From assembly GCA_027295505.1 (NCBI GenBank), contig JAPUKU010000089.1, forward strand, positions 1 through 48,042: a stretch of DNA of 48,042 nucleotides, read 5' to 3'. Below, one piece after another: positions 1-48,042 of the stretch. The notes under the pieces were generated by a model. It was not told where the DNA came from and did no database searches. It saw only the letters and a program-made list of their open reading frames with translations. This stretch comes from Acidobacteriota bacterium. Lineage in GTDB: Bacteria; Acidobacteriota; Polarisedimenticolia; JAPUKU01. Position 1 is the first letter of the stretch, and each line of letters opens with the position of its first letter. Both the position numbers and the translations under genes were made by a program.

Positions 1-2
1 TG

Positions 3-203
3 CCCCAGGGTGTTCGGATCGGCTTCGCGGCGGGGCTGCTTGGGGGGTTCACGACAGCGGCTGCGTTTAATAATGATACGGTCAAGCTCGTCCGAAAACG
101 CTTCTGGCCTGCAGCGGTCGGGAGGGTTCTGTTTGATACGATGTCCTGCCTCCTTGCCGGGATGGCCGGCCTTACCGGAGCTCACTGGCTTCTCGGTTCG
201 TGA
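3..203 (+). CDS. crcB: CrcB/Fluc-type fluoride channel, C-terminal fragment (gene starts before the window)
   Basis: This frame is open from the left edge to a TGA at 201-203, about 66 residues with no start inside the window. It reads like the last third of a CrcB/Fluc protein: a glycine-rich helix with GLLGGFTT, then an acidic/Asn segment (FNNDT), a short basic loop and a final hydrophobic helix ending GMAGLTGAHWLLGS. CrcB proteins are small four-helix channels that dimerise in the inner membrane and export fluoride. The usual GGFTTFSTF motif reads GGFTTAAAF here, so one of the phenylalanines normally lining the pore is missing. That could mean one half of a CrcB pair or a degenerate copy. 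The assignment rests on motif memory over a short fragment. Confidence 0.55.
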   Translation, partial: PQGVRIGFAAGLLGGFTTAAAFNNDTVKLVRKRFWPAAVGRVLFDTMSCLLAGMAGLTGAHWLLGS

Positions 204-432
204 TCTCTCTCCATTGACCCAGAGAATGCCTGCCTGAAAATGGCAAATTTATACGCAGATCCGTTTCATGAGGGAACGCACCCCTGGTCTTCCATATTTT
301 GCGATCGGTGAAATAAGAGCTCTCATCAGGGGGATGTTTCGTAAGTAAACACCAAAGAGCTGGTCTCCGTCCGCCAGTGGTGGGTGGAGGAAGAATTATG
401 GCCTGGAAAGAGGGCCGGGTGGGTGGCTTCGC

Positions 433-2343
433 TCAGTTTCGCTTGAGCGCCATGACCGTCGTGTCGTCTTTGCGCTCCATTCCCTGAAAAGCGTCCGTCT
501 CGTCCGCGAGCATCTGGCACAGACGATCGACCGGCTCCGAGGCATGCCGCTCGAGGAAGGCGACGAGCCGTTCATCGCCATAAAACTCGTCATCCGTCGT
601 GACAGCTTCGGGGATACCGTCGGTGAAAAGAATCAGCTTTTCCCCCGGCGCGAGAGATTCGAGTCGGTCTTGGTAACGGGCTTCCTTCATGATGCCCACA
701 ACCGTGCCCGTGACTTCACCGAAGGGGGATACGATTCCGTCGCTGCTGATCCTGTAAGGAAGCGGATGGCCGGCGTTGGCATAGCGCAGCTTACCGGTCT
801 TGATCTCGTAGGAGCTGAGAAAGAGCGTCACGTACAACGAGCCCAGGTTGTCTTTACACAGGGTCTGGTTGGCGATTGACAGGATCTCGGCCGGTGTGCG
901 GCCGCCGCCACAGGCGTTGCGGAAAATGGTCCGGCTCACCGCCATGAAGAGAGCGGCCGGCACACCCTTGCCGGCGACGTCGGCCATGATGATGATGAGC
1001 GAACCCTCAGGGGTGAAGAAAAAATCGAAAAAGTCTCCCGCGACCTGGCGGGCGGACAGGTTGATTGCGTGCAGGTCGAACTCCTTGTGCTCCGGAAAAG
1101 GCGGAAACGTCTGTGGCAGCAACGAGGTCTGAATCTTCCTCGCCACACGCAGCTCGCTCTCGACCGCTTCGCGCGCCGCCGTCTCGTGCTTCAGGGCTTC
1201 GGTGTGCTCCTTGAGGTCGGTTACCATCTTATTGAAGGCCAGCGTCAGATCGCCCACCTCATCCTGCGGAACCTTCCCCGGGACCTGCACCTCCAGGTCG
1301 CCCTTCGAGACCTGCCCCACCGCCGTGGCCAGTCGCAGGAGCGGGCGGGTGATCCGGCCGGACACGAAGAGGAGGGCGGCAAGGATCAGCACGAGCCCGC
1401 CCGCCATGAAGGTTACCGCGATCTTCATCTGACTGTTACTGAAGGCGAGGATCTCGGTTTCGGGGACGCCGATCGAGAAGGACCAGCCCGCGGAACGGAT
1501 CGGTGCATAGAAAACCCAGAAGAGGGGCAATTCCTCCGGCTTCAGCAGCGAAGCGATACGGACCATTCCCTTTTCTCCCCGGATCATCCGGCGGCCGACA
1601 TCGGCCACATCTGGACGATTACGCTGCTGCGCAAGATCGATCAGGTTCTCCTGCAGAACGAGTTCCTTCACGGGGTGCGAGAGGATGGTCCCATCGCGGC
1701 CCAGGATCATGAAATCGCCGCCCTCGATATCGATCTCTCCGATGTGCCGGCGAAGCTCCAGGATCGAGACATCCACAGCGACCACGCCGACTCGCCGGCC
1801 CTGTGCCATCAGGGCAACGGGGTACGAGCTGACCCAGGTCTGGCCCGATGCTTCATCCTGATGAGGGTCAGACCAGGATCCGGTTTCTGGATCCAGAGCC
1901 CGGTCATACAATTGAAGGCTTTGACCTCCGGATCCGTGCGCGCTCGCGTCCAGGTCGCCGCTGATAATCCCTCCTGCCGAACGGTAGGCGTAGTGAACAT
2001 GCACTTGATCAGCGGGTGGCTCCGATCGAAAGACGAAGCGGACTCCATGAACCATCTCATCCAGATCGATGATCGATTGCAGAATCGAGTGCAGTTCTTG
2101 CTCGGCTGTATCGGGCCGGAGGTTGGTCGTTGCTGCTGCGGTTCGAGCGATCTCCTCCACGGCGTGCACTCTGGCTTCCACGCGCGCCGCGTACTGTGAC
2201 GCCAGCCGGCTCATGTTCTCTTCCAGGCGATGGAAGGAGCGCTTGCGGAGATGTATCAAGCTGGCACTGAGGATCGAAGCGTAGATCAGAAGCAGCGGCA
2301 GTCCGATGGCCAGGACCAGCTTCCAGCGAATGGTCAGCTTCAT
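433..2343 (-). CDS. Membrane sensor with Cache-like, HAMP and SpoIIE/RsbU-type PP2C phosphatase domains
   Basis: The 636-residue protein starts with a membrane helix (about 7-30), followed by an extracytoplasmic region to about 300 that looks like a double-Cache sensor. A second helix (306-328), a HAMP domain (329-382), a short coiled coil and a C-terminal SpoIIE/RsbU phosphatase domain complete it. The phosphatase shows its metal-binding acidic motifs: VAGDFFD at 434-440, ADVAGKG at 454-460, LFTDGIPEA, and a final KDDTTV. Proteins of this build dephosphorylate anti-anti-sigma factors in partner-switching pathways in response to an outside signal. No anti-sigma, STAS-domain or sigma-factor gene lies nearby, so the partner must be encoded elsewhere. 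The gene is monocistronic in this window and has a candidate promoter upstream. Confidence 0.9.
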   Translation of the reverse strand: MKLTIRWKLVLAIGLPLLLIYASILSASLIHLRKRSFHRLEENMSRLASQYAARVEARVHAVEEIARTAAATTNLRPDTAEQELHSILQSIIDLDEMVHGVRFVFRSEPPADQVHVHYAYRSAGGIISGDLDASAHGSGGQSLQLYDRALDPETGSWSDPHQDEASGQTWVSSYPVALMAQGRRVGVVAVDVSILELRRHIGEIDIEGGDFMILGRDGTILSHPVKELVLQENLIDLAQQRNRPDVADVGRRMIRGEKGMVRIASLLKPEELPLFWVFYAPIRSAGWSFSIGVPETEILAFSNSQMKIAVTFMAGGLVLILAALLFVSGRITRPLLRLATAVGQVSKGDLEVQVPGKVPQDEVGDLTLAFNKMVTDLKEHTEALKHETAAREAVESELRVARKIQTSLLPQTFPPFPEHKEFDLHAINLSARQVAGDFFDFFFTPEGSLIIIMADVAGKGVPAALFMAVSRTIFRNACGGGRTPAEILSIANQTLCKDNLGSLYVTLFLSSYEIKTGKLRYANAGHPLPYRISSDGIVSPFGEVTGTVVGIMKEARYQDRLESLAPGEKLILFTDGIPEAVTTDDEFYGDERLVAFLERHASEPVDRLCQMLADETDAFQGMERKDDTTVMALKRN

Positions 2344-2481
2344 GATGCTTGGATCAATGCCAGGTGATCGAGAAAACAGCCGTACTTCCGGACTCTAACC
2401 GCGCATCGAGATGAACAGATCGCGCTCGTGGCGATTGTGGACGCCGGTTTGTGATGCAAATGTCGGAAGAAGCGCGCATCA

Positions 2482-2510
2482 TATTTACTAATGGCTCGCG
2501 ATCTTGACAA
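2482..2510 (-). promoter_or_regulatory. Candidate sigma-70 promoter of the SpoIIE-type phosphatase gene
   Basis: On the minus strand TTGTCA (2510-2505) is followed after 17 bp by TAAATA (2487-2482). The element lies about 140 bp upstream of the phosphatase ATG, in the 287-bp gap that also holds the start region of egtB. On the plus strand the same gap has a TAGAAT at 2554-2559 without a good -35 box, which could serve egtB. Prediction by eye only. Confidence 0.35.
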
Positions 2511-2630
2511 CCCCTCAAGAGATAAACCTTGCGTGATGGTGGCGCGCTCGGGTTAGAATAGCCGACCACCTTAGAGCGCAGCGTGTTTGTACGGCTCAGA
2601 CAGATGCGCTGCTCGAATTCAGAGGCTTCG

Positions 2631-4004
2631 ATGACGGCGCCACCGCAGCCCATGCGATCAACCTCACGCCACCAGGACTTTCCAACGCGGCAGCGACCTT
2701 CGGCACCGGCTTTTTCCGGGGTGCGCGAAGCGGCGCAGGCCGAGCGCCTCGATTGGCATCGGAATCTGGCCGCCCGATTCAAGAAGGTGCGGAAGACAAG
2801 TGAGGATCTTTGCGCGCCGCTCTCTCCGGAGGACTGCGCCGTACAGTCGATGCCTGACGCCAGCCCCGCAAAGTGGCATCTGGCGCACACGACCTGGTTC
2901 TTCGAGACCTTCGTGCTCGAGAAGACGCAAACCGGTTTTCGCCCGTATCACGCCGATTTTCCTTTCCTCTATAACTCTTATTACAAGCAGGTTGGGGCGC
3001 ATCACCCGCGGCTGTGTCGGGGGATGATCACCAGACCCGCTCTCGATGAAGTGCGGAGCTACCGCCGCCACGTCGATGACCGCATCCTGGAGCTGGTCAC
3101 CGGTGGACAGCTGAACGACGAGCATGTACGGATCGTCGAGCTCGGCCTGCATCACGAACAGCAGCATCAGGAGCTGATCCTGATGGACATCAAGCACCTT
3201 TTTTCGTGCAATCCGTTGTGGCCCTCGTACTCGAGAGTTCGGGTGGCTGCGGTGGAAGCTGCCGTGGAGCTGCGCTGGATTGGCCACGAGGAGGGGATCC
3301 ACTCCATCGGGTTCGACGGTGGAGGATTCTGCTTCGACCACGAATGTCCCCGCCACCGGGTGTTCCTCGAGTCGTTTGAAATCGGCTCGCGGCTCGTCAC
3401 CAACGGTGAGTATCAGGCCTTTATCGAAGACGGAGGATATGACCGACCCGAGCTGTGGCTTTCGGATGGCTGGGATGCTGTCCAGCAGCAAGGCTGGTCG
3501 AATCCGCTGTACTGGAGGCAGCAGGACGGCGGCTGGTACGAGTTCACGCTGGGCGGGCCACGCAAGATTCGACCGGTGGATCCGGTATGCCACGTCAGCT
3601 ACTATGAGGCGGATGCATACGCCCGCTGGACCGGCTGCCGCCTGCCGACCGAGGCCGAGTGGGAATTTGCCGCGCACGACGCCTCGCTGGAGGGGAACTT
3701 CCTGGAAACAGGCCTGTTGCATCCGGCGCCCGCGTCCGGGGTGTCTGCATCCGGAGGTCTGCTGCAAGGCTTCGGCGATGTCTGGGAGTGGACCTCGAGC
3801 CCCTTTACGCCCTACCCGAGCTACCGGCCTCCGGCCGGAGCTCTCGGCGAGTACAACGGGAAGTTCATGAGCAACCAGATGGTGCTGCGAGGCGGGTGTT
3901 GCGCCACCTCCGCCTCGCACATCCGGGCGACATATCGCAATTTCTTCTATCCGGTGTGCCGCTGGCAGTTCGGCGGCATCCGCCTGGCACGGGACGGCCG
4001 ATGA
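2631..4004 (+). CDS. egtB: EgtB, ergothioneine biosynthesis sulfoxide synthase
   Basis: Non-haem iron enzyme that joins the sulfur of cysteine or gamma-glutamylcysteine to C2 of hercynine using O2. The N-terminal DinB-like half carries the iron ligands: the His of WHLAHTTWFFE (about residue 86) and the pair in HEQQHQE (175-181). The C-terminal half is an FGE-sulfatase fold with LPTEAEWEFAA, GDVWEWTSSPF, VLRGGCCAT and a final FGGIRLARD. The frame is open back to a GTG at 2583. I prefer the ATG at 2631, which has AGAGG six bases upstream and gives 457 residues, close to the family's usual length. The stop overlaps the start of egtD as ATGA, so the two are translationally coupled. No egtA, egtC or egtE is present in the window. 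Confidence 0.93.
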   Translation: MTAPPQPMRSTSRHQDFPTRQRPSAPAFSGVREAAQAERLDWHRNLAARFKKVRKTSEDLCAPLSPEDCAVQSMPDASPAKWHLAHTTWFFETFVLEKTQTGFRPYHADFPFLYNSYYKQVGAHHPRLCRGMITRPALDEVRSYRRHVDDRILELVTGGQLNDEHVRIVELGLHHEQQHQELILMDIKHLFSCNPLWPSYSRVRVAAVEAAVELRWIGHEEGIHSIGFDGGGFCFDHECPRHRVFLESFEIGSRLVTNGEYQAFIEDGGYDRPELWLSDGWDAVQQQGWSNPLYWRQQDGGWYEFTLGGPRKIRPVDPVCHVSYYEADAYARWTGCRLPTEAEWEFAAHDASLEGNFLETGLLHPAPASGVSASGGLLQGFGDVWEWTSSPFTPYPSYRPPAGALGEYNGKFMSNQMVLRGGCCATSASHIRATYRNFFYPVCRWQFGGIRLARDGR

Positions 4005-4972
4005 AAATCCAATCCAGGATCATTGATATTCAAGACTACGTTCCGGAGGTAGAGCACTTCCGGGAAGAGGTTCTGCAGGGCCTCGGCCGCCATGAGAAGG
4101 TCATTCCCTGCAAGTACTTCTATGATCTGCGGGGCTCAGAGCTGTTCGAGCAAATCTGTGATCTCGATGAATATTACCTGACCCGCACCGAATGCTCGAT
4201 CATGAAGGAGCATGTTCATGAGATGGCGGAAGCAATCGGATCAGGCTGCCTGCTGATCGAGTGCGGCAGCGGGACCGCGCGAAAGACACGCATGCTCCTC
4301 GACTGTCTCGATTCACCGGTAGCCTACGTGCCGATCGACATCTCGAGAAAGGTCCTGGAAGCATCCGCCACCGAGCTACTCTCTACCTATCCGGGCCTGG
4401 AGGTGCTCCCCATCTGCACCGACTATACGACGCATTTCGAGATCCCGAGCAGCAAGCGGCCGCCCTCGCGATGCGTGGTCTATTTCCCCGGCTCAACGAT
4501 CGGGAACCTATCGTTAGCGGAAGCGCGCGATTTTCTCAAGCGTATTCGTAAAATTGTCGGCAGGAGCGGCGGGATGTTGATCGGCGTTGACCTTAAGAAG
4601 GATGCCACCGTCCTCGAGGCCGCGTACGATGACCGTGAGGGTGTGACCGCCGCTTTTAATAAGAACATGCTCATGCGCATCAACCATGAGCTGGGGGGCG
4701 ATTTCCAGCTGGACCGCTTCCAGCATCAGGCTTTCTACAACGAGAAACTGGGTCGCGTCGAGATGCATCTGGTCAGCATGGCGCAGCAAACGGTACGTAT
4801 CGACGGAGAGCAGATACCTTTTGGCCAGGGCGAGAGCATCCGAACCGAGTGTTCCTACAAGTACGATCTGGAAGGCTTCGCCAGGCTGGCCTCAGAGGCA
4901 GACTTCGAAGTCCGGAAAGTCTGGACTGACCCCCGAAAGCTTTTCAGCGTGCAATACCTTACCGCACGATGA
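4001..4972 (+). CDS. egtD: EgtD, L-histidine N-alpha-methyltransferase
   Basis: Trimethylates the alpha-amino group of L-histidine with three S-adenosylmethionines to give hercynine, the substrate of EgtB. The 323-residue length is that of the family (about 320). Visible signatures are the N-terminal CKYFYD and SELFEQI block, the DEYYLTRTE motif, the SAM-binding loop IECGSGTARKT, VPIDIS, and YFPGSTIGNL. The frame is open well upstream inside egtB. The ATG at 4001, overlapping the egtB stop as ATGA, is the natural start and gives MKIQSRIIDIQ as the N-terminus. Together egtB and egtD supply the two core steps of ergothioneine synthesis. Confidence 0.95.
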   Translation: MKIQSRIIDIQDYVPEVEHFREEVLQGLGRHEKVIPCKYFYDLRGSELFEQICDLDEYYLTRTECSIMKEHVHEMAEAIGSGCLLIECGSGTARKTRMLLDCLDSPVAYVPIDISRKVLEASATELLSTYPGLEVLPICTDYTTHFEIPSSKRPPSRCVVYFPGSTIGNLSLAEARDFLKRIRKIVGRSGGMLIGVDLKKDATVLEAAYDDREGVTAAFNKNMLMRINHELGGDFQLDRFQHQAFYNEKLGRVEMHLVSMAQQTVRIDGEQIPFGQGESIRTECSYKYDLEGFARLASEADFEVRKVWTDPRKLFSVQYLTAR

Positions 4973-4979
4973 GAAGCGC

Positions 4980-4996
4980 GGCACGGTTCTCGTGCC
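4980..4996 (+). terminator. Short hairpin just after egtD
   Basis: GGCACG (4980-4985), a five-base loop and CGTGCC (4991-4996) form a perfect six-base-pair stem beginning eight bases after the egtD stop. No run of T follows, so it may be a weak or factor-dependent terminator, or an mRNA-stabilising stem between egtD and the reductase gene. Confidence 0.3.
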
Positions 4997-5117
4997 CATG
5001 ACGCCCCACGCCTGCCGCTCGTGGCCGGCGCATCTCCAGCTCAAGCTCTCCTCCTTCATTGTCTCGGATATGATCACACCGGTCGACGACTCGGCCCTTA
5101 CGTGAGGAGGTGAGCTC

Positions 5118-6524
5118 GTGCCCGATTATGACGTGATCGTGCTGGGAGGCGGATCCGCGGGGACCTCCGCCGCCCGGGCCGCGGCTGAGGCCGGGGCGAA
5201 GACAGCCATGGTGAACGACGGAGAGCTCGGAGGGCTCTGCATCCTGAGGGGATGCATGCCCACCAAGGCGATGCTGGCCTCGGCCCACGCCCTGCATGAG
5301 GCTGAGCACCTCGACCCGTTCGGCGTCCACCTCGAAGGGCGCGTGGTGCCGCAGTTCGATCGCATCATGGAGCGCAAGAATTCCCAGGTGCAGCGCTTCA
5401 AGAGGGCGAAGGTTGCCAACATCGAGGCCGCCGATTACGAACTCATCAAAGGCCGCGCCCGTTTCACTGCCGGTGGAACAATGCAGGTGGACGGACGCAC
5501 GCTCACGACGGGGCGCAGCGTGATCGCTACCGGCTCAATTCCGAGCATGCTGCCAATTCCGGGGCTCGACCAGGCCACCGTGCTCACCAGCGACAAGGTG
5601 ATGGGGCTGCGAAGCGCGCCGAAATCAATCGTCGTCCAGGGAGCTGGAGCCGTCGGCCTTGAGCTGGCGCAGTTCTTCGCGCGCATCGGCACGCAGGTCC
5701 TGATGGTGAACCGTTCACCGCTCCTGTCCCACTCCGATCTCGAATGCGGGCAGGAACTCAGGCGCGCGCTCGAGGATGAACCCCGTTTCGATCTGGCCAT
5801 TCCCGGAAAGATCGAGGAGATTCTCGGAGACGGCTCAGGCTCGATCTTCAAGATTCGATGCGGAGAAAATCTGCGCAAGCACCACGCCGAGGCTCTCCTC
5901 ATGGCGGTGGGGCGCGAGGCGGCACTCGGGGATCTGGGGCTCGAGCACGTGGGACTCCAGCCTGAGAACGGCCGACTCTCACACGATGCCTCGATGCGAA
6001 CCAGCAAGCCGGACATCTTTGTGGCCGGCGATGCCACCGGCTGCCACCAGATTCTCCACCTCGCCAACCAGGAGGGACGGATCGCCGGATACAACGCGGC
6101 TGTTGGAGGGCCCGAGAAAAAGATGGATTACCGCATGAAGATGAGCGTCATTTTCACCGACCCACCCTTTGCCCAGGTTGGAGCGACCGAGGCCGAGGCC
6201 AAGGAGTCCGGCCGTGCGTACGCGGTTGGACAGGCACGGTTTCCGGAGACCGGCCGTGCCATCACCATGGAGGCGAAGCACGGCGTGTGGAAGGTGCTGG
6301 TCGATCGGGAAAGTGGAGAGATCATCGGCTCGGCAATTCTGGGGCCAAGGGCAGACGACCTGATTCACCTGATCTCGCTGATGATGCACTACCATGGCCA
6401 GGCCCAGGACATCCCGGGTCTGCCCTGGTATCACCCGACCCTTTCGGAGGTGATGCTCAACATTGCCGGCGACCTGGCCAGGTCGCTGCCTCAGTCAATA
6501 GCAGCCTGCGAGCCGCCGGCCTGA
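5118..6524 (+). CDS. FAD-dependent pyridine nucleotide-disulfide oxidoreductase (class I; Lpd/mercuric reductase-like)
   Basis: The 468-residue flavoprotein has an N-terminal FAD-binding motif (VIVLGGGSAG, 7-16), the redox-active pair C41/C46 in GGLCILRGCMPTK, an NAD(P)-binding motif (VQGAGAVGLELAQFF), the second FAD motif (FVAGDATG) and a C-terminal dimerisation domain with the catalytic HPTLSE (His about 439). These place it with dihydrolipoyl dehydrogenase, mercuric reductase and glutathione/mycothione reductases. The substrate cannot be read from sequence. The extra N-terminal metal-binding domain of some MerA proteins is absent. The start is GTG at 5118, chosen for the excellent GAGGAGGTGA at 5104-5113. 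It lies 145 bp after egtD on the same strand, so a role in thiol recycling is possible but inferred. Confidence 0.85.
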   Translation: MPDYDVIVLGGGSAGTSAARAAAEAGAKTAMVNDGELGGLCILRGCMPTKAMLASAHALHEAEHLDPFGVHLEGRVVPQFDRIMERKNSQVQRFKRAKVANIEAADYELIKGRARFTAGGTMQVDGRTLTTGRSVIATGSIPSMLPIPGLDQATVLTSDKVMGLRSAPKSIVVQGAGAVGLELAQFFARIGTQVLMVNRSPLLSHSDLECGQELRRALEDEPRFDLAIPGKIEEILGDGSGSIFKIRCGENLRKHHAEALLMAVGREAALGDLGLEHVGLQPENGRLSHDASMRTSKPDIFVAGDATGCHQILHLANQEGRIAGYNAAVGGPEKKMDYRMKMSVIFTDPPFAQVGATEAEAKESGRAYAVGQARFPETGRAITMEAKHGVWKVLVDRESGEIIGSAILGPRADDLIHLISLMMHYHGQAQDIPGLPWYHPTLSEVMLNIAGDLARSLPQSIAACEPPA

Positions 6525-6527
6525 TCA

Positions 6528-6568
6528 GGATGCCGGGCGGTTGCGGCGTGGACAGGCCTCAGGCATCC
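6528..6568. other. Inverted repeat between convergent genes
   Basis: GGATGCC (6528-6534) and GGCATCC (6562-6568) are perfect complements separated by 27 bases, in the 89-bp gap between the reductase gene (plus) and rmuC (minus). The repeat could act as a two-way terminator, but the large loop and lack of T-runs make this uncertain. Confidence 0.25.
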
Positions 6569-6613
6569 CGGCAGGAACAGAAATCCGCCGGCGGGCCGTG
6601 AAGCGCGTCGGAC

Positions 6614-7762
6614 TTACAGAGACCCGGTGCTGGAGCGCTCGGCTCCGGGGCGCGGCACCGGTTCCGGTGAGGCGCCCAGCCGCCCTTCCTTGGGCGCAGC
6701 GTCGCGGGCAATAGCGGCGTGGGTGCTCTGAGCTCCCGATAGCGCGATCACACCATCTTGCAGGCGGTCCGCCTGGCGGCGGGCTTCATCGAAGTTGTTC
6801 TGCGCGTGGCCCATCTGCTTGCCAAGGCGGGCAAACGTCTCCATGAACTGGACGAATCCCTGCTGCAGACCGCGAACGCTCCGGAACACCTCCTGAGCGT
6901 CCTTCTCGATTCTAAGTCCCTTCAGCCCATACACGATTGCCATTAGGTAGGCGTAGAACGAGTTGGGGGAGACTGGAATGACCTTGCGTTCAAGCGCGTA
7001 GGTGCTGAGATCGGGGCCTCCGGTACCGTCCTCGCGTAGGATCACTTCGTAAAAGATGTTCTCGGCCGGGATGTACATGAGGGCGAAATCGTAGGTGCCC
7101 TCCTCCGGCAGGATGTACTTGTCCGCGATCTCGGTGATGCGGTTGCGTACGGAGGTATTGAACTCGCGGCGCGCCACGCGGCGCTCACCCTCCGCTTCCG
7201 CCTTGATCATGCGGCTGAACGCTTCCAGGGGGAACTTGGCATCAACTGGCACCAGCCCATCACCGAGCCGGATCACCGCATCCACCTTGACACCGCTGCG
7301 GAACGAATGCTGAAGTGAGTAGGCCGACTCGGGCAGGACCTGCCTGAGGAGTTCCGCTAGCAGGCTCTCGCCCATGAGCCCGCGCAGCTTCGGGGCTTTC
7401 AGGATGTTCTGCAGGTCGGTGAGGCTGCGGCCCATCTCCTGCATGTGCTCGGCGGTGCGTGCCAGATCGCCGAGCTGGTGCTGCACCCTCGCCACCGCCT
7501 GAGTCGCACCCTCAAGGCGCTCACCGATCGATTTCTGCCCCTGCTGGAGCTGCTCGTGAAGCGTATGCGTGAGGGTTCCCACCTGGTTCTGCAACTCATT
7601 CTTGAGGTCGAGAAACTGCTGCTGGAGCAAGCCGAGAGACGAGGAAGAGGTTTGGGCTTCAGCTCTTGAGGTTCGCCGTCCGGCCAGCCAGGCGGCAAGC
7701 GCGGAGACTCCCGCCAGTGCACCGGCGGCGAGGGCCACGAGAGTCCATGAGACAAGGGTCAT
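6614..7762 (-). CDS. rmuC: RmuC family protein
   Basis: Probable RmuC, a membrane-anchored protein with a nuclease-like core that in E. coli limits recombination at inverted repeats. The 382-residue protein has an N-terminal membrane helix (about 5-27), a long coiled coil (about 40-120) and the conserved RmuC core: GLMGESLLAELLRQVLP, VDAVIRLGDGLVPVDAKFPLE, and TYDFALMYIPAENIFYE. A further coiled coil follows, then a low-complexity Pro/Ala/Gly tail. It is the last gene of the run that begins with the GGDEF regulator, 16 residues' worth of sequence after the sugar-kinase gene. RmuC has no established link to cell-wall sugar metabolism, so the shared operon is only positional. Confidence 0.88.
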   Translation of the reverse strand: MTLVSWTLVALAAGALAGVSALAAWLAGRRTSRAEAQTSSSSLGLLQQQFLDLKNELQNQVGTLTHTLHEQLQQGQKSIGERLEGATQAVARVQHQLGDLARTAEHMQEMGRSLTDLQNILKAPKLRGLMGESLLAELLRQVLPESAYSLQHSFRSGVKVDAVIRLGDGLVPVDAKFPLEAFSRMIKAEAEGERRVARREFNTSVRNRITEIADKYILPEEGTYDFALMYIPAENIFYEVILREDGTGGPDLSTYALERKVIPVSPNSFYAYLMAIVYGLKGLRIEKDAQEVFRSVRGLQQGFVQFMETFARLGKQMGHAQNNFDEARRQADRLQDGVIALSGAQSTHAAIARDAAPKEGRLGASPEPVPRPGAERSSTGSL

Positions 7763-7815
7763 GGAAGAGATTGTAGCACTGGAGTGCCCCGCGGCTGGAG
7801 CGCCGCCCGGTTTGG

Positions 7816-8799
7816 CTACGAGTGCTCGTACCGGAGATGCCGGTCGAAGATCTCGAGGATAGACGAATCAGACGGGAATTTTTTCAGGTTGGCAAGCACG
7901 TATCCGAGCGTGCGCGGAACAGACTGGAGATAGATCGTGTGCTGCTTCACCGTTGCCTGGTAGGCGAAGGTGCCCAGGGCCTTGACGTTGCGCTGCAGCG
8001 AGACGCGGTCAAACTCGGTCCGCAGCCCTTCGGACGGCAGGCCACGCTGCACCCGGAAGTGATCGAGCAGCGGGTCGATGAAGCTCTCCGGCAACTCCAC
8101 GTACGAGTCGCGCAGCAACGATGCAAGGTCATAGGTGCGGGGCCCCCAGCGCGCATCCTGGAAGTCGAACATATACAGTCGCCCGCGGTGTACGATTAGA
8201 TTGCGGGAGTGGTAGTCGCGGTGGCAAAAAACGCGGTCGCCGCCGGAGGTCTCGCGTGCCAGGTCCTTCAGCCAGCTCTGGAGGGCCGCCGCCTCCGAGG
8301 CGGAAAGTGGTGAGTCGAGTAGGCGCTCAACGTAATTCTGCATGAAGAAGCGCAGTTCCCAGTCAAACTTCTCGAAGTCGAGCGTGGACTGGTGGGCGAT
8401 GCAGGCGGGTGTCAGACACCGCGTGCCCTCACCCTGCAACAGGCAGATGAGGTCGATGGCCTCACGGTAGATCGTCTCCACCTCGCTAGCCGGCCGCTGC
8501 CGCACGTAGTCCTGCAGCAGCGTGTCCCCCAAATCCTCGAGAATCAGGACACCCTGCTCCGGATAGGCAGCCAGGACTTCCGGAACCGGTGAGCCGATTC
8601 CGTTCAGATGGTGCGCCACGTTCAGGAACGGAAGCTCATCCTCGCGGAAAGCATCCTCGTGAACCATGAGGATGGCGCTGCCGGACGGAGTCGTGACCCG
8701 GTAGTACAGGCGGTTGGAGGCATCCCCCTGCAGGCGCGCGAGTTGGGCATCGGCGCCGTAGCGCTCGCGGACCAGTCCCTGCAGATCCACGTCACTCAT
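7816..8799 (-). CDS. Aminoglycoside phosphotransferase-fold sugar kinase, AmgK-like (MurNAc/GlcNAc 1-kinase candidate)
   Basis: APH-fold kinase with the catalytic loop CHRDYHSRNL (HxDxxxxN) and the metal-binding DFQD that follows. AmgK phosphorylates MurNAc (and GlcNAc) at the anomeric position in the peptidoglycan-recycling route that bypasses de novo UDP-MurNAc synthesis, and it is normally encoded beside the uridylyltransferase MurU. Here a nucleotidyltransferase gene lies directly upstream, which is the main support for the AmgK reading. The open frame extends to an ATG at 8856, but that start has no ribosome binding site. The ATG at 8799 has AGGA eight bases upstream and gives MSDVDLQGLV and 327 residues; a third ATG is at 8805. 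A general APH-family kinase of other specificity remains possible. Confidence 0.75.
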   Translation of the reverse strand: MSDVDLQGLVRERYGADAQLARLQGDASNRLYYRVTTPSGSAILMVHEDAFREDELPFLNVAHHLNGIGSPVPEVLAAYPEQGVLILEDLGDTLLQDYVRQRPASEVETIYREAIDLICLLQGEGTRCLTPACIAHQSTLDFEKFDWELRFFMQNYVERLLDSPLSASEAAALQSWLKDLARETSGGDRVFCHRDYHSRNLIVHRGRLYMFDFQDARWGPRTYDLASLLRDSYVELPESFIDPLLDHFRVQRGLPSEGLRTEFDRVSLQRNVKALGTFAYQATVKQHTIYLQSVPRTLGYVLANLKKFPSDSSILEIFDRHLRYEHS

Positions 8800-8905
8800 G
8801 CGCATCGTCCTGGGACGCTGTGTGCTTGATTGGCTGGGCACCGGTACTCCTTCCATGGATGTTGCAGGGCATTACGCCGCCGCTTCGCCTGCCGGCGGGC
8901 GGCAG

Positions 8906-10009
8906 TCAGGCCGGCGGAGGGAGACTATACGCCGCCAGCCTGCCGTTTTCACGTACCAGGACCTGGGAGGACAGGTCGGTGGACGGTGGAACCTCCACCC
9001 CATCCTCGGTCACGACCCCCCGCAACCTGGAGCCGCGGCCGATGCGCGAACCTGCCATGAGCACCGCATCCTCCACATGGGCCCCCTCCTGCATCTCACA
9101 CCGGGGTCCGATGACGCAGCGGTGAAGGCGGGCGCCCACTCCGAGGATCGAATCTGGACCAATCCAGACCGGCGCTTCAAGCTGCGCGCTCTTGAGTCCC
9201 TTAACCCCTGGAGCGGCGAAGATGCCCGGCTCCACGGAGCGTTCGGCGGCGTCCGCTAAGCCCCCGCCGCTCAGCAGGTGCAGCGATGCCGCTAGATACA
9301 GGGCCGGGGTGCCGATCTCGTACCAGTCGGATTCGTCAGACAGAATGAATAGGCGCCGGCCCGCGGCCAGCGCCGCCGGATACACATCGTGGTTAATGTC
9401 AAATACACCGTCGCTCGGAAAGAACTCGAACAAATCCGGCTCGATGAGGTGAACACCCGTGAACACGTATTGCTTCAGGCCGCGGGGGGGAACCAGGGGA
9501 GAGCTCGGCCGACCCGCGATGCGCCAGAGGCGCCCATCTTCATCGGCTTCAAGAGGTCGGTATGGATCGCCGGGCTTGAGGGGCCGCGCCACCAGCGTTG
9601 CCAGGGCTTTGCTCCGGCGATGGGCCCGGACCAGGGATGCCAGGTCGCAGGATGAGAGAGAATCGCCGTTCAACAGAAAAAACGGAGCGCCTTCCAAAAA
9701 CTGCCGGGCTCGGGCCACCCCTCCTCCCGTCCCGAGCACCCGGGGTGATTCTTCCGAGTAGATCAGCTTCACCCTGTCCGGTACGCTGTCCTTGAGGGCC
9801 TCGCGCACGGTCTCCGGCCGGTGGTGCAGGTTGACCACCAGTTCATCGACGCCGGCGCCGATCAGGCGCCGCGCAATCTCCGAGACCAGGGGGCGGTTGA
9901 GGAGCGGCAGGGCCGGTTTTGCCCGCCGCAGGGTGAGAGGGCGCATGCGCTCGCCCAGCCCCGCGGCGAGAATCATGGCCCGGCGGGGGCTCACCGTGGG
10001 GTTTGTCAT
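8906..10009 (-). CDS. Sugar-1-phosphate nucleotidyltransferase with C-terminal left-handed beta-helix (MurU/GlmU/GMP-PP type)
   Basis: The N-terminal Rossmann-like domain has the nucleotide-binding signature LAAGLGERMRPLT with KPALPLLNRPL, then GTGGGVARA and the metal-binding LNGDS. From about residue 255 the sequence turns into hexapeptide-type repeats (APVWIGPDSILGVGARLH and following), a left-handed beta-helix. The enzyme should join a nucleoside triphosphate to a sugar 1-phosphate. Because an AmgK-like kinase follows, UDP-MurNAc or UDP-GlcNAc is a reasonable product. Known MurU is about 220 residues and lacks the beta-helix, so at 367 residues this is not a plain MurU, and GDP-mannose or dTDP/ADP-sugar synthesis is possible. 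The start overlaps the stop of the CYTH gene as ATGA. Confidence 0.85.
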   Translation of the reverse strand: MTNPTVSPRRAMILAAGLGERMRPLTLRRAKPALPLLNRPLVSEIARRLIGAGVDELVVNLHHRPETVREALKDSVPDRVKLIYSEESPRVLGTGGGVARARQFLEGAPFFLLNGDSLSSCDLASLVRAHRRSKALATLVARPLKPGDPYRPLEADEDGRLWRIAGRPSSPLVPPRGLKQYVFTGVHLIEPDLFEFFPSDGVFDINHDVYPAALAAGRRLFILSDESDWYEIGTPALYLAASLHLLSGGGLADAAERSVEPGIFAAPGVKGLKSAQLEAPVWIGPDSILGVGARLHRCVIGPRCEMQEGAHVEDAVLMAGSRIGRGSRLRGVVTEDGVEVPPSTDLSSQVLVRENGRLAAYSLPPPA

Positions 10010-10602
10010 GAACGCGAAGCAGCTGCCTTGCGCACGCTATCGGGAAACAATAGGTCCTGGTCCGGCAGGCCGCGCTCCCTCAAGTGCTGGATGTGGAGCG
10101 AACGGTAGTTCAGAAGAACATGCTCACCGGGCTTGTACCCCAGCTTGCGGGCCATGGTGTCGATGGCACGCTTGGGTCCTTCCAGCTCGATAAAGCAGCC
10201 GAACGGAAGCTCGTCGAGCATCACCTGCAGTCCGCCGGCCCGGTACACGGTGCGGAACTTCTGGTAGCGGTAGTTCGGAGTCAGCCCCAGGCGCCGGAAG
10301 ATCCGATCGAGGCCAGTAGGGTCATCCACGTGGATTTCGATCTCAGTTCGAACCTTCACGCCCGGCAGGAACTTCGGCGGCGGGCCTTTGTAGGTCAGGA
10401 GGGCTCCTTTGACACTCTGGCACAGGCGAAGGCGCAGCAGGTCACCGCGCCGTTCCAGCGATCGGGCCCCATCGTCGTACAGGGTGTTCTCCTCGAAATG
10501 GCGCTTGTTCTGAATCTTTGCCCGCACCTTTTTGAGACGGCGCAAGGCTTCAGCCACCGATGGAGAGCGAAGCTTGATTTCGATTTCGACTCTTTCTACC
10601 AT
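10006..10602 (-). CDS. CYTH domain protein (class IV adenylate cyclase/triphosphatase fold)
   Basis: The 198-residue protein opens with the CYTH signature EIEIKL (ExExK) and has the alternating basic and acidic strands of the triphosphate tunnel fold: FEENTLYDDG, LLRLRLC, LTYKGPP, TEIEIHVDD, YRAGGLQVMLDELPFG and FIELEG. Members hydrolyse inorganic or thiamine triphosphate or cyclise ATP; the substrate cannot be told from sequence. Its stop overlaps the start of the nucleotidyltransferase gene, so the two are translationally coupled. It starts 27 bp after the GGDEF regulator. A role as a triphosphatase or nucleotide-signal enzyme serving the downstream sugar-nucleotide genes is inference. Confidence 0.88.
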   Translation of the reverse strand: MVERVEIEIKLRSPSVAEALRRLKKVRAKIQNKRHFEENTLYDDGARSLERRGDLLRLRLCQSVKGALLTYKGPPPKFLPGVKVRTEIEIHVDDPTGLDRIFRRLGLTPNYRYQKFRTVYRAGGLQVMLDELPFGCFIELEGPKRAIDTMARKLGYKPGEHVLLNYRSLHIQHLRERGLPDQDLLFPDSVRKAAASRS

Positions 10603-10629
10603 GGATACCAGGTTCCGGGTGGGAGATCC

Positions 10630-11613
10630 TTAGCGTGTGTGCCGTGTGACGCTGCGCGACCGCGTGCTCTGGCCGCGGGAGACCACGATACGGTTGCGAC
10701 CGAGCCGCTTCGCCTCGTAGAGGGCAGCATCAGCTGCTTCCAGAAGGGTCGTCTCGTTTCGCACGCTGCGATTACGGGGGAACGTTGCTAGCCCGAGGCT
10801 GACCGTGATGCGCTCGGTGCGGTTGTCGACGACGAACTTGTGCTTCTCAACGGCGGATCGAATGCGCTCAGCCACCGTAGTGGCCTGCGCCCCATCCGTG
10901 TGAGGGCAGAGGATGGCAAACTCCTCGCCGCCGTAGCGAGCCACGAAATCGGTCTCACGGGCTCCCTCTCGCAGGACCTGGCCGAGCTCACGGAGGATCC
11001 GATCCCCCTTCAGATGTCCGAAGCGGTCATTGAGCCGCTTGAAGTGATCCAGGTCGAGCATCAGGCAGGTTAGATGGCTGTCATACCGTTTGGCGCGCTT
11101 GAACTCCTCGGTGACCCGCTCGCAGAAGTGCCGGTAGTTGAACAGGCCCGTCTTCTCGTCCGTGATGAGCGTTTGCTTGAGCCGTTCATTGACTTCCTTG
11201 AGTCTCGCGTTGGTGCGCTCCAGGGCATGGTATAGATCACGCTTCTCGAGCATGGTCGAAATGCGCGCATCCACTTCCTCGAAGTTGAAAGGCTTGGTGA
11301 TGTAATCGTCGGCGCCGGCGCGAAGACCCCGGATCTTGTCGGCACTGGAGCGGCGGGCGGTCAGCATGATGATAGGCACACGCCGCGACGCCTTGTCCCC
11401 CCGCAGGCGCCGGGCCACCTCGATGCCGTCCAGGTCGGGCATTAAAACGTCGAGCAGGATCAGATCGGGAGGGCGTTCGTGAACTTTGCGCAGGGCCTGC
11501 TCGCCAGAGCTTGCGGCCTCGACCCGGTACCCTTTGCGGCCCAGCCAGTCGGAGAGCGCCGCGACGTTATCCTTCGCATCGTCCACCACCAGGATCCGGT
11601 AATCGTTGCCCAT
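10630..11613 (-). CDS. Response regulator with diguanylate cyclase (GGDEF) output
   Basis: The 327-residue protein has a CheY-like receiver (LVVDDAKDN at 8-16, phosphoacceptor D55 in LLDVLMPD, conserved lysine in YITKPF near 107), a coiled linker (about 118-150) and a GGDEF domain with an intact active site GGEEF at 228-232. The inhibitory I-site RETD (219-222) is five residues upstream, so product feedback control is expected. It should make cyclic di-GMP when phosphorylated; no histidine kinase is nearby. It is the first gene of the minus-strand group that includes the CYTH and sugar-nucleotide genes. Candidate promoter elements lie about 160 bp upstream, leaving a long GC-rich leader. Confidence 0.93.
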   Translation of the reverse strand: MGNDYRILVVDDAKDNVAALSDWLGRKGYRVEAASSGEQALRKVHERPPDLILLDVLMPDLDGIEVARRLRGDKASRRVPIIMLTARRSSADKIRGLRAGADDYITKPFNFEEVDARISTMLEKRDLYHALERTNARLKEVNERLKQTLITDEKTGLFNYRHFCERVTEEFKRAKRYDSHLTCLMLDLDHFKRLNDRFGHLKGDRILRELGQVLREGARETDFVARYGGEEFAILCPHTDGAQATTVAERIRSAVEKHKFVVDNRTERITVSLGLATFPRNRSVRNETTLLEAADAALYEAKRLGRNRIVVSRGQSTRSRSVTRHTR

Positions 11614-11712
11614 GGTCCCCGTCCCGATATTGCGAGCGCCGTGCTCGCCTAGCCGGTCGCCAGCTGCGGTGGGTCAGGCCCGCCCCCTGGGTTGATGGGG
11701 CCTGCTATTCGG

Positions 11713-11734
11713 CCGGCCGCTGCCCTGCGGCCGG
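11713..11734 (-). other. Strong GC hairpin in the leader of the GGDEF gene, downstream of ftsZ
   Basis: CCGGCCGC (11713-11720) and GCGGCCGG (11727-11734) form a perfect eight-base-pair stem with a six-base loop. On the minus strand it lies about 180 bp after the ftsZ stop and 100 bp before the GGDEF ATG. No T-run follows on either strand. It could help terminate the dcw transcript or act as a leader structure. I see no match to the conserved core of the GEMM-I c-di-GMP riboswitch. The rest of the 299-bp gap (11614-11912) holds the promoter described separately and nothing else I recognise. Confidence 0.45.
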
Positions 11735-11776
11735 TGAATCAGGGGAAGTCGGCCGGAGGGCCTCCGATTGAGGGGG

Positions 11777-11806
11777 ATTATAGCCCAGCCTCTTAAAACT
11801 TGGAAA
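11777..11806 (-). promoter_or_regulatory. Candidate promoter of the GGDEF-CYTH-nucleotidyltransferase-kinase-rmuC group
   Basis: On the minus strand a perfect TATAAT (11782-11777) is preceded, after 18 bp, by TTTCCA (11806-11801), a four-of-six match to TTGACA. It lies between ftsZ and the GGDEF gene and would start a transcript with a leader of about 155 bases. Confidence 0.45.
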
Positions 11807-11912
11807 AAATCAACTCAACTTGTGGCCAGAAGGGTCCAGTTTGAGCCTGGTGATTCCATTTTTTCCGATACCCACACAGGGCTCACTCTGACCCCCAGCC
11901 ACATCTCTTGCT

Positions 11913-13271
11913 CTAGTCCGCCTGCTGTTTACGCAGGAATGCGGGTATGTCGAGGTCGTCGGCCCGGCCAGCATACTGAGGCTGGCTGGAGGCATCCCCC
12001 CGCCGGGAGAAGAACGAGAACGGTCGGGAAGAGCGTGCACGGCCGGCAGCCCGCTCGCCCCCGCCCTGCTGAGCGGGTTCGGCGAGAGCGCCGTCCATTT
12101 CTCCAGCCGTCTCGGCTGGGTGGTTCGCCGGCTCTATTGCTGGCGGTCTGGGAGCGTGTGACTTGGTGCCGTCCGCATTCTCCCGGGCCCCGGTCGGGAT
12201 GAGGCCCGGTGCCCGGGACGAATGGGGTCTCACAGCGACTCCTCGCATCCCTCCCTCGATTACCCCCTCGAGCTCGCTGTGGAAGCCGGTAGCGATGACG
12301 GTTACCTTGATGCAATCGTCGAACGCCTTGTCGATCACCGTGCCGAAAATGATGTTCGCTTCAGGATGCGCCGCATCATGAACCACCGTCGAAGCCTCAG
12401 AGACCTCATGCAGCGTCATGCTGGGACCGCCCGTTATATTGATCAACACCCCCTGAGCACCATTGATCGAGGTGTCCTCTAACAGCGGAGATGAGATGGC
12501 ACGCTGAGCAGCTTCCGTTGCCCGGTTTTCTCCGCGCGCCACGCCGGTTCCCATGAGAGCCATGCCCATACCGGACATGATGGTTCGCACGTCGGCGAAG
12601 TCCAGGTTGATCTCTCCCGGTACCGTGATCAGGTCACTGATCCCCTGCACCGCCTGCCGGAGTATGTCATCCGCGATCAGAAAGGCATCGGTGAGTGTCG
12701 TGGTCCGCTCCACCGTGTGCAGAAGTTTCTCGTTCGGGATGGCGATGACCGTGTCCACGGCCTCTCGCAGCTCTGTGAGGCCGCGCTCCGCCTGGGCGCG
12801 CCGGCGTTTGCCCTCGAACTGGAATGGCTTCGTGACCACGGCCACGACAAGAGCGCCGAGCTCGCTCGCCAGACTAGCAATCACCGGAGTGGCGCCGGTG
12901 CCGGTGCCCCCACCCAGACCGGCGGCGATGAACACCATGTCGGCTCCGTCCAGCGCCTCGATGAGCTTCTCGGTGTCCTCCAGCGCTGCCTGGCGGCCGA
13001 CCTCCGGGTTGGCGCCGGCGCCCAGGCCCTTGGTGAGCTTGTTGCCCATCTGCACCTTGAGCGGCGCCAGACAGCTCTTCAACGCCTGGCAGTCGGTGTT
13101 CGCGGTTATGAATTCCACGCCTCGCAGGTTGGCCGCGATCATGCGGTTGACCGCGTTGCCACCGCCGCCGCCAACACCAATCACTCTGATGCGGGCTCCG
13201 ATCACCGGATCATCACTGAACTGAACCTTCGGACTCGCGCGCTTCGCATCGTCATCTGACATGGTGATCAT
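11913..13271 (-). CDS. ftsZ: FtsZ, cell division GTPase
   Basis: Tubulin-like GTPase that forms the Z ring. The 452-residue protein has the N-terminal nucleotide motif [15 protein letters not shown], the tubulin signature [12 protein letters not shown] and the catalytic T7-loop region ([11 protein letters not shown]). A long disordered linker rich in Pro, Ala and Arg follows (about 340-435), and the end is a conserved C-terminal peptide ([10 protein letters not shown]) that binds FtsA and other tethers. The start at 13271 (MITMSDDD) has GAGGAGGT just upstream; the internal ATG at 13262 is also possible. It is the last gene of the dcw cluster, nine bases after ftsA. Confidence 0.98.
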
Positions 13272-13280
13272 GGGACCTCC

Positions 13281-14519
13281 TCAAAACAGCCCGGCGAACC
13301 ACTCGCGCAGGCGGTATGTCATACGTGCCATGGCCCAGGGCGGGGCATGCAGCATGTGCTCCGCCGATCGCTGATTCATCAAACCATACAAAGCCAAACC
13401 TATCCCGGTGCCGTACACCGGGCTGCTCACCATATCCGTCAGGCCTCCGATGTCGCGTGGGGAACCACACCTGACGGGCAGATTCAGTGTCTGCTCAGCC
13501 ATTTCGACCAGGCCTTCCAGCATCGAGCCTCCACCGGTGAGTACCATCCCCGCGTGCAGCTCGGAGAAATATCCAGAGCGCTCGATTTCCTGCCGCAAGA
13601 GGCTCAGGACTTCCTCCGCCCGCGGCTGGATGATCTCGCACAGAGTCCGCCGGGACATGATCCGCGGTCGGCGGCCTCCTACGGTCGACACCTCCAGGGT
13701 TTCTTCCTGTTCGACAATTGAGGAGAGTGCGCAACCGAACCTCTTCTTGATTTTCTCGGCCTCAGGAATGGGCGTGCGCAGCCCCACCGCGATGTCGTTC
13801 GTGAGGTGATCGCCACCCGTCGGCAGCACCGCCGTATGACAGATGGTGCCACGCTCGAAGATGGCCATGTCGGTAGTTCCGCCCCCTATGTCCACCAGCG
13901 CAACCCCCAGCTCGCGTTCATCCTGGGTGAGCACGGCATGGGAGGTAGCCAGAGGCTCGAGCACAGCCTCGATCACCTCAATGCCGGTCCTGTTTACGCA
14001 GGTCACCAGGTTCTGAACCGCGCTCACCGAGGCTGTAACGATGTGCACGTTCGCTTCCAGCCTGGATCCAGACATGCTGCGAGGGTTGGAGATGCCGTTC
14101 TGGTCATCCACCAGGAATTCTTGCGGCACGGCGTGGAAGACGGAACGGTCGGGAGGCAAAGACACCGCCTGGGCCGCCTCAAGCACCCGACGGATATCCT
14201 CATCCGAGATCTCATTGTCGCGGCCGGTGATGGGTATCACGCCACGGCTGTTGAAGCCGCGAATGTGGCCCCCCGCCATGCCGACGTAGGCCCTCTCGAT
14301 CGAGATGCCGGCCATGAGCTCGGCTTCCTCGACGGCGCGCTTGATTGAATCAACAGTGGCTTCCAGGTTGACCACCACTCCCTTGCGCAGGCCGTGAGAA
14401 GGAGTGCAGCCGAGACCCAGCATGTCCATCCCACCGGAATCACTCGCTTCGCCGACAACAACGCAGATTTTTGTGGTTCCGATGTCGATGCCCACACAGG
14501 GGCTATCGTTCTTCTTCAT
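13281..14519 (-). CDS. ftsA: FtsA, actin-like cell division protein
   Basis: Actin-fold ATPase that anchors FtsZ filaments to the membrane and recruits later division proteins. The 412-residue sequence shows the phosphate-1 motif GIDIGTTKICVVVGE, the SHS2/1C insertion (GMAGGHIRGFNSRG), the second phosphate motif LVDIGGGTTDM and a late GGGSMLEGL. The C-terminus is amphipathic and basic/aromatic (MTYRLREWFAGLF), the expected membrane-targeting helix. Its ATG overlaps the ftsQ stop (ATGA) and its stop precedes ftsZ by nine bases. Confidence 0.97.
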   Translation of the reverse strand: MKKNDSPCVGIDIGTTKICVVVGEASDSGGMDMLGLGCTPSHGLRKGVVVNLEATVDSIKRAVEEAELMAGISIERAYVGMAGGHIRGFNSRGVIPITGRDNEISDEDIRRVLEAAQAVSLPPDRSVFHAVPQEFLVDDQNGISNPRSMSGSRLEANVHIVTASVSAVQNLVTCVNRTGIEVIEAVLEPLATSHAVLTQDERELGVALVDIGGGTTDMAIFERGTICHTAVLPTGGDHLTNDIAVGLRTPIPEAEKIKKRFGCALSSIVEQEETLEVSTVGGRRPRIMSRRTLCEIIQPRAEEVLSLLRQEIERSGYFSELHAGMVLTGGGSMLEGLVEMAEQTLNLPVRCGSPRDIGGLTDMVSSPVYGTGIGLALYGLMNQRSAEHMLHAPPWAMARMTYRLREWFAGLF

Positions 14520-15331
14520 TCGCTCCTTTCCCCCCTTCTCCAGGGTTTCAAGGCGATCTGATCTCTCCAGCGCAAATCAACCGCAGACAGAGATCCAAAA
14601 TGGCGCTCAATCTCGTTCTGGTGTTGAATGTACTTGCTCAGATTGCGACTGGCGTCTTCGCGACTGAGCCAGACCTGCCAGGGGCTGGTGGCTCTATGAA
14701 GAACCACAGCTCCGGGCACGGAGAGGTCAACGTACGAAAGATTGCTCAGCAACTCCGGAGCCGTGCGTGTCACCCGGGCGAGCGCAGCTAGTCCGGTCGC
14801 AGCGTGACGCGCGAAATCCCTCTTTTCTTGCGAGCGAATCCCCCTCAGTACTGGCATCTTTGCGGTCTGTGCGGTAGGTTCTTCGATGGGCCAGCCTTCC
14901 GTGTCAATCAGGACCCGCTTGCCGCGAAACCTGCCCCAGGCTGCGGGCCGGCGTTCCTGCACGGTCACCTGCAGGGTTCCAGGCAGCCAGCGCTTGATGA
15001 CGACGCGGCGCACCCAGGGATCATTCTCGAGCCGGCGGGCCAGTGCGGAGAGATCAATATCGAAAATGCGGGCTCCGACCAGGCCCCGCATGCGTCCGTG
15101 CAGGCGGGAGTGAAGTTCCTCCGAGGCCCGGCTGACGGTCAGATGATGCACCTGAAAATACTCAGAATTTGTCAGCTGTGTGAGTACCTGAACTACTCCG
15201 ACCGCTACCATCGAAAGGATTATGACCCCGAAAAGAAATTTCCCCAGACGCCGCAACCAGCCCGCTTTTCGGCGGGGGATGGATCGGCGCGACCGCCGGC
15301 CGCGCATGAACACGGGTTGCGACGCCGCCAT
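14516..15331 (-). CDS. ftsQ: FtsQ/DivIB, division protein with POTRA domain
   Basis: Bitopic membrane protein of the FtsQBL subcomplex that controls septal peptidoglycan synthesis. The 271 residues comprise a strongly basic cytoplasmic N-terminus (about 1-28), one membrane helix (about 31-52), a POTRA domain starting near FQVHHLTVSRASEEL and a beta domain with the typical WVRRVVIKRWLPGTLQVTVQERRP stretch spread over its first strands. Position between murB and ftsA is the canonical dcw place. It overlaps ftsA by four bases. Confidence 0.93.
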   Translation of the reverse strand: MAASQPVFMRGRRSRRSIPRRKAGWLRRLGKFLFGVIILSMVAVGVVQVLTQLTNSEYFQVHHLTVSRASEELHSRLHGRMRGLVGARIFDIDLSALARRLENDPWVRRVVIKRWLPGTLQVTVQERRPAAWGRFRGKRVLIDTEGWPIEEPTAQTAKMPVLRGIRSQEKRDFARHAATGLAALARVTRTAPELLSNLSYVDLSVPGAVVLHRATSPWQVWLSREDASRNLSKYIQHQNEIERHFGSLSAVDLRWRDQIALKPWRRGERSE

Positions 15332-15334
15332 GGC

Positions 15335-16336
15335 TCAGGACCGCGACCAGACCCGCACTTCCTCTTGCAGGAGGACACCGGTCTGGCGCTGGACTTGCTC
15401 TTTCACCTCCTCAATCAGAGCACGCGCATCCGCAGAAGTCGCTCCACCGCGGTTGACGATGAAGTTGGCGTGCACGGGTGAGATTTCGGCATTGCCCCGC
15501 CGCCGGCCTTTCAGGCCGCAGCGATCGATGAGGCTGCCCGCGGAGGGTCCCTCGAGCGGGTTTCTGAAAATGCATCCGGCGCTCTCCTCGCTCAGGGGCT
15601 GGGTCTGCCGACGGTGGCTCCGGTAAGTCTCGAGGGTACGACCAAGCTCCTCCGGATCGCCTTCCTTCAGGAGGAAAACCGCCTCCAGCACCAGCGCGCC
15701 CATGGAACTGAACACCGAGCGCCGGTAGGAGAAGTCTTCCGGCTGCACATCGTGCTCCTGCTTTCGTCCGTCCGGATGGATCAGGATCACGCGCACCGTG
15801 TGTTTGCCGACCGATCCCTCAAAGGCGCCGGCGTTCATGGTCACGGCTCCTCCTATGCTTCCCGGAATGCCTTCGGCGAACTCCAGCCCGCAGAGGCCGT
15901 GCGAAACGAGCCAGCGCGTAAAACCGGGCAGAGCCGTTCCTGCGGAGACACGCACGCGATCCCCTCCCTCGAGTTGCGGCTCGCGCCGAAGCCGGGCGGT
16001 GCACACCACCGGCTCCGGCACCCCACGATCGTCAATCAACAGGTTGCTGCCGGCTCCCAGCCATCGTGGTGAGAGTCCCAGAGAGTGCAGTCCCCTCAGC
16101 AGGGGCTGAACCTGGTCGACGCGCTGAGGTGTCAGGAGCGCAGGCGTGGGGCCGCCGATGCTCAGCCGGGTGAGGGGAGCCAGTGAAGCGTTTTCCTGAA
16201 GCCCCACACCCACGTCGCGCGCCAGCTCCAGCAGCCGCTCGTGTGTCACCAGTTTTTCCTCCCCGGCGTGCGCGGATCGCGTTGGCCGTGTAGTTCCGAG
16301 CCCCTGTGCGGTTGCGGCCCAGGACGGAGCGCTCAT
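15335..16336 (-). CDS. murB: MurB, UDP-N-acetylenolpyruvoylglucosamine reductase
   Basis: FAD enzyme that reduces the enolpyruvyl group with NADPH to give UDP-MurNAc. The 333-residue protein shows LGAGSNLLIDD, the FAD-binding GIPGSIGGAVTMNAGAF, a tyrosine-rich YRRSVF segment and the C-terminal active-site block SAGCIFRNP. The usual proton-donating serine of this block is a cysteine here, a variant known in some type II MurB proteins. The C-terminus contains HANFIVNRGGA with the catalytic glutamate near EEVRVW. The extra 28 residues before LVTHERLLELA may be real or the start may lie further in; the ATG at 16336 overlaps the murC stop (ATGA). Confidence 0.96.
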   Translation of the reverse strand: MSAPSWAATAQGLGTTRPTRSAHAGEEKLVTHERLLELARDVGVGLQENASLAPLTRLSIGGPTPALLTPQRVDQVQPLLRGLHSLGLSPRWLGAGSNLLIDDRGVPEPVVCTARLRREPQLEGGDRVRVSAGTALPGFTRWLVSHGLCGLEFAEGIPGSIGGAVTMNAGAFEGSVGKHTVRVILIHPDGRKQEHDVQPEDFSYRRSVFSSMGALVLEAVFLLKEGDPEELGRTLETYRSHRRQTQPLSEESAGCIFRNPLEGPSAGSLIDRCGLKGRRRGNAEISPVHANFIVNRGGATSADARALIEEVKEQVQRQTGVLLQEEVRVWSRS

Positions 16337-17733
16337 ACGGTCCCTCTTGCAGACCGCAGCTTCTGCGGTGTCAGGCGATCCAGCAGGAGATCGGCAGCCT
16401 TGCTGATGTCACCGGCGCCCAGGGTCAGGATCAGATCGCCGGATCGAGCGCGGCGGATTGCCTCGTCCACCGCTTCTGAGACACTACGCACTGCAATGAC
16501 CTCGCCGGGATGACGTTCGGCTATTCGGGCCGCCAGAGACGATCCTGTCACCCCGGGCCGGGGCAATTCACCCGCGGCGTAAATGTCGGTGGCGATCACC
16601 ACGTCCGCGTCACCGAAGCACGAAGCAAACTCCTCGCTCAACCCCTGCACACGGCTGTAGCGGTGCGGCTGGAAGAGCACGATCAGTCGTTTGGCCCATC
16701 GCTCACGGATACCGGCCAGGGTGGCGCGAATCTCGGTGGGATGATGTCCGTAGTCGTCCACCACGAGCACTCCAGCAACCTCACCGCGGGATTGCAGCCG
16801 GCGGTCGGCGCCCGAAAACTGTGACAGTGCCCTGCACAGCACATCGGGCTTCACGTCCAGCTCCAGTGCGACCAGCGCGGCGGCCAGCGCATTGAGCACG
16901 TTGTGACGGCCGGGGGCTCGAAGCCGCACCTCACCCAGGTTTCGGCCGCGGTGATTCAGCTGGAAGATTGTGGCTTCGGCGTCCACTCTCACCTCCAGAG
17001 CCCGCAGATCCGCCTCCGCGTCCACCCCGTAGGTGATGTGTCGGCGCTCCAGGCGACTCAGAATAGCGCGCACACCTGGATCGTCGGCGCAGACCACTCC
17101 CACTCCGTAGAACGGAACCTTGTTGAGAAAGTCGACGAAAGCTTTCTGTAACTCTCCGTAGCCGGCGTAATGATCGAGGTGTTCATGATCGATGTTGGTG
17201 ACGACCGCGACTGCCGGAGCCAGGTGCAGGAAAGATCCATCGCTCTCGTCCGCTTCCGCCACCATGAGCTCGCTGTTTCCGAGCCGTGCGCTGCTGTCCA
17301 GGATGTTGAGACGTCCGCCGATCACCAGCGTCGGATCGAGATCAGCCGCCGACAGGATTTGCGCCAGCATAGCGGTCGTGGTCGTTTTTCCGTGGGAGCC
17401 AGCAACGGCGACGCCGAACTTGAGACGCATCAGTTCAGCGAGCATCTCGGCGCGGGGGAGAACCGGAATTCCCAGACGGCGGGCTTCCTGGATTTCCGGA
17501 TTGTCGGAACGCACCGCAGAGGAGACCACGACGGCCTGCGCGCCTTTGATGTGACTCGGATCGTGGCTGATCCACACGGTTGCACCCAGAGAACGCAGGC
17601 GGCGTACGGACTCACCTTCTTTGAGATCGGATCCAGTGATTTGCACCTGCATGTTGAGCAGCACTTCGGCGATGCCGCTCATGCCGATGCCACCGATTCC
17701 GATGAAGTGCAGACGCTGGGGTTTGCGGAACAT
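16333..17733 (-). CDS. murC: MurC, UDP-N-acetylmuramate-L-alanine ligase
   Basis: ATP-dependent Mur ligase adding L-alanine to UDP-MurNAc, the first amino acid of the stem peptide. The 466-residue protein has the N-terminal Rossmann motif FIGIGGIGMSG, the ATP loop AGSHGKTTTTAML (near 110), EADESDGSFL and NIDHEHLDHY of the central domain, and DDYGHHPTEIRATL of the C-terminal domain. It starts six bases after murG and overlaps murB by four bases. Confidence 0.98.
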   Translation of the reverse strand: MFRKPQRLHFIGIGGIGMSGIAEVLLNMQVQITGSDLKEGESVRRLRSLGATVWISHDPSHIKGAQAVVVSSAVRSDNPEIQEARRLGIPVLPRAEMLAELMRLKFGVAVAGSHGKTTTTAMLAQILSAADLDPTLVIGGRLNILDSSARLGNSELMVAEADESDGSFLHLAPAVAVVTNIDHEHLDHYAGYGELQKAFVDFLNKVPFYGVGVVCADDPGVRAILSRLERRHITYGVDAEADLRALEVRVDAEATIFQLNHRGRNLGEVRLRAPGRHNVLNALAAALVALELDVKPDVLCRALSQFSGADRRLQSRGEVAGVLVVDDYGHHPTEIRATLAGIRERWAKRLIVLFQPHRYSRVQGLSEEFASCFGDADVVIATDIYAAGELPRPGVTGSSLAARIAERHPGEVIAVRSVSEAVDEAIRRARSGDLILTLGAGDISKAADLLLDRLTPQKLRSARGTV

Positions 17734-17739
17734 CGTGTG

Positions 17740-18837
17740 CTAGGAGTCTGACGGGCTCCTGGACACCCGAGCGGCGAGATCGGCGACGCGCGCAGCGGCA
17801 TGCGGGGAGCCCAGGGCGCGACTTCGCGATGCCATCCGCGCGCGACGCCGTTCGTCTTGGGCAAGTTCCAGGATGGTCCCGGCCAGGCGCTCAGCCGTCA
17901 GATCACGCTGCTCTCTAACGACGGCCGCGCCGCGGTCGGCCAAGTAACGCGCATTATACACCTGGTGATTGCGTGCTGCGTGGGGGAAAGGGACAAAAAT
18001 CGCAGGTTTTCCGCAAGCGGTGATCTCCGCAACGGTGGTGGCGCCAGCGCGGCAGACGACAAGATCCGCCCAGCCATACTGTTCCCACACATGCTCCAGG
18101 AACGGTTCCACGCGCCACTCGAACCTATCGCCGGCATGTTGCTCGTAGACACGCCGGGTTTCTTTCTCATCCATTTCACCGCTCTGGTGGATGATCGATA
18201 GGTCGGGGCATAGGGGTTTGAGATGCACGACGGCTTCCGACATCAGACGGTTGAGTGCGCGCGCACCGCGACTGCCGCCAAGCACCAGTAGATGAAAGCG
18301 ATCATCATCCGGCCGCTGTGCACCCTTGAGCACTGCGCGGCGTAAGGGGTTACCCGTTACCACCACCCTCCCGCTCAGACTTCGGCGGCTTTCCTCGAAC
18401 GTGACCGCTACTACCTCCACCCAGGGCGCCAGGATGCGGTTGGTGACGCCCGGAAGCAGGTTTTGTTCCTGCAGTACGATCGGCACGCCGGAGAGGATGG
18501 CGGCCAGCGCAAGCGGTCCGGAGGCGTAACCTCCGACGCCGATCACCACATCAGGCTTCAGACGTGTAAGGAGAGAGAGCGCCTGGACCAGTCCGACGGG
18601 AGCCCGCAGGCACAGGCTTGCCAGGCGCGAGGCGATCCCCTTTCCTATTACTCCCCCCGAGCAGATGCCGACCACGGCGTAGCCGGAGCGAGGCACCAGC
18701 CGCATTTCCATGCTGTTCGGTGTGCCGACGAAGATCACCTCGGGGCGCGGGGAGCGTGAGGTCAACTCCTCAGCGATTGCCAGGCCGGGATAAATGTGGC
18801 CTCCTGTTCCACCGCCGGCGATGAGCACGCGCTTCAT
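17740..18837 (-). CDS. murG: MurG, undecaprenyldiphospho-muramoylpentapeptide GlcNAc transferase
   Basis: GT28 enzyme that converts lipid I to lipid II on the inner face of the membrane. The N-terminal RVLIAGGGTGGHIYPGLA, GVGGYASGPLALAA, VLQEQNLLPGVTNRIL, VVTGNPLR, LGGSRGARALN and the UDP-GlcNAc site CRAGATTVAEI are all present. The frame is open upstream to 19101 within ftsW, but the ATG at 18837 overlaps the ftsW stop as ATGA and gives MKRVLIAGGG and 365 residues, the normal family length. The upstream 88 residues are therefore read-through of another gene's frame. Confidence 0.97.
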   Translation of the reverse strand: MKRVLIAGGGTGGHIYPGLAIAEELTSRSPRPEVIFVGTPNSMEMRLVPRSGYAVVGICSGGVIGKGIASRLASLCLRAPVGLVQALSLLTRLKPDVVIGVGGYASGPLALAAILSGVPIVLQEQNLLPGVTNRILAPWVEVVAVTFEESRRSLSGRVVVTGNPLRRAVLKGAQRPDDDRFHLLVLGGSRGARALNRLMSEAVVHLKPLCPDLSIIHQSGEMDEKETRRVYEQHAGDRFEWRVEPFLEHVWEQYGWADLVVCRAGATTVAEITACGKPAIFVPFPHAARNHQVYNARYLADRGAAVVREQRDLTAERLAGTILELAQDERRRARMASRSRALGSPHAAARVADLAARVSRSPSDS

Positions 18838-19925
18838 GAAGAGTGCTGTGACAGGTTGAGCAATATCCCGATGCTGGCGAGCGAACACACCAGCGAGGAT
18901 CCTCCGTACGAAACAAAGGGTAGAGGCAGGCCCTTGGTCGGAAGCAGGGCCAGGACCACCCCCATGTTTATGAGCGCGGACAGCCCCAGGCCCAGCGTCA
19001 ATCCGGTCCCGAGCACGGCGCCGAAACGATCCGGCGCCCGGGCCGAAGCGCGCAGGCCACGCCAGAGGATCACCACGAAACCGAACAACACGGCAACGCA
19101 TCCAAGAAATCCGGTCTCTTCCGCAATGACGGCATAGATAAAATCAGTGTGCGGTTCTGGAAGGAAGAACAGCTTTTGCTGTCCCTCTCCGAGACTGCGG
19201 CCACTCAGCCCGCCTCGCGCAATGGCCAGCAGTGCCTGGTTGACCTGATAGCCAGCACCCTGAGGATCGAGATCCGGGTTAAGGAACGTGGTGACACGCT
19301 GCATGCGATAATCGGCTGAAAATATGAAGACGGTCAACGATAGCGCAGCCACCAGACACACCACGGCGATCTGACGCAGTGGAATGCCTCCCATGTAGAG
19401 CACGAGGAGGGAGGTGAGCACGAGGATGGCGCAGGTGCCGAGATCCGGCTCGAGCATGATCAGCAGGGAAGCCTGGCCGATCAGAACCAGGCATGGCAGG
19501 AGCGTACTCTTCCAGTTGCGGATTACCACACGCGGCCGATCAAGCCAGCCGGCGAGAGCGATCACCACCACGATCTTGGCCATTTCGGACGGCTGCAGAT
19601 TGAAGAAGCCAAGATCGAGCCAGCGCTGTACGCCCTGGATCGGTGGTCGGAGCAGAACGAGGAGGAGAAGGCCGGTGCTCCCCACGACGAGCGCGCCGCT
19701 GAACCAGCGGCTGCGATAGGCGCGGTAGGGGAAAAACATGGTGAGAAACATGATCACCAGGCCGATACTGGCGGCGAGGGACTGGCGAAGCAAGAAGTGG
19801 TAAGGATTCTGATAGTCCTGGCGTGATATGGCCGAGGAAGAGCTGTAGACCATCAGCAGGCCGAACAGGGTCAGTGCCAGAGGCACGATGAACAGCCATC
19901 GATCAAACGCCAGACGCCGTGCCAC
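18834..19925 (-). CDS. ftsW: FtsW, SEDS-family septal peptidoglycan glycosyltransferase
   Basis: Polytopic membrane protein of 363 residues with about ten helices that polymerises lipid II at the septum together with FtsI. Family marks are MVYSSSSA after the first helix, FFNLQPSEMAKI, the loop PEPHTDFIYAVIAEE carrying the catalytic aspartate, and LPTKGLPLPFVSYGGSS near the end. The start is GTG at 19925, with AAGGAGA five bases upstream, and overlaps the murD 3' end by 23 bases. The stop overlaps the murG start (ATGA). Confidence 0.97.
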   Translation of the reverse strand: MARRLAFDRWLFIVPLALTLFGLLMVYSSSSAISRQDYQNPYHFLLRQSLAASIGLVIMFLTMFFPYRAYRSRWFSGALVVGSTGLLLLVLLRPPIQGVQRWLDLGFFNLQPSEMAKIVVVIALAGWLDRPRVVIRNWKSTLLPCLVLIGQASLLIMLEPDLGTCAILVLTSLLVLYMGGIPLRQIAVVCLVAALSLTVFIFSADYRMQRVTTFLNPDLDPQGAGYQVNQALLAIARGGLSGRSLGEGQQKLFFLPEPHTDFIYAVIAEETGFLGCVAVLFGFVVILWRGLRASARAPDRFGAVLGTGLTLGLGLSALINMGVVLALLPTKGLPLPFVSYGGSSLVCSLASIGILLNLSQHSS

Positions 19926-21303
19926 CGGTCTCCTTCTCTATGAGAGCGCGCACGCGCGCGCGAAAATCATCTCCGCGTTCCTCGTAGGAACGGTACTGAT
20001 CAAACGACGCACAGGCCGGCGATAGCAGTACCACGTCACCGCTGCGGGCCAGAGCACAGGCTTCCCGAAGCGCCGACGACAGGTCGATCACTTTCCGCAC
20101 GGGAACCACATTTCCGAGAACTTCGGTGATTCGCTCGGCGGCTTCCCCCATGGCGATGACACCCCGCACGCGGTCGCTGCCGGCGGTCGTCTTGAGCGGC
20201 TGAAAGTCGGAGCCCTTCTCCCGTCCTCCAAGGATCCACACAACCGGTTGATGGAAGGCCTCAACAGCCCGCAGCGCCGCGTCGACATTTGTGGCCTTGG
20301 AGTCGTTGACAAATTCAATCCCTCCCAGGGCGCCGACCGGTTCCATGCGGTGTGGCAGCGGGCGGAACGAGCGCAGGCCGCTCGCCAGATCAGACGCCTG
20401 AGCACCGCACAGTGACGCCGTGGTCAGGGAGGCCAGCGCGTTTGAGATGTTATGGGATCCACGTAGCGCATACTGCGTGAGTGGAAGCAAAGGCCGGGGT
20501 GCCGCTTCACCGGAACGCTCGACGAAGCTTCCGCGCTCGACAGCGAAGCGCGGCCGTGGATCCAGCGCCAGACCGAACCAGGAGATTCGCGAGAGGATGT
20601 GATCGGCGGCCGCGGCCACCAGAGTGTCATCGAGGTTCAGCACCGCATGATCCTCAGATGTCTGGTTGGAAAAGATGCGTTCCTTGGCGTTGCGGTAATG
20701 GCTGAAGTCGGGATGGCGGTCGAGGTGGTCCTGGGTGAGGTTGAGGTAAACGGCGATATGCGGGCGAAGCTGATCGATGGTCTCGAGCTGGAAGGAGGAC
20801 ATCTCGAAAACGTACCAGCGGGAGGAGGAGTCCTCGTTGATCAGAGAGCTCAGGGGCACTCCGATGTTGCCGCAGGCCACCGCATCGATGCTTGCCTCGC
20901 GCAACAGGTGGGTCGTGAGAGATGTCGTCGTTGTCTTTCCGTTGGAGCCGGTAATGCCGGCGATCGATCCCTTGAGAAACCTCCAGGCGAGCTCGGCTTC
21001 AGCCCAGACAGGAACTCCGGCTTCACGCGCCTGCCGGATCTCGGCGAGATCGGACGGCACGCCGGGGCTCACCACGATCAGATCGGCCTTGCGGAAGGAG
21101 GTGGCCTGATGACCCCCCGCCTCGAGGCGGCCCCCCTTCTCGATGAGTTGCCGGATTTTCGGATCGAGGTCTGCGGCCGGGCGGCTGTCGGTGAGCGTCA
21201 CCTGATAGCCGTGCCCGAGCAGCAGGGCGGTCGCCGCCAGGCCGCTGCGTGCCGCGCCGACCACGAGAATGCGGTTGCCAGGCAGGCTGGGAGCCGAAGT
21301 CAT
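19903..21303 (-). CDS. murD: MurD, UDP-N-acetylmuramoyl-L-alanine-D-glutamate ligase
   Basis: ATP-dependent ligase that adds D-glutamate. The 466 residues show the N-terminal ILVVGAARSGLAA, the VSPGVPSD motif, the ATP loop GITGSNGKTTTTSL, the UDP-substrate region YLNLTQDHLDRHP and VNDSKATNVDAALRA of the C-terminal half, ending with LLSPACASFDQYRSYEERGD, a MurD hallmark. The ATG at 21303 overlaps the mraY stop. Confidence 0.98.
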   Translation of the reverse strand: MTSAPSLPGNRILVVGAARSGLAATALLLGHGYQVTLTDSRPAADLDPKIRQLIEKGGRLEAGGHQATSFRKADLIVVSPGVPSDLAEIRQAREAGVPVWAEAELAWRFLKGSIAGITGSNGKTTTTSLTTHLLREASIDAVACGNIGVPLSSLINEDSSSRWYVFEMSSFQLETIDQLRPHIAVYLNLTQDHLDRHPDFSHYRNAKERIFSNQTSEDHAVLNLDDTLVAAAADHILSRISWFGLALDPRPRFAVERGSFVERSGEAAPRPLLPLTQYALRGSHNISNALASLTTASLCGAQASDLASGLRSFRPLPHRMEPVGALGGIEFVNDSKATNVDAALRAVEAFHQPVVWILGGREKGSDFQPLKTTAGSDRVRGVIAMGEAAERITEVLGNVVPVRKVIDLSSALREACALARSGDVVLLSPACASFDQYRSYEERGDDFRARVRALIEKETGGTASGV

Positions 21304-22388
21304 CGGAGCTTCAGGGTCGAGAGTCCCAGCAGGGCGAAGATGATGGCCAATATCCAGAACCGAATGATCACCTCCGGCTCTTTCCAGCCAAGCTGCTCAA
21401 AATGATGGTGCAGGGGGGCCATGCGGAAAATGCGCTTCCCGTTCCGCAGGCGGAACGACATGACCTGCAAGATCACTGAGAGAGCCTCCACCACGAACAG
21501 CCCGCCAACCAGAACCAGCAGGATTTCCTGCTTGATCAGAACGGCCAGTGTGCCGAGTGCGGCGCCGAGAGACATGGATCCGACGTCTCCCATGAACACC
21601 TTGGCGGGATTGCAGTTGAACCACAGAAATCCGAGGCTGGCTCCGAGCAACGATCCGCAGAAGACAGTGAGCTCACCACTACCCTTGATATTGATGATGC
21701 CCAGGTACTCAGCGACCAGGGCGTGACCGACTGCATACGTGAGCAGCGCGTAGGCCCCCGTGGCGATCAGAACCGAGCCGATGGCCAGCCCGTCCAGGCC
21801 GTCCGTCAGGTTGACGGCGTTGGCGGATCCCACGATCACCAGCATGGAGAAGGGGACATACCACCAGCCAAGATCGGGGCGGAAAGTCTTGAAGAACGGC
21901 ACACTGAGCTCAGTGTTATACAGCCCCTGCGTGCTCATGGCCATGAGCCCCAGCCCCACCAGCAGTGCGAGGATGCCCTGCACGACGAACTTCTGACGCG
22001 TCGTGAGACCCAGGTTTCGACGATGTACGATCTTGAAATAGTCATCGAGAAAACCCAGCGCGCCGAAAGCGAGCGTCGAACCGGTCAGGATCCATACGAA
22101 CGGGTTCTTGAGGTCGGTCCACAACAAGGTCGGGACCAGCACGGCGATCAGGATCAACAGGCCGCCCATAGTGGGTGTGCCCTGCTTGGCGTAGTGGCTC
22201 TGGGGCCCCTCCTCCCGGATGTGCTGGCCAATCTGCATTTCGCGCAGCTTGCGGATGAGGCGGCCGCCAAGCACGAATGAAATGAGCAGTGCCGTGATCA
22301 TGGCCATAGCCGTGCGGAACGTGATGTACCGGAAAACGTTGAATGCGGAAATCCATTCTTGAAGAGGCAAGAGAAGGTGATAGAGCAT
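21300..22388 (-). CDS. mraY: MraY, phospho-MurNAc-pentapeptide transferase
   Basis: Integral membrane enzyme that moves phospho-MurNAc-pentapeptide from UDP to undecaprenyl phosphate, forming lipid I. The 362 residues and about ten helices are typical. Conserved segments are GTPTMGGLL, FLDDYFKI with the catalytic aspartates, NLTDGLDGLA, GDVGSMSLGAALG and the PLHHHFEQLGW motif. It starts seven bases after murF and overlaps murD by four bases. Confidence 0.98.
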   Translation of the reverse strand: MLYHLLLPLQEWISAFNVFRYITFRTAMAMITALLISFVLGGRLIRKLREMQIGQHIREEGPQSHYAKQGTPTMGGLLILIAVLVPTLLWTDLKNPFVWILTGSTLAFGALGFLDDYFKIVHRRNLGLTTRQKFVVQGILALLVGLGLMAMSTQGLYNTELSVPFFKTFRPDLGWWYVPFSMLVIVGSANAVNLTDGLDGLAIGSVLIATGAYALLTYAVGHALVAEYLGIINIKGSGELTVFCGSLLGASLGFLWFNCNPAKVFMGDVGSMSLGAALGTLAVLIKQEILLVLVGGLFVVEALSVILQVMSFRLRNGKRIFRMAPLHHHFEQLGWKEPEVIIRFWILAIIFALLGLSTLKLR

Positions 22389-22395
22389 GGAGTGT

Positions 22396-23793
22396 TTATC
22401 CTCGCACCCGGGTTCGCATCAGGGCCTCGATGACTTTCTCGAGACGTAGGCCGCGGGAACCCTTGACCAGAATCGTATCTCTGGGCTTGATTTCGTTTGT
22501 GATTGCAACTGCCGCTTCCCCGGAATCCGCGAAGTGGTGAGCGCTCTTGTGGCCGACGGCTCGCGCCGCCTCGACGGCCGTCCGCATGTGCTTGCCGACA
22601 CCGAAGAAAACATCGATCCCGGAACGAGCTATGCGCTCGCCGGCCGAGCGATGTGCTTCGGACTCGAGCGCTCCCAGTTCGAGCATATCGCCCGCCACGA
22701 CCAGTCGGCGTCCGTGTGGAGCCAGTTGGCCCAGCGCCCGCAGAGCTTCCTCGAGCGCGACAGGATTGGAATTGTAGCAATCGTCGAGCAAACGCACATC
22801 ACCCGGAAGTTCCAGCAGGCGGCCACGGTGATCGAGTGGCTCGACCTCAGAGAGGGCGCCGCACAGTTGGACGAGGGTCCCTCCCAGAGCGATCCCGGTG
22901 GCCAGTGCCGCCAGCGCGTCGCTGAGAAAATGGGCTCCAAGAAACTTGAGCTCGAGTTCGGCCGATTTGCCCATGTACGCCACCTTCACCCGTAGCCCCT
23001 GAGGGTGGAACTCAACCCCCTCCCCCCGGACGTCAGCCTCGCGTTCGAGTCCAAAACTGACGATGCTTCCGCCCCGGCGAGCGAAGCGACCCGCGATGGC
23101 CATGACCCGGGCGTCGTCGGCGTTCATCACCGCGACCGTGCCGGGACGCATACCGAGGAACAGCTCCTCCTTGGTCGCCGCAATCTTCTCGAGCGTGCCG
23201 AAGAATTCAATGTGCGCCGGACCGACGTTGATGAGTGTGCCAATGTCGGGATCACAGATCTCCGCCAGCCGAGCCAGCTCCCCGGGTCGGCTCATAGCCG
23301 CCTCGAGCACGGCATAACGGTGCTCCCCCTGCAGGTGCAGCAGTGCCAGGGGGAGGCCGTAAAGGTTGTTGAGGTTGCCAGGCGATCCGAGCGTGGGACC
23401 CAGAGTGGAAACCACCTGCTGCGTCATGGCCCGTGTCGTGGTCTTTCCAGCACTGCCGGTGATGGCCACCACCTTGGGATTGATTCGGCGGCGCACATAG
23501 GTTGAGAGATCCTGCAGCGCGCGCGTCGTGTCCTTCACGTGTACCAGGGGGCCGGCCGCCGGTGTAGCCGGAACGGCGTGGACCACGGCAGCGGCGGCGC
23601 CGCTCTCGAACGCTTTGGGAACGAAGCGGTGGGCGTCGTGGTTGGGCCCGACGAGGGCAAAGAAAAGTGCTCCCGGCTCAATCGTGCGCGTGTCGATCGA
23701 GTATTCACTGACTTCAGTGGTGCCGACGCTGGCCGCACCCTCGAGTCTGCCCTCCAGAGCTTTGGAGATCTCCGCCAGCGTCAGCTTCATCAT
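22396..23793 (-). CDS. murF: MurF, UDP-MurNAc-tripeptide D-alanyl-D-alanine ligase
   Basis: ATP-dependent ligase that adds the D-Ala-D-Ala dipeptide. The 465-residue protein has the MurF N-terminal domain (IDTRTIEPGALFFAL, NHDAHRFVPKA), the ATP loop ITGSAGKTTTRAM, NNLYGLPLALL, LINVGPAHIEFFG and LLDDCYNSNPVALEEAL of the C-terminal domain. The dipeptide would come from a Ddl ligase, which is not in this cluster. The start codon ATG at 23793 (a second ATG follows at once) overlaps the murE stop as ATGA. Confidence 0.97.
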   Translation of the reverse strand: MMKLTLAEISKALEGRLEGAASVGTTEVSEYSIDTRTIEPGALFFALVGPNHDAHRFVPKAFESGAAAAVVHAVPATPAAGPLVHVKDTTRALQDLSTYVRRRINPKVVAITGSAGKTTTRAMTQQVVSTLGPTLGSPGNLNNLYGLPLALLHLQGEHRYAVLEAAMSRPGELARLAEICDPDIGTLINVGPAHIEFFGTLEKIAATKEELFLGMRPGTVAVMNADDARVMAIAGRFARRGGSIVSFGLEREADVRGEGVEFHPQGLRVKVAYMGKSAELELKFLGAHFLSDALAALATGIALGGTLVQLCGALSEVEPLDHRGRLLELPGDVRLLDDCYNSNPVALEEALRALGQLAPHGRRLVVAGDMLELGALESEAHRSAGERIARSGIDVFFGVGKHMRTAVEAARAVGHKSAHHFADSGEAAVAITNEIKPRDTILVKGSRGLRLEKVIEALMRTRVRG

Positions 23794-25322
23794 TCACCTT
23801 CCGCCAAGCGGCCGCCCGAGAGAGCCCTGAGGCAGATGCGGGCCTGCTCCCGATCGTCGAACGGCAGACGGCGATCCGCCACCAGCTGCTCACGCTCGTG
23901 CCCCTTGCCGGCGATCAGCACGGCGTCGCCCTGCCGGGCCTCGGACACCGCGGCGGAGATGGCGGCGGCGCGATCCGGAATCACCTGGTAGGGGCGCTCT
24001 GGTGACGCCTGCTTCACGCCGAGCTCGATGTCGCGAAGGATTGCCAGGGGATCCTCCCGACGGGGGTTGTCCGAGGTGAGATACAGTCGATCGGCCCCTG
24101 CGGCGGCCGCGGCTCCCATGGGAGCACGCTTGCTGCGATCTCGATCCCCCCCACACCCGAACACGCACAGCAGGCGGTCGCGTGTGAGCTCGCGCAACGA
24201 GCTGAGCGCGTTTCGCAGGGCATCTTCATTGTGTGCGAAGTCGACAATCACCAGAAATGACTGGCCTTCATCGATGGGTTCCATCCGTCCCGGTATTGGC
24301 TCCACCCTTGCGGCGCCCGAAGCGATCGCCGCGTCCGGTATTCTCAGGCTCCAGGCGGCGGTCGCAGCAGCAGCCAGGTTGCGAAGGTTGTGGCGTCCCG
24401 TCAGCGGCATGCGGGTGTGGATCGATCCCCGTGGTGTGCGCAGCACGGCCGTCGTACTTCCGAGCGAGACCTGGGCCGACTCCACCTGCACTTCCGGGAC
24501 GGCCCACCAGTGCTCACGCGTGGTGCTCGGGAGGCGGCCGACCGCATAGGTGACCACGCGTGCTTCGGTCAGGCGCGCCAGGCGCTCTCCGTGGGGGTCA
24601 TCGGCCGGAAGAACCGCCACGGCATGCTCATCGAGGGAGCGGAACAGACGTGCCTTCGACTCGAAGTACGCTTCGAGCGTCTTGTGATAGTCGAGGTGAT
24701 CCTGGGTGAAGTTCGTGAACACGGCGCACCTGAAGCTCAGGCCTTCAACGCGGCTCTGGTGCAACGCTTGCGAGGAAGCTTCAAGGACCGCGTGCGTGCA
24801 CTTCTCCTTCACCATTCGTGCCAGCTGTGCGCACAGAGTAGGCGCGTCCGGTGTCGTCAGAGTCGAGATCTCATTTTGATCGCCGATGCGGGTGCGGATC
24901 GTCCCGATACCGCCTGGCTTCCCTCCCGAAGCTTCAATCATTGATTCAATGAGCCAGGCTGTCGTTGTCTTACCCTTGGTGCCAGTCACGCCGACGAGAG
25001 CCAGCTCGAGATCGGGATCCCCATGGAAACGGCGCGCCAGGCGGGCCAGCGCGGGGCGCTCATCCGCCACCCGCACCCAGGTGACGCCGCAGGCCCGAGC
25101 CTGACGCGGCGTGGAGGAGACGATGGCGCACGCACCCGCGTCCAGGGCCTGGGGGAGGTACCGGTGGCCATCTTCCCGCCAGCCGCGGACGGCCACGAAG
25201 AGCTTTCCCGGCGTCACGCGCCTCGAATCGCACTCCACGCCGGTCACCTCGATCTCCGCCCCGCCGTCGATCTCGGCATCTGGCGTCGCCTCCAGAAGAT
25301 TCGAGAGCGAGGGGCGGCGCAC
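23790..25322 (-). CDS. murE: MurE, UDP-MurNAc-L-Ala-D-Glu-meso-DAP ligase
   Basis: ATP-dependent ligase for the third stem-peptide residue. The 510-residue protein shows the N-terminal CDSRRVTPGKLFVAV, the ATP loop GVTGTKGKTTTAWL, FTNFTQDHLDYHKT and the substrate motif SDNPRREDP. The DNPR form of this motif is the one found in meso-diaminopimelate-adding enzymes, so the peptidoglycan is predicted to be of the DAP type. The start is GTG at 25322, 18 bases after ftsI; the gene overlaps murF by four bases. Confidence 0.97.
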   Translation of the reverse strand: MRRPSLSNLLEATPDAEIDGGAEIEVTGVECDSRRVTPGKLFVAVRGWREDGHRYLPQALDAGACAIVSSTPRQARACGVTWVRVADERPALARLARRFHGDPDLELALVGVTGTKGKTTTAWLIESMIEASGGKPGGIGTIRTRIGDQNEISTLTTPDAPTLCAQLARMVKEKCTHAVLEASSQALHQSRVEGLSFRCAVFTNFTQDHLDYHKTLEAYFESKARLFRSLDEHAVAVLPADDPHGERLARLTEARVVTYAVGRLPSTTREHWWAVPEVQVESAQVSLGSTTAVLRTPRGSIHTRMPLTGRHNLRNLAAAATAAWSLRIPDAAIASGAARVEPIPGRMEPIDEGQSFLVIVDFAHNEDALRNALSSLRELTRDRLLCVFGCGGDRDRSKRAPMGAAAAAGADRLYLTSDNPRREDPLAILRDIELGVKQASPERPYQVIPDRAAAISAAVSEARQGDAVLIAGKGHEREQLVADRRLPFDDREQARICLRALSGGRLAEGE

Positions 25323-25340
25323 GGGAGGGGCGTCCTCTGT

Positions 25341-27107
25341 TCAGCGCGAGCGATCGGCGAAGCGTGCCCGTTCGCTTGCAGTTGATGCTTCTGCAACGAT
25401 TGGCGGGGCACTGGCCGCGCGTCTTGCCAGAAGGCTGGGCTGCACTCGCAGATACTGCAAGGCGGGCTGGGCAATGCGTGAAAACACTGGAGCGGCGATC
25501 GCGCCTCCGTGGTAGTTGCCTCGCGGTGAATCAATGACCACCAGGATTGTCAGGGCTGGTGATTCGAGCGGAACCCAGCCCACGAAGGAAGCCACGAAAT
25601 CGTCGGGGCTGTAACGGCCGGTCGAATCAATTTTCTGAGCCGTGCCGGTCTTGCCAGCGACCGTGTAACCGGGGACGCTGGCGAGGCGGCCCGTTCCGCG
25701 CAGGACGACGCCGCTCAGGATACGTTGCAGGGTTTCGGCTGTTGCGGGCGAGATGACCCGCCGGCCAGGTGAGCCCTTGGCCACGCGCAGCACGCGTCCA
25801 TCGCGACCGATGACGCGCTGCACGATGTAGGGGTGATGGTAAACGCCACCGTTGGCCAGAGTGGCTGTGGCGGCCGCAAGCTGCAGGGGCGTCACGCTCA
25901 CTTCCTGCCCCATCGAGATCATCGCCTGCGACAGAGCGGACCAGGCGGCGGGTGATCGCAAGATACCGCTGTTCTCACCCGGCAGGCCGACCCCCGTGCG
26001 GGCGCCAAACCCGAAGGCTGCCAGTGACTCGAAAAGCCTCGGGGCGTCCAGGCGGGAGGAGATCTTGATGATTCCGACGTTGCTCGACAGCTCGAGAACC
26101 TGCGAGAAGGTCAGCTCACCGAATGGTTTGTGGTCCCGGACCTTACGGCGGCCCACTCGCACAGCGCCGTTCTGACAGTCAATGAGATCCGTGGGCCGCG
26201 CCACTCTCTCTTCCAGAGCGGTGGCGGCGACAAACATCTTGAATGTGGAGCCGGGTTCGAAGGCGTCCGCGACGGCCCGGTTTCTCCAGGAACTCTGCGA
26301 GTAACGCTGGAAGCGGTTCGGGTCGTAGGTGGGTACGTTGGCCATGGCCAGAACTGCCCCGTTCGCCGGGTTGAGGATGACCACGGAGCCGGACTTCGCG
26401 TGGCTCTTCTTCACGGCGGCCACAAGCTCACGCTCGGCCAGATGCTGCAGGACGCGGTCGATCGTCAGCACGAGTGCGGCGCCGCCCGTGGGGCGTTTCT
26501 CGGTGCGGGTGCGAATCCCCTCGCCGTATCCGTTTTGATAAGTCCGCACCAGACCCGGCTCCCCGCGGATCACATTGTCGTGGCTGTACTCGATCCCGGC
26601 CAGGCCGGCATTGTCGATTCCCACGTAGCCCAGCACGTGGGACGCTAGCTCACCATTCGGATAGGCGCGCTGGCTCTCCTCGATGAATTTCACACCCGGC
26701 AGCTGCAGTTTCTCGATCTCGGTCTTCTCCGACTCCGAGATCTTGCGCTTAATCCAGACGAAGTAACCGTCCTTTTTCAACCGTTTTCGAAGCTTGGCCT
26801 CGTTCACCTGCAGGAGCCGTGCGAGCTGCCTCGCCGTTCTGTTGGCCGATTTGACCTGTGACGGATTTGCGTAGATGGAATAAACATCCCTGCTCAGGGC
26901 CAGTTCTTTGCCGTTCCGGTCATAGATGTCCCCGCGTATTGGATCGAGCTCGAGAACCCGTTCGTGCTGGCGCTGGACAATCTGTTGCATTTCGTCCGCA
27001 CGAAGGATCTGCAGATCAACGAGCCGCCACAGCACCGCCGCGTGCAGGGCGATCAATCCCAGGACCACCACTCCGAGGCGATACCGGGATAGAGGACATC
27101 TTTTCAT
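25341..27107 (-). CDS. ftsI: FtsI/PBP3, septal peptidoglycan transpeptidase
   Basis: Class B penicillin-binding protein of 588 residues: a short cytoplasmic part, one membrane helix (about 10-28), a pedestal domain beginning RGDIYDRNGKELALS, and a transpeptidase domain. All three active-site motifs are present: SxxK in EPGSTFKMF, SxN in LSSNVGI and KTG in AGKTGTAQK. It crosslinks septal peptidoglycan with FtsW as its glycosyltransferase partner. It lacks C-terminal PASTA repeats. A GGGAGGG site nine bases upstream supports the ATG at 27107; ftsL ends 40 bases before. Confidence 0.96.
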   Translation of the reverse strand: MKRCPLSRYRLGVVVLGLIALHAAVLWRLVDLQILRADEMQQIVQRQHERVLELDPIRGDIYDRNGKELALSRDVYSIYANPSQVKSANRTARQLARLLQVNEAKLRKRLKKDGYFVWIKRKISESEKTEIEKLQLPGVKFIEESQRAYPNGELASHVLGYVGIDNAGLAGIEYSHDNVIRGEPGLVRTYQNGYGEGIRTRTEKRPTGGAALVLTIDRVLQHLAERELVAAVKKSHAKSGSVVILNPANGAVLAMANVPTYDPNRFQRYSQSSWRNRAVADAFEPGSTFKMFVAATALEERVARPTDLIDCQNGAVRVGRRKVRDHKPFGELTFSQVLELSSNVGIIKISSRLDAPRLFESLAAFGFGARTGVGLPGENSGILRSPAAWSALSQAMISMGQEVSVTPLQLAAATATLANGGVYHHPYIVQRVIGRDGRVLRVAKGSPGRRVISPATAETLQRILSGVVLRGTGRLASVPGYTVAGKTGTAQKIDSTGRYSPDDFVASFVGWVPLESPALTILVVIDSPRGNYHGGAIAAPVFSRIAQPALQYLRVQPSLLARRAASAPPIVAEASTASERARFADRSR

Positions 27108-27147
27108 TATTGAAACCCTCCCTGTGGAGTGGATGTCAGTCGTGGCT

Positions 27148-27516
27148 TCATTGCAGCGCGGCTATGGGTTGGATCCCTGCGGCAACCAGACGCCCTGTGT
27201 GATCAAATGCGTACAGCTGTGGAGCGGTGGCGGTTTGCAATCCCAGCTTCCCGCGGGCGATGCGCTCGACGCGCGGGAGGGCCCTGAGCTCCGAGCGCTT
27301 CACGCGAAGCTGCTTCTGCGTCTCGAGGAGTTCGTTACGGTCGGCACGCAAATTCTCAATCTGGTGATGCAATCCCGTGAGCTCCACGCGTTGCCACAGA
27401 GAAAACAGGAAAAGGGAAGCGGCGGCGGAGCACAGGAGGAAAAGGAATCCCAGGTGCCGCATGCTGCGGGGATCGCGCTCGCGTACCACCCGCGCCCTGC
27501 GCACGCGGCGCCTCAT
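27148..27516 (-). CDS. ftsL: FtsL-like bitopic division protein
   Basis: Small protein of 122 residues with a very basic N-terminus, one membrane helix (about 21-42) and a leucine/heptad-like coiled coil (about 45-78), then a short tail with GKLGLQTATAPQ. This is the build of FtsL, which joins FtsQ and FtsB/DivIC to activate FtsWI. The place between rsmH and ftsI is the canonical position and is stronger evidence than the poorly conserved sequence. The ATG overlaps the rsmH stop (ATGA); translation might also begin at the internal MRHLGF. Confidence 0.88.
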   Translation of the reverse strand: MRRRVRRARVVRERDPRSMRHLGFLFLLCSAAASLFLFSLWQRVELTGLHHQIENLRADRNELLETQKQLRVKRSELRALPRVERIARGKLGLQTATAPQLYAFDHTGRLVAAGIQPIAALQ

Positions 27517-28400
27517 GCTGCACGCTCCAGGACTCGCAGTCGCGCGCTCCGGGCGCGTGGGTTCTGCTCCACCTCACGGTCTCCGGCCTTGATCACCTTG
27601 CGAGTGATGCGCACGTGGCCGCCGTCGTTCTCGAGATTGCGGAAGCAGGTCTTGACAAGACGATCTTCCAACGAGTGAAACGAAATGATCGCGAGGCGCC
27701 CACCGGGAGCCAGTGTCGTGGGCGCGTCCTCCAGGAAGCGTTCCAGGCTCTCGAGCTCCCGGTTGACAGCGATGCGCAGCGCCTGGAACATGCGGGTTGC
27801 CGGATGGCCGGCGTGCCGCCGCCGGGGCACGACGCGTTCCGCCAGGCGGGCGAGGGCAGAGGTGGTGCGCAGGGGATCCGCCCGGCGTTGCTGCACGATG
27901 CGGCGGGCCAGTCGGCGCGATGCCCTCTCCTCACCGTAGCGCCAGATCAGATCGGCGATCTCGGATTCGGAGAGCTGCCCGAGGAGATCTGCCGCGGAGG
28001 ATCCGTGGCTCCGGTCATAGCGCATGTCGAGCGGACCCTCCATGGAGAAAGCAAAACCGCGCTCCGGATCGGCAAGCTGCAGCGAGGACATTCCCAGATC
28101 CACCACGATGCCGTCCACCGGCACGAGCTTCTCTTCCACCAGAAGCGACTTCACCTCCGCGAAGTCGGCGCAACGCAGTCTCAGGGCGCTGCCGTGGCCG
28201 GAGAGATTGCGGCTCACCCTCTCCACGGCCTCCGGGTCTCGATCGATCCCCAGCAATATTCCGTCCGGTTGGATTTGCTCCAGGAGCATTCGAGCGTGTC
28301 CGCCGCCGCCGAGTGTGCCATCCACGAAGCGCGCCCCGGGCCGGGGGCGCAGGAGCTCCAGCAGCTCGAGGGGCAGGACGGGGACATGGGTAGCATCCAA
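27513..28400 (-). CDS. rsmH: RsmH (MraW), 16S rRNA m4C1402 methyltransferase
   Basis: S-adenosylmethionine-dependent enzyme that methylates N4 of C1402 in 16S rRNA. It shows HVPVLPLELLELL, the SAM loop VDGTLGGGGHARMLLE, GIDRDPEAV, VDLGMSSLQL, DPERGFAFSMEGPLDMRYD and FQALRIAVNRELESL. The open frame runs far upstream inside mraZ, but no ATG or GTG in that frame falls near the conserved start. I place the start at TTG 28400, eight bases after the mraZ stop codon and preceded by TGAGGA with a four-base spacer. This gives MDATHVPVLP and 295 residues, near the usual length. Confidence 0.93.
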   Translation of the reverse strand: MDATHVPVLPLELLELLRPRPGARFVDGTLGGGGHARMLLEQIQPDGILLGIDRDPEAVERVSRNLSGHGSALRLRCADFAEVKSLLVEEKLVPVDGIVVDLGMSSLQLADPERGFAFSMEGPLDMRYDRSHGSSAADLLGQLSESEIADLIWRYGEERASRRLARRIVQQRRADPLRTTSALARLAERVVPRRRHAGHPATRMFQALRIAVNRELESLERFLEDAPTTLAPGGRLAIISFHSLEDRLVKTCFRNLENDGGHVRITRKVIKAGDREVEQNPRARSARLRVLERAA

Positions 28401-28407
28401 ACTGTCC

Positions 28408-28848
28408 TCACAGGTCCAGGGAGGAGAGGACCTTCTGATCCACCTCCGTGAACGGATCACTCTTGAGCTTGGACTCGAATCGGGAGTGGCTCCATACGTC
28501 GAGGTAACTCTGCTGGCCGAGGACCACGACCTCGCCGTTGATTTCGGCCCGTTCCCGAAGCATCGGCTGCACGAGCACTCGCCCCTGCCGATCCATACGA
28601 GCCATCTGGCCGAAATAGTTGACCGAATCCAAGAATCGACCGATCGCCGGTTCCATGCTCGGTAGCCTCGCCAGCTTCTTCTCGATCTCAATCCAGACCG
28701 GCAGGGGGTAGAGGCGCACGAATTCTCCCCTCAGGCTGGTGACAAAAAGGTCGGGGCCGTATCGTTCTTCGAGGATAGGGCGGAACGTCCTGGGTATCTT
28801 GAGGCGGCCCTTCTCGTCGATCCTGGCAAGTGAGCTTCCGCGCAGCAT
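28408..28848 (-). CDS. mraZ: MraZ, dcw-cluster transcriptional regulator
   Basis: DNA-binding protein with two tandem AbrB-like SpoVT swapped-hairpin halves, which assembles into rings and represses its own operon in E. coli. The 146 residues show both halves: RGSSLARIDEKGRLKIP followed by DLFVTSL, and FGQMARMDRQGRVLVQP followed by VVVLGQ and DVW. It is the first gene of the dcw run, with a promoter and matching repeat operator directly upstream. I see no Shine-Dalgarno sequence before the ATG (the preceding bases are pyrimidine-rich), which is unusual for this window. The start agrees with the family's M-x-RGSS opening. Confidence 0.97.
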   Translation of the reverse strand: MLRGSSLARIDEKGRLKIPRTFRPILEERYGPDLFVTSLRGEFVRLYPLPVWIEIEKKLARLPSMEPAIGRFLDSVNYFGQMARMDRQGRVLVQPMLRERAEINGEVVVLGQQSYLDVWSHSRFESKLKSDPFTEVDQKVLSSLDL

Positions 28849-28917
28849 CTACAGGGGGTTAGTGGGTGGCTGGGGAAAGCCAGGAGGGACCTTCAGGAAA
28901 GTAGAGGCCGGGATTAG

Positions 28918-28952
28918 AGCACCCCGTTCCACTCCTATCCACTTTACTCCAC
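28918..28952 (-). promoter_or_regulatory. MraZ operator: 10-bp-spaced AGTGGA repeats
   Basis: Reading the minus strand, GTGGA occurs at 28952-28948, 28942-28938 and 28932-28928, each extended to AGTGGA, exactly ten bases apart. A degenerate fourth unit GTGCT sits at 28922-28918 in the same phase. MraZ of other bacteria binds short direct repeats of the GTGG/TGGG type with five-base spacers, the same architecture. The first repeat begins about where transcription from the upstream TTGACA/TAGACT promoter should start, so MraZ binding would block initiation. Confidence 0.85.
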
Positions 28953-28959
28953 TCGCGAG

Positions 28960-28989
28960 AGTCTACGAATCCAGCCCTGTGTGTGTCAA
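28960..28989 (-). promoter_or_regulatory. Promoter of the dcw cluster (PmraZ)
   Basis: On the minus strand a perfect TTGACA (28989-28984) is followed after 18 bp by TAGACT (28965-28960). Initiation would fall near 28953, immediately before the AGTGGA repeats, leaving a leader of roughly 105 bases to the mraZ ATG. The fit of promoter, operator and gene makes this the best supported promoter in the window. Confidence 0.7.
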
Positions 28990-29082
28990 GGGAAATCTAA
29001 GCGGGATAAGGGTTTCGGGCCGATCAAGTTCGGGTGGAGGTCGTCGGCCCGGACACTACAGGTAGCTATCTGGATCTCGAGT

Positions 29083-29133
29083 CACCCCCAAAAGTTGGGG
29101 ACAGCAGTGTTTTATATCTAGAAGTCACATTTT
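29083..29133. repeat. Hairpin element downstream of cysH, resembling a REP-type sequence
   Basis: CCCCAA (29086-29091) and TTGGGG (29095-29100) form a perfect stem with a three-base loop, flanked by GGACAGC and, further on, an AT-rich stretch and CTAGAAGTCAC. It lies between cysH and the dcw promoter. Either it acts in cysH termination, although no T-run follows on the minus strand, or it is a copy of a dispersed palindromic element of the kind mobilised by IS200-like REP transposases. I noticed no second copy in the window. Confidence 0.3.
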
Positions 29134-29868
29134 TGTCGTCTCATTCGACGGAACCGTGGCGTGCAGGCCGCACTCCTTCTGCCCGGCGCCCAGCTCCCAC
29201 CACCAGCGCCCGGCGCGAGGATCCTCACCCGGCTTCACCGGCCGGGTGCAGGGCTCGCAGCCGATGCTGGGAAAACCGCGATCGTGGAGCAAGTTGTAAG
29301 GCACGTCGTGCACACGGATGTAATCCCACACCTGATCCGAGGACCAATCCGCAATCGGATTAACCTTGATGATGCCGCCGAACCCCTCGTCGACTCCGAC
29401 CTTGTGCACATCAGCGCGGGTTGCAGCCTGGTCCCGGCGCAGGCCGGTGATCCAGGCCTGGAGCGTCGAGAGGATGCGCTTCAGCGGTTTGACCTTGCGA
29501 ACTCCGCAGCACATCTTGCGCTTGTCGACGCTGTCATAGAACAGATTCAATCCGTGCTCACGAACCATTTCCTCGACCGCGTCTGCTTGCGGCGTCATGC
29601 GCTCAACCTTGAGGTTGTACTTCTGTTCCGCGCGGTGCAGCAAGTCGTATGTCTCGGTGTGCAGGCGCTGTGTGTCCAGAGAGAACACACGGGCCTCGGG
29701 GTTCAGCTTGCGAATCATGTCGAGAACCACCATGTCCTCGGCCCCGAACGAGCTGGCGAGCGCGATGTTGGGGTGGAAGCGTTCGAAGGCCCACTTCAGA
29801 ACCTCTTCGGCTCCGGCCTTGTTGAGTTCCGTGTACGATCCATTGTCGACTGTTGTTTCGTTCTTCAT
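29125..29868 (-). CDS. cysH: CysH, assimilatory APS/PAPS reductase of the iron-sulfur type
   Basis: Reduces adenylylsulfate (or its 3'-phospho form) to sulfite using thioredoxin. The PAPS-reductase fold is seen in ALASSFGAEDMVVLDM (residues 37-52) and FSLDTQRLH. The four cysteines that bind the 4Fe-4S cluster are C120/C121 (KMCCGVRK) and C204/C207 (GCEPCTRP), which marks the APS-preferring type. C233 in KECGLH is the catalytic cysteine. The frame is open to 30018, but the upstream stretch overlaps the permease gene in another frame. The ATG at 29868 has an AAGGGA site upstream and gives 247 residues. It follows the permease by 40 bases, in an operon with a complete ABC importer. Confidence 0.95.
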   Translation of the reverse strand: MKNETTVDNGSYTELNKAGAEEVLKWAFERFHPNIALASSFGAEDMVVLDMIRKLNPEARVFSLDTQRLHTETYDLLHRAEQKYNLKVERMTPQADAVEEMVREHGLNLFYDSVDKRKMCCGVRKVKPLKRILSTLQAWITGLRRDQAATRADVHKVGVDEGFGGIIKVNPIADWSSDQVWDYIRVHDVPYNLLHDRGFPSIGCEPCTRPVKPGEDPRAGRWWWELGAGQKECGLHATVPSNETTKM

Positions 29869-29908
29869 CTCCTGTCCCTTGCCCTCTCTGTTGTCTCGCA
29901 AGAACGGT

Positions 29909-30703
29909 TCATGATCGCGCCGGGGCCGTCTCCGCAACGGAGGACAGCGACTTCTGCAGGCCCCAGCGCACGCGCAGGTGGCGTTCGAGCGGTGCGAACA
30001 CGCCCATTTCCACGGCAATACCGATAATCAATATGACCAGCACCACGGCCAGCACCTGGCTCATGTCGTTGAGCTCGCGGCCCACGCTCAACAGGTGTCC
30101 CAGGCCGAGGTTGACGAACAGCAACTCCGCGGCCATGAGGCTGCGCCACGCAAACGACCAGCCCTGCTTCAGGCCCGAAAGTATGGAGGGCAGCGCCGCA
30201 GGAAGGACCACCTCCCAGAGCAGGACGTACCCGTGGGCTCCCATATTGAGCCCCGCGCGCAGGTAAAGCGGCGGCACATTCTTCACGCCGGCAACGGTGC
30301 TGTTGACCACGGAGAAAAAAGTCCCCATGCCGACGATGAACAGGATCGAAAACTCGCTCAATCCGAACCACAAAATGGCCAGGGGAAACCAGCAGATGCT
30401 CGGAAGGGTTTGCATCCCAAGCATCAGAGAGCCGATCGTGTCATCCAGCCGGGGGTGCCGGGCGATGGTGATTCCGAAGGCGATGCCGGCCAGAGCCGTC
30501 AGACCGAAACCCAGCAGAGTGCGGCGCAGGCTGACGCCGATAGCCAGCGGCAGTTCCCCGCTGGCCAGTCCGTCAGCCAGTGTGCGGCCGACTTGGAGCG
30601 GCGACGGAAGCAGGTAATCAGGCCACAGATGCAGGCGGACCAGAAACTCCCAGAAGGCGAGCGCTCCCAGAAAGAGCAGCCCTTGCCGCAGCGGTCTACT
30701 CAT
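29909..30703 (-). CDS. ABC transporter permease, SsuC/TauC/NrtB type
   Basis: The 264-residue inner-membrane protein has about six hydrophobic helices and the family's coupling-loop EAA-type motif (RAGLNMGAHGYVLLWEVVLPAALP). The end, LERHLRVRWG, is typical of SsuC/TauC/NrtB permeases. It overlaps the ATPase gene by eight bases and is followed by cysH. Substrate cannot be told from the permease; the link to cysH favours an oxidised sulfur compound (sulfonate or sulfate) over nitrate. Confidence 0.9.
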   Translation of the reverse strand: MSRPLRQGLLFLGALAFWEFLVRLHLWPDYLLPSPLQVGRTLADGLASGELPLAIGVSLRRTLLGFGLTALAGIAFGITIARHPRLDDTIGSLMLGMQTLPSICWFPLAILWFGLSEFSILFIVGMGTFFSVVNSTVAGVKNVPPLYLRAGLNMGAHGYVLLWEVVLPAALPSILSGLKQGWSFAWRSLMAAELLFVNLGLGHLLSVGRELNDMSQVLAVVLVILIIGIAVEMGVFAPLERHLRVRWGLQKSLSSVAETAPARS

Positions 30704-31514
30704 TCTTCAGTTCCTCCTTCATCGCGGTCGCGACCTCTCCGCGCAATTCTTCCATGATCGATCGAGCGATCTCGATTAGCCCTGGATCCTCGATATGCCT
30801 GGGCCGGGGAAGATCGACCTTAAACTCCTTCTTGATCCGTCCTGGGTGGGCCGTCATGACGATCACGCGGTGGCCGAGCGTCGCCGCTTCGCGCACGTTA
30901 TGGGTCACGAACAAAATCGTCTTGCGCGTCTTGTCCCAGATCTCCTGCAGCTCGAGGTGGAGGTAGTCGCGCATCTGTGCATCGAGCGCCGTGAACGGTT
31001 CGTCCATGAGCAGGATGTCGGGGTTGAGCGCCAGCGATCGTGCCAGGGCGACACGCTGTTTCATGCCTCCGGAGAGCTCATGCACGAGCGAGTCCATGAA
31101 CTTATCCAGGTGGACCATTTGCATGAAGCGCTCTGCCACCTCCCGTCGATCCTTCTTGAGAACGCCGCGCACCTTGAGACCAAATTCCACGTTTCCCCGG
31201 GCGGTGAGCCAGGGGAACAGGCCCAGATCCTGGAAAACCACGACGCGATCCGGCCCCGGCGAGCGCACAGGATGCCCGTGGACGAGGATCTCTCCCTGGC
31301 GAGGGCGCTCAAAGCCGGCGATCAGGTTCAGCAGGCTCGACTTGCCGCAGCCGGAGGGTCCGACGATGCACACGATCTCCCCGTCGAGAATTTCCAGGTT
31401 GATGTCACGCACCGCCTCCACCTGTCTTCCGGCGTTGGTGTAGGCGTGGGACAAACCGCGGATCCTCACGCGACAGGGATCAATGCCTGGATAGTTCATG
31501 TCGATCGATGCCAC
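30696..31514 (-). CDS. ABC transporter ATP-binding protein, SsuB/TauB/NrtD type
   Basis: The 272-residue ATPase shows Walker A (GPSGCGKSS), the Q loop (VVFQDLGLFPWLT), the signature LSGGMKQRVALARSLA, Walker B (ILLMDEPFTALD) and the switch histidine (FVTHNVREA), all typical of the nitrate/sulfonate/taurine family. The longest frame begins with GTG at 31514, overlapping the TAG stop of the binding-protein gene by one base (TAGTG). An ATG at 31499 is an alternative; neither has a clear ribosome binding site. Powers the permease encoded next. Confidence 0.93.
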   Translation of the reverse strand: MASIDMNYPGIDPCRVRIRGLSHAYTNAGRQVEAVRDINLEILDGEIVCIVGPSGCGKSSLLNLIAGFERPRQGEILVHGHPVRSPGPDRVVVFQDLGLFPWLTARGNVEFGLKVRGVLKKDRREVAERFMQMVHLDKFMDSLVHELSGGMKQRVALARSLALNPDILLMDEPFTALDAQMRDYLHLELQEIWDKTRKTILFVTHNVREAATLGHRVIVMTAHPGRIKKEFKVDLPRPRHIEDPGLIEIARSIMEELRGEVATAMKEELKNE

Positions 31515-32545
31515 TAGGGCGCCCCGTCCGGTGCCACCGTTCCCTCAGCAAGGACGTCGTGGAGGAGGCCCAGCTCCATGATGTGTGTGACTTCCACGCG
31601 GCGGCTCCCGAGGAAACCGAGACGCTGCGCGCGCTCGGCTGCTTCTAGGAGGGTGTCCTCGAGCGGATCATAGGTCACCTCCAGTTTCGTGAAAGCCTCT
31701 TCGAGAATCTCGACTGGCAACGGTTGGCCGAGCAGTCGCGCCAGCTCCTGATTAATATGGGCCTGCGCCTCATGGGGATGGGCCACGATCCACCGGGTCA
31801 CATCGACGTGGGCGCGCAGGAACCGTTTCACGACGTCGGGGCGCTCGCCGAGCAGGGCCTGGCTGACCACGAGCACCGCGCTCGCAAAGTGCCCGCCGGG
31901 CCACAGGTCGCGTTCATCGATGAGCCGGCGGCCCCCGGCTTCGTGTACCAGCCGTGTCGCCCAGGGCTCGGGAACCCAGGCCCCATGCACATCCCCTCGC
32001 CGCATCAGGTTGAGGATCTCGGGATTGGCCATCGGAACCACGCGCACCTGGCCGCCCCTCTCACGGGGTTTCAGTCCGTTCTCCCGAAGAAATGTGCGCA
32101 GCGAAATGTCCTGCGTGTTGCCGATAGCCGGTGTGGCAAGGGTGGTGCCGGAAAGATCGCCGGCGTTCATGATGCCGGAATCTTTTCTGACCACGAGCGC
32201 TGCGCCGCCGCTCGCCACACCGGCAATCACCCGGAGCGCGCGTCCGCCGGATCGGGCGAAGGCATTGATGGCTGGACCGCTGCCCACGTAGACGAGATCT
32301 AGGTCGCCCGCAAACAGGGCCTCGATGGCGTGGGGCCCGGCGTTGAGCGGCCGCGGCACCACGCGCAGAGGTTCGAGAGCCCGCTGGAAGTCGCCGCGGG
32401 AGAATCCGACGAGGGCCTGAGCATGTGTCAGGTTGGGAAAGAAACCGACCCGGATCTCGCCCTCCGCGAGCCCTCGTCCACGCACGCAACCCGGTGCGGC
32501 CAGGCTCGCAGCCATCAGCAGAGGGATGAAGATATACCGCGCCAT
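31514..32545 (-). CDS. ABC transporter substrate-binding lipoprotein, SsuA/NMT1-like
   Basis: Periplasmic binding protein of the nitrate/sulfonate/taurine family. After ATG 32545 the sequence is a signal peptide (MARYIFIPLLMAASLAAPGC) with a probable lipidation cysteine at residue 20. It continues IRVGFFPNLTHAQAL, GDLDLVYVGSGPAINAF and GTTLATPAIGNTQDISLRTFL, the typical pattern of this fold. The open frame reaches 32758, but the added N-terminus has no protein-like features and would bury the signal peptide. The mature part is about 324 residues. It heads the operon of binding protein, ATPase, permease and cysH. Confidence 0.88.
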   Translation of the reverse strand: MARYIFIPLLMAASLAAPGCVRGRGLAEGEIRVGFFPNLTHAQALVGFSRGDFQRALEPLRVVPRPLNAGPHAIEALFAGDLDLVYVGSGPAINAFARSGGRALRVIAGVASGGAALVVRKDSGIMNAGDLSGTTLATPAIGNTQDISLRTFLRENGLKPRERGGQVRVVPMANPEILNLMRRGDVHGAWVPEPWATRLVHEAGGRRLIDERDLWPGGHFASAVLVVSQALLGERPDVVKRFLRAHVDVTRWIVAHPHEAQAHINQELARLLGQPLPVEILEEAFTKLEVTYDPLEDTLLEAAERAQRLGFLGSRRVEVTHIMELGLLHDVLAEGTVAPDGAP

Positions 32546-32800
32546 TCGAGGATCGTTTTTTCGGTTTGGGAAGCGAGTGCGCTGCGCGCTACCGGGCCCG
32601 GAGGATCTGGGGGCCGCTACAACAAGCGCAACACATCTCCCGGAGAATGCCGGTCGGCCGGGTACTGAAGCTCCCACAACTGGCAGCCAGGAGCCGCGCC
32701 GCGCAGCAGTCATGGCCGGTATGCGAATACATGTCATCCCGGATGTGTGACTGTGCAATGGTCATGGGGAAAAATTCACTCTGCTTGGAAATTATGAACA
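32546..32800. other. Gap between the YfhO gene and the ABC/cysH operon
   Basis: This 255-bp stretch separates the YfhO stop from the binding-protein start, both minus strand, and should contain the promoter of the sulfur operon. I see no convincing -35/-10 pair, riboswitch or T-tailed terminator in it. Confidence 0.5.
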
Positions 32801-35266
32801 CTATAGCACAAGGGGAGGACTGGAGGTAGGGTTCTCCGCTCGCAGGCGCCCCAGCCCGAACAGGCCGGCAAGAGTCACCAGGGCGGCGAGTGAGAGCACC
32901 AACCCGATCCGCACCGGGAGGGGTCGATAGTTGAACTCCACCTGGTGCCTGCCGGCGGGTACACGCACGCCCCGGAACAGGAAATCGGCCCGCAGCACGG
33001 GCACCTCGGAACCATCCACACGAGCTTCCCAGCCGGGGGAAAACTGATCGGCCAGCACCAGGTAACCCGCTTCGTTGGCGAGCGTGCGGATCTTCAGGTA
33101 CCTGGAGGTCTCCTCGAGAATCTCGACCTGCCCTGCCACGAGATCTGGACTCCTCCCGGGAAGGAACGGTTTCCGGCGGGATGCGTCTGGAGCATCACTC
33201 GTCTCTTGCTCAGTCTCCAGGATGACGACAGTGGTCGGATCATGATCCTGGCTCAACAACAGATCGAGTGCGGTCTCTCCTCCGGAAACAAAGCGGGCCT
33301 CCTTGACCCAGCGCGCAGTGGGCAGCCACATCCGGTTGCGCCACAGCCAGAGATCGGGTCCCGGTAGCTCGAAATGAGCGGCATTCTGTAGCTCCTCTCC
33401 CTGCGCCGGTTCGAAAGCCAGGAGGTAGCGGATTCCCGCCAGCCCGAAGACGCGCGCTCGAACGGCCGGTGGCTCCTTCGCCAGACGATGGGCGAGCGTG
33501 GCGGTGCGCTTGGTGTCAGTTTCGTCGCCGGTCCGGTTCAGGGCGTAGCTGAGTCCGTATGGCATGCCGTACGAAGGATGCAGCGTGTCGCGGAACCAGA
33601 GAGTTCTCGCCAGGTCCGGTTCCGGCAGACTCGCAAGCTGGGTCAGCGGAGGTGAGTTGTCGCGCCAGATTCGAAAACGCCCCGGTTCCGAGCGCAGCCA
33701 ATCCGCCGCGGCCGGCGTGCGGTTCAGCAGGGCCGAGGGTGCCGTGGGGTTGAGCCTCCCGTAAGAAAGCAATGGCTCGGCGATTGCCAGAATGACCAGT
33801 GCGGTGCCGAGAAAGCGATGGCTCTGGCGCAGGCGCGTGCCGAACAAGAGAACTGCACCCACCAGTCCCAGGGCGAAGGCTGATCGCGCCAGGGCATGAG
33901 CGATTCCCAGCCCTGCTTCGAGTGTCAGGCTTCCGCCGGAGCCGAGAGCACCGGACACGCCGGCGGCAAGTGCCAGCGCGCCCGATCCCACGAGGGCGAC
34001 ACGTCCCCAGATGCTGCGCCGCGTTCCCGCCAGCCATGAATCAACGCCGAACGCCGAGAGCAGGCAGATGGCAAACGTTGGAATCAAAAAGAAACGCACC
34101 GGGTAGCGCAACAGGGGAATCGACTGAAGTGAGCTGAGCAGTTCCAGACGGAAGAGTACGTGGCGCCCGAACGCCAGCACCGTGAACCCCAGAGCGCTCC
34201 AGCCCAGAGCGCGAACCAGCATCGCGCGGTTGAGGCCGGCTGGGGATGCCGGTTCATCCGATCTCTCTTGATTACTCCACAGGGCGGCGCCGGCCGCCAG
34301 CAGCGCCACCTTACCGATCCCCAGGGCGAGGATAAACGGTCGGCCGCGATCGAACCACTCCGATCCCCAGAAGGTTTTTGAATCGGAGCTCGCGGGATGT
34401 CCGAAGACACCGGGCACGAGAACCTCTGTGAGGTGAGACGGATGCAGCGACCACTGCAGTGCCCACTGCGGCCGGAAGCCCCAGGCGCGCACCGTCTCGG
34501 GCAGGAACGCTGCGGCCGGAACCAGAGTGGCCGCATTGAGCAGCGTGCCAAGAGTGCCGATCAACACCAGTGCTGACAGCGTTACCGCCACTCGCCGGCG
34601 CCATGTTCCCGCCGCCACGAACGGCAGCAGGGAGGCAAGGGAGGCAAAACTCAGCGCCGCGATGAACGGCTCACCGCCCAGGATCTGCAGACCGAACATC
34701 ATGGCGGCCAGCGCCAGATCACACACCGCCCTGCGCGGAACGAGCCCGCGGAAGCCCGGCTTCGGATCGATCGACATCACCACGCGGGCCGCGAACAGAA
34801 ACAGCAAGGGCAGAGGAGCGGCTGCAGCCAGCAGGTTTGCCAGGTTCCCCAGCGACAGAATGAACCCGGAAAGCTCGAACGCCGCTCCCGCCACCATTGC
34901 GCTTGCGACGGAGGCTCCCAGGCCGCGCGCGCAGGCATACATGCCGCCGCCGCACAGCAGGAAGAGCAGGAAGAGCGAGGCGGCGAACGCGCTGTGGGGC
35001 GGCATCATGAGGTACAGGAACTGGATCGGATGCAGTGCAAGATTCTGGGGGTTCGCCAGGTGTGGCTCGCCGCAGCTGAACAGGGAGGACCACAGTGGCA
35101 GACCGTCGCTCATCCACAACCGGGCGCCTAGCTCCAGGTGCGGGATGTGGTGGCTCAGCAGATCGCGGAAGTAAAAGGCCCCGTCGCTGAGAAGGACGGG
35201 CGCCGTAAGCGCGAGGCTTAAGAGGAAAAAGAAGGAGATGGGAAGGGCGCGGACAGCGCGGCGCAC
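32801..35266 (-). CDS. YfhO family multispanning membrane protein (GT-C-like)
   Basis: Large membrane protein of 821 residues with a dozen or so helices in the first two thirds. After the first helix it carries the acidic FRDLLSHHIP and the conserved LWMSDGLPLWSSLFSCGEPHLANPQ written across residues 50-75. The last third is a soluble beta-rich domain, with a final membrane helix near 790-810. YfhO proteins are GT-C-fold relatives thought to move sugars from lipid carriers; B. subtilis YfhO has been linked to lipoteichoic acid glycosylation. The start is GTG at 35266, four bases after the DUF4388 gene. Function here is unknown; transfer to an envelope polymer is inferred. Confidence 0.82.
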   Translation of the reverse strand: MRRAVRALPISFFFLLSLALTAPVLLSDGAFYFRDLLSHHIPHLELGARLWMSDGLPLWSSLFSCGEPHLANPQNLALHPIQFLYLMMPPHSAFAASLFLLFLLCGGGMYACARGLGASVASAMVAGAAFELSGFILSLGNLANLLAAAAPLPLLFLFAARVVMSIDPKPGFRGLVPRRAVCDLALAAMMFGLQILGGEPFIAALSFASLASLLPFVAAGTWRRRVAVTLSALVLIGTLGTLLNAATLVPAAAFLPETVRAWGFRPQWALQWSLHPSHLTEVLVPGVFGHPASSDSKTFWGSEWFDRGRPFILALGIGKVALLAAGAALWSNQERSDEPASPAGLNRAMLVRALGWSALGFTVLAFGRHVLFRLELLSSLQSIPLLRYPVRFFLIPTFAICLLSAFGVDSWLAGTRRSIWGRVALVGSGALALAAGVSGALGSGGSLTLEAGLGIAHALARSAFALGLVGAVLLFGTRLRQSHRFLGTALVILAIAEPLLSYGRLNPTAPSALLNRTPAAADWLRSEPGRFRIWRDNSPPLTQLASLPEPDLARTLWFRDTLHPSYGMPYGLSYALNRTGDETDTKRTATLAHRLAKEPPAVRARVFGLAGIRYLLAFEPAQGEELQNAAHFELPGPDLWLWRNRMWLPTARWVKEARFVSGGETALDLLLSQDHDPTTVVILETEQETSDAPDASRRKPFLPGRSPDLVAGQVEILEETSRYLKIRTLANEAGYLVLADQFSPGWEARVDGSEVPVLRADFLFRGVRVPAGRHQVEFNYRPLPVRIGLVLSLAALVTLAGLFGLGRLRAENPTSSPPLVL

Positions 35267-35270
35267 GCTT

Positions 35271-36650
35271 TCACTTTTTCACGGCCTTCAGGGCCTGGGA
35301 TATTTCACGGCGTACGGCGGAGCCGAACAGGGATTCGGCCATCTCGATCTCACGCTCGATCAGCATGTCGAGTCCGGTTGCATAGCTGATAACTCCGAAG
35401 GCGAAGATATTGGTCTTGAGTGCATCCAGGTTGAAGCGGCCCTCGGCGTCCGGTGCCTCCCCGCTGAACAATCCGGGAAGATCTTTCTCCATGGTAGCCA
35501 GACAGCGCTGCACAATCTCCGGCGCTTTGTCGCCCGCTTTCGGCGCCAGTGTGGCGTAGAAGTGCCGGTGGCGTTCGTTGAACGAAGCGAGGCAACCCTC
35601 AATCTGGCATTCGTCCAGGGCCGCCGGCCTATCCTGTGGAGCGGCTCCGGCCTGCGGTGGAGCGGCCGGATCACCCTCCTCCTCCACGACCTCCAGCACG
35701 GGCTCGTTGTCTCCGGCGGCGCCCGATTCGGCGGGGGCGTCGCGTTCAGGCTGCAGCACGGGTATCGCCATCGTCATGCTGGCCGCGCCGGGCGGAGCCT
35801 GTGGCTGCGGGGATGCGGTCTGCGCTGGCGCCGCTGCCGGTGCACTTGCCTCCGGCTTGGCTGCCGGCGTTGCAGCCGCCTGAGGCGGGGCGGCGACAGG
35901 TACCTCGACCTGCGGAATCGCCCCGGCCGTGGGCGCCATCGAAGCCGGCTCGATCAGGCCGATGACCCGGAACGCCCACAGCGCCCTGCACACTTCGAAG
36001 TCAGCGAGCAGTCCGCGGCGGCAGAGATCCCGTACGCTCATCGGCAGCTCGAGTGTCTGAAGTAGAGCCGAGTGCTCCGTGCGCAGGGTCATCAGGTGCA
36101 ACAAATTCTCACGTCCACCAACAGCCTGATAGGTTGCATCGAGGCCGCCCACACCCCGGAGAACGCGGGACCAGCGCTGGATACGCTGGATGCCTCCCAT
36201 GATCACCTCCGGAGTGCTGAGCTTCAGTGTGATCACCTCACGGGAGGGGAGCTCTCCCTGCTCGAAGTTGTAGGTGCCGTCGGACCACAGGAAGACATCA
36301 AAGACAATCTCCTTGACCTGCTCGATGACCGCCTTGATGAGCTCCTCGGGCCGCAGGTGTCCCATTTCCACGAGCAGGGCACCGAGCCGCTTGCCCTGGG
36401 TCAGATTGACCGAGGCCTCTTCGAAGTGCTGGATGCGAAGCAGGCCCTTTCGCAGGAGCAGCTCGCCTAGACGGTCGTCCGCCCTGTTCGAGGTCGCGAA
36501 GATGATCCGTCCGTTCTGGACAAAGATGGTCTTGCTGGCGTCCTGTCGGTTGAGATGCAGGAGGCCGGTCTGGCGGGCGCCGCAAATGGAGGCCAGAAGT
36601 GCTGGCAGGTCAGTATCTTGGAGCTTTCCGCTGGTTGCTGGCTGGTTCAC
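35271..36650 (-). CDS. DUF4388 domain protein with Ala/Pro-rich linker
   Basis: The 459-residue cytoplasmic protein begins with a DUF4388 module: GKLQDTDLPALLASI, GLLHLNRQDASKTIFV, then GRIIFATSN and RLGELLLRKGLL. This module is common in myxobacteria, other deltaproteobacteria and acidobacteria, often fused to signalling domains. A low-complexity Pro/Ala linker runs from about 230 to 335, and a helical C-terminal domain of roughly 120 residues follows that I do not recognise. The start is GTG at 36650 with GGAGAA upstream. It sits between the heptose kinase and YfhO genes, so a regulatory role in envelope sugar handling is possible but unproven. Confidence 0.8.
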   Translation of the reverse strand: MNQPATSGKLQDTDLPALLASICGARQTGLLHLNRQDASKTIFVQNGRIIFATSNRADDRLGELLLRKGLLRIQHFEEASVNLTQGKRLGALLVEMGHLRPEELIKAVIEQVKEIVFDVFLWSDGTYNFEQGELPSREVITLKLSTPEVIMGGIQRIQRWSRVLRGVGGLDATYQAVGGRENLLHLMTLRTEHSALLQTLELPMSVRDLCRRGLLADFEVCRALWAFRVIGLIEPASMAPTAGAIPQVEVPVAAPPQAAATPAAKPEASAPAAAPAQTASPQPQAPPGAASMTMAIPVLQPERDAPAESGAAGDNEPVLEVVEEEGDPAAPPQAGAAPQDRPAALDECQIEGCLASFNERHRHFYATLAPKAGDKAPEIVQRCLATMEKDLPGLFSGEAPDAEGRFNLDALKTNIFAFGVISYATGLDMLIEREIEMAESLFGSAVRREISQALKAVKK

Positions 36651-36723
36651 GCCGTTCTCCGGGCAGTCCCTGACCCCCTCAACTTAGGATCTGAATAGCC
36701 GGAAAGCAATTCAGGTGAGCAGG

Positions 36724-37713
36724 TTAAGAGAGGGCGTCGAGGATCTCTTCGGTGCGGGCGACGGCTGTTCCGAGCTTACCGACCACTACCATTCCCGCCG
36801 CGTTCGCCAGGGCTGCGGACTCCACAGGCGAGGCGCCCGCGGCGAGAGCCGCGGTCAGCACGGCCACTACCGTGTCTCCAGCACCCGAGACATCAAACAC
36901 TTCGCGGGCTGTGGTGCGAATCCGGGTAACCGGTCCGTCCGGCTCAAAGACGGCGATGCCCGCCTCTCCAAGCGTCAGAACCACCAGCGGGTGACCGAGC
37001 TTCTCCTGGATCCCTCGACCGGCAGCTTCGATCTCAGCATCGCTCTCGACCTGCCGGCCCATAGCGCGAGCGGCCTCCCCACGGTTCGGGGTGATGACGC
37101 TCACCGGTTGGTAGCCTGAGAAGTTGCGCATCTTCGGATCCACGGCCACGATGAGACCGCGCTTGCGCGCTTCCGGCAGAAGATCCTCGAGCAGCCCCGG
37201 GGAGATTGCACCCTTGTCGTAGTCCGAAAGGATGAGAGCCTGTGCACCGTCCCACAGGGAGCGCACGCGTTTGCCGAGCGTGCGCTGATCTTCTCCCGAC
37301 AACCAGGTGTGAATCTCCCGATCGAAGCGCAGCATCTGCTGGCGGCCGGCGACGATCCGGCTCTTGACGGTGGTCGGCCGGGTGCTGGATTCGAGGATCC
37401 CCCGAATGGGGAGGCCCTGTTCCTTGAAGAGTGAACAAATACGACGTCCAGCCTCATCCTGTCCGACGACGCCGAGCGGCAGTGCCCGGGCTCCGAGCGC
37501 GGCCAGGTTGCGGACCACGTTCCCCGCGCCTCCGAGTGTGGCGTTCTCTTTGCTCACCCGTACCACCGGCACGGGAGCCTCGGGAGACACGCGCTCGACC
37601 ACACCCGAGATGGTGACGTCGAGCATCAGATCTCCGAGGACCAGGATCGGCTGGTTGCGGAACGATTCGATGAGGGCTTGCGCCCGTTTGCGGGAGAGCG
37701 TGGGTGACGTCAA
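36724..37713 (-). CDS. rfaE1: D-glycero-beta-D-manno-heptose-7-phosphate kinase (HldE domain I / RfaE1)
   Basis: PfkB/ribokinase-fold enzyme that phosphorylates heptose 7-phosphate at C1 on the way to ADP-heptose for LPS core. The 329 residues show the N-terminal LVLGDLMLDV and ERVSPEAPVPV, GGAGNVVRNLAALG, the substrate strand ILSDYDKGAI and the catalytic DVSGAGDTV with D280. The nucleotidyltransferase half of bifunctional HldE is missing, so a separate HldC/RfaE2 must exist outside the window. The start is TTG at 37713, read from a TTGA overlap with the preceding gene; no Shine-Dalgarno is visible, so coupling is likely. Confidence 0.92.
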   Translation of the reverse strand: MTSPTLSRKRAQALIESFRNQPILVLGDLMLDVTISGVVERVSPEAPVPVVRVSKENATLGGAGNVVRNLAALGARALPLGVVGQDEAGRRICSLFKEQGLPIRGILESSTRPTTVKSRIVAGRQQMLRFDREIHTWLSGEDQRTLGKRVRSLWDGAQALILSDYDKGAISPGLLEDLLPEARKRGLIVAVDPKMRNFSGYQPVSVITPNRGEAARAMGRQVESDAEIEAAGRGIQEKLGHPLVVLTLGEAGIAVFEPDGPVTRIRTTAREVFDVSGAGDTVVAVLTAALAAGASPVESAALANAAGMVVVGKLGTAVARTEEILDALS

Positions 37714-37901
37714 GATTCGGAGGAGGTGCGGGGCGGGTCGAAGGTTGCCTCCTCGATGAGCATGATCGGGATGTCGTCCTCAATCCGGTAGACGCGAGTG
37801 CACTTGTCGCATTTGAGGCTGTCACCACCTGCGGTGAGATGGACCTCCGTCTTGCAGACCGGGCAGGCCAGGATCTCAAGAAGTTTCGGGTCAAGCGCCA
37901 T
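37710..37901 (-). CDS. Trm112/YcaR (UPF0434) family zinc-binding protein
   Basis: Small protein of 63 residues beginning LLEILACPVCKTEVHL, with CPVC and CDKC as a likely four-cysteine zinc site and RIEDDIPIML at the usual place. Trm112-like proteins activate methyltransferases in eukaryotes and archaea; in bacteria the role is mostly unknown, though the gene is often near LPS (lpxK, kdsB) genes in Proteobacteria. Here it is coupled to the heptose kinase by a four-base overlap, in keeping with that association. Confidence 0.88.
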   Translation of the reverse strand: MALDPKLLEILACPVCKTEVHLTAGGDSLKCDKCTRVYRIEDDIPIMLIEEATFDPPRTSSES

Positions 37902-37933
37902 GTCTCATACCCTGATGAGTTTAACTCCACATC

Positions 37934-37963
37934 ACGCTAGCACGCTCGCTGCGGGAGTGTCAA
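37934..37963 (-). promoter_or_regulatory. Candidate promoter of the trm112-like/rfaE1/DUF4388/YfhO group
   Basis: A perfect TTGACA (37963-37958, minus strand) that overlaps the stop of the GNAT gene is followed after 18 bp by TAGCGT (37939-37934). The -10 is weak, but the TTGACA-18-TAG form is the same as in the mraZ promoter. Confidence 0.35.
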
Positions 37964-38439
37964 TGCGGTCCGTCGGACTGCAGCAGGAATTTCAGTTTTG
38001 GACCGGCGATCACGAATCCCTGGTGCCGGTAGAACTGGCGGGTGCGCAGCCAGCGCTCCTCCTCCGGTGTCGTGACCTCGATGCGCGTCCAGCCTCTGCT
38101 GCGGCCCAGCTCCTTCACAGCCTCGATCAATCTCGCGCCGATTCCGGAGCTGCGGTGCTCGGGTGAGACCAGCAGCTCATTGATGAGTCCATAGTGGCCG
38201 TTGGTGTAAATCGCGAAATTCTCCACCAAGGTCAGGACGCCGACAATGCCGTTGTTCTCGCTCCTGGCGGCGAAGACGTGAACGCGGTCGGCATTCATCT
38301 TCCAGGCGTCGAGGATGCGATCCCGATCCAGAGTTCCGAGTTCCTTCCCCTCTGCACCCAGTTCGTCGAGCAGTTTGCCGACCCATTCGAGGGCGATATC
38401 CGCCTGATCGATTCCCAACCTTTCGATGGTTACCTTCAT
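37960..38439 (-). CDS. GNAT family N-acetyltransferase
   Basis: The 159-residue protein has the GNAT acetyl-CoA motif in ELLVSPEHRSSGIGARLIEA, with the R-x-x-G-x-G loop, and the later FYRHQGFV strand-helix. Donor is expected to be acetyl-CoA; the acceptor is unknown. The open frame extends to 38658, but the added part overlaps the glycosyltransferase remnant in another frame. The ATG at 38439 (MKVTIERLGI) has AGGTG six bases upstream and gives the usual family length. Confidence 0.87.
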   Translation of the reverse strand: MKVTIERLGIDQADIALEWVGKLLDELGAEGKELGTLDRDRILDAWKMNADRVHVFAARSENNGIVGVLTLVENFAIYTNGHYGLINELLVSPEHRSSGIGARLIEAVKELGRSRGWTRIEVTTPEEERWLRTRQFYRHQGFVIAGPKLKFLLQSDGPH

Positions 38440-38491
38440 TCGTGCACCTGCTTCCCGGTCCGAGACGAGGATTCCGGCAACGTTCGTCTCA

Positions 38492-38868
38492 TCAAATGAA
38501 ACTCTTGACGGAATTCCAGCTCTCCTCAAAGCTGTTTCGAAACCCGCGTCCGACGAATATGGGCAGGTTGTTCTCGTAAGGGATGCAGTATCGGCAGCGG
38601 ATCGTTGCCGCCTGCGCGATCTCGGCAACCAGCCCGGTGTGTTCCTGCAGATCTCCACCCATGATGATGAAGACGGGGTGTTCCACGTCGCGGCGCTCCC
38701 AGCCCCAGATCCAGTAGTTGTTGTGGGGCAAGATGACAGGCGGAAGATCGCACTTTAGCTCGCGGAGGTGTTTGTGTAAAGGTGGATCAGTAGCTTGGCG
38801 CTCGCAAGACCGAACAGCGTCGTTGCTTCCAGCCGTGATTTCACGATCTTGGTCAAAGCATGTTTCAT
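38492..38868 (-). pseudogene. Remnant of a GT39/ArnT-like glycosyltransferase with the middle deleted
   Basis: Two pieces in different frames look like the two ends of a protein of some 500 residues. The 5' piece, from ATG 38868, reads about 37 codons with LFGLASAKLLIHLYTN, like the first helix of PMT/ArnT-type (GT39) enzymes, then hits a stop. The 3' piece (about 38775 to the stop at 38492) reads LPPVILPHNNYWIWG, PVFIIMGGD, CIPYENNLPIFVGRG and FEESWNSVK, the pattern at the C-terminus of these enzymes. The catalytic loops and most helices are absent. The ATG overlaps the stop of the GFA gene (ATGA), so the intact gene was probably co-translated. The C-terminal match is the stronger part. Confidence 0.65.
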
Positions 38869-39212
38869 GCTTCTGGCCAGCCTTTCCCATCAAACGGCTC
38901 GATCTTGATCTTCGAGAGATCGAATCCTTCCAGACAGCGCACGTTGATCTCCCACACCTCCGGATCCGACCGCGGATGGATAAACGTGTGGCAACCGCAG
39001 TGCTTACAGAAGTAATGCTTGGCGACATATGGGCGGTAGAGAGTGAGCGCCTCTTTCCCCGAGATTAACCGGAACCGTTCCGGCAGCACCTCGACGTACA
39101 GCATTCCTTTCCTGAAACACAGTGAACAGTTGCAGTCATCCACGACCGAGATGTTCGCATCGACCTCGAATCTGATGCGGCCGCAGTGGCAGGAGCCTTT
39201 ATAGGTTGTCAT
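38865..39212 (-). CDS. GFA/CENP-V family zinc protein
   Basis: Protein of 115 residues with the zinc-binding cysteine clusters of the family: GSCHCGRIRFE, DCNCSLCFRKG and FCKHCGCHTF. The family was named for glutathione-dependent formaldehyde-activating enzyme (Gfa), but most members, including short ones like this, have no proven activity, and spontaneous or other roles are discussed. No formaldehyde pathway gene (adhC/frmA, frmB) is near. Its stop overlaps the start of the adjacent glycosyltransferase remnant. Confidence 0.9.
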   Translation of the reverse strand: MTTYKGSCHCGRIRFEVDANISVVDDCNCSLCFRKGMLYVEVLPERFRLISGKEALTLYRPYVAKHYFCKHCGCHTFIHPRSDPEVWEINVRCLEGFDLSKIKIEPFDGKGWPEA

Positions 39213-39237
39213 CGTATATGCGCTACACGAGCTTCAC

Positions 39238-39253
39238 GCCGGGTCGTCCCGGC
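39238..39253. other. Tetraloop hairpin between divergent genes
   Basis: GCCGGG (39238-39243), loop TCGT and CCCGGC (39248-39253) form a perfect six-base-pair stem, 26 bases upstream of the GFA start and about 90 bases before the first heptosyltransferase. It may be a leader structure or a protein site; function unknown. Confidence 0.35.
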
Positions 39254-39342
39254 AGGGTTCCGCCATGTGACCCATTGTGCCCCAGATCGGCCCGGTGATC
39301 ATCTCTCACCCACGGAGGGCTCCGGGAGTAAAATGTGGCTTC

Positions 39343-40455
39343 ATGCCGGAGCACTCGGAGGGGATGATCCTCGCTCAGGGGGCGCGGGTTCTGGTGATCC
39401 GCCTGGGAGCGGTAGGGGACGTGGTACGTGCGCTCGCGGCGGTGGGGATCCTTCGTCGGAAGAGGCCGGACGTGTGGATCGGCTGGCTTGTCGAGAAGCC
39501 CTCGCGGCTGCTCCTCGAAGACAACCCGTCGGTGGACGAGGTGTTCGTGTTTGACCGGCGGGGATGGCGCAAGGCTGAGGGCATGTTGGAGCGCTGGCGC
39601 TGGCTTATGGGTGCCAACGCGCTGCGGAGGAGGCTGCGGATCTGCGGCTTCGACGCGGTGCTCGATCTGCAGGGAACGCTCAAGAGTGCGACCTGGGCCC
39701 TGGCTTCGGGCGCCCGCCGGCGGGTTGGCTTCGGTCGCGGCTGGGCGCGCGAAGCCTCCTGGCTTTTCGCTCATGATGGGGTGCGACCGGGGGCAGCGGC
39801 GCGCTCGAGGCTCCAGCAGTTCGTGGCGCTCGTGCGAGCTATCGGAATTGAGGAAAATCCCGCCCCCTCCAGCCTGCAGGTGACGCTTCCGCGTCTGGAG
39901 GATCGGCGCGAGGGAATCTCACAGTGGGTCAGCGAGCGCGGCTTTGATCGCAAGCCGTGGGTCATGATCTATCCTGGGTCGAGCCGCTCCCAGGAGTTCA
40001 AGCGCTGGCCGGCCCCCCGCTTTGCCGAGGTGGGAAGGCGCCTGGCCGCGCGCGGAGTCGGGGTAGTGATCGGCTGGGGTCCGGGGGAGGAAGAGCTGGC
40101 ACGCGAAGTCGAGGCAAGCTGCGCGGGAGGTGCCGTGCTGGCGCCGGCTGGAGACCTTCTGGATCTGGCGGCGCTCCTGGCCGCGACGCGGGCTTTCATC
40201 GGTAACGACAGTGGCCCTCTGCACCTGGCCTGGGCGGTGGGCACGCCAGTGGTGGGGATCTACGGGCCGACCGACCCGGAGCTCAACGCCCCGCCAGGAT
40301 CTTCGCATCGTGCACTGTATGCTGGCCCACCGCGGCGCCCGGGCGAGAGGCGTCCGCGCCGTCCGGTCTACCTGGATCAGATCCGGGCGGAGGACGTTGA
40401 AGCCGCTGTCGTCGAGGTGCTGGGCCTCTCCGGAGCGGTGGGGGCTCGGGCATGA
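39343..40455 (+). CDS. GT9 family glycosyltransferase, heptosyltransferase I (WaaC)-like
   Basis: Adds a heptose (or related sugar) from an ADP-sugar to the inner core of LPS at the cytoplasmic face. The GT-B fold shows VLVIRLGAVGDVVRAL, the mid-protein DAVLDLQGTLKSA and GFGRGWAREASWLF, the C-terminal YPGSSRSQEFKRWP, and the donor-site FIGNDSGPLHLAWAVGTPVVGIYGPT spread over about residues 285-310. The frame is open back to 39277. I take ATG 39343 (370 residues). An ATG at 39364 with GGAGG two bases upstream is nearly as likely. The stop overlaps the second GT9 gene as ATGA. Confidence 0.9.
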   Translation: MPEHSEGMILAQGARVLVIRLGAVGDVVRALAAVGILRRKRPDVWIGWLVEKPSRLLLEDNPSVDEVFVFDRRGWRKAEGMLERWRWLMGANALRRRLRICGFDAVLDLQGTLKSATWALASGARRRVGFGRGWAREASWLFAHDGVRPGAAARSRLQQFVALVRAIGIEENPAPSSLQVTLPRLEDRREGISQWVSERGFDRKPWVMIYPGSSRSQEFKRWPAPRFAEVGRRLAARGVGVVIGWGPGEEELAREVEASCAGGAVLAPAGDLLDLAALLAATRAFIGNDSGPLHLAWAVGTPVVGIYGPTDPELNAPPGSSHRALYAGPPRRPGERRPRRPVYLDQIRAEDVEAAVVEVLGLSGAVGARA

Positions 40456-41570
40456 GCCAGAACTTCGCAGGGATGCAGGGGCAGCCGATCGATCCGGCCG
40501 CCATCCGGCGGATCCTTGTGCGGGCGCCGAACTGGCTCGGTGACTGGGTGATGGCGACTCCGGCCCTGCGTGCCATCCGTGAGCGGTTCCGTGATGCAGA
40601 GATCGTGGTGCTGGCCCGGGGCGTGGTGGCGAGTGCGTGCGCCGGCCAGCCGGTTGTGGACCGGGTCGTGCGCTACGAGCCGCGTGGTGCGCACCGTTCT
40701 CTGGGTGCGCGCTGGGCACTGGCGCAGGCGCTGCGGCGGGAACGGTTCGATCTAGCGGTACTGTTTCCCCGCTCGTTCGAATCGGCCCTGTGGGCCTTGG
40801 CTTCCGGTGTCCGCTGCCGGTTGGGCCACCGGGGTGATGCCCGAGCCTGGCTTCTGACGCACCGGCTTCCAGCAGTCAACACGCGCGATCCCCGGCACCA
40901 TGTGGATCTCTTCTTCGATCTGGCGCGTGCGCTCGGGGTAAAGGAAGATCCCGGTCCAATCGAGTATGTGATCAGCGACGACGATCGCATCGCGGCCCGC
41001 GAGGCCCTGCACGAGGCCGGAGATGACGGAGGCGGCCCTTACGTTGCGATCCATCCGGGAGTGTCAAAGGCGCCGAGAGGGTGGCACCCAGAGCGCTGGG
41101 AAGCGCTCGCGTCCCGCATTACCAAGAAATGGGGAGTGCGCCTGCTTGTGCTGGGCGGTCCGGCCGAGGAGACCACGGCCGCAAAGATAGCCGGTGCCGC
41201 AGGCTCCCTGGGACTCAGCCTGGCGGGCAAGGTGTCCCTGCGCACGGCCGTGGCGCTCATCGGCTCGAGCCGGCTCCTCGTCGTGAACGACAGCGGCGCC
41301 ATGCATATGGCCGCCGCTCTCGGCGTTCCCGTGGTGGCGATCTTTGGACCCGGCTCACCGGTCTTGACCGGACCGTGGGTCCCTGCCCAACGCTTCGAGG
41401 TCATCACCCGTCAATTTCCCTGCTCGCCCTGCAAACAGCATTTCTTCCACGAATGCGATCCCGCTCCCAGCGGCAAACCCTACTGCATCGAGACAATCAC
41501 CCTCGATGAAGTGTGGGGCGCGTGCGAGCGCCTGCGCGCACGCACTTCACAAACTCAGTCCTGGAGTTGA
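40452..41570 (+). CDS. waaF: GT9 family glycosyltransferase, heptosyltransferase II (WaaF)-like
   Basis: Second ADP-heptose:LPS heptosyltransferase of the GT-B fold, 372 residues. The N-terminal RAPNWLGDWVMATPALRAI with FLDLAVLFPRSFESA-like strand (here FDLAVLFPRSFESALWAL), HPGVSKAPRGWHPERW and the donor motif VNDSGAMHMAAALGVPVVAIFG are those of WaaF. The C-terminal CSPCKQHFFHECD is a cysteine-rich stretch common in this subfamily. Coupled to the first GT9 gene by a four-base overlap and convergent with the LPS kinase gene 25 bases beyond its stop. Confidence 0.92.
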   Translation: MSQNFAGMQGQPIDPAAIRRILVRAPNWLGDWVMATPALRAIRERFRDAEIVVLARGVVASACAGQPVVDRVVRYEPRGAHRSLGARWALAQALRRERFDLAVLFPRSFESALWALASGVRCRLGHRGDARAWLLTHRLPAVNTRDPRHHVDLFFDLARALGVKEDPGPIEYVISDDDRIAAREALHEAGDDGGGPYVAIHPGVSKAPRGWHPERWEALASRITKKWGVRLLVLGGPAEETTAAKIAGAAGSLGLSLAGKVSLRTAVALIGSSRLLVVNDSGAMHMAAALGVPVVAIFGPGSPVLTGPWVPAQRFEVITRQFPCSPCKQHFFHECDPAPSGKPYCIETITLDEVWGACERLRARTSQTQSWS

Positions 41571-41595
41571 TGGTTTCCAGGCCGCCGGCCCGGTT

Positions 41596-42483
41596 TCAGG
41601 CGGCGCGGCGGGAGGAGGATTGCGTTCGCCAGAGAATCTGGTGCCAGCGGGTGTGGCGTGAGAATGTAGCGCGCCGCTTGAGAAGATAGGCGGCAAGCTC
41701 TTCATTCCCGGCGCAGTAGGCGCGCAGCCAGCGGGCCTGCATGAGCGGCGGCGGCGGCTGGTGCTGTGGGTGCAGCTTCACCGCCGATCGATACATACGG
41801 TGCAGAGCGTGCAGGCGCCGCGCCAGTGACAAGGGTGCACCGACGCGCACCGAATCGAAATCCAGAACGTAGACGGTCACCTGCCCGCCACTCTGAGTCG
41901 CGAGCAGGTTGGCGAGGTTCAGGTCCCGGTGATCGACGCCGGCATCGTGAAGGGCACGCACGACGCGCGCGCTCGCCTCGATCACCAGCCTGCGCCGGGA
42001 CCGCATGCCGCGCGGCACGCGAGCGGGCAGGCTGGCCCCGAGGTTGAGGGCAAGGCCGAGCGGCTCGGCACCGGAAACTTCCACGGACGCTTCGTAGATG
42101 TGATACCCGAAAAGGAAGGCTCGTTCAGCGGCTGCCAGGACAGAAAGCGGCACCGGCACGCCGGCGCGTCGGGCCGTGTCGCCTGCCGCGATGGCGTTGA
42201 GGGCCCGGCGCTTGGAGAAGTAACGTTTTCCGAGCAGTCGGCCCAGGAGGCCGCCGTGGTGGTACCCTTTGATCACCAGCCCCGAACCATCCGGCAACGC
42301 CGGCCGCTTGACGGCCAGCGTGCTGCGCCCGAAGGCAACCTCCCGAGCCCAGTAGTGGGTTTCCAGCCACTCTCCGATACGCTGAACCTGTATGCCGAGC
42401 AGCGCCTCCGCGTGGGACGGTCGCAGGTACAGATACATTCGGCCACGCCGGACGTGAACGAACTCTTCTGCGATGCTCTTCAT
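41596..42483 (-). CDS. LPS-core kinase (KdkA/WaaP/InaA-like)
   Basis: Eukaryote-like kinase-fold protein of 295 residues that would phosphorylate Kdo or heptose in the LPS core. Visible are a lysine-bearing strand (GLVIKGYHHGG, with GLLGRLLGKRYFSKRRAL after it), the catalytic loop GVDHRDLNLANLL and the metal-binding VLDFDSV. The HRDLNLANLL form is the one seen in Kdo kinases (KdkA) and WaaP relatives. Neighbouring heptosyltransferase genes agree. It stands alone between convergent and upstream genes and has a TATAAT box upstream. Confidence 0.88.
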   Translation of the reverse strand: MKSIAEEFVHVRRGRMYLYLRPSHAEALLGIQVQRIGEWLETHYWAREVAFGRSTLAVKRPALPDGSGLVIKGYHHGGLLGRLLGKRYFSKRRALNAIAAGDTARRAGVPVPLSVLAAAERAFLFGYHIYEASVEVSGAEPLGLALNLGASLPARVPRGMRSRRRLVIEASARVVRALHDAGVDHRDLNLANLLATQSGGQVTVYVLDFDSVRVGAPLSLARRLHALHRMYRSAVKLHPQHQPPPPLMQARWLRAYCAGNEELAAYLLKRRATFSRHTRWHQILWRTQSSSRRAA

Positions 42484-42532
42484 GTTCAGCCGTTCAATCT
42501 GCGAAGCAGGTCATCCATGTTTACAACCGTGA

Positions 42533-42538
42533 ATTATA
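42533..42538 (-). promoter_or_regulatory. Perfect -10 box upstream of the LPS-core kinase gene
   Basis: TATAAT on the minus strand (42538-42533), about 50 bp before the kinase ATG and within the 87-bp gap after the double glycosyltransferase gene. No good TTGACA-like box lies 16-18 bp upstream, so activity may need an activator or be weak. Confidence 0.35.
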
Positions 42539-42570
42539 CCGCGGTTGCGGCTCCAGCACGCGGGGTTTAG

Positions 42571-44820
42571 TTACACAACCTGCCAGTAGGCCTTTTCCAT
42601 GGCGTTCACCATGGCGTCCATCGAGAAACGCTTGGCGCTCGAGCGGCCCCGCTCCGCAAGCGACGTCCGCCGATCCGGATCACGAGCCAGCTCGATGATG
42701 CCGCGGGCCAGGCTCTCTGCATCTCCAAGCCGCACGATGCAGCCGTTGGCTCCGTCCTCGATGATCTCGCGAATCCCATCCACGTCAGAGCTGATCACCG
42801 GAATGCCGGCGGCCATCGCCTCCTTGACCACCGCGGGCGAGCCCTCCCCCGACAGGGATGGCAGCGCGAACAGATCGAACTCGGATAGCCAGGGCGGCAC
42901 ATCGGTCTGGAACCCCGCGAAATGAATCATTTCGTTCTGGCCGAGGGCATGAGCCAGGGTTTCTAGGGCGGGACGTTCCTCGCCGTCTCCCACCAGGAGC
43001 AAGCGCGCCTGCGGCAGTTCGCGCCGTACCCGGGCGAATGCCTTCAGCAGGACCTCGTGACCCTTGTGCCGCGCCATGTGTGCCACGGTCCCGATCACGA
43101 AATGATTTTCTTTCCAGCCCAGCTTCGCGTGTAGCGCGCCGTTGCGCTTCAGGTTTCTGAACCGGTCGAGCTCGATGCCGCTGTGTACAACCGTGATGCG
43201 TTCCTGCGGAATTCCCTCGCGCACGAGCATGTCGGACACCTGCTGTGAAACGGCGACGACCTGCGTTACCCGCCAGGTGTACTTGGCGAGCGAGAGCGGG
43301 TTGCCTCCGAGCGGAAAAGACAGGCGCTTGGTGGCAATGGCCGGCGGGGAATTTCCGCACAGTCCAGCCAGGGTTCCTAGAGACACAGCATGGGAGGTGT
43401 GATAGTGCACGACATCAGGAGAGCAATCGCGCAGGAGGCGGCGCAACCTCCGGACGGCGTTCAGATCGAGATCACCGTGCATGGACAGGGAATAGCAGGG
43501 AATGGACGCGTCCCGGGCGCGCTTCTCGAGGCGGCCGCCTTTCTGGCACGCAAGGATGGCGGCGTGGCCCCGTGCACGCAGGCCCCGGATCAGATGCAGT
43601 GTCTGGTTCTCGCCGCCGCGCCAGGCGCGCTCGGTGTTAAGGTGCAGCACGGTGAGACGCCGGGGCGGCGGCCCTTCCGGAGGTTCGACGCTCGAGGGAA
43701 AATCGCTGGCATTCGGATCGTGTACCGTCCGGTACAAGCGCAACGTTTGATTCACCATCAGCGCCGCGCTGAATCGTTCCGTGACGGTCCTCAATCCCGC
43801 TGCCGTCATGCGGCGCGCGTCCTCAGGGTTGTCGAGGAGCCGGCGAATCCCGTCTGCCAGTGCCTGTGGATCCTGGGGCCGCACCAGGACACCGTTTTCG
43901 CCGTCGCTGATGATTTCGGGGATGCCGCCCGCCGCCGCCGCGCACACCGGCTTGCCGAGCGCCAGAGCGTCGAGCACGACACTACCCAGGCCCTCCTGAA
44001 TGGAGGGCATGGCGAACAGATCGAAAAGCTCGATGGCCGGGGTGACCTCCTGGCGCAGGCCCGCAAAGCGCACGCGGTCCTGCACACCCAGAGCACCGGC
44101 CTGTGCCTCCAGGTCCCTCCTGAGCGGGCCGTTTCCGATCAGGATCAAGCCGGCCCGCGGATAACGGGGAAGCAACTTCGCGAAAGCTTCGAGCAGAAAG
44201 CGATGTCCTTTGTGGCTCTCGAGATGACCAACGTGGCCGATGCGTGGCGACCATTCTTCAACACCCAGCTCTTTCTCCAGGTCGCGGGCGGCGGCGGGAT
44301 CGGTGACGGGCGGCTCGATGCCGTCATGGATCACGGCTACGCGGGTGGGAGGGACCCCGTGGCGGGTGAGCCTGGAGCGCACGGCATAAGAGGTAGCGAT
44401 GAACGCATCCACGCTGCGACCGTACTTGAAGCTCTGCAAGGGGTGCCGGCGCATCGGAAACACCACGCGCCGGGAGACCACGATCCGGGGCCGTAGCTGC
44501 ACGTTCTCGAGCAGCAGGGAGGCTATCTGGCCCACCGTGTGAGCGTGTGGAGTATGAAGATGGAGCATGTTGAAACCGTGATGTGCCACCGCCGAGATGA
44601 CGCGGCCGACCGCGAGCGGATCCAGCTCGCTGTGCATCGGCAGGGGAAGGAGCGGAACGCCGGCCTGTTCAGCCCGTTGCGCGAGCGGAGTGCCAGGGCG
44701 GCAGGCGAGCACCGACTCGTATCCCAGCGTCGCCAGGCCGCGGGCAAGGGTTACCGCCTGGCGCTCTCCACCCCGCCATGAGCGGGCATTACTAAGATGA
44801 AGAACCTTCAGAGGAATCAT
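42571..44820 (-). CDS. Tandem double GT4 glycosyltransferase (two GT-B enzymes in one chain)
   Basis: One chain of 749 residues made of two complete GT4 units. Unit one (1 to about 370) has VLHLSNARSWRGGERQ, LHLHTPHAHTVGQI, VIHDGIEPP, GHVGHLESHKGH and EGLGSVVLDALALGKPV. Unit two (about 388 to 749) repeats this order with VLHLNTERAWRGGENQ, VHYHTSHAVSLGTL, VVHSGIELDRF, GTVAHMARHKGH and EGSPAVVKEAMAAGIPV. Both keep the donor-binding E(x7)E-like motif, so both may be active. A Pro/Glu-rich linker joins them at about 371-388. It likely adds two sugars in series to an LPS or capsule precursor; donors are unknown. It overlaps tatC by 29 bases, so it is transcribed with the Tat genes. Confidence 0.92.
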   Translation of the reverse strand: MIPLKVLHLSNARSWRGGERQAVTLARGLATLGYESVLACRPGTPLAQRAEQAGVPLLPLPMHSELDPLAVGRVISAVAHHGFNMLHLHTPHAHTVGQIASLLLENVQLRPRIVVSRRVVFPMRRHPLQSFKYGRSVDAFIATSYAVRSRLTRHGVPPTRVAVIHDGIEPPVTDPAAARDLEKELGVEEWSPRIGHVGHLESHKGHRFLLEAFAKLLPRYPRAGLILIGNGPLRRDLEAQAGALGVQDRVRFAGLRQEVTPAIELFDLFAMPSIQEGLGSVVLDALALGKPVCAAAAGGIPEIISDGENGVLVRPQDPQALADGIRRLLDNPEDARRMTAAGLRTVTERFSAALMVNQTLRLYRTVHDPNASDFPSSVEPPEGPPPRRLTVLHLNTERAWRGGENQTLHLIRGLRARGHAAILACQKGGRLEKRARDASIPCYSLSMHGDLDLNAVRRLRRLLRDCSPDVVHYHTSHAVSLGTLAGLCGNSPPAIATKRLSFPLGGNPLSLAKYTWRVTQVVAVSQQVSDMLVREGIPQERITVVHSGIELDRFRNLKRNGALHAKLGWKENHFVIGTVAHMARHKGHEVLLKAFARVRRELPQARLLLVGDGEERPALETLAHALGQNEMIHFAGFQTDVPPWLSEFDLFALPSLSGEGSPAVVKEAMAAGIPVISSDVDGIREIIEDGANGCIVRLGDAESLARGIIELARDPDRRTSLAERGRSSAKRFSMDAMVNAMEKAYWQVV

Positions 44821-45559
44821 GGGATGTCTTATCGTCCGAGGGTGGACGTTTCTCTCCCCGTAGCTTGGGATTGAAGAGCCAGGCCACGCCGATGCCCACC
44901 AGGTACAGGACGATCATGGGCAGGCCGATCATCATCTGGCTGACGAAGTCGGGCGGCGTGATGACGGCAGCGATGATGAAGATCACGAGAACCGCGTAGG
45001 AGAATTTCTCCCACAGGAAACGTGGGGTGATGATTCCCAGCCGCGTGAAGAAGAAGATGAGAACCGGTAACTCGAAGACCATGCCCATGGCGAGCAGGAC
45101 CTGCATCTCGAGGCGGAAATATTCCCGGACAGTGAGGATCGGCTCGAACGGTTGTCCCACCGAGAGAAAGAAGCGGCAGGCCGTCGGAAAGGCAATGTAG
45201 TAGCCGAACGCCCCTCCCGTGACGAACAGCGCCGTGGAGAAGAAAATGAACGGCAGCGCCATCCGGCGTTCATGGCCGTAGAGGCCGGGGGATATGAATA
45301 GCCAGAGCTGCCAGAGAACGTAGGGGCTGGCCAGGAAGATCCCGGCCAGCAACGCCACCTTCATATAAAGGATGAACGGGTCCGGCAGGGACGTGAAGGC
45401 GAGCGTACTACCCTCCGGTAGCGCGTCCATGACCGGCCGCGCCAGGAAGTCATATAGGGTGGCCGAGAACGCCCAGCAGATTCCAAAGGTGACTGCGAGC
45501 GAGGCGAAGACATGGAGCAGGCGGCGTCGCAGTTCCTCGAGATGCTCGAGGAAAGTCAT
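44792..45559 (-). CDS. tatC: TatC, twin-arginine translocase core subunit
   Basis: Six-helix membrane protein that receives twin-arginine signal peptides and with TatA forms the pore for folded proteins. The 255 residues show the N-terminal MTFLEHLEELRRRLL with the conserved glutamate, FILYMKVALLAGIFLASP, LWLFISPGLYGHER and VITPPDFVSQMMIGLPM. I start at ATG 45559, which has GGAGG four bases upstream. An in-frame ATG at 45589 overlaps the tatA stop (TGATG) and would add ten residues. The 3' end overlaps the double glycosyltransferase gene. Confidence 0.95.
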   Translation of the reverse strand: MTFLEHLEELRRRLLHVFASLAVTFGICWAFSATLYDFLARPVMDALPEGSTLAFTSLPDPFILYMKVALLAGIFLASPYVLWQLWLFISPGLYGHERRMALPFIFFSTALFVTGGAFGYYIAFPTACRFFLSVGQPFEPILTVREYFRLEMQVLLAMGMVFELPVLIFFFTRLGIITPRFLWEKFSYAVLVIFIIAAVITPPDFVSQMMIGLPMIVLYLVGIGVAWLFNPKLRGEKRPPSDDKTSHDSSEGSSS

Positions 45560-45588
45560 CGAGCCTCCGCGCGTAGCCGCCAGGCCCA

Positions 45589-45885
45589 TCAGGACTTTTT
45601 GGGTGTATCGTCAGAAGAGGGAAGCGACAGTGTAGGCGGCTCGCTGGCCCTCGGAGAGGGAGATGTGCGCGGGATGTTCACGGACTTCAGGTCATCTCTG
45701 AGATCGGCCTCCTTGAGGTCGACCTCCTTCTCAATCGAGTCCTTGAGATCCTGGGTGGCACGGCGGAACTCCGCCAGGCTCCTGCCGATAGCACGGCCAA
45801 GCTCCGGGAGCTTGCGCGGCCCGAACACCAGCAGGCCCAGAATGAAGATAACCAGCAACTCCAGGCCGCCTATGGTCCCAAACAT
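45589..45885 (-). CDS. tatA: TatA/TatB family translocase subunit
   Basis: Single-span protein of 98 residues: a short N-terminus, a membrane helix (GLELLVIFILGLLVFG), the hinge GPRKLPELGRAIG and an amphipathic helix to about 55, then a disordered tail. The acidic residue in the helix (GLELL) recalls TatB, but the FGPRKLPELGRAIG hinge and size fit TatA. As no second subunit is in the window, it may do both jobs. The start is ATG 45885 with GGAG seven bases upstream; a TTG directly before it only lengthens the open frame. A promoter lies just upstream. Confidence 0.93.
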   Translation of the reverse strand: MFGTIGGLELLVIFILGLLVFGPRKLPELGRAIGRSLAEFRRATQDLKDSIEKEVDLKEADLRDDLKSVNIPRTSPSPRASEPPTLSLPSSDDTPKKS

Positions 45886-45905
45886 CAATGCGCTCCAGTG
45901 CTCGC

Positions 45906-45934
45906 AGAATACTCCAGGGTGTGGGCCAAGTCAA
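45906..45934 (-). promoter_or_regulatory. Promoter of tatA-tatC-GT4
   Basis: On the minus strand TTGACT (45934-45929), 17 bp, then TATTCT (45911-45906). Initiation near 45899 would leave a leader of about 13 bases that just includes the GGAG ribosome site of tatA. Confidence 0.55.
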
Positions 45935-45969
45935 GGCAGGGCAAGGATTAAGTCCTTATAACACCAAGC

Positions 45970-45998
45970 TTTACAATCTCCGATCCGCGGGGTATATT
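45970..45998 (+). promoter_or_regulatory. Promoter of the S41 protease gene
   Basis: TTTACA (45970-45975), 17 bp, then TATATT (45993-45998): a near-consensus sigma-70 promoter with ideal spacing. The transcript would start near 46005, about 28 bases before the ATG. It is divergent from the tatA promoter, with the two -35 boxes about 35 bp apart. Confidence 0.6.
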
Positions 45999-46032
45999 AG
46001 GTGTTGAGATTCCGAACCGGATTGCACCGCTC

Positions 46033-47664
46033 ATGAGTACGCGACCTCGATTCCTGGTCTTTTGCGCCGCCGTGCTGATCATCGGCACGCTGGTGGGCGG
46101 CTACTTCGGGGATCCGGCCCTGGCCACCCCCAGCCGCTCAGCCGAGAAGCTGCGCGCATTCTCCAGCATGCTCGGCCTCATCCAGGAGCGCTACATGGAT
46201 GAGACGGACAGCGATGAAGTGGTCTACGGGGCCATCCGCGGCATGCTGCGGACCCTGGATCCTCACAGCAACTTCCTCGACCCCAACGCATTTCGCGAGA
46301 TGCGTGAAGAGCAGCGCGGCTCGTTCTCCGGGCTGGGCATCGTCATCTCAGTGCGTGGCGAGGAGGGATTGCTCACCGTGATCTCGCCGATCGAGGGGAC
46401 TCCAGCCCACCGTGCTGGCATGCGCGCGGGTGACATCATCTCCATGATCGACGGCGAGGAGACAGCCGGCATGACGATCGGTCAAGCGCTCAAGAAGCTC
46501 CGCGGTAAGAAGGGCACTACCGTCGACCTGATCATTACCCGCGAGGCGGCCGAGGAGCCGCTCGACTTCACTATCACGCGTGACGACATCCCCACGACGA
46601 GCATTCCTTATGCCTACATGCTACGGCCCGGGGTCGGCTACATCAAGATCAAGAACTTTACCCAGACGACGAGTGACGAACTGGATCAGAAGCTGCGCGC
46701 ACTCTCCAAGCAGGGTATGGAACGGCTGATTCTCGACCTGCGCGCCAACCCGGGAGGGCTGCTGGAACAGGCGGTCAAGGTGTCCAGCCGCTTCCTCGGT
46801 GGGGGGAAGCTGATTGTTTACACGCGCGGCCGTGTGTCCAACTCGGATCAGGAGTATTACGGGTCCGACGACAAGACTGGCCTGCGCTATCCACTCATCG
46901 TCATGGTGAACAAGGGCAGCGCCAGTGCCTCCGAGATCGTCGCGGGAGCGATCCAGGATCACGACCGTGGGCTCGTCGTGGGCGAGAACACCTGGGGCAA
47001 GGGCCTGGTACAGACCGTCTATCCGATGAGCCACGAATCGGCACTGGCGCTCACCACGGCCAAGTACTACACGCCGAGCGGAAGGCTGATACAGCGCGAC
47101 TACCGATCGCTGGAAGATTACTTCACGTACGCCCAGATGCAGGACGACGAGAGTCGTGAGGTGCACTACACCGACGCGGGGCGAGAGGTTTTGAGCGGCG
47201 GCGGGATTACTCCCGACGTCGAGGTCGAGAATCCAGAGACGCCCGAGTTCATCCAGCAGCTCGTGCGCCGGTCCGTGTTCTTTGACTTCGCGGTGAACTT
47301 ACTGGCCCATGTCGAGCTGGACCGCTCTTTCGAGATTGACGAGGCAATCCTCACCCGGTTCAAGAAGTTCATCGAGGAAAAGAAGATCGAGTTCGAGGAG
47401 GAGGACCTCAAGAACAACTTCCCGTACCTGGAAACAGCCATCCGCGCCGAGGTCCTCGGCAACCTGTACGGTCTCGAAGAGCGCAGCCGAGCCCTGGCCG
47501 AGAACGACCTCCAGCTTCTACAGGCCCTGGATCTCTTCCCGCGCGCCCAGGCCATGTTGGCCGCACTCACCCGCACGGGCGATTTGGCCGAGCAGTCGGA
47601 GACCCCCGACAGGCAGTCCTCGAGCCGGAACGAGCGGGGCGCCACACCCCCCCTCAACCAGTAA
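46033..47664 (+). CDS. C-terminal processing protease, S41A family (CtpA/Prc-like)
   Basis: Periplasmic, membrane-anchored serine protease of 543 residues that trims C-termini of envelope proteins or peptidoglycan hydrolases. An N-terminal signal or anchor (7-25) is followed by a cap region, a PDZ domain (about 95-175, GTPAHRAGMRAGDIISMIDG) and the S41 catalytic core. The nucleophile is probably S298 in NKGSASASEI and the general base K323 in ENTWGKGLVQT. LDLRANPGGLL is the oxyanion-side motif. A charged C-terminal helical region runs from about 430 on. No Shine-Dalgarno is obvious before the ATG. It is preceded by a strong promoter and followed by a hairpin. Confidence 0.95.
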   Translation: MSTRPRFLVFCAAVLIIGTLVGGYFGDPALATPSRSAEKLRAFSSMLGLIQERYMDETDSDEVVYGAIRGMLRTLDPHSNFLDPNAFREMREEQRGSFSGLGIVISVRGEEGLLTVISPIEGTPAHRAGMRAGDIISMIDGEETAGMTIGQALKKLRGKKGTTVDLIITREAAEEPLDFTITRDDIPTTSIPYAYMLRPGVGYIKIKNFTQTTSDELDQKLRALSKQGMERLILDLRANPGGLLEQAVKVSSRFLGGGKLIVYTRGRVSNSDQEYYGSDDKTGLRYPLIVMVNKGSASASEIVAGAIQDHDRGLVVGENTWGKGLVQTVYPMSHESALALTTAKYYTPSGRLIQRDYRSLEDYFTYAQMQDDESREVHYTDAGREVLSGGGITPDVEVENPETPEFIQQLVRRSVFFDFAVNLLAHVELDRSFEIDEAILTRFKKFIEEKKIEFEEEDLKNNFPYLETAIRAEVLGNLYGLEERSRALAENDLQLLQALDLFPRAQAMLAALTRTGDLAEQSETPDRQSSSRNERGATPPLNQ

Positions 47665-47673
47665 GCCCCCCCT

Positions 47674-47692
47674 GAGCCGGATCCACCGGCTC
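47674..47692 (+). terminator. Hairpin after the S41 protease gene
   Basis: GAGCCGG (47674-47680), loop ATCCA and CCGGCTC (47686-47692) form a perfect seven-base-pair stem ten bases past the stop. No T-run follows, so it is a likely 3' stabiliser or a non-canonical terminator. Confidence 0.4.
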
Positions 47693-48042
47693 GCCCTACC
47701 TGAAGCCCTGGATAGGGCATAATAGAACCTACGTTCACATTGGCACGACCGGAAGCCCGACACCGGAGGGGGATCGAAGCGGTGGCTGGCAATCGAACAC
47801 TTCTCGAGGCACTACCCGCCTCGCGGCTCATTTGTAGAAGACCGCGAGCGATAATCCGGGGTTATCCGATTGAACCACAAGAGCTTTCCCCCCGAAACAC
47901 GACTCGCCCCCAGCCGAAATAGACCGCCGAGCTTTGCGGCCTTTACCGGGAGACATGCTTTCACACCTAGAGTCTTATCCCCAGTGTCTCGAACGATTAC
48001 AAGGCACTCTCTCCTTCGAGTCACTTCTACATATGCCGCCAC
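47693..48042. other. Unassigned right-edge region with hairpins and only weak reading frames
   Basis: About 350 bp I cannot assign to any gene. Base composition is more even than in the flanking genes and reading frames show little third-position GC bias. CGAGGC (47805-47810) pairs with GCCTCG (47818-47823) as a six-base-pair stem, and GATAA/TTATC pair near 47850. A minus-strand frame (47812 to the edge, 76 residues, basic) and a plus-strand frame starting at ATG 47955 (MLSHLESYPQCLERLQG, with GGGAG just upstream, still open at the edge) are the only candidates. I recognise neither, and no tRNA, tmRNA, SRP RNA or RNase P core is visible. Confidence 0.4.

Follow-up and report, generated by a model that had tools for sequence, protein, structure and literature searches.

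A conserved CYTH, nucleotidyltransferase and AmgK-like kinase gene unit in Acidobacteriota, with a plausible role in cell-wall sugar salvage

Why does a gene for a CYTH protein stand in front of genes for a sugar nucleotidyltransferase (NT) and a sugar kinase in an Acidobacteriota genome, and does the REC-GGDEF gene upstream belong to the same unit? Little has been established about what CYTH/TTM enzymes do in the cell (PMC8233210). The locus lies in the 48,042-nucleotide stretch of DNA analysed here (the window), from a draft genome (G000) of 2.92 Mb that is 95.5% complete. On the minus strand, the genes are read in the order ftsQ, ftsA, ftsZ, GGDEF, CYTH, NT, kinase and an RmuC-type gene. 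The ftsZ gene (11913–13271) and the RmuC-type gene (6614–7762) were identified with Pfam, and ftsQ and ftsA were labelled from gene order and sequence rather than with Pfam. Between them, the REC-GGDEF response regulator gene occupies positions 10630–11613 (Pfam Response_reg and GGDEF), the CYTH gene 10006–10602 (198 amino acids; Pfam CYTH at 49.5 bits, cut-off 23.2), the NT gene 8906–10009 (367 amino acids; Pfam NTP_transferase at 1.1e-27, with LbH/hexapeptide matches) and the kinase gene 7816–8856 (346 amino acids; Pfam APH at 1e-32). All four reading frames are open and intact on the minus strand where the initial annotation had placed them, and the 4-bp ATGA overlap of the CYTH and NT genes that it reported was confirmed by reading the sequence. 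The other gaps are 299 bp between ftsZ and the GGDEF gene, 27 bp between the GGDEF and CYTH genes, 49 bp between the NT and kinase genes, and 53 bp between the kinase and RmuC-type genes.

To assess whether this arrangement is conserved, we tabulated adjacency from the gene coordinates of the CYTH, NT and kinase matches in 100 Acidobacteriota genomes, namely G000 and 99 relatives, which are not independent of one another; the sample of the window's class covers 12 families. The CYTH protein was found in 77 of the 100 genomes and the kinase in 89, while an NT match occurred in all 100, many of these matches being paralogs. The CYTH gene lies directly upstream of the NT gene on the same strand in 58/77 cases, and 47/77 CYTH genes, in 47 of the 100 genomes, head a full CYTH-NT-kinase triad. 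Within the window's class, the NT gene directly follows the CYTH gene in 35/36 cases and the kinase gene then follows in 34/36. The CYTH and NT codons often overlap in the relatives as well. Meanwhile, the flanking genes differ: ftsZ and the GGDEF gene in the window's class, a polyprenyl synthetase gene in other lineages, HtrA and a gene labelled AsnRS from its sequence in further lineages, and STAS and UPF0029 genes in one more. A gene order that persists through such changes in its surroundings speaks for selection, but shared descent also plays a part and the genomes are not independent. The recurrence of the triad in 47 of the sampled genomes is nonetheless far beyond chance, and the conserved co-occurrence in relatives on which the initial annotation had staked its proposal is thus borne out. 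Thus, the CYTH protein, the hexapeptide-tailed NT and the AmgK-like kinase form a conserved unit. The CYTH gene is also present in genomes lacking a kinase match (e.g. G046, G061, G073, G085 and G096), and the NT-kinase pair is found without CYTH in the same sample; since each occurs without the other, the pair can do without CYTH. The relatives of G000 in the named contig collection, which was scanned with a five-member CYTH alignment as the query, are nearly all Acidobacteriota.

The GGDEF gene behaves differently from the triad. Its product carries a REC domain, a GGEEF motif and an RETD inhibitory site, as judged from sequence and Pfam, and thus has both the GG(D/E)EF motif and the REC domain expected of a diguanylate cyclase of this type. 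These features are shared with the REC-GGDEF diguanylate cyclases of the PleD/DgcR type, whereas within this class of Acidobacteriota the gene studied here stays beside ftsZ: it adjoins or follows ftsZ in 17 of the 19 loci in which ftsZ is seen. On the other hand, it directly borders the CYTH gene in just two loci, the window and L169; in the other loci at least 170 bp separate the two, often with genes on the opposite strand. The GGDEF gene is therefore best seen as a neighbour of ftsZ outside the triad, rather than as a member of one operon with the sugar genes, as had been proposed. In the window's lineage, all four genes may still be co-transcribed, since a promoter-like site (minus strand, 11777–11806; 10/12 consensus match) lies in the gap between ftsZ and the GGDEF gene. 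This is a possible start of a GGDEF-CYTH-NT-kinase transcript, and comes from a consensus scan alone, in which two sites were seen where 0.9 would be expected by chance.

The CYTH protein reaches 58.1 bits with the NCBI model for class IV adenylate cyclases (cyaB), just above the cut-off of 57.95. Vogt et al. (PMC8233210) recognise a true class IV cyclase by three features: an HF motif precedes ExExK, the first Arg of RxR is exchanged for a small residue, and the second Glu of ExE for Ala. The HF motif is absent from all 133 CYTH relatives, the window protein included, and Arg57, the first Arg of RxR, is present in every one of them. Glu141, the second Glu of ExE, is kept in 132 of the 133. 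The cyclase identity thus fails on all three motifs in spite of the cyaB score. On the other hand, the putative catalytic set of a TTM triphosphatase is complete: ExExK, RxR and ExE are present, the position two residues ahead of the first RxR Arg holds no W/Y, and E6/E8/K10, R57, R59, K72, K115, R117, D130, E139 and E141 are each kept in 127–133 of the 133 relatives. Residue 55 of the window protein is Leu, so that no aromatic side chain occupies the thiamine-binding position. The closest solved relative is SaTTM (Saci_0718; 7ns8, E 1.6e-13), which, like other triphosphate tunnel metalloenzymes, shares ExExK, RxR and ExE with the window protein. However, SaTTM is described as a single enzyme, whereas the CYTH protein studied here comes together with a sugar kinase and an NT. 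We predict from these residues that it is a two-metal triphosphatase (TTM) and not an adenylate cyclase.

The third gene of the triad encodes an APH-fold sugar kinase that is AmgK-like by sequence, as first annotated. AmgK models score best with it (3.8e-33). For each of the 23 aligned kinases, both AmgK models give the best match, ahead of other kinase families by many orders of magnitude, and the catalytic HRD...RN and QD motifs are invariant. The best PDB match in sequence is 3csv, an APH-family protein from an alphaproteobacterium, which is also by far the closest in fold to the AlphaFold model (pLDDT 92.6). The kinase is about 30% identical over some 300 residues to AmgK-type kinases of Legionella, Acinetobacter and Xanthomonas, references that were named from gene context and model matches rather than from assays of those proteins; at least two of them adjoin an annotated nucleotidyltransferase gene. 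For comparison, identity is 30.1% between the Pseudomonas AmgK and that of Caulobacter, for which there is genetic and metabolomic support (PMC13046382). The window kinase reaches 115 bits against the curated NCBIfam AmgK equivalog cut-off of 550; this cut-off is passed in none of the 41 genomes of the class sample and by no control genome, including Caulobacter, whose amgK is genetically supported. In an unrooted tree, the kinases of the module fall between the proteobacterial AmgK clade and the RapZ-fused AmgK-type kinases of Bacteroidota, a placement that is suggestive only because many of the branches are long.

The NT consists of an N-terminal NTP_transferase domain and a C-terminal left-handed beta-helix (hexapeptide) tail. 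Its best sequence model is mannose-1-phosphate guanylyltransferase (GMPP), at 145 of the 440 bits required, and the MurU model gives 105 of 250. The N-terminal domain is 42% identical over 134 residues to Pseudomonas putida MurU (4y7t), with GERMRPLT and TGGG stretches in common. However, the MurU references are single-domain proteins of 218–251 residues, and nearly all NTs of the module fall outside the clade (support 99/96) that holds the MurU, GMPP and UGPase references. We rejected a best-match assignment of the NT to MurU or GMPP, because both scores are far below their cut-offs and the tree separates it from both. The tail does set the NT apart from MurU, as noted at the outset. The AlphaFold model (pLDDT 93.7) has its closest PDB folds in the UGPase tlr0611 and in GDP-mannose pyrophosphorylases. 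The UDP-glucose and GDP-mannose pyrophosphorylases with a beta-helix tail (8x7s/tlr0611, 7x8j and GMPPB) have the same two-domain architecture and fold, but the NT is only about 25–29% identical to them over the aligned length, occupies a separate branch and is paired with an AmgK-like kinase. By its domains and its place in the tree, the NT is classed as a sugar-1-phosphate nucleotidyltransferase that is an ortholog neither of MurU nor of GMPP/UGPase.

An AmgK-kind kinase adjoining a sugar-1-phosphate nucleotidyltransferase recalls the AmgK-MurU salvage pair of Pseudomonas, Caulobacter and Bacteroidota. The window locus differs from that pair in its kinase/NT order, the opposite of that in the five annotated loci examined from Proteobacteria and Bacteroidota, in the CYTH gene in front and in the beta-helix-tailed NT. 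We asked which genes of peptidoglycan recycling accompany it. G000 encodes both AmpG (362 bits, curated cut-off 350) and NagZ (222 bits, cut-off 207; no obvious signal peptide on reading), the two genes whose joint presence is taken here as the mark of peptidoglycan recycling in general. A family search of this draft returned no match to AnmK, only weak matches to MurQ (best E 1.9e-4, none of them a true MurQ) and only short, weak matches to NagA. Among the 100 genomes, AnmK was found in 34 and not in 66, and the kinase occurs in 27 of the 34 and in 62 of the 66, so that the two show no positive association; in the class sample, AnmK occurs in 9/41 genomes and is confined to two families. AnmK thus lends no support to canonical recycling here. 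Since AnmK, MurQ and NagA are all undetected in G000, the Pseudomonas pathway is incomplete and cannot run there as described, unless an unrelated protein substitutes for AnmK or a gene lies in the missing 5%. Of the peptidoglycan recycling originally suggested for this locus, the AmpG and NagZ genes and the AmgK-like kinase speak in favour, while the undetected AnmK, MurQ and NagA and the position of the NT away from MurU do not.

With these three enzymes undetected, the AmgK-like kinase is left as a candidate route for the freed sugar. In other bacteria, GlcNAc too is a substrate of AmgK, a property that forms part of the NCBIfam name, and direct salvage through GlcNAc-1-P would fit the genes present. 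Gene content, conservation, active-site residues and the presence or absence of pathway genes are observed directly here; from them, we infer the substrates, the direction of flow and the CYTH substrate. In the explanation that we consider best, and to which we give about an even chance, GlcNAc or MurNAc is salvaged directly through the 1-phosphate by the kinase and the NT, with CYTH acting as a triphosphatase. AmpG would import the disaccharide-peptide from cell-wall fragments and NagZ would free GlcNAc. The kinase would then phosphorylate the free sugar at C1, giving GlcNAc-1-P (or MurNAc-1-P), and the NT would convert this to the NDP-sugar, UDP-GlcNAc (or UDP-MurNAc). The likeliest substrate would be GlcNAc and/or MurNAc, by a route bypassing AnmK, MurQ and NagA. 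CYTH, translated together with the NT, would hydrolyse an inorganic or organic triphosphate, and the ftsZ-linked GGDEF gene may share the transcript in the window's lineage. Cell-wall salvage as such seems plausible. The full proposal, an undescribed Acidobacteriota route in which a 1-kinase for GlcNAc/MurNAc works with a uridylyltransferase bearing a hexapeptide tail to give UDP-amino-sugars directly, without AnmK, MurQ or NagA, aided by a dedicated CYTH triphosphatase, is tentative and, taken whole, rather unlikely.

The kinase-NT pair could instead activate another sugar, such as mannose, glucose, heptose or a rarer hexose, for the envelope or an exopolysaccharide unrelated to peptidoglycan recycling. 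The preference of the NT for the guanylyltransferase model, its closest folds and its position outside the MurU clade are consistent with this, but among APH families AmgK is by a wide margin the nearest to the kinase, the NTs of the module lie outside the GMPP/UGPase clade too, and AmpG and NagZ occur without their usual downstream enzymes; we regard it as somewhat unlikely. Canonical Pseudomonas-type MurNAc recycling (AnmK-MupP-AmgK-MurU) with an unusual gene order would account for the MurU-like N-terminus beside an AmgK-like kinase, for AmpG and NagZ, and for AnmK where the class has it. It is improbable in view of the genomes with the kinase but no AnmK match, G000 among them, the placement of the NT and the reversed gene order.

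The initial annotation had also tied nucleotide signalling to sugar recycling. In a module of this kind, cAMP from CYTH and c-di-GMP from the GGDEF protein would govern the use of cell-wall sugars. The cyaB score and an intact GGEEF protein encoded just upstream of CYTH fit such a scheme, yet the conserved CYTH residues are the opposite of those of class IV cyclases and the GGDEF gene follows ftsZ, not CYTH, in the relatives. Because the CYTH protein lacks the cyclase motifs and the GGDEF gene lies outside the unit, this reading is unsupported and very improbable. A separate question, independent of the substrate of the pair, is whether CYTH is a passenger with its own job elsewhere that merely shares the operon, for which we see a little less than an even chance: the gene persists where the kinase is missing and adjoins the polyprenyl synthetase gene in other lineages, but its position directly upstream of the NT gene despite differing flanks, often with overlapping codons, speaks against this.

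In the literature, no paper was found that joins AmgK with CYTH; the founding CYTH paper lay outside the search, so the neighbourhood can be called new only provisionally. CYTH, peptidoglycan and a nucleotidyltransferase came together only in a jumbo-phage paper. The triad is apparently an undescribed arrangement of known kinds of enzyme. As a near-invariant operon across an Acidobacteriota class, it offers a definite, testable setting for CYTH/TTM enzymes, and if direct salvage of the kind proposed above holds, it would be their first concrete physiological setting. Uncultured soil and groundwater Acidobacteriota that carry AmpG and NagZ, mostly without AnmK, MurQ and NagA in family searches, may recycle wall sugars directly through the 1-phosphate. 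The CYTH protein also calls for care in annotation: since it passes the NCBI class IV cyclase cut-off without the cyclase motifs, labelling it a signalling cyclase from the cyaB model is probably an error.

The CYTH gene of the window (10006-10602, minus strand) encodes a protein that scores 0.15 bits above the cut-off of TIGR00318, the NCBIfam model for class IV adenylate cyclases, and lacks all of the cyclase motifs. The passing of this model by a CYTH protein without the motifs is likely to give rise to misannotation. In other Acidobacteriota, a polyprenyl synthetase gene lies directly upstream of the CYTH gene, whether the nucleotidyltransferase and kinase genes are present or absent (loci L074, L078, L089, L090, L098, L150, L152, L165, L178, L179, L184, L186, L191, L205 and L215).

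In this Acidobacteriota class, ftsZ is followed directly by a REC-GGDEF diguanylate cyclase gene in 17 of 19 loci (from the window, 10630-11613, and among L048-L068, L100, L101 and L141-L146). We found no description of such a link between c-di-GMP and division genes.

In the window, an RmuC-family gene (6614-7762) lies 53 bp past the kinase gene on the same strand, but was not seen as a conserved neighbor in the relatives. In some lineages, including Aminicenantes, a macro-domain gene is located inside or adjoining the CYTH-nucleotidyltransferase-kinase unit (L098, L104, L105 and L195). In Bacteroides and Prevotella records (L226, 3013-4443; L229), a longer protein carries the AmgK-like kinase at its N-terminal end; in Bacteroides this protein is annotated as RapZ and is encoded next to a nucleotidyltransferase gene.
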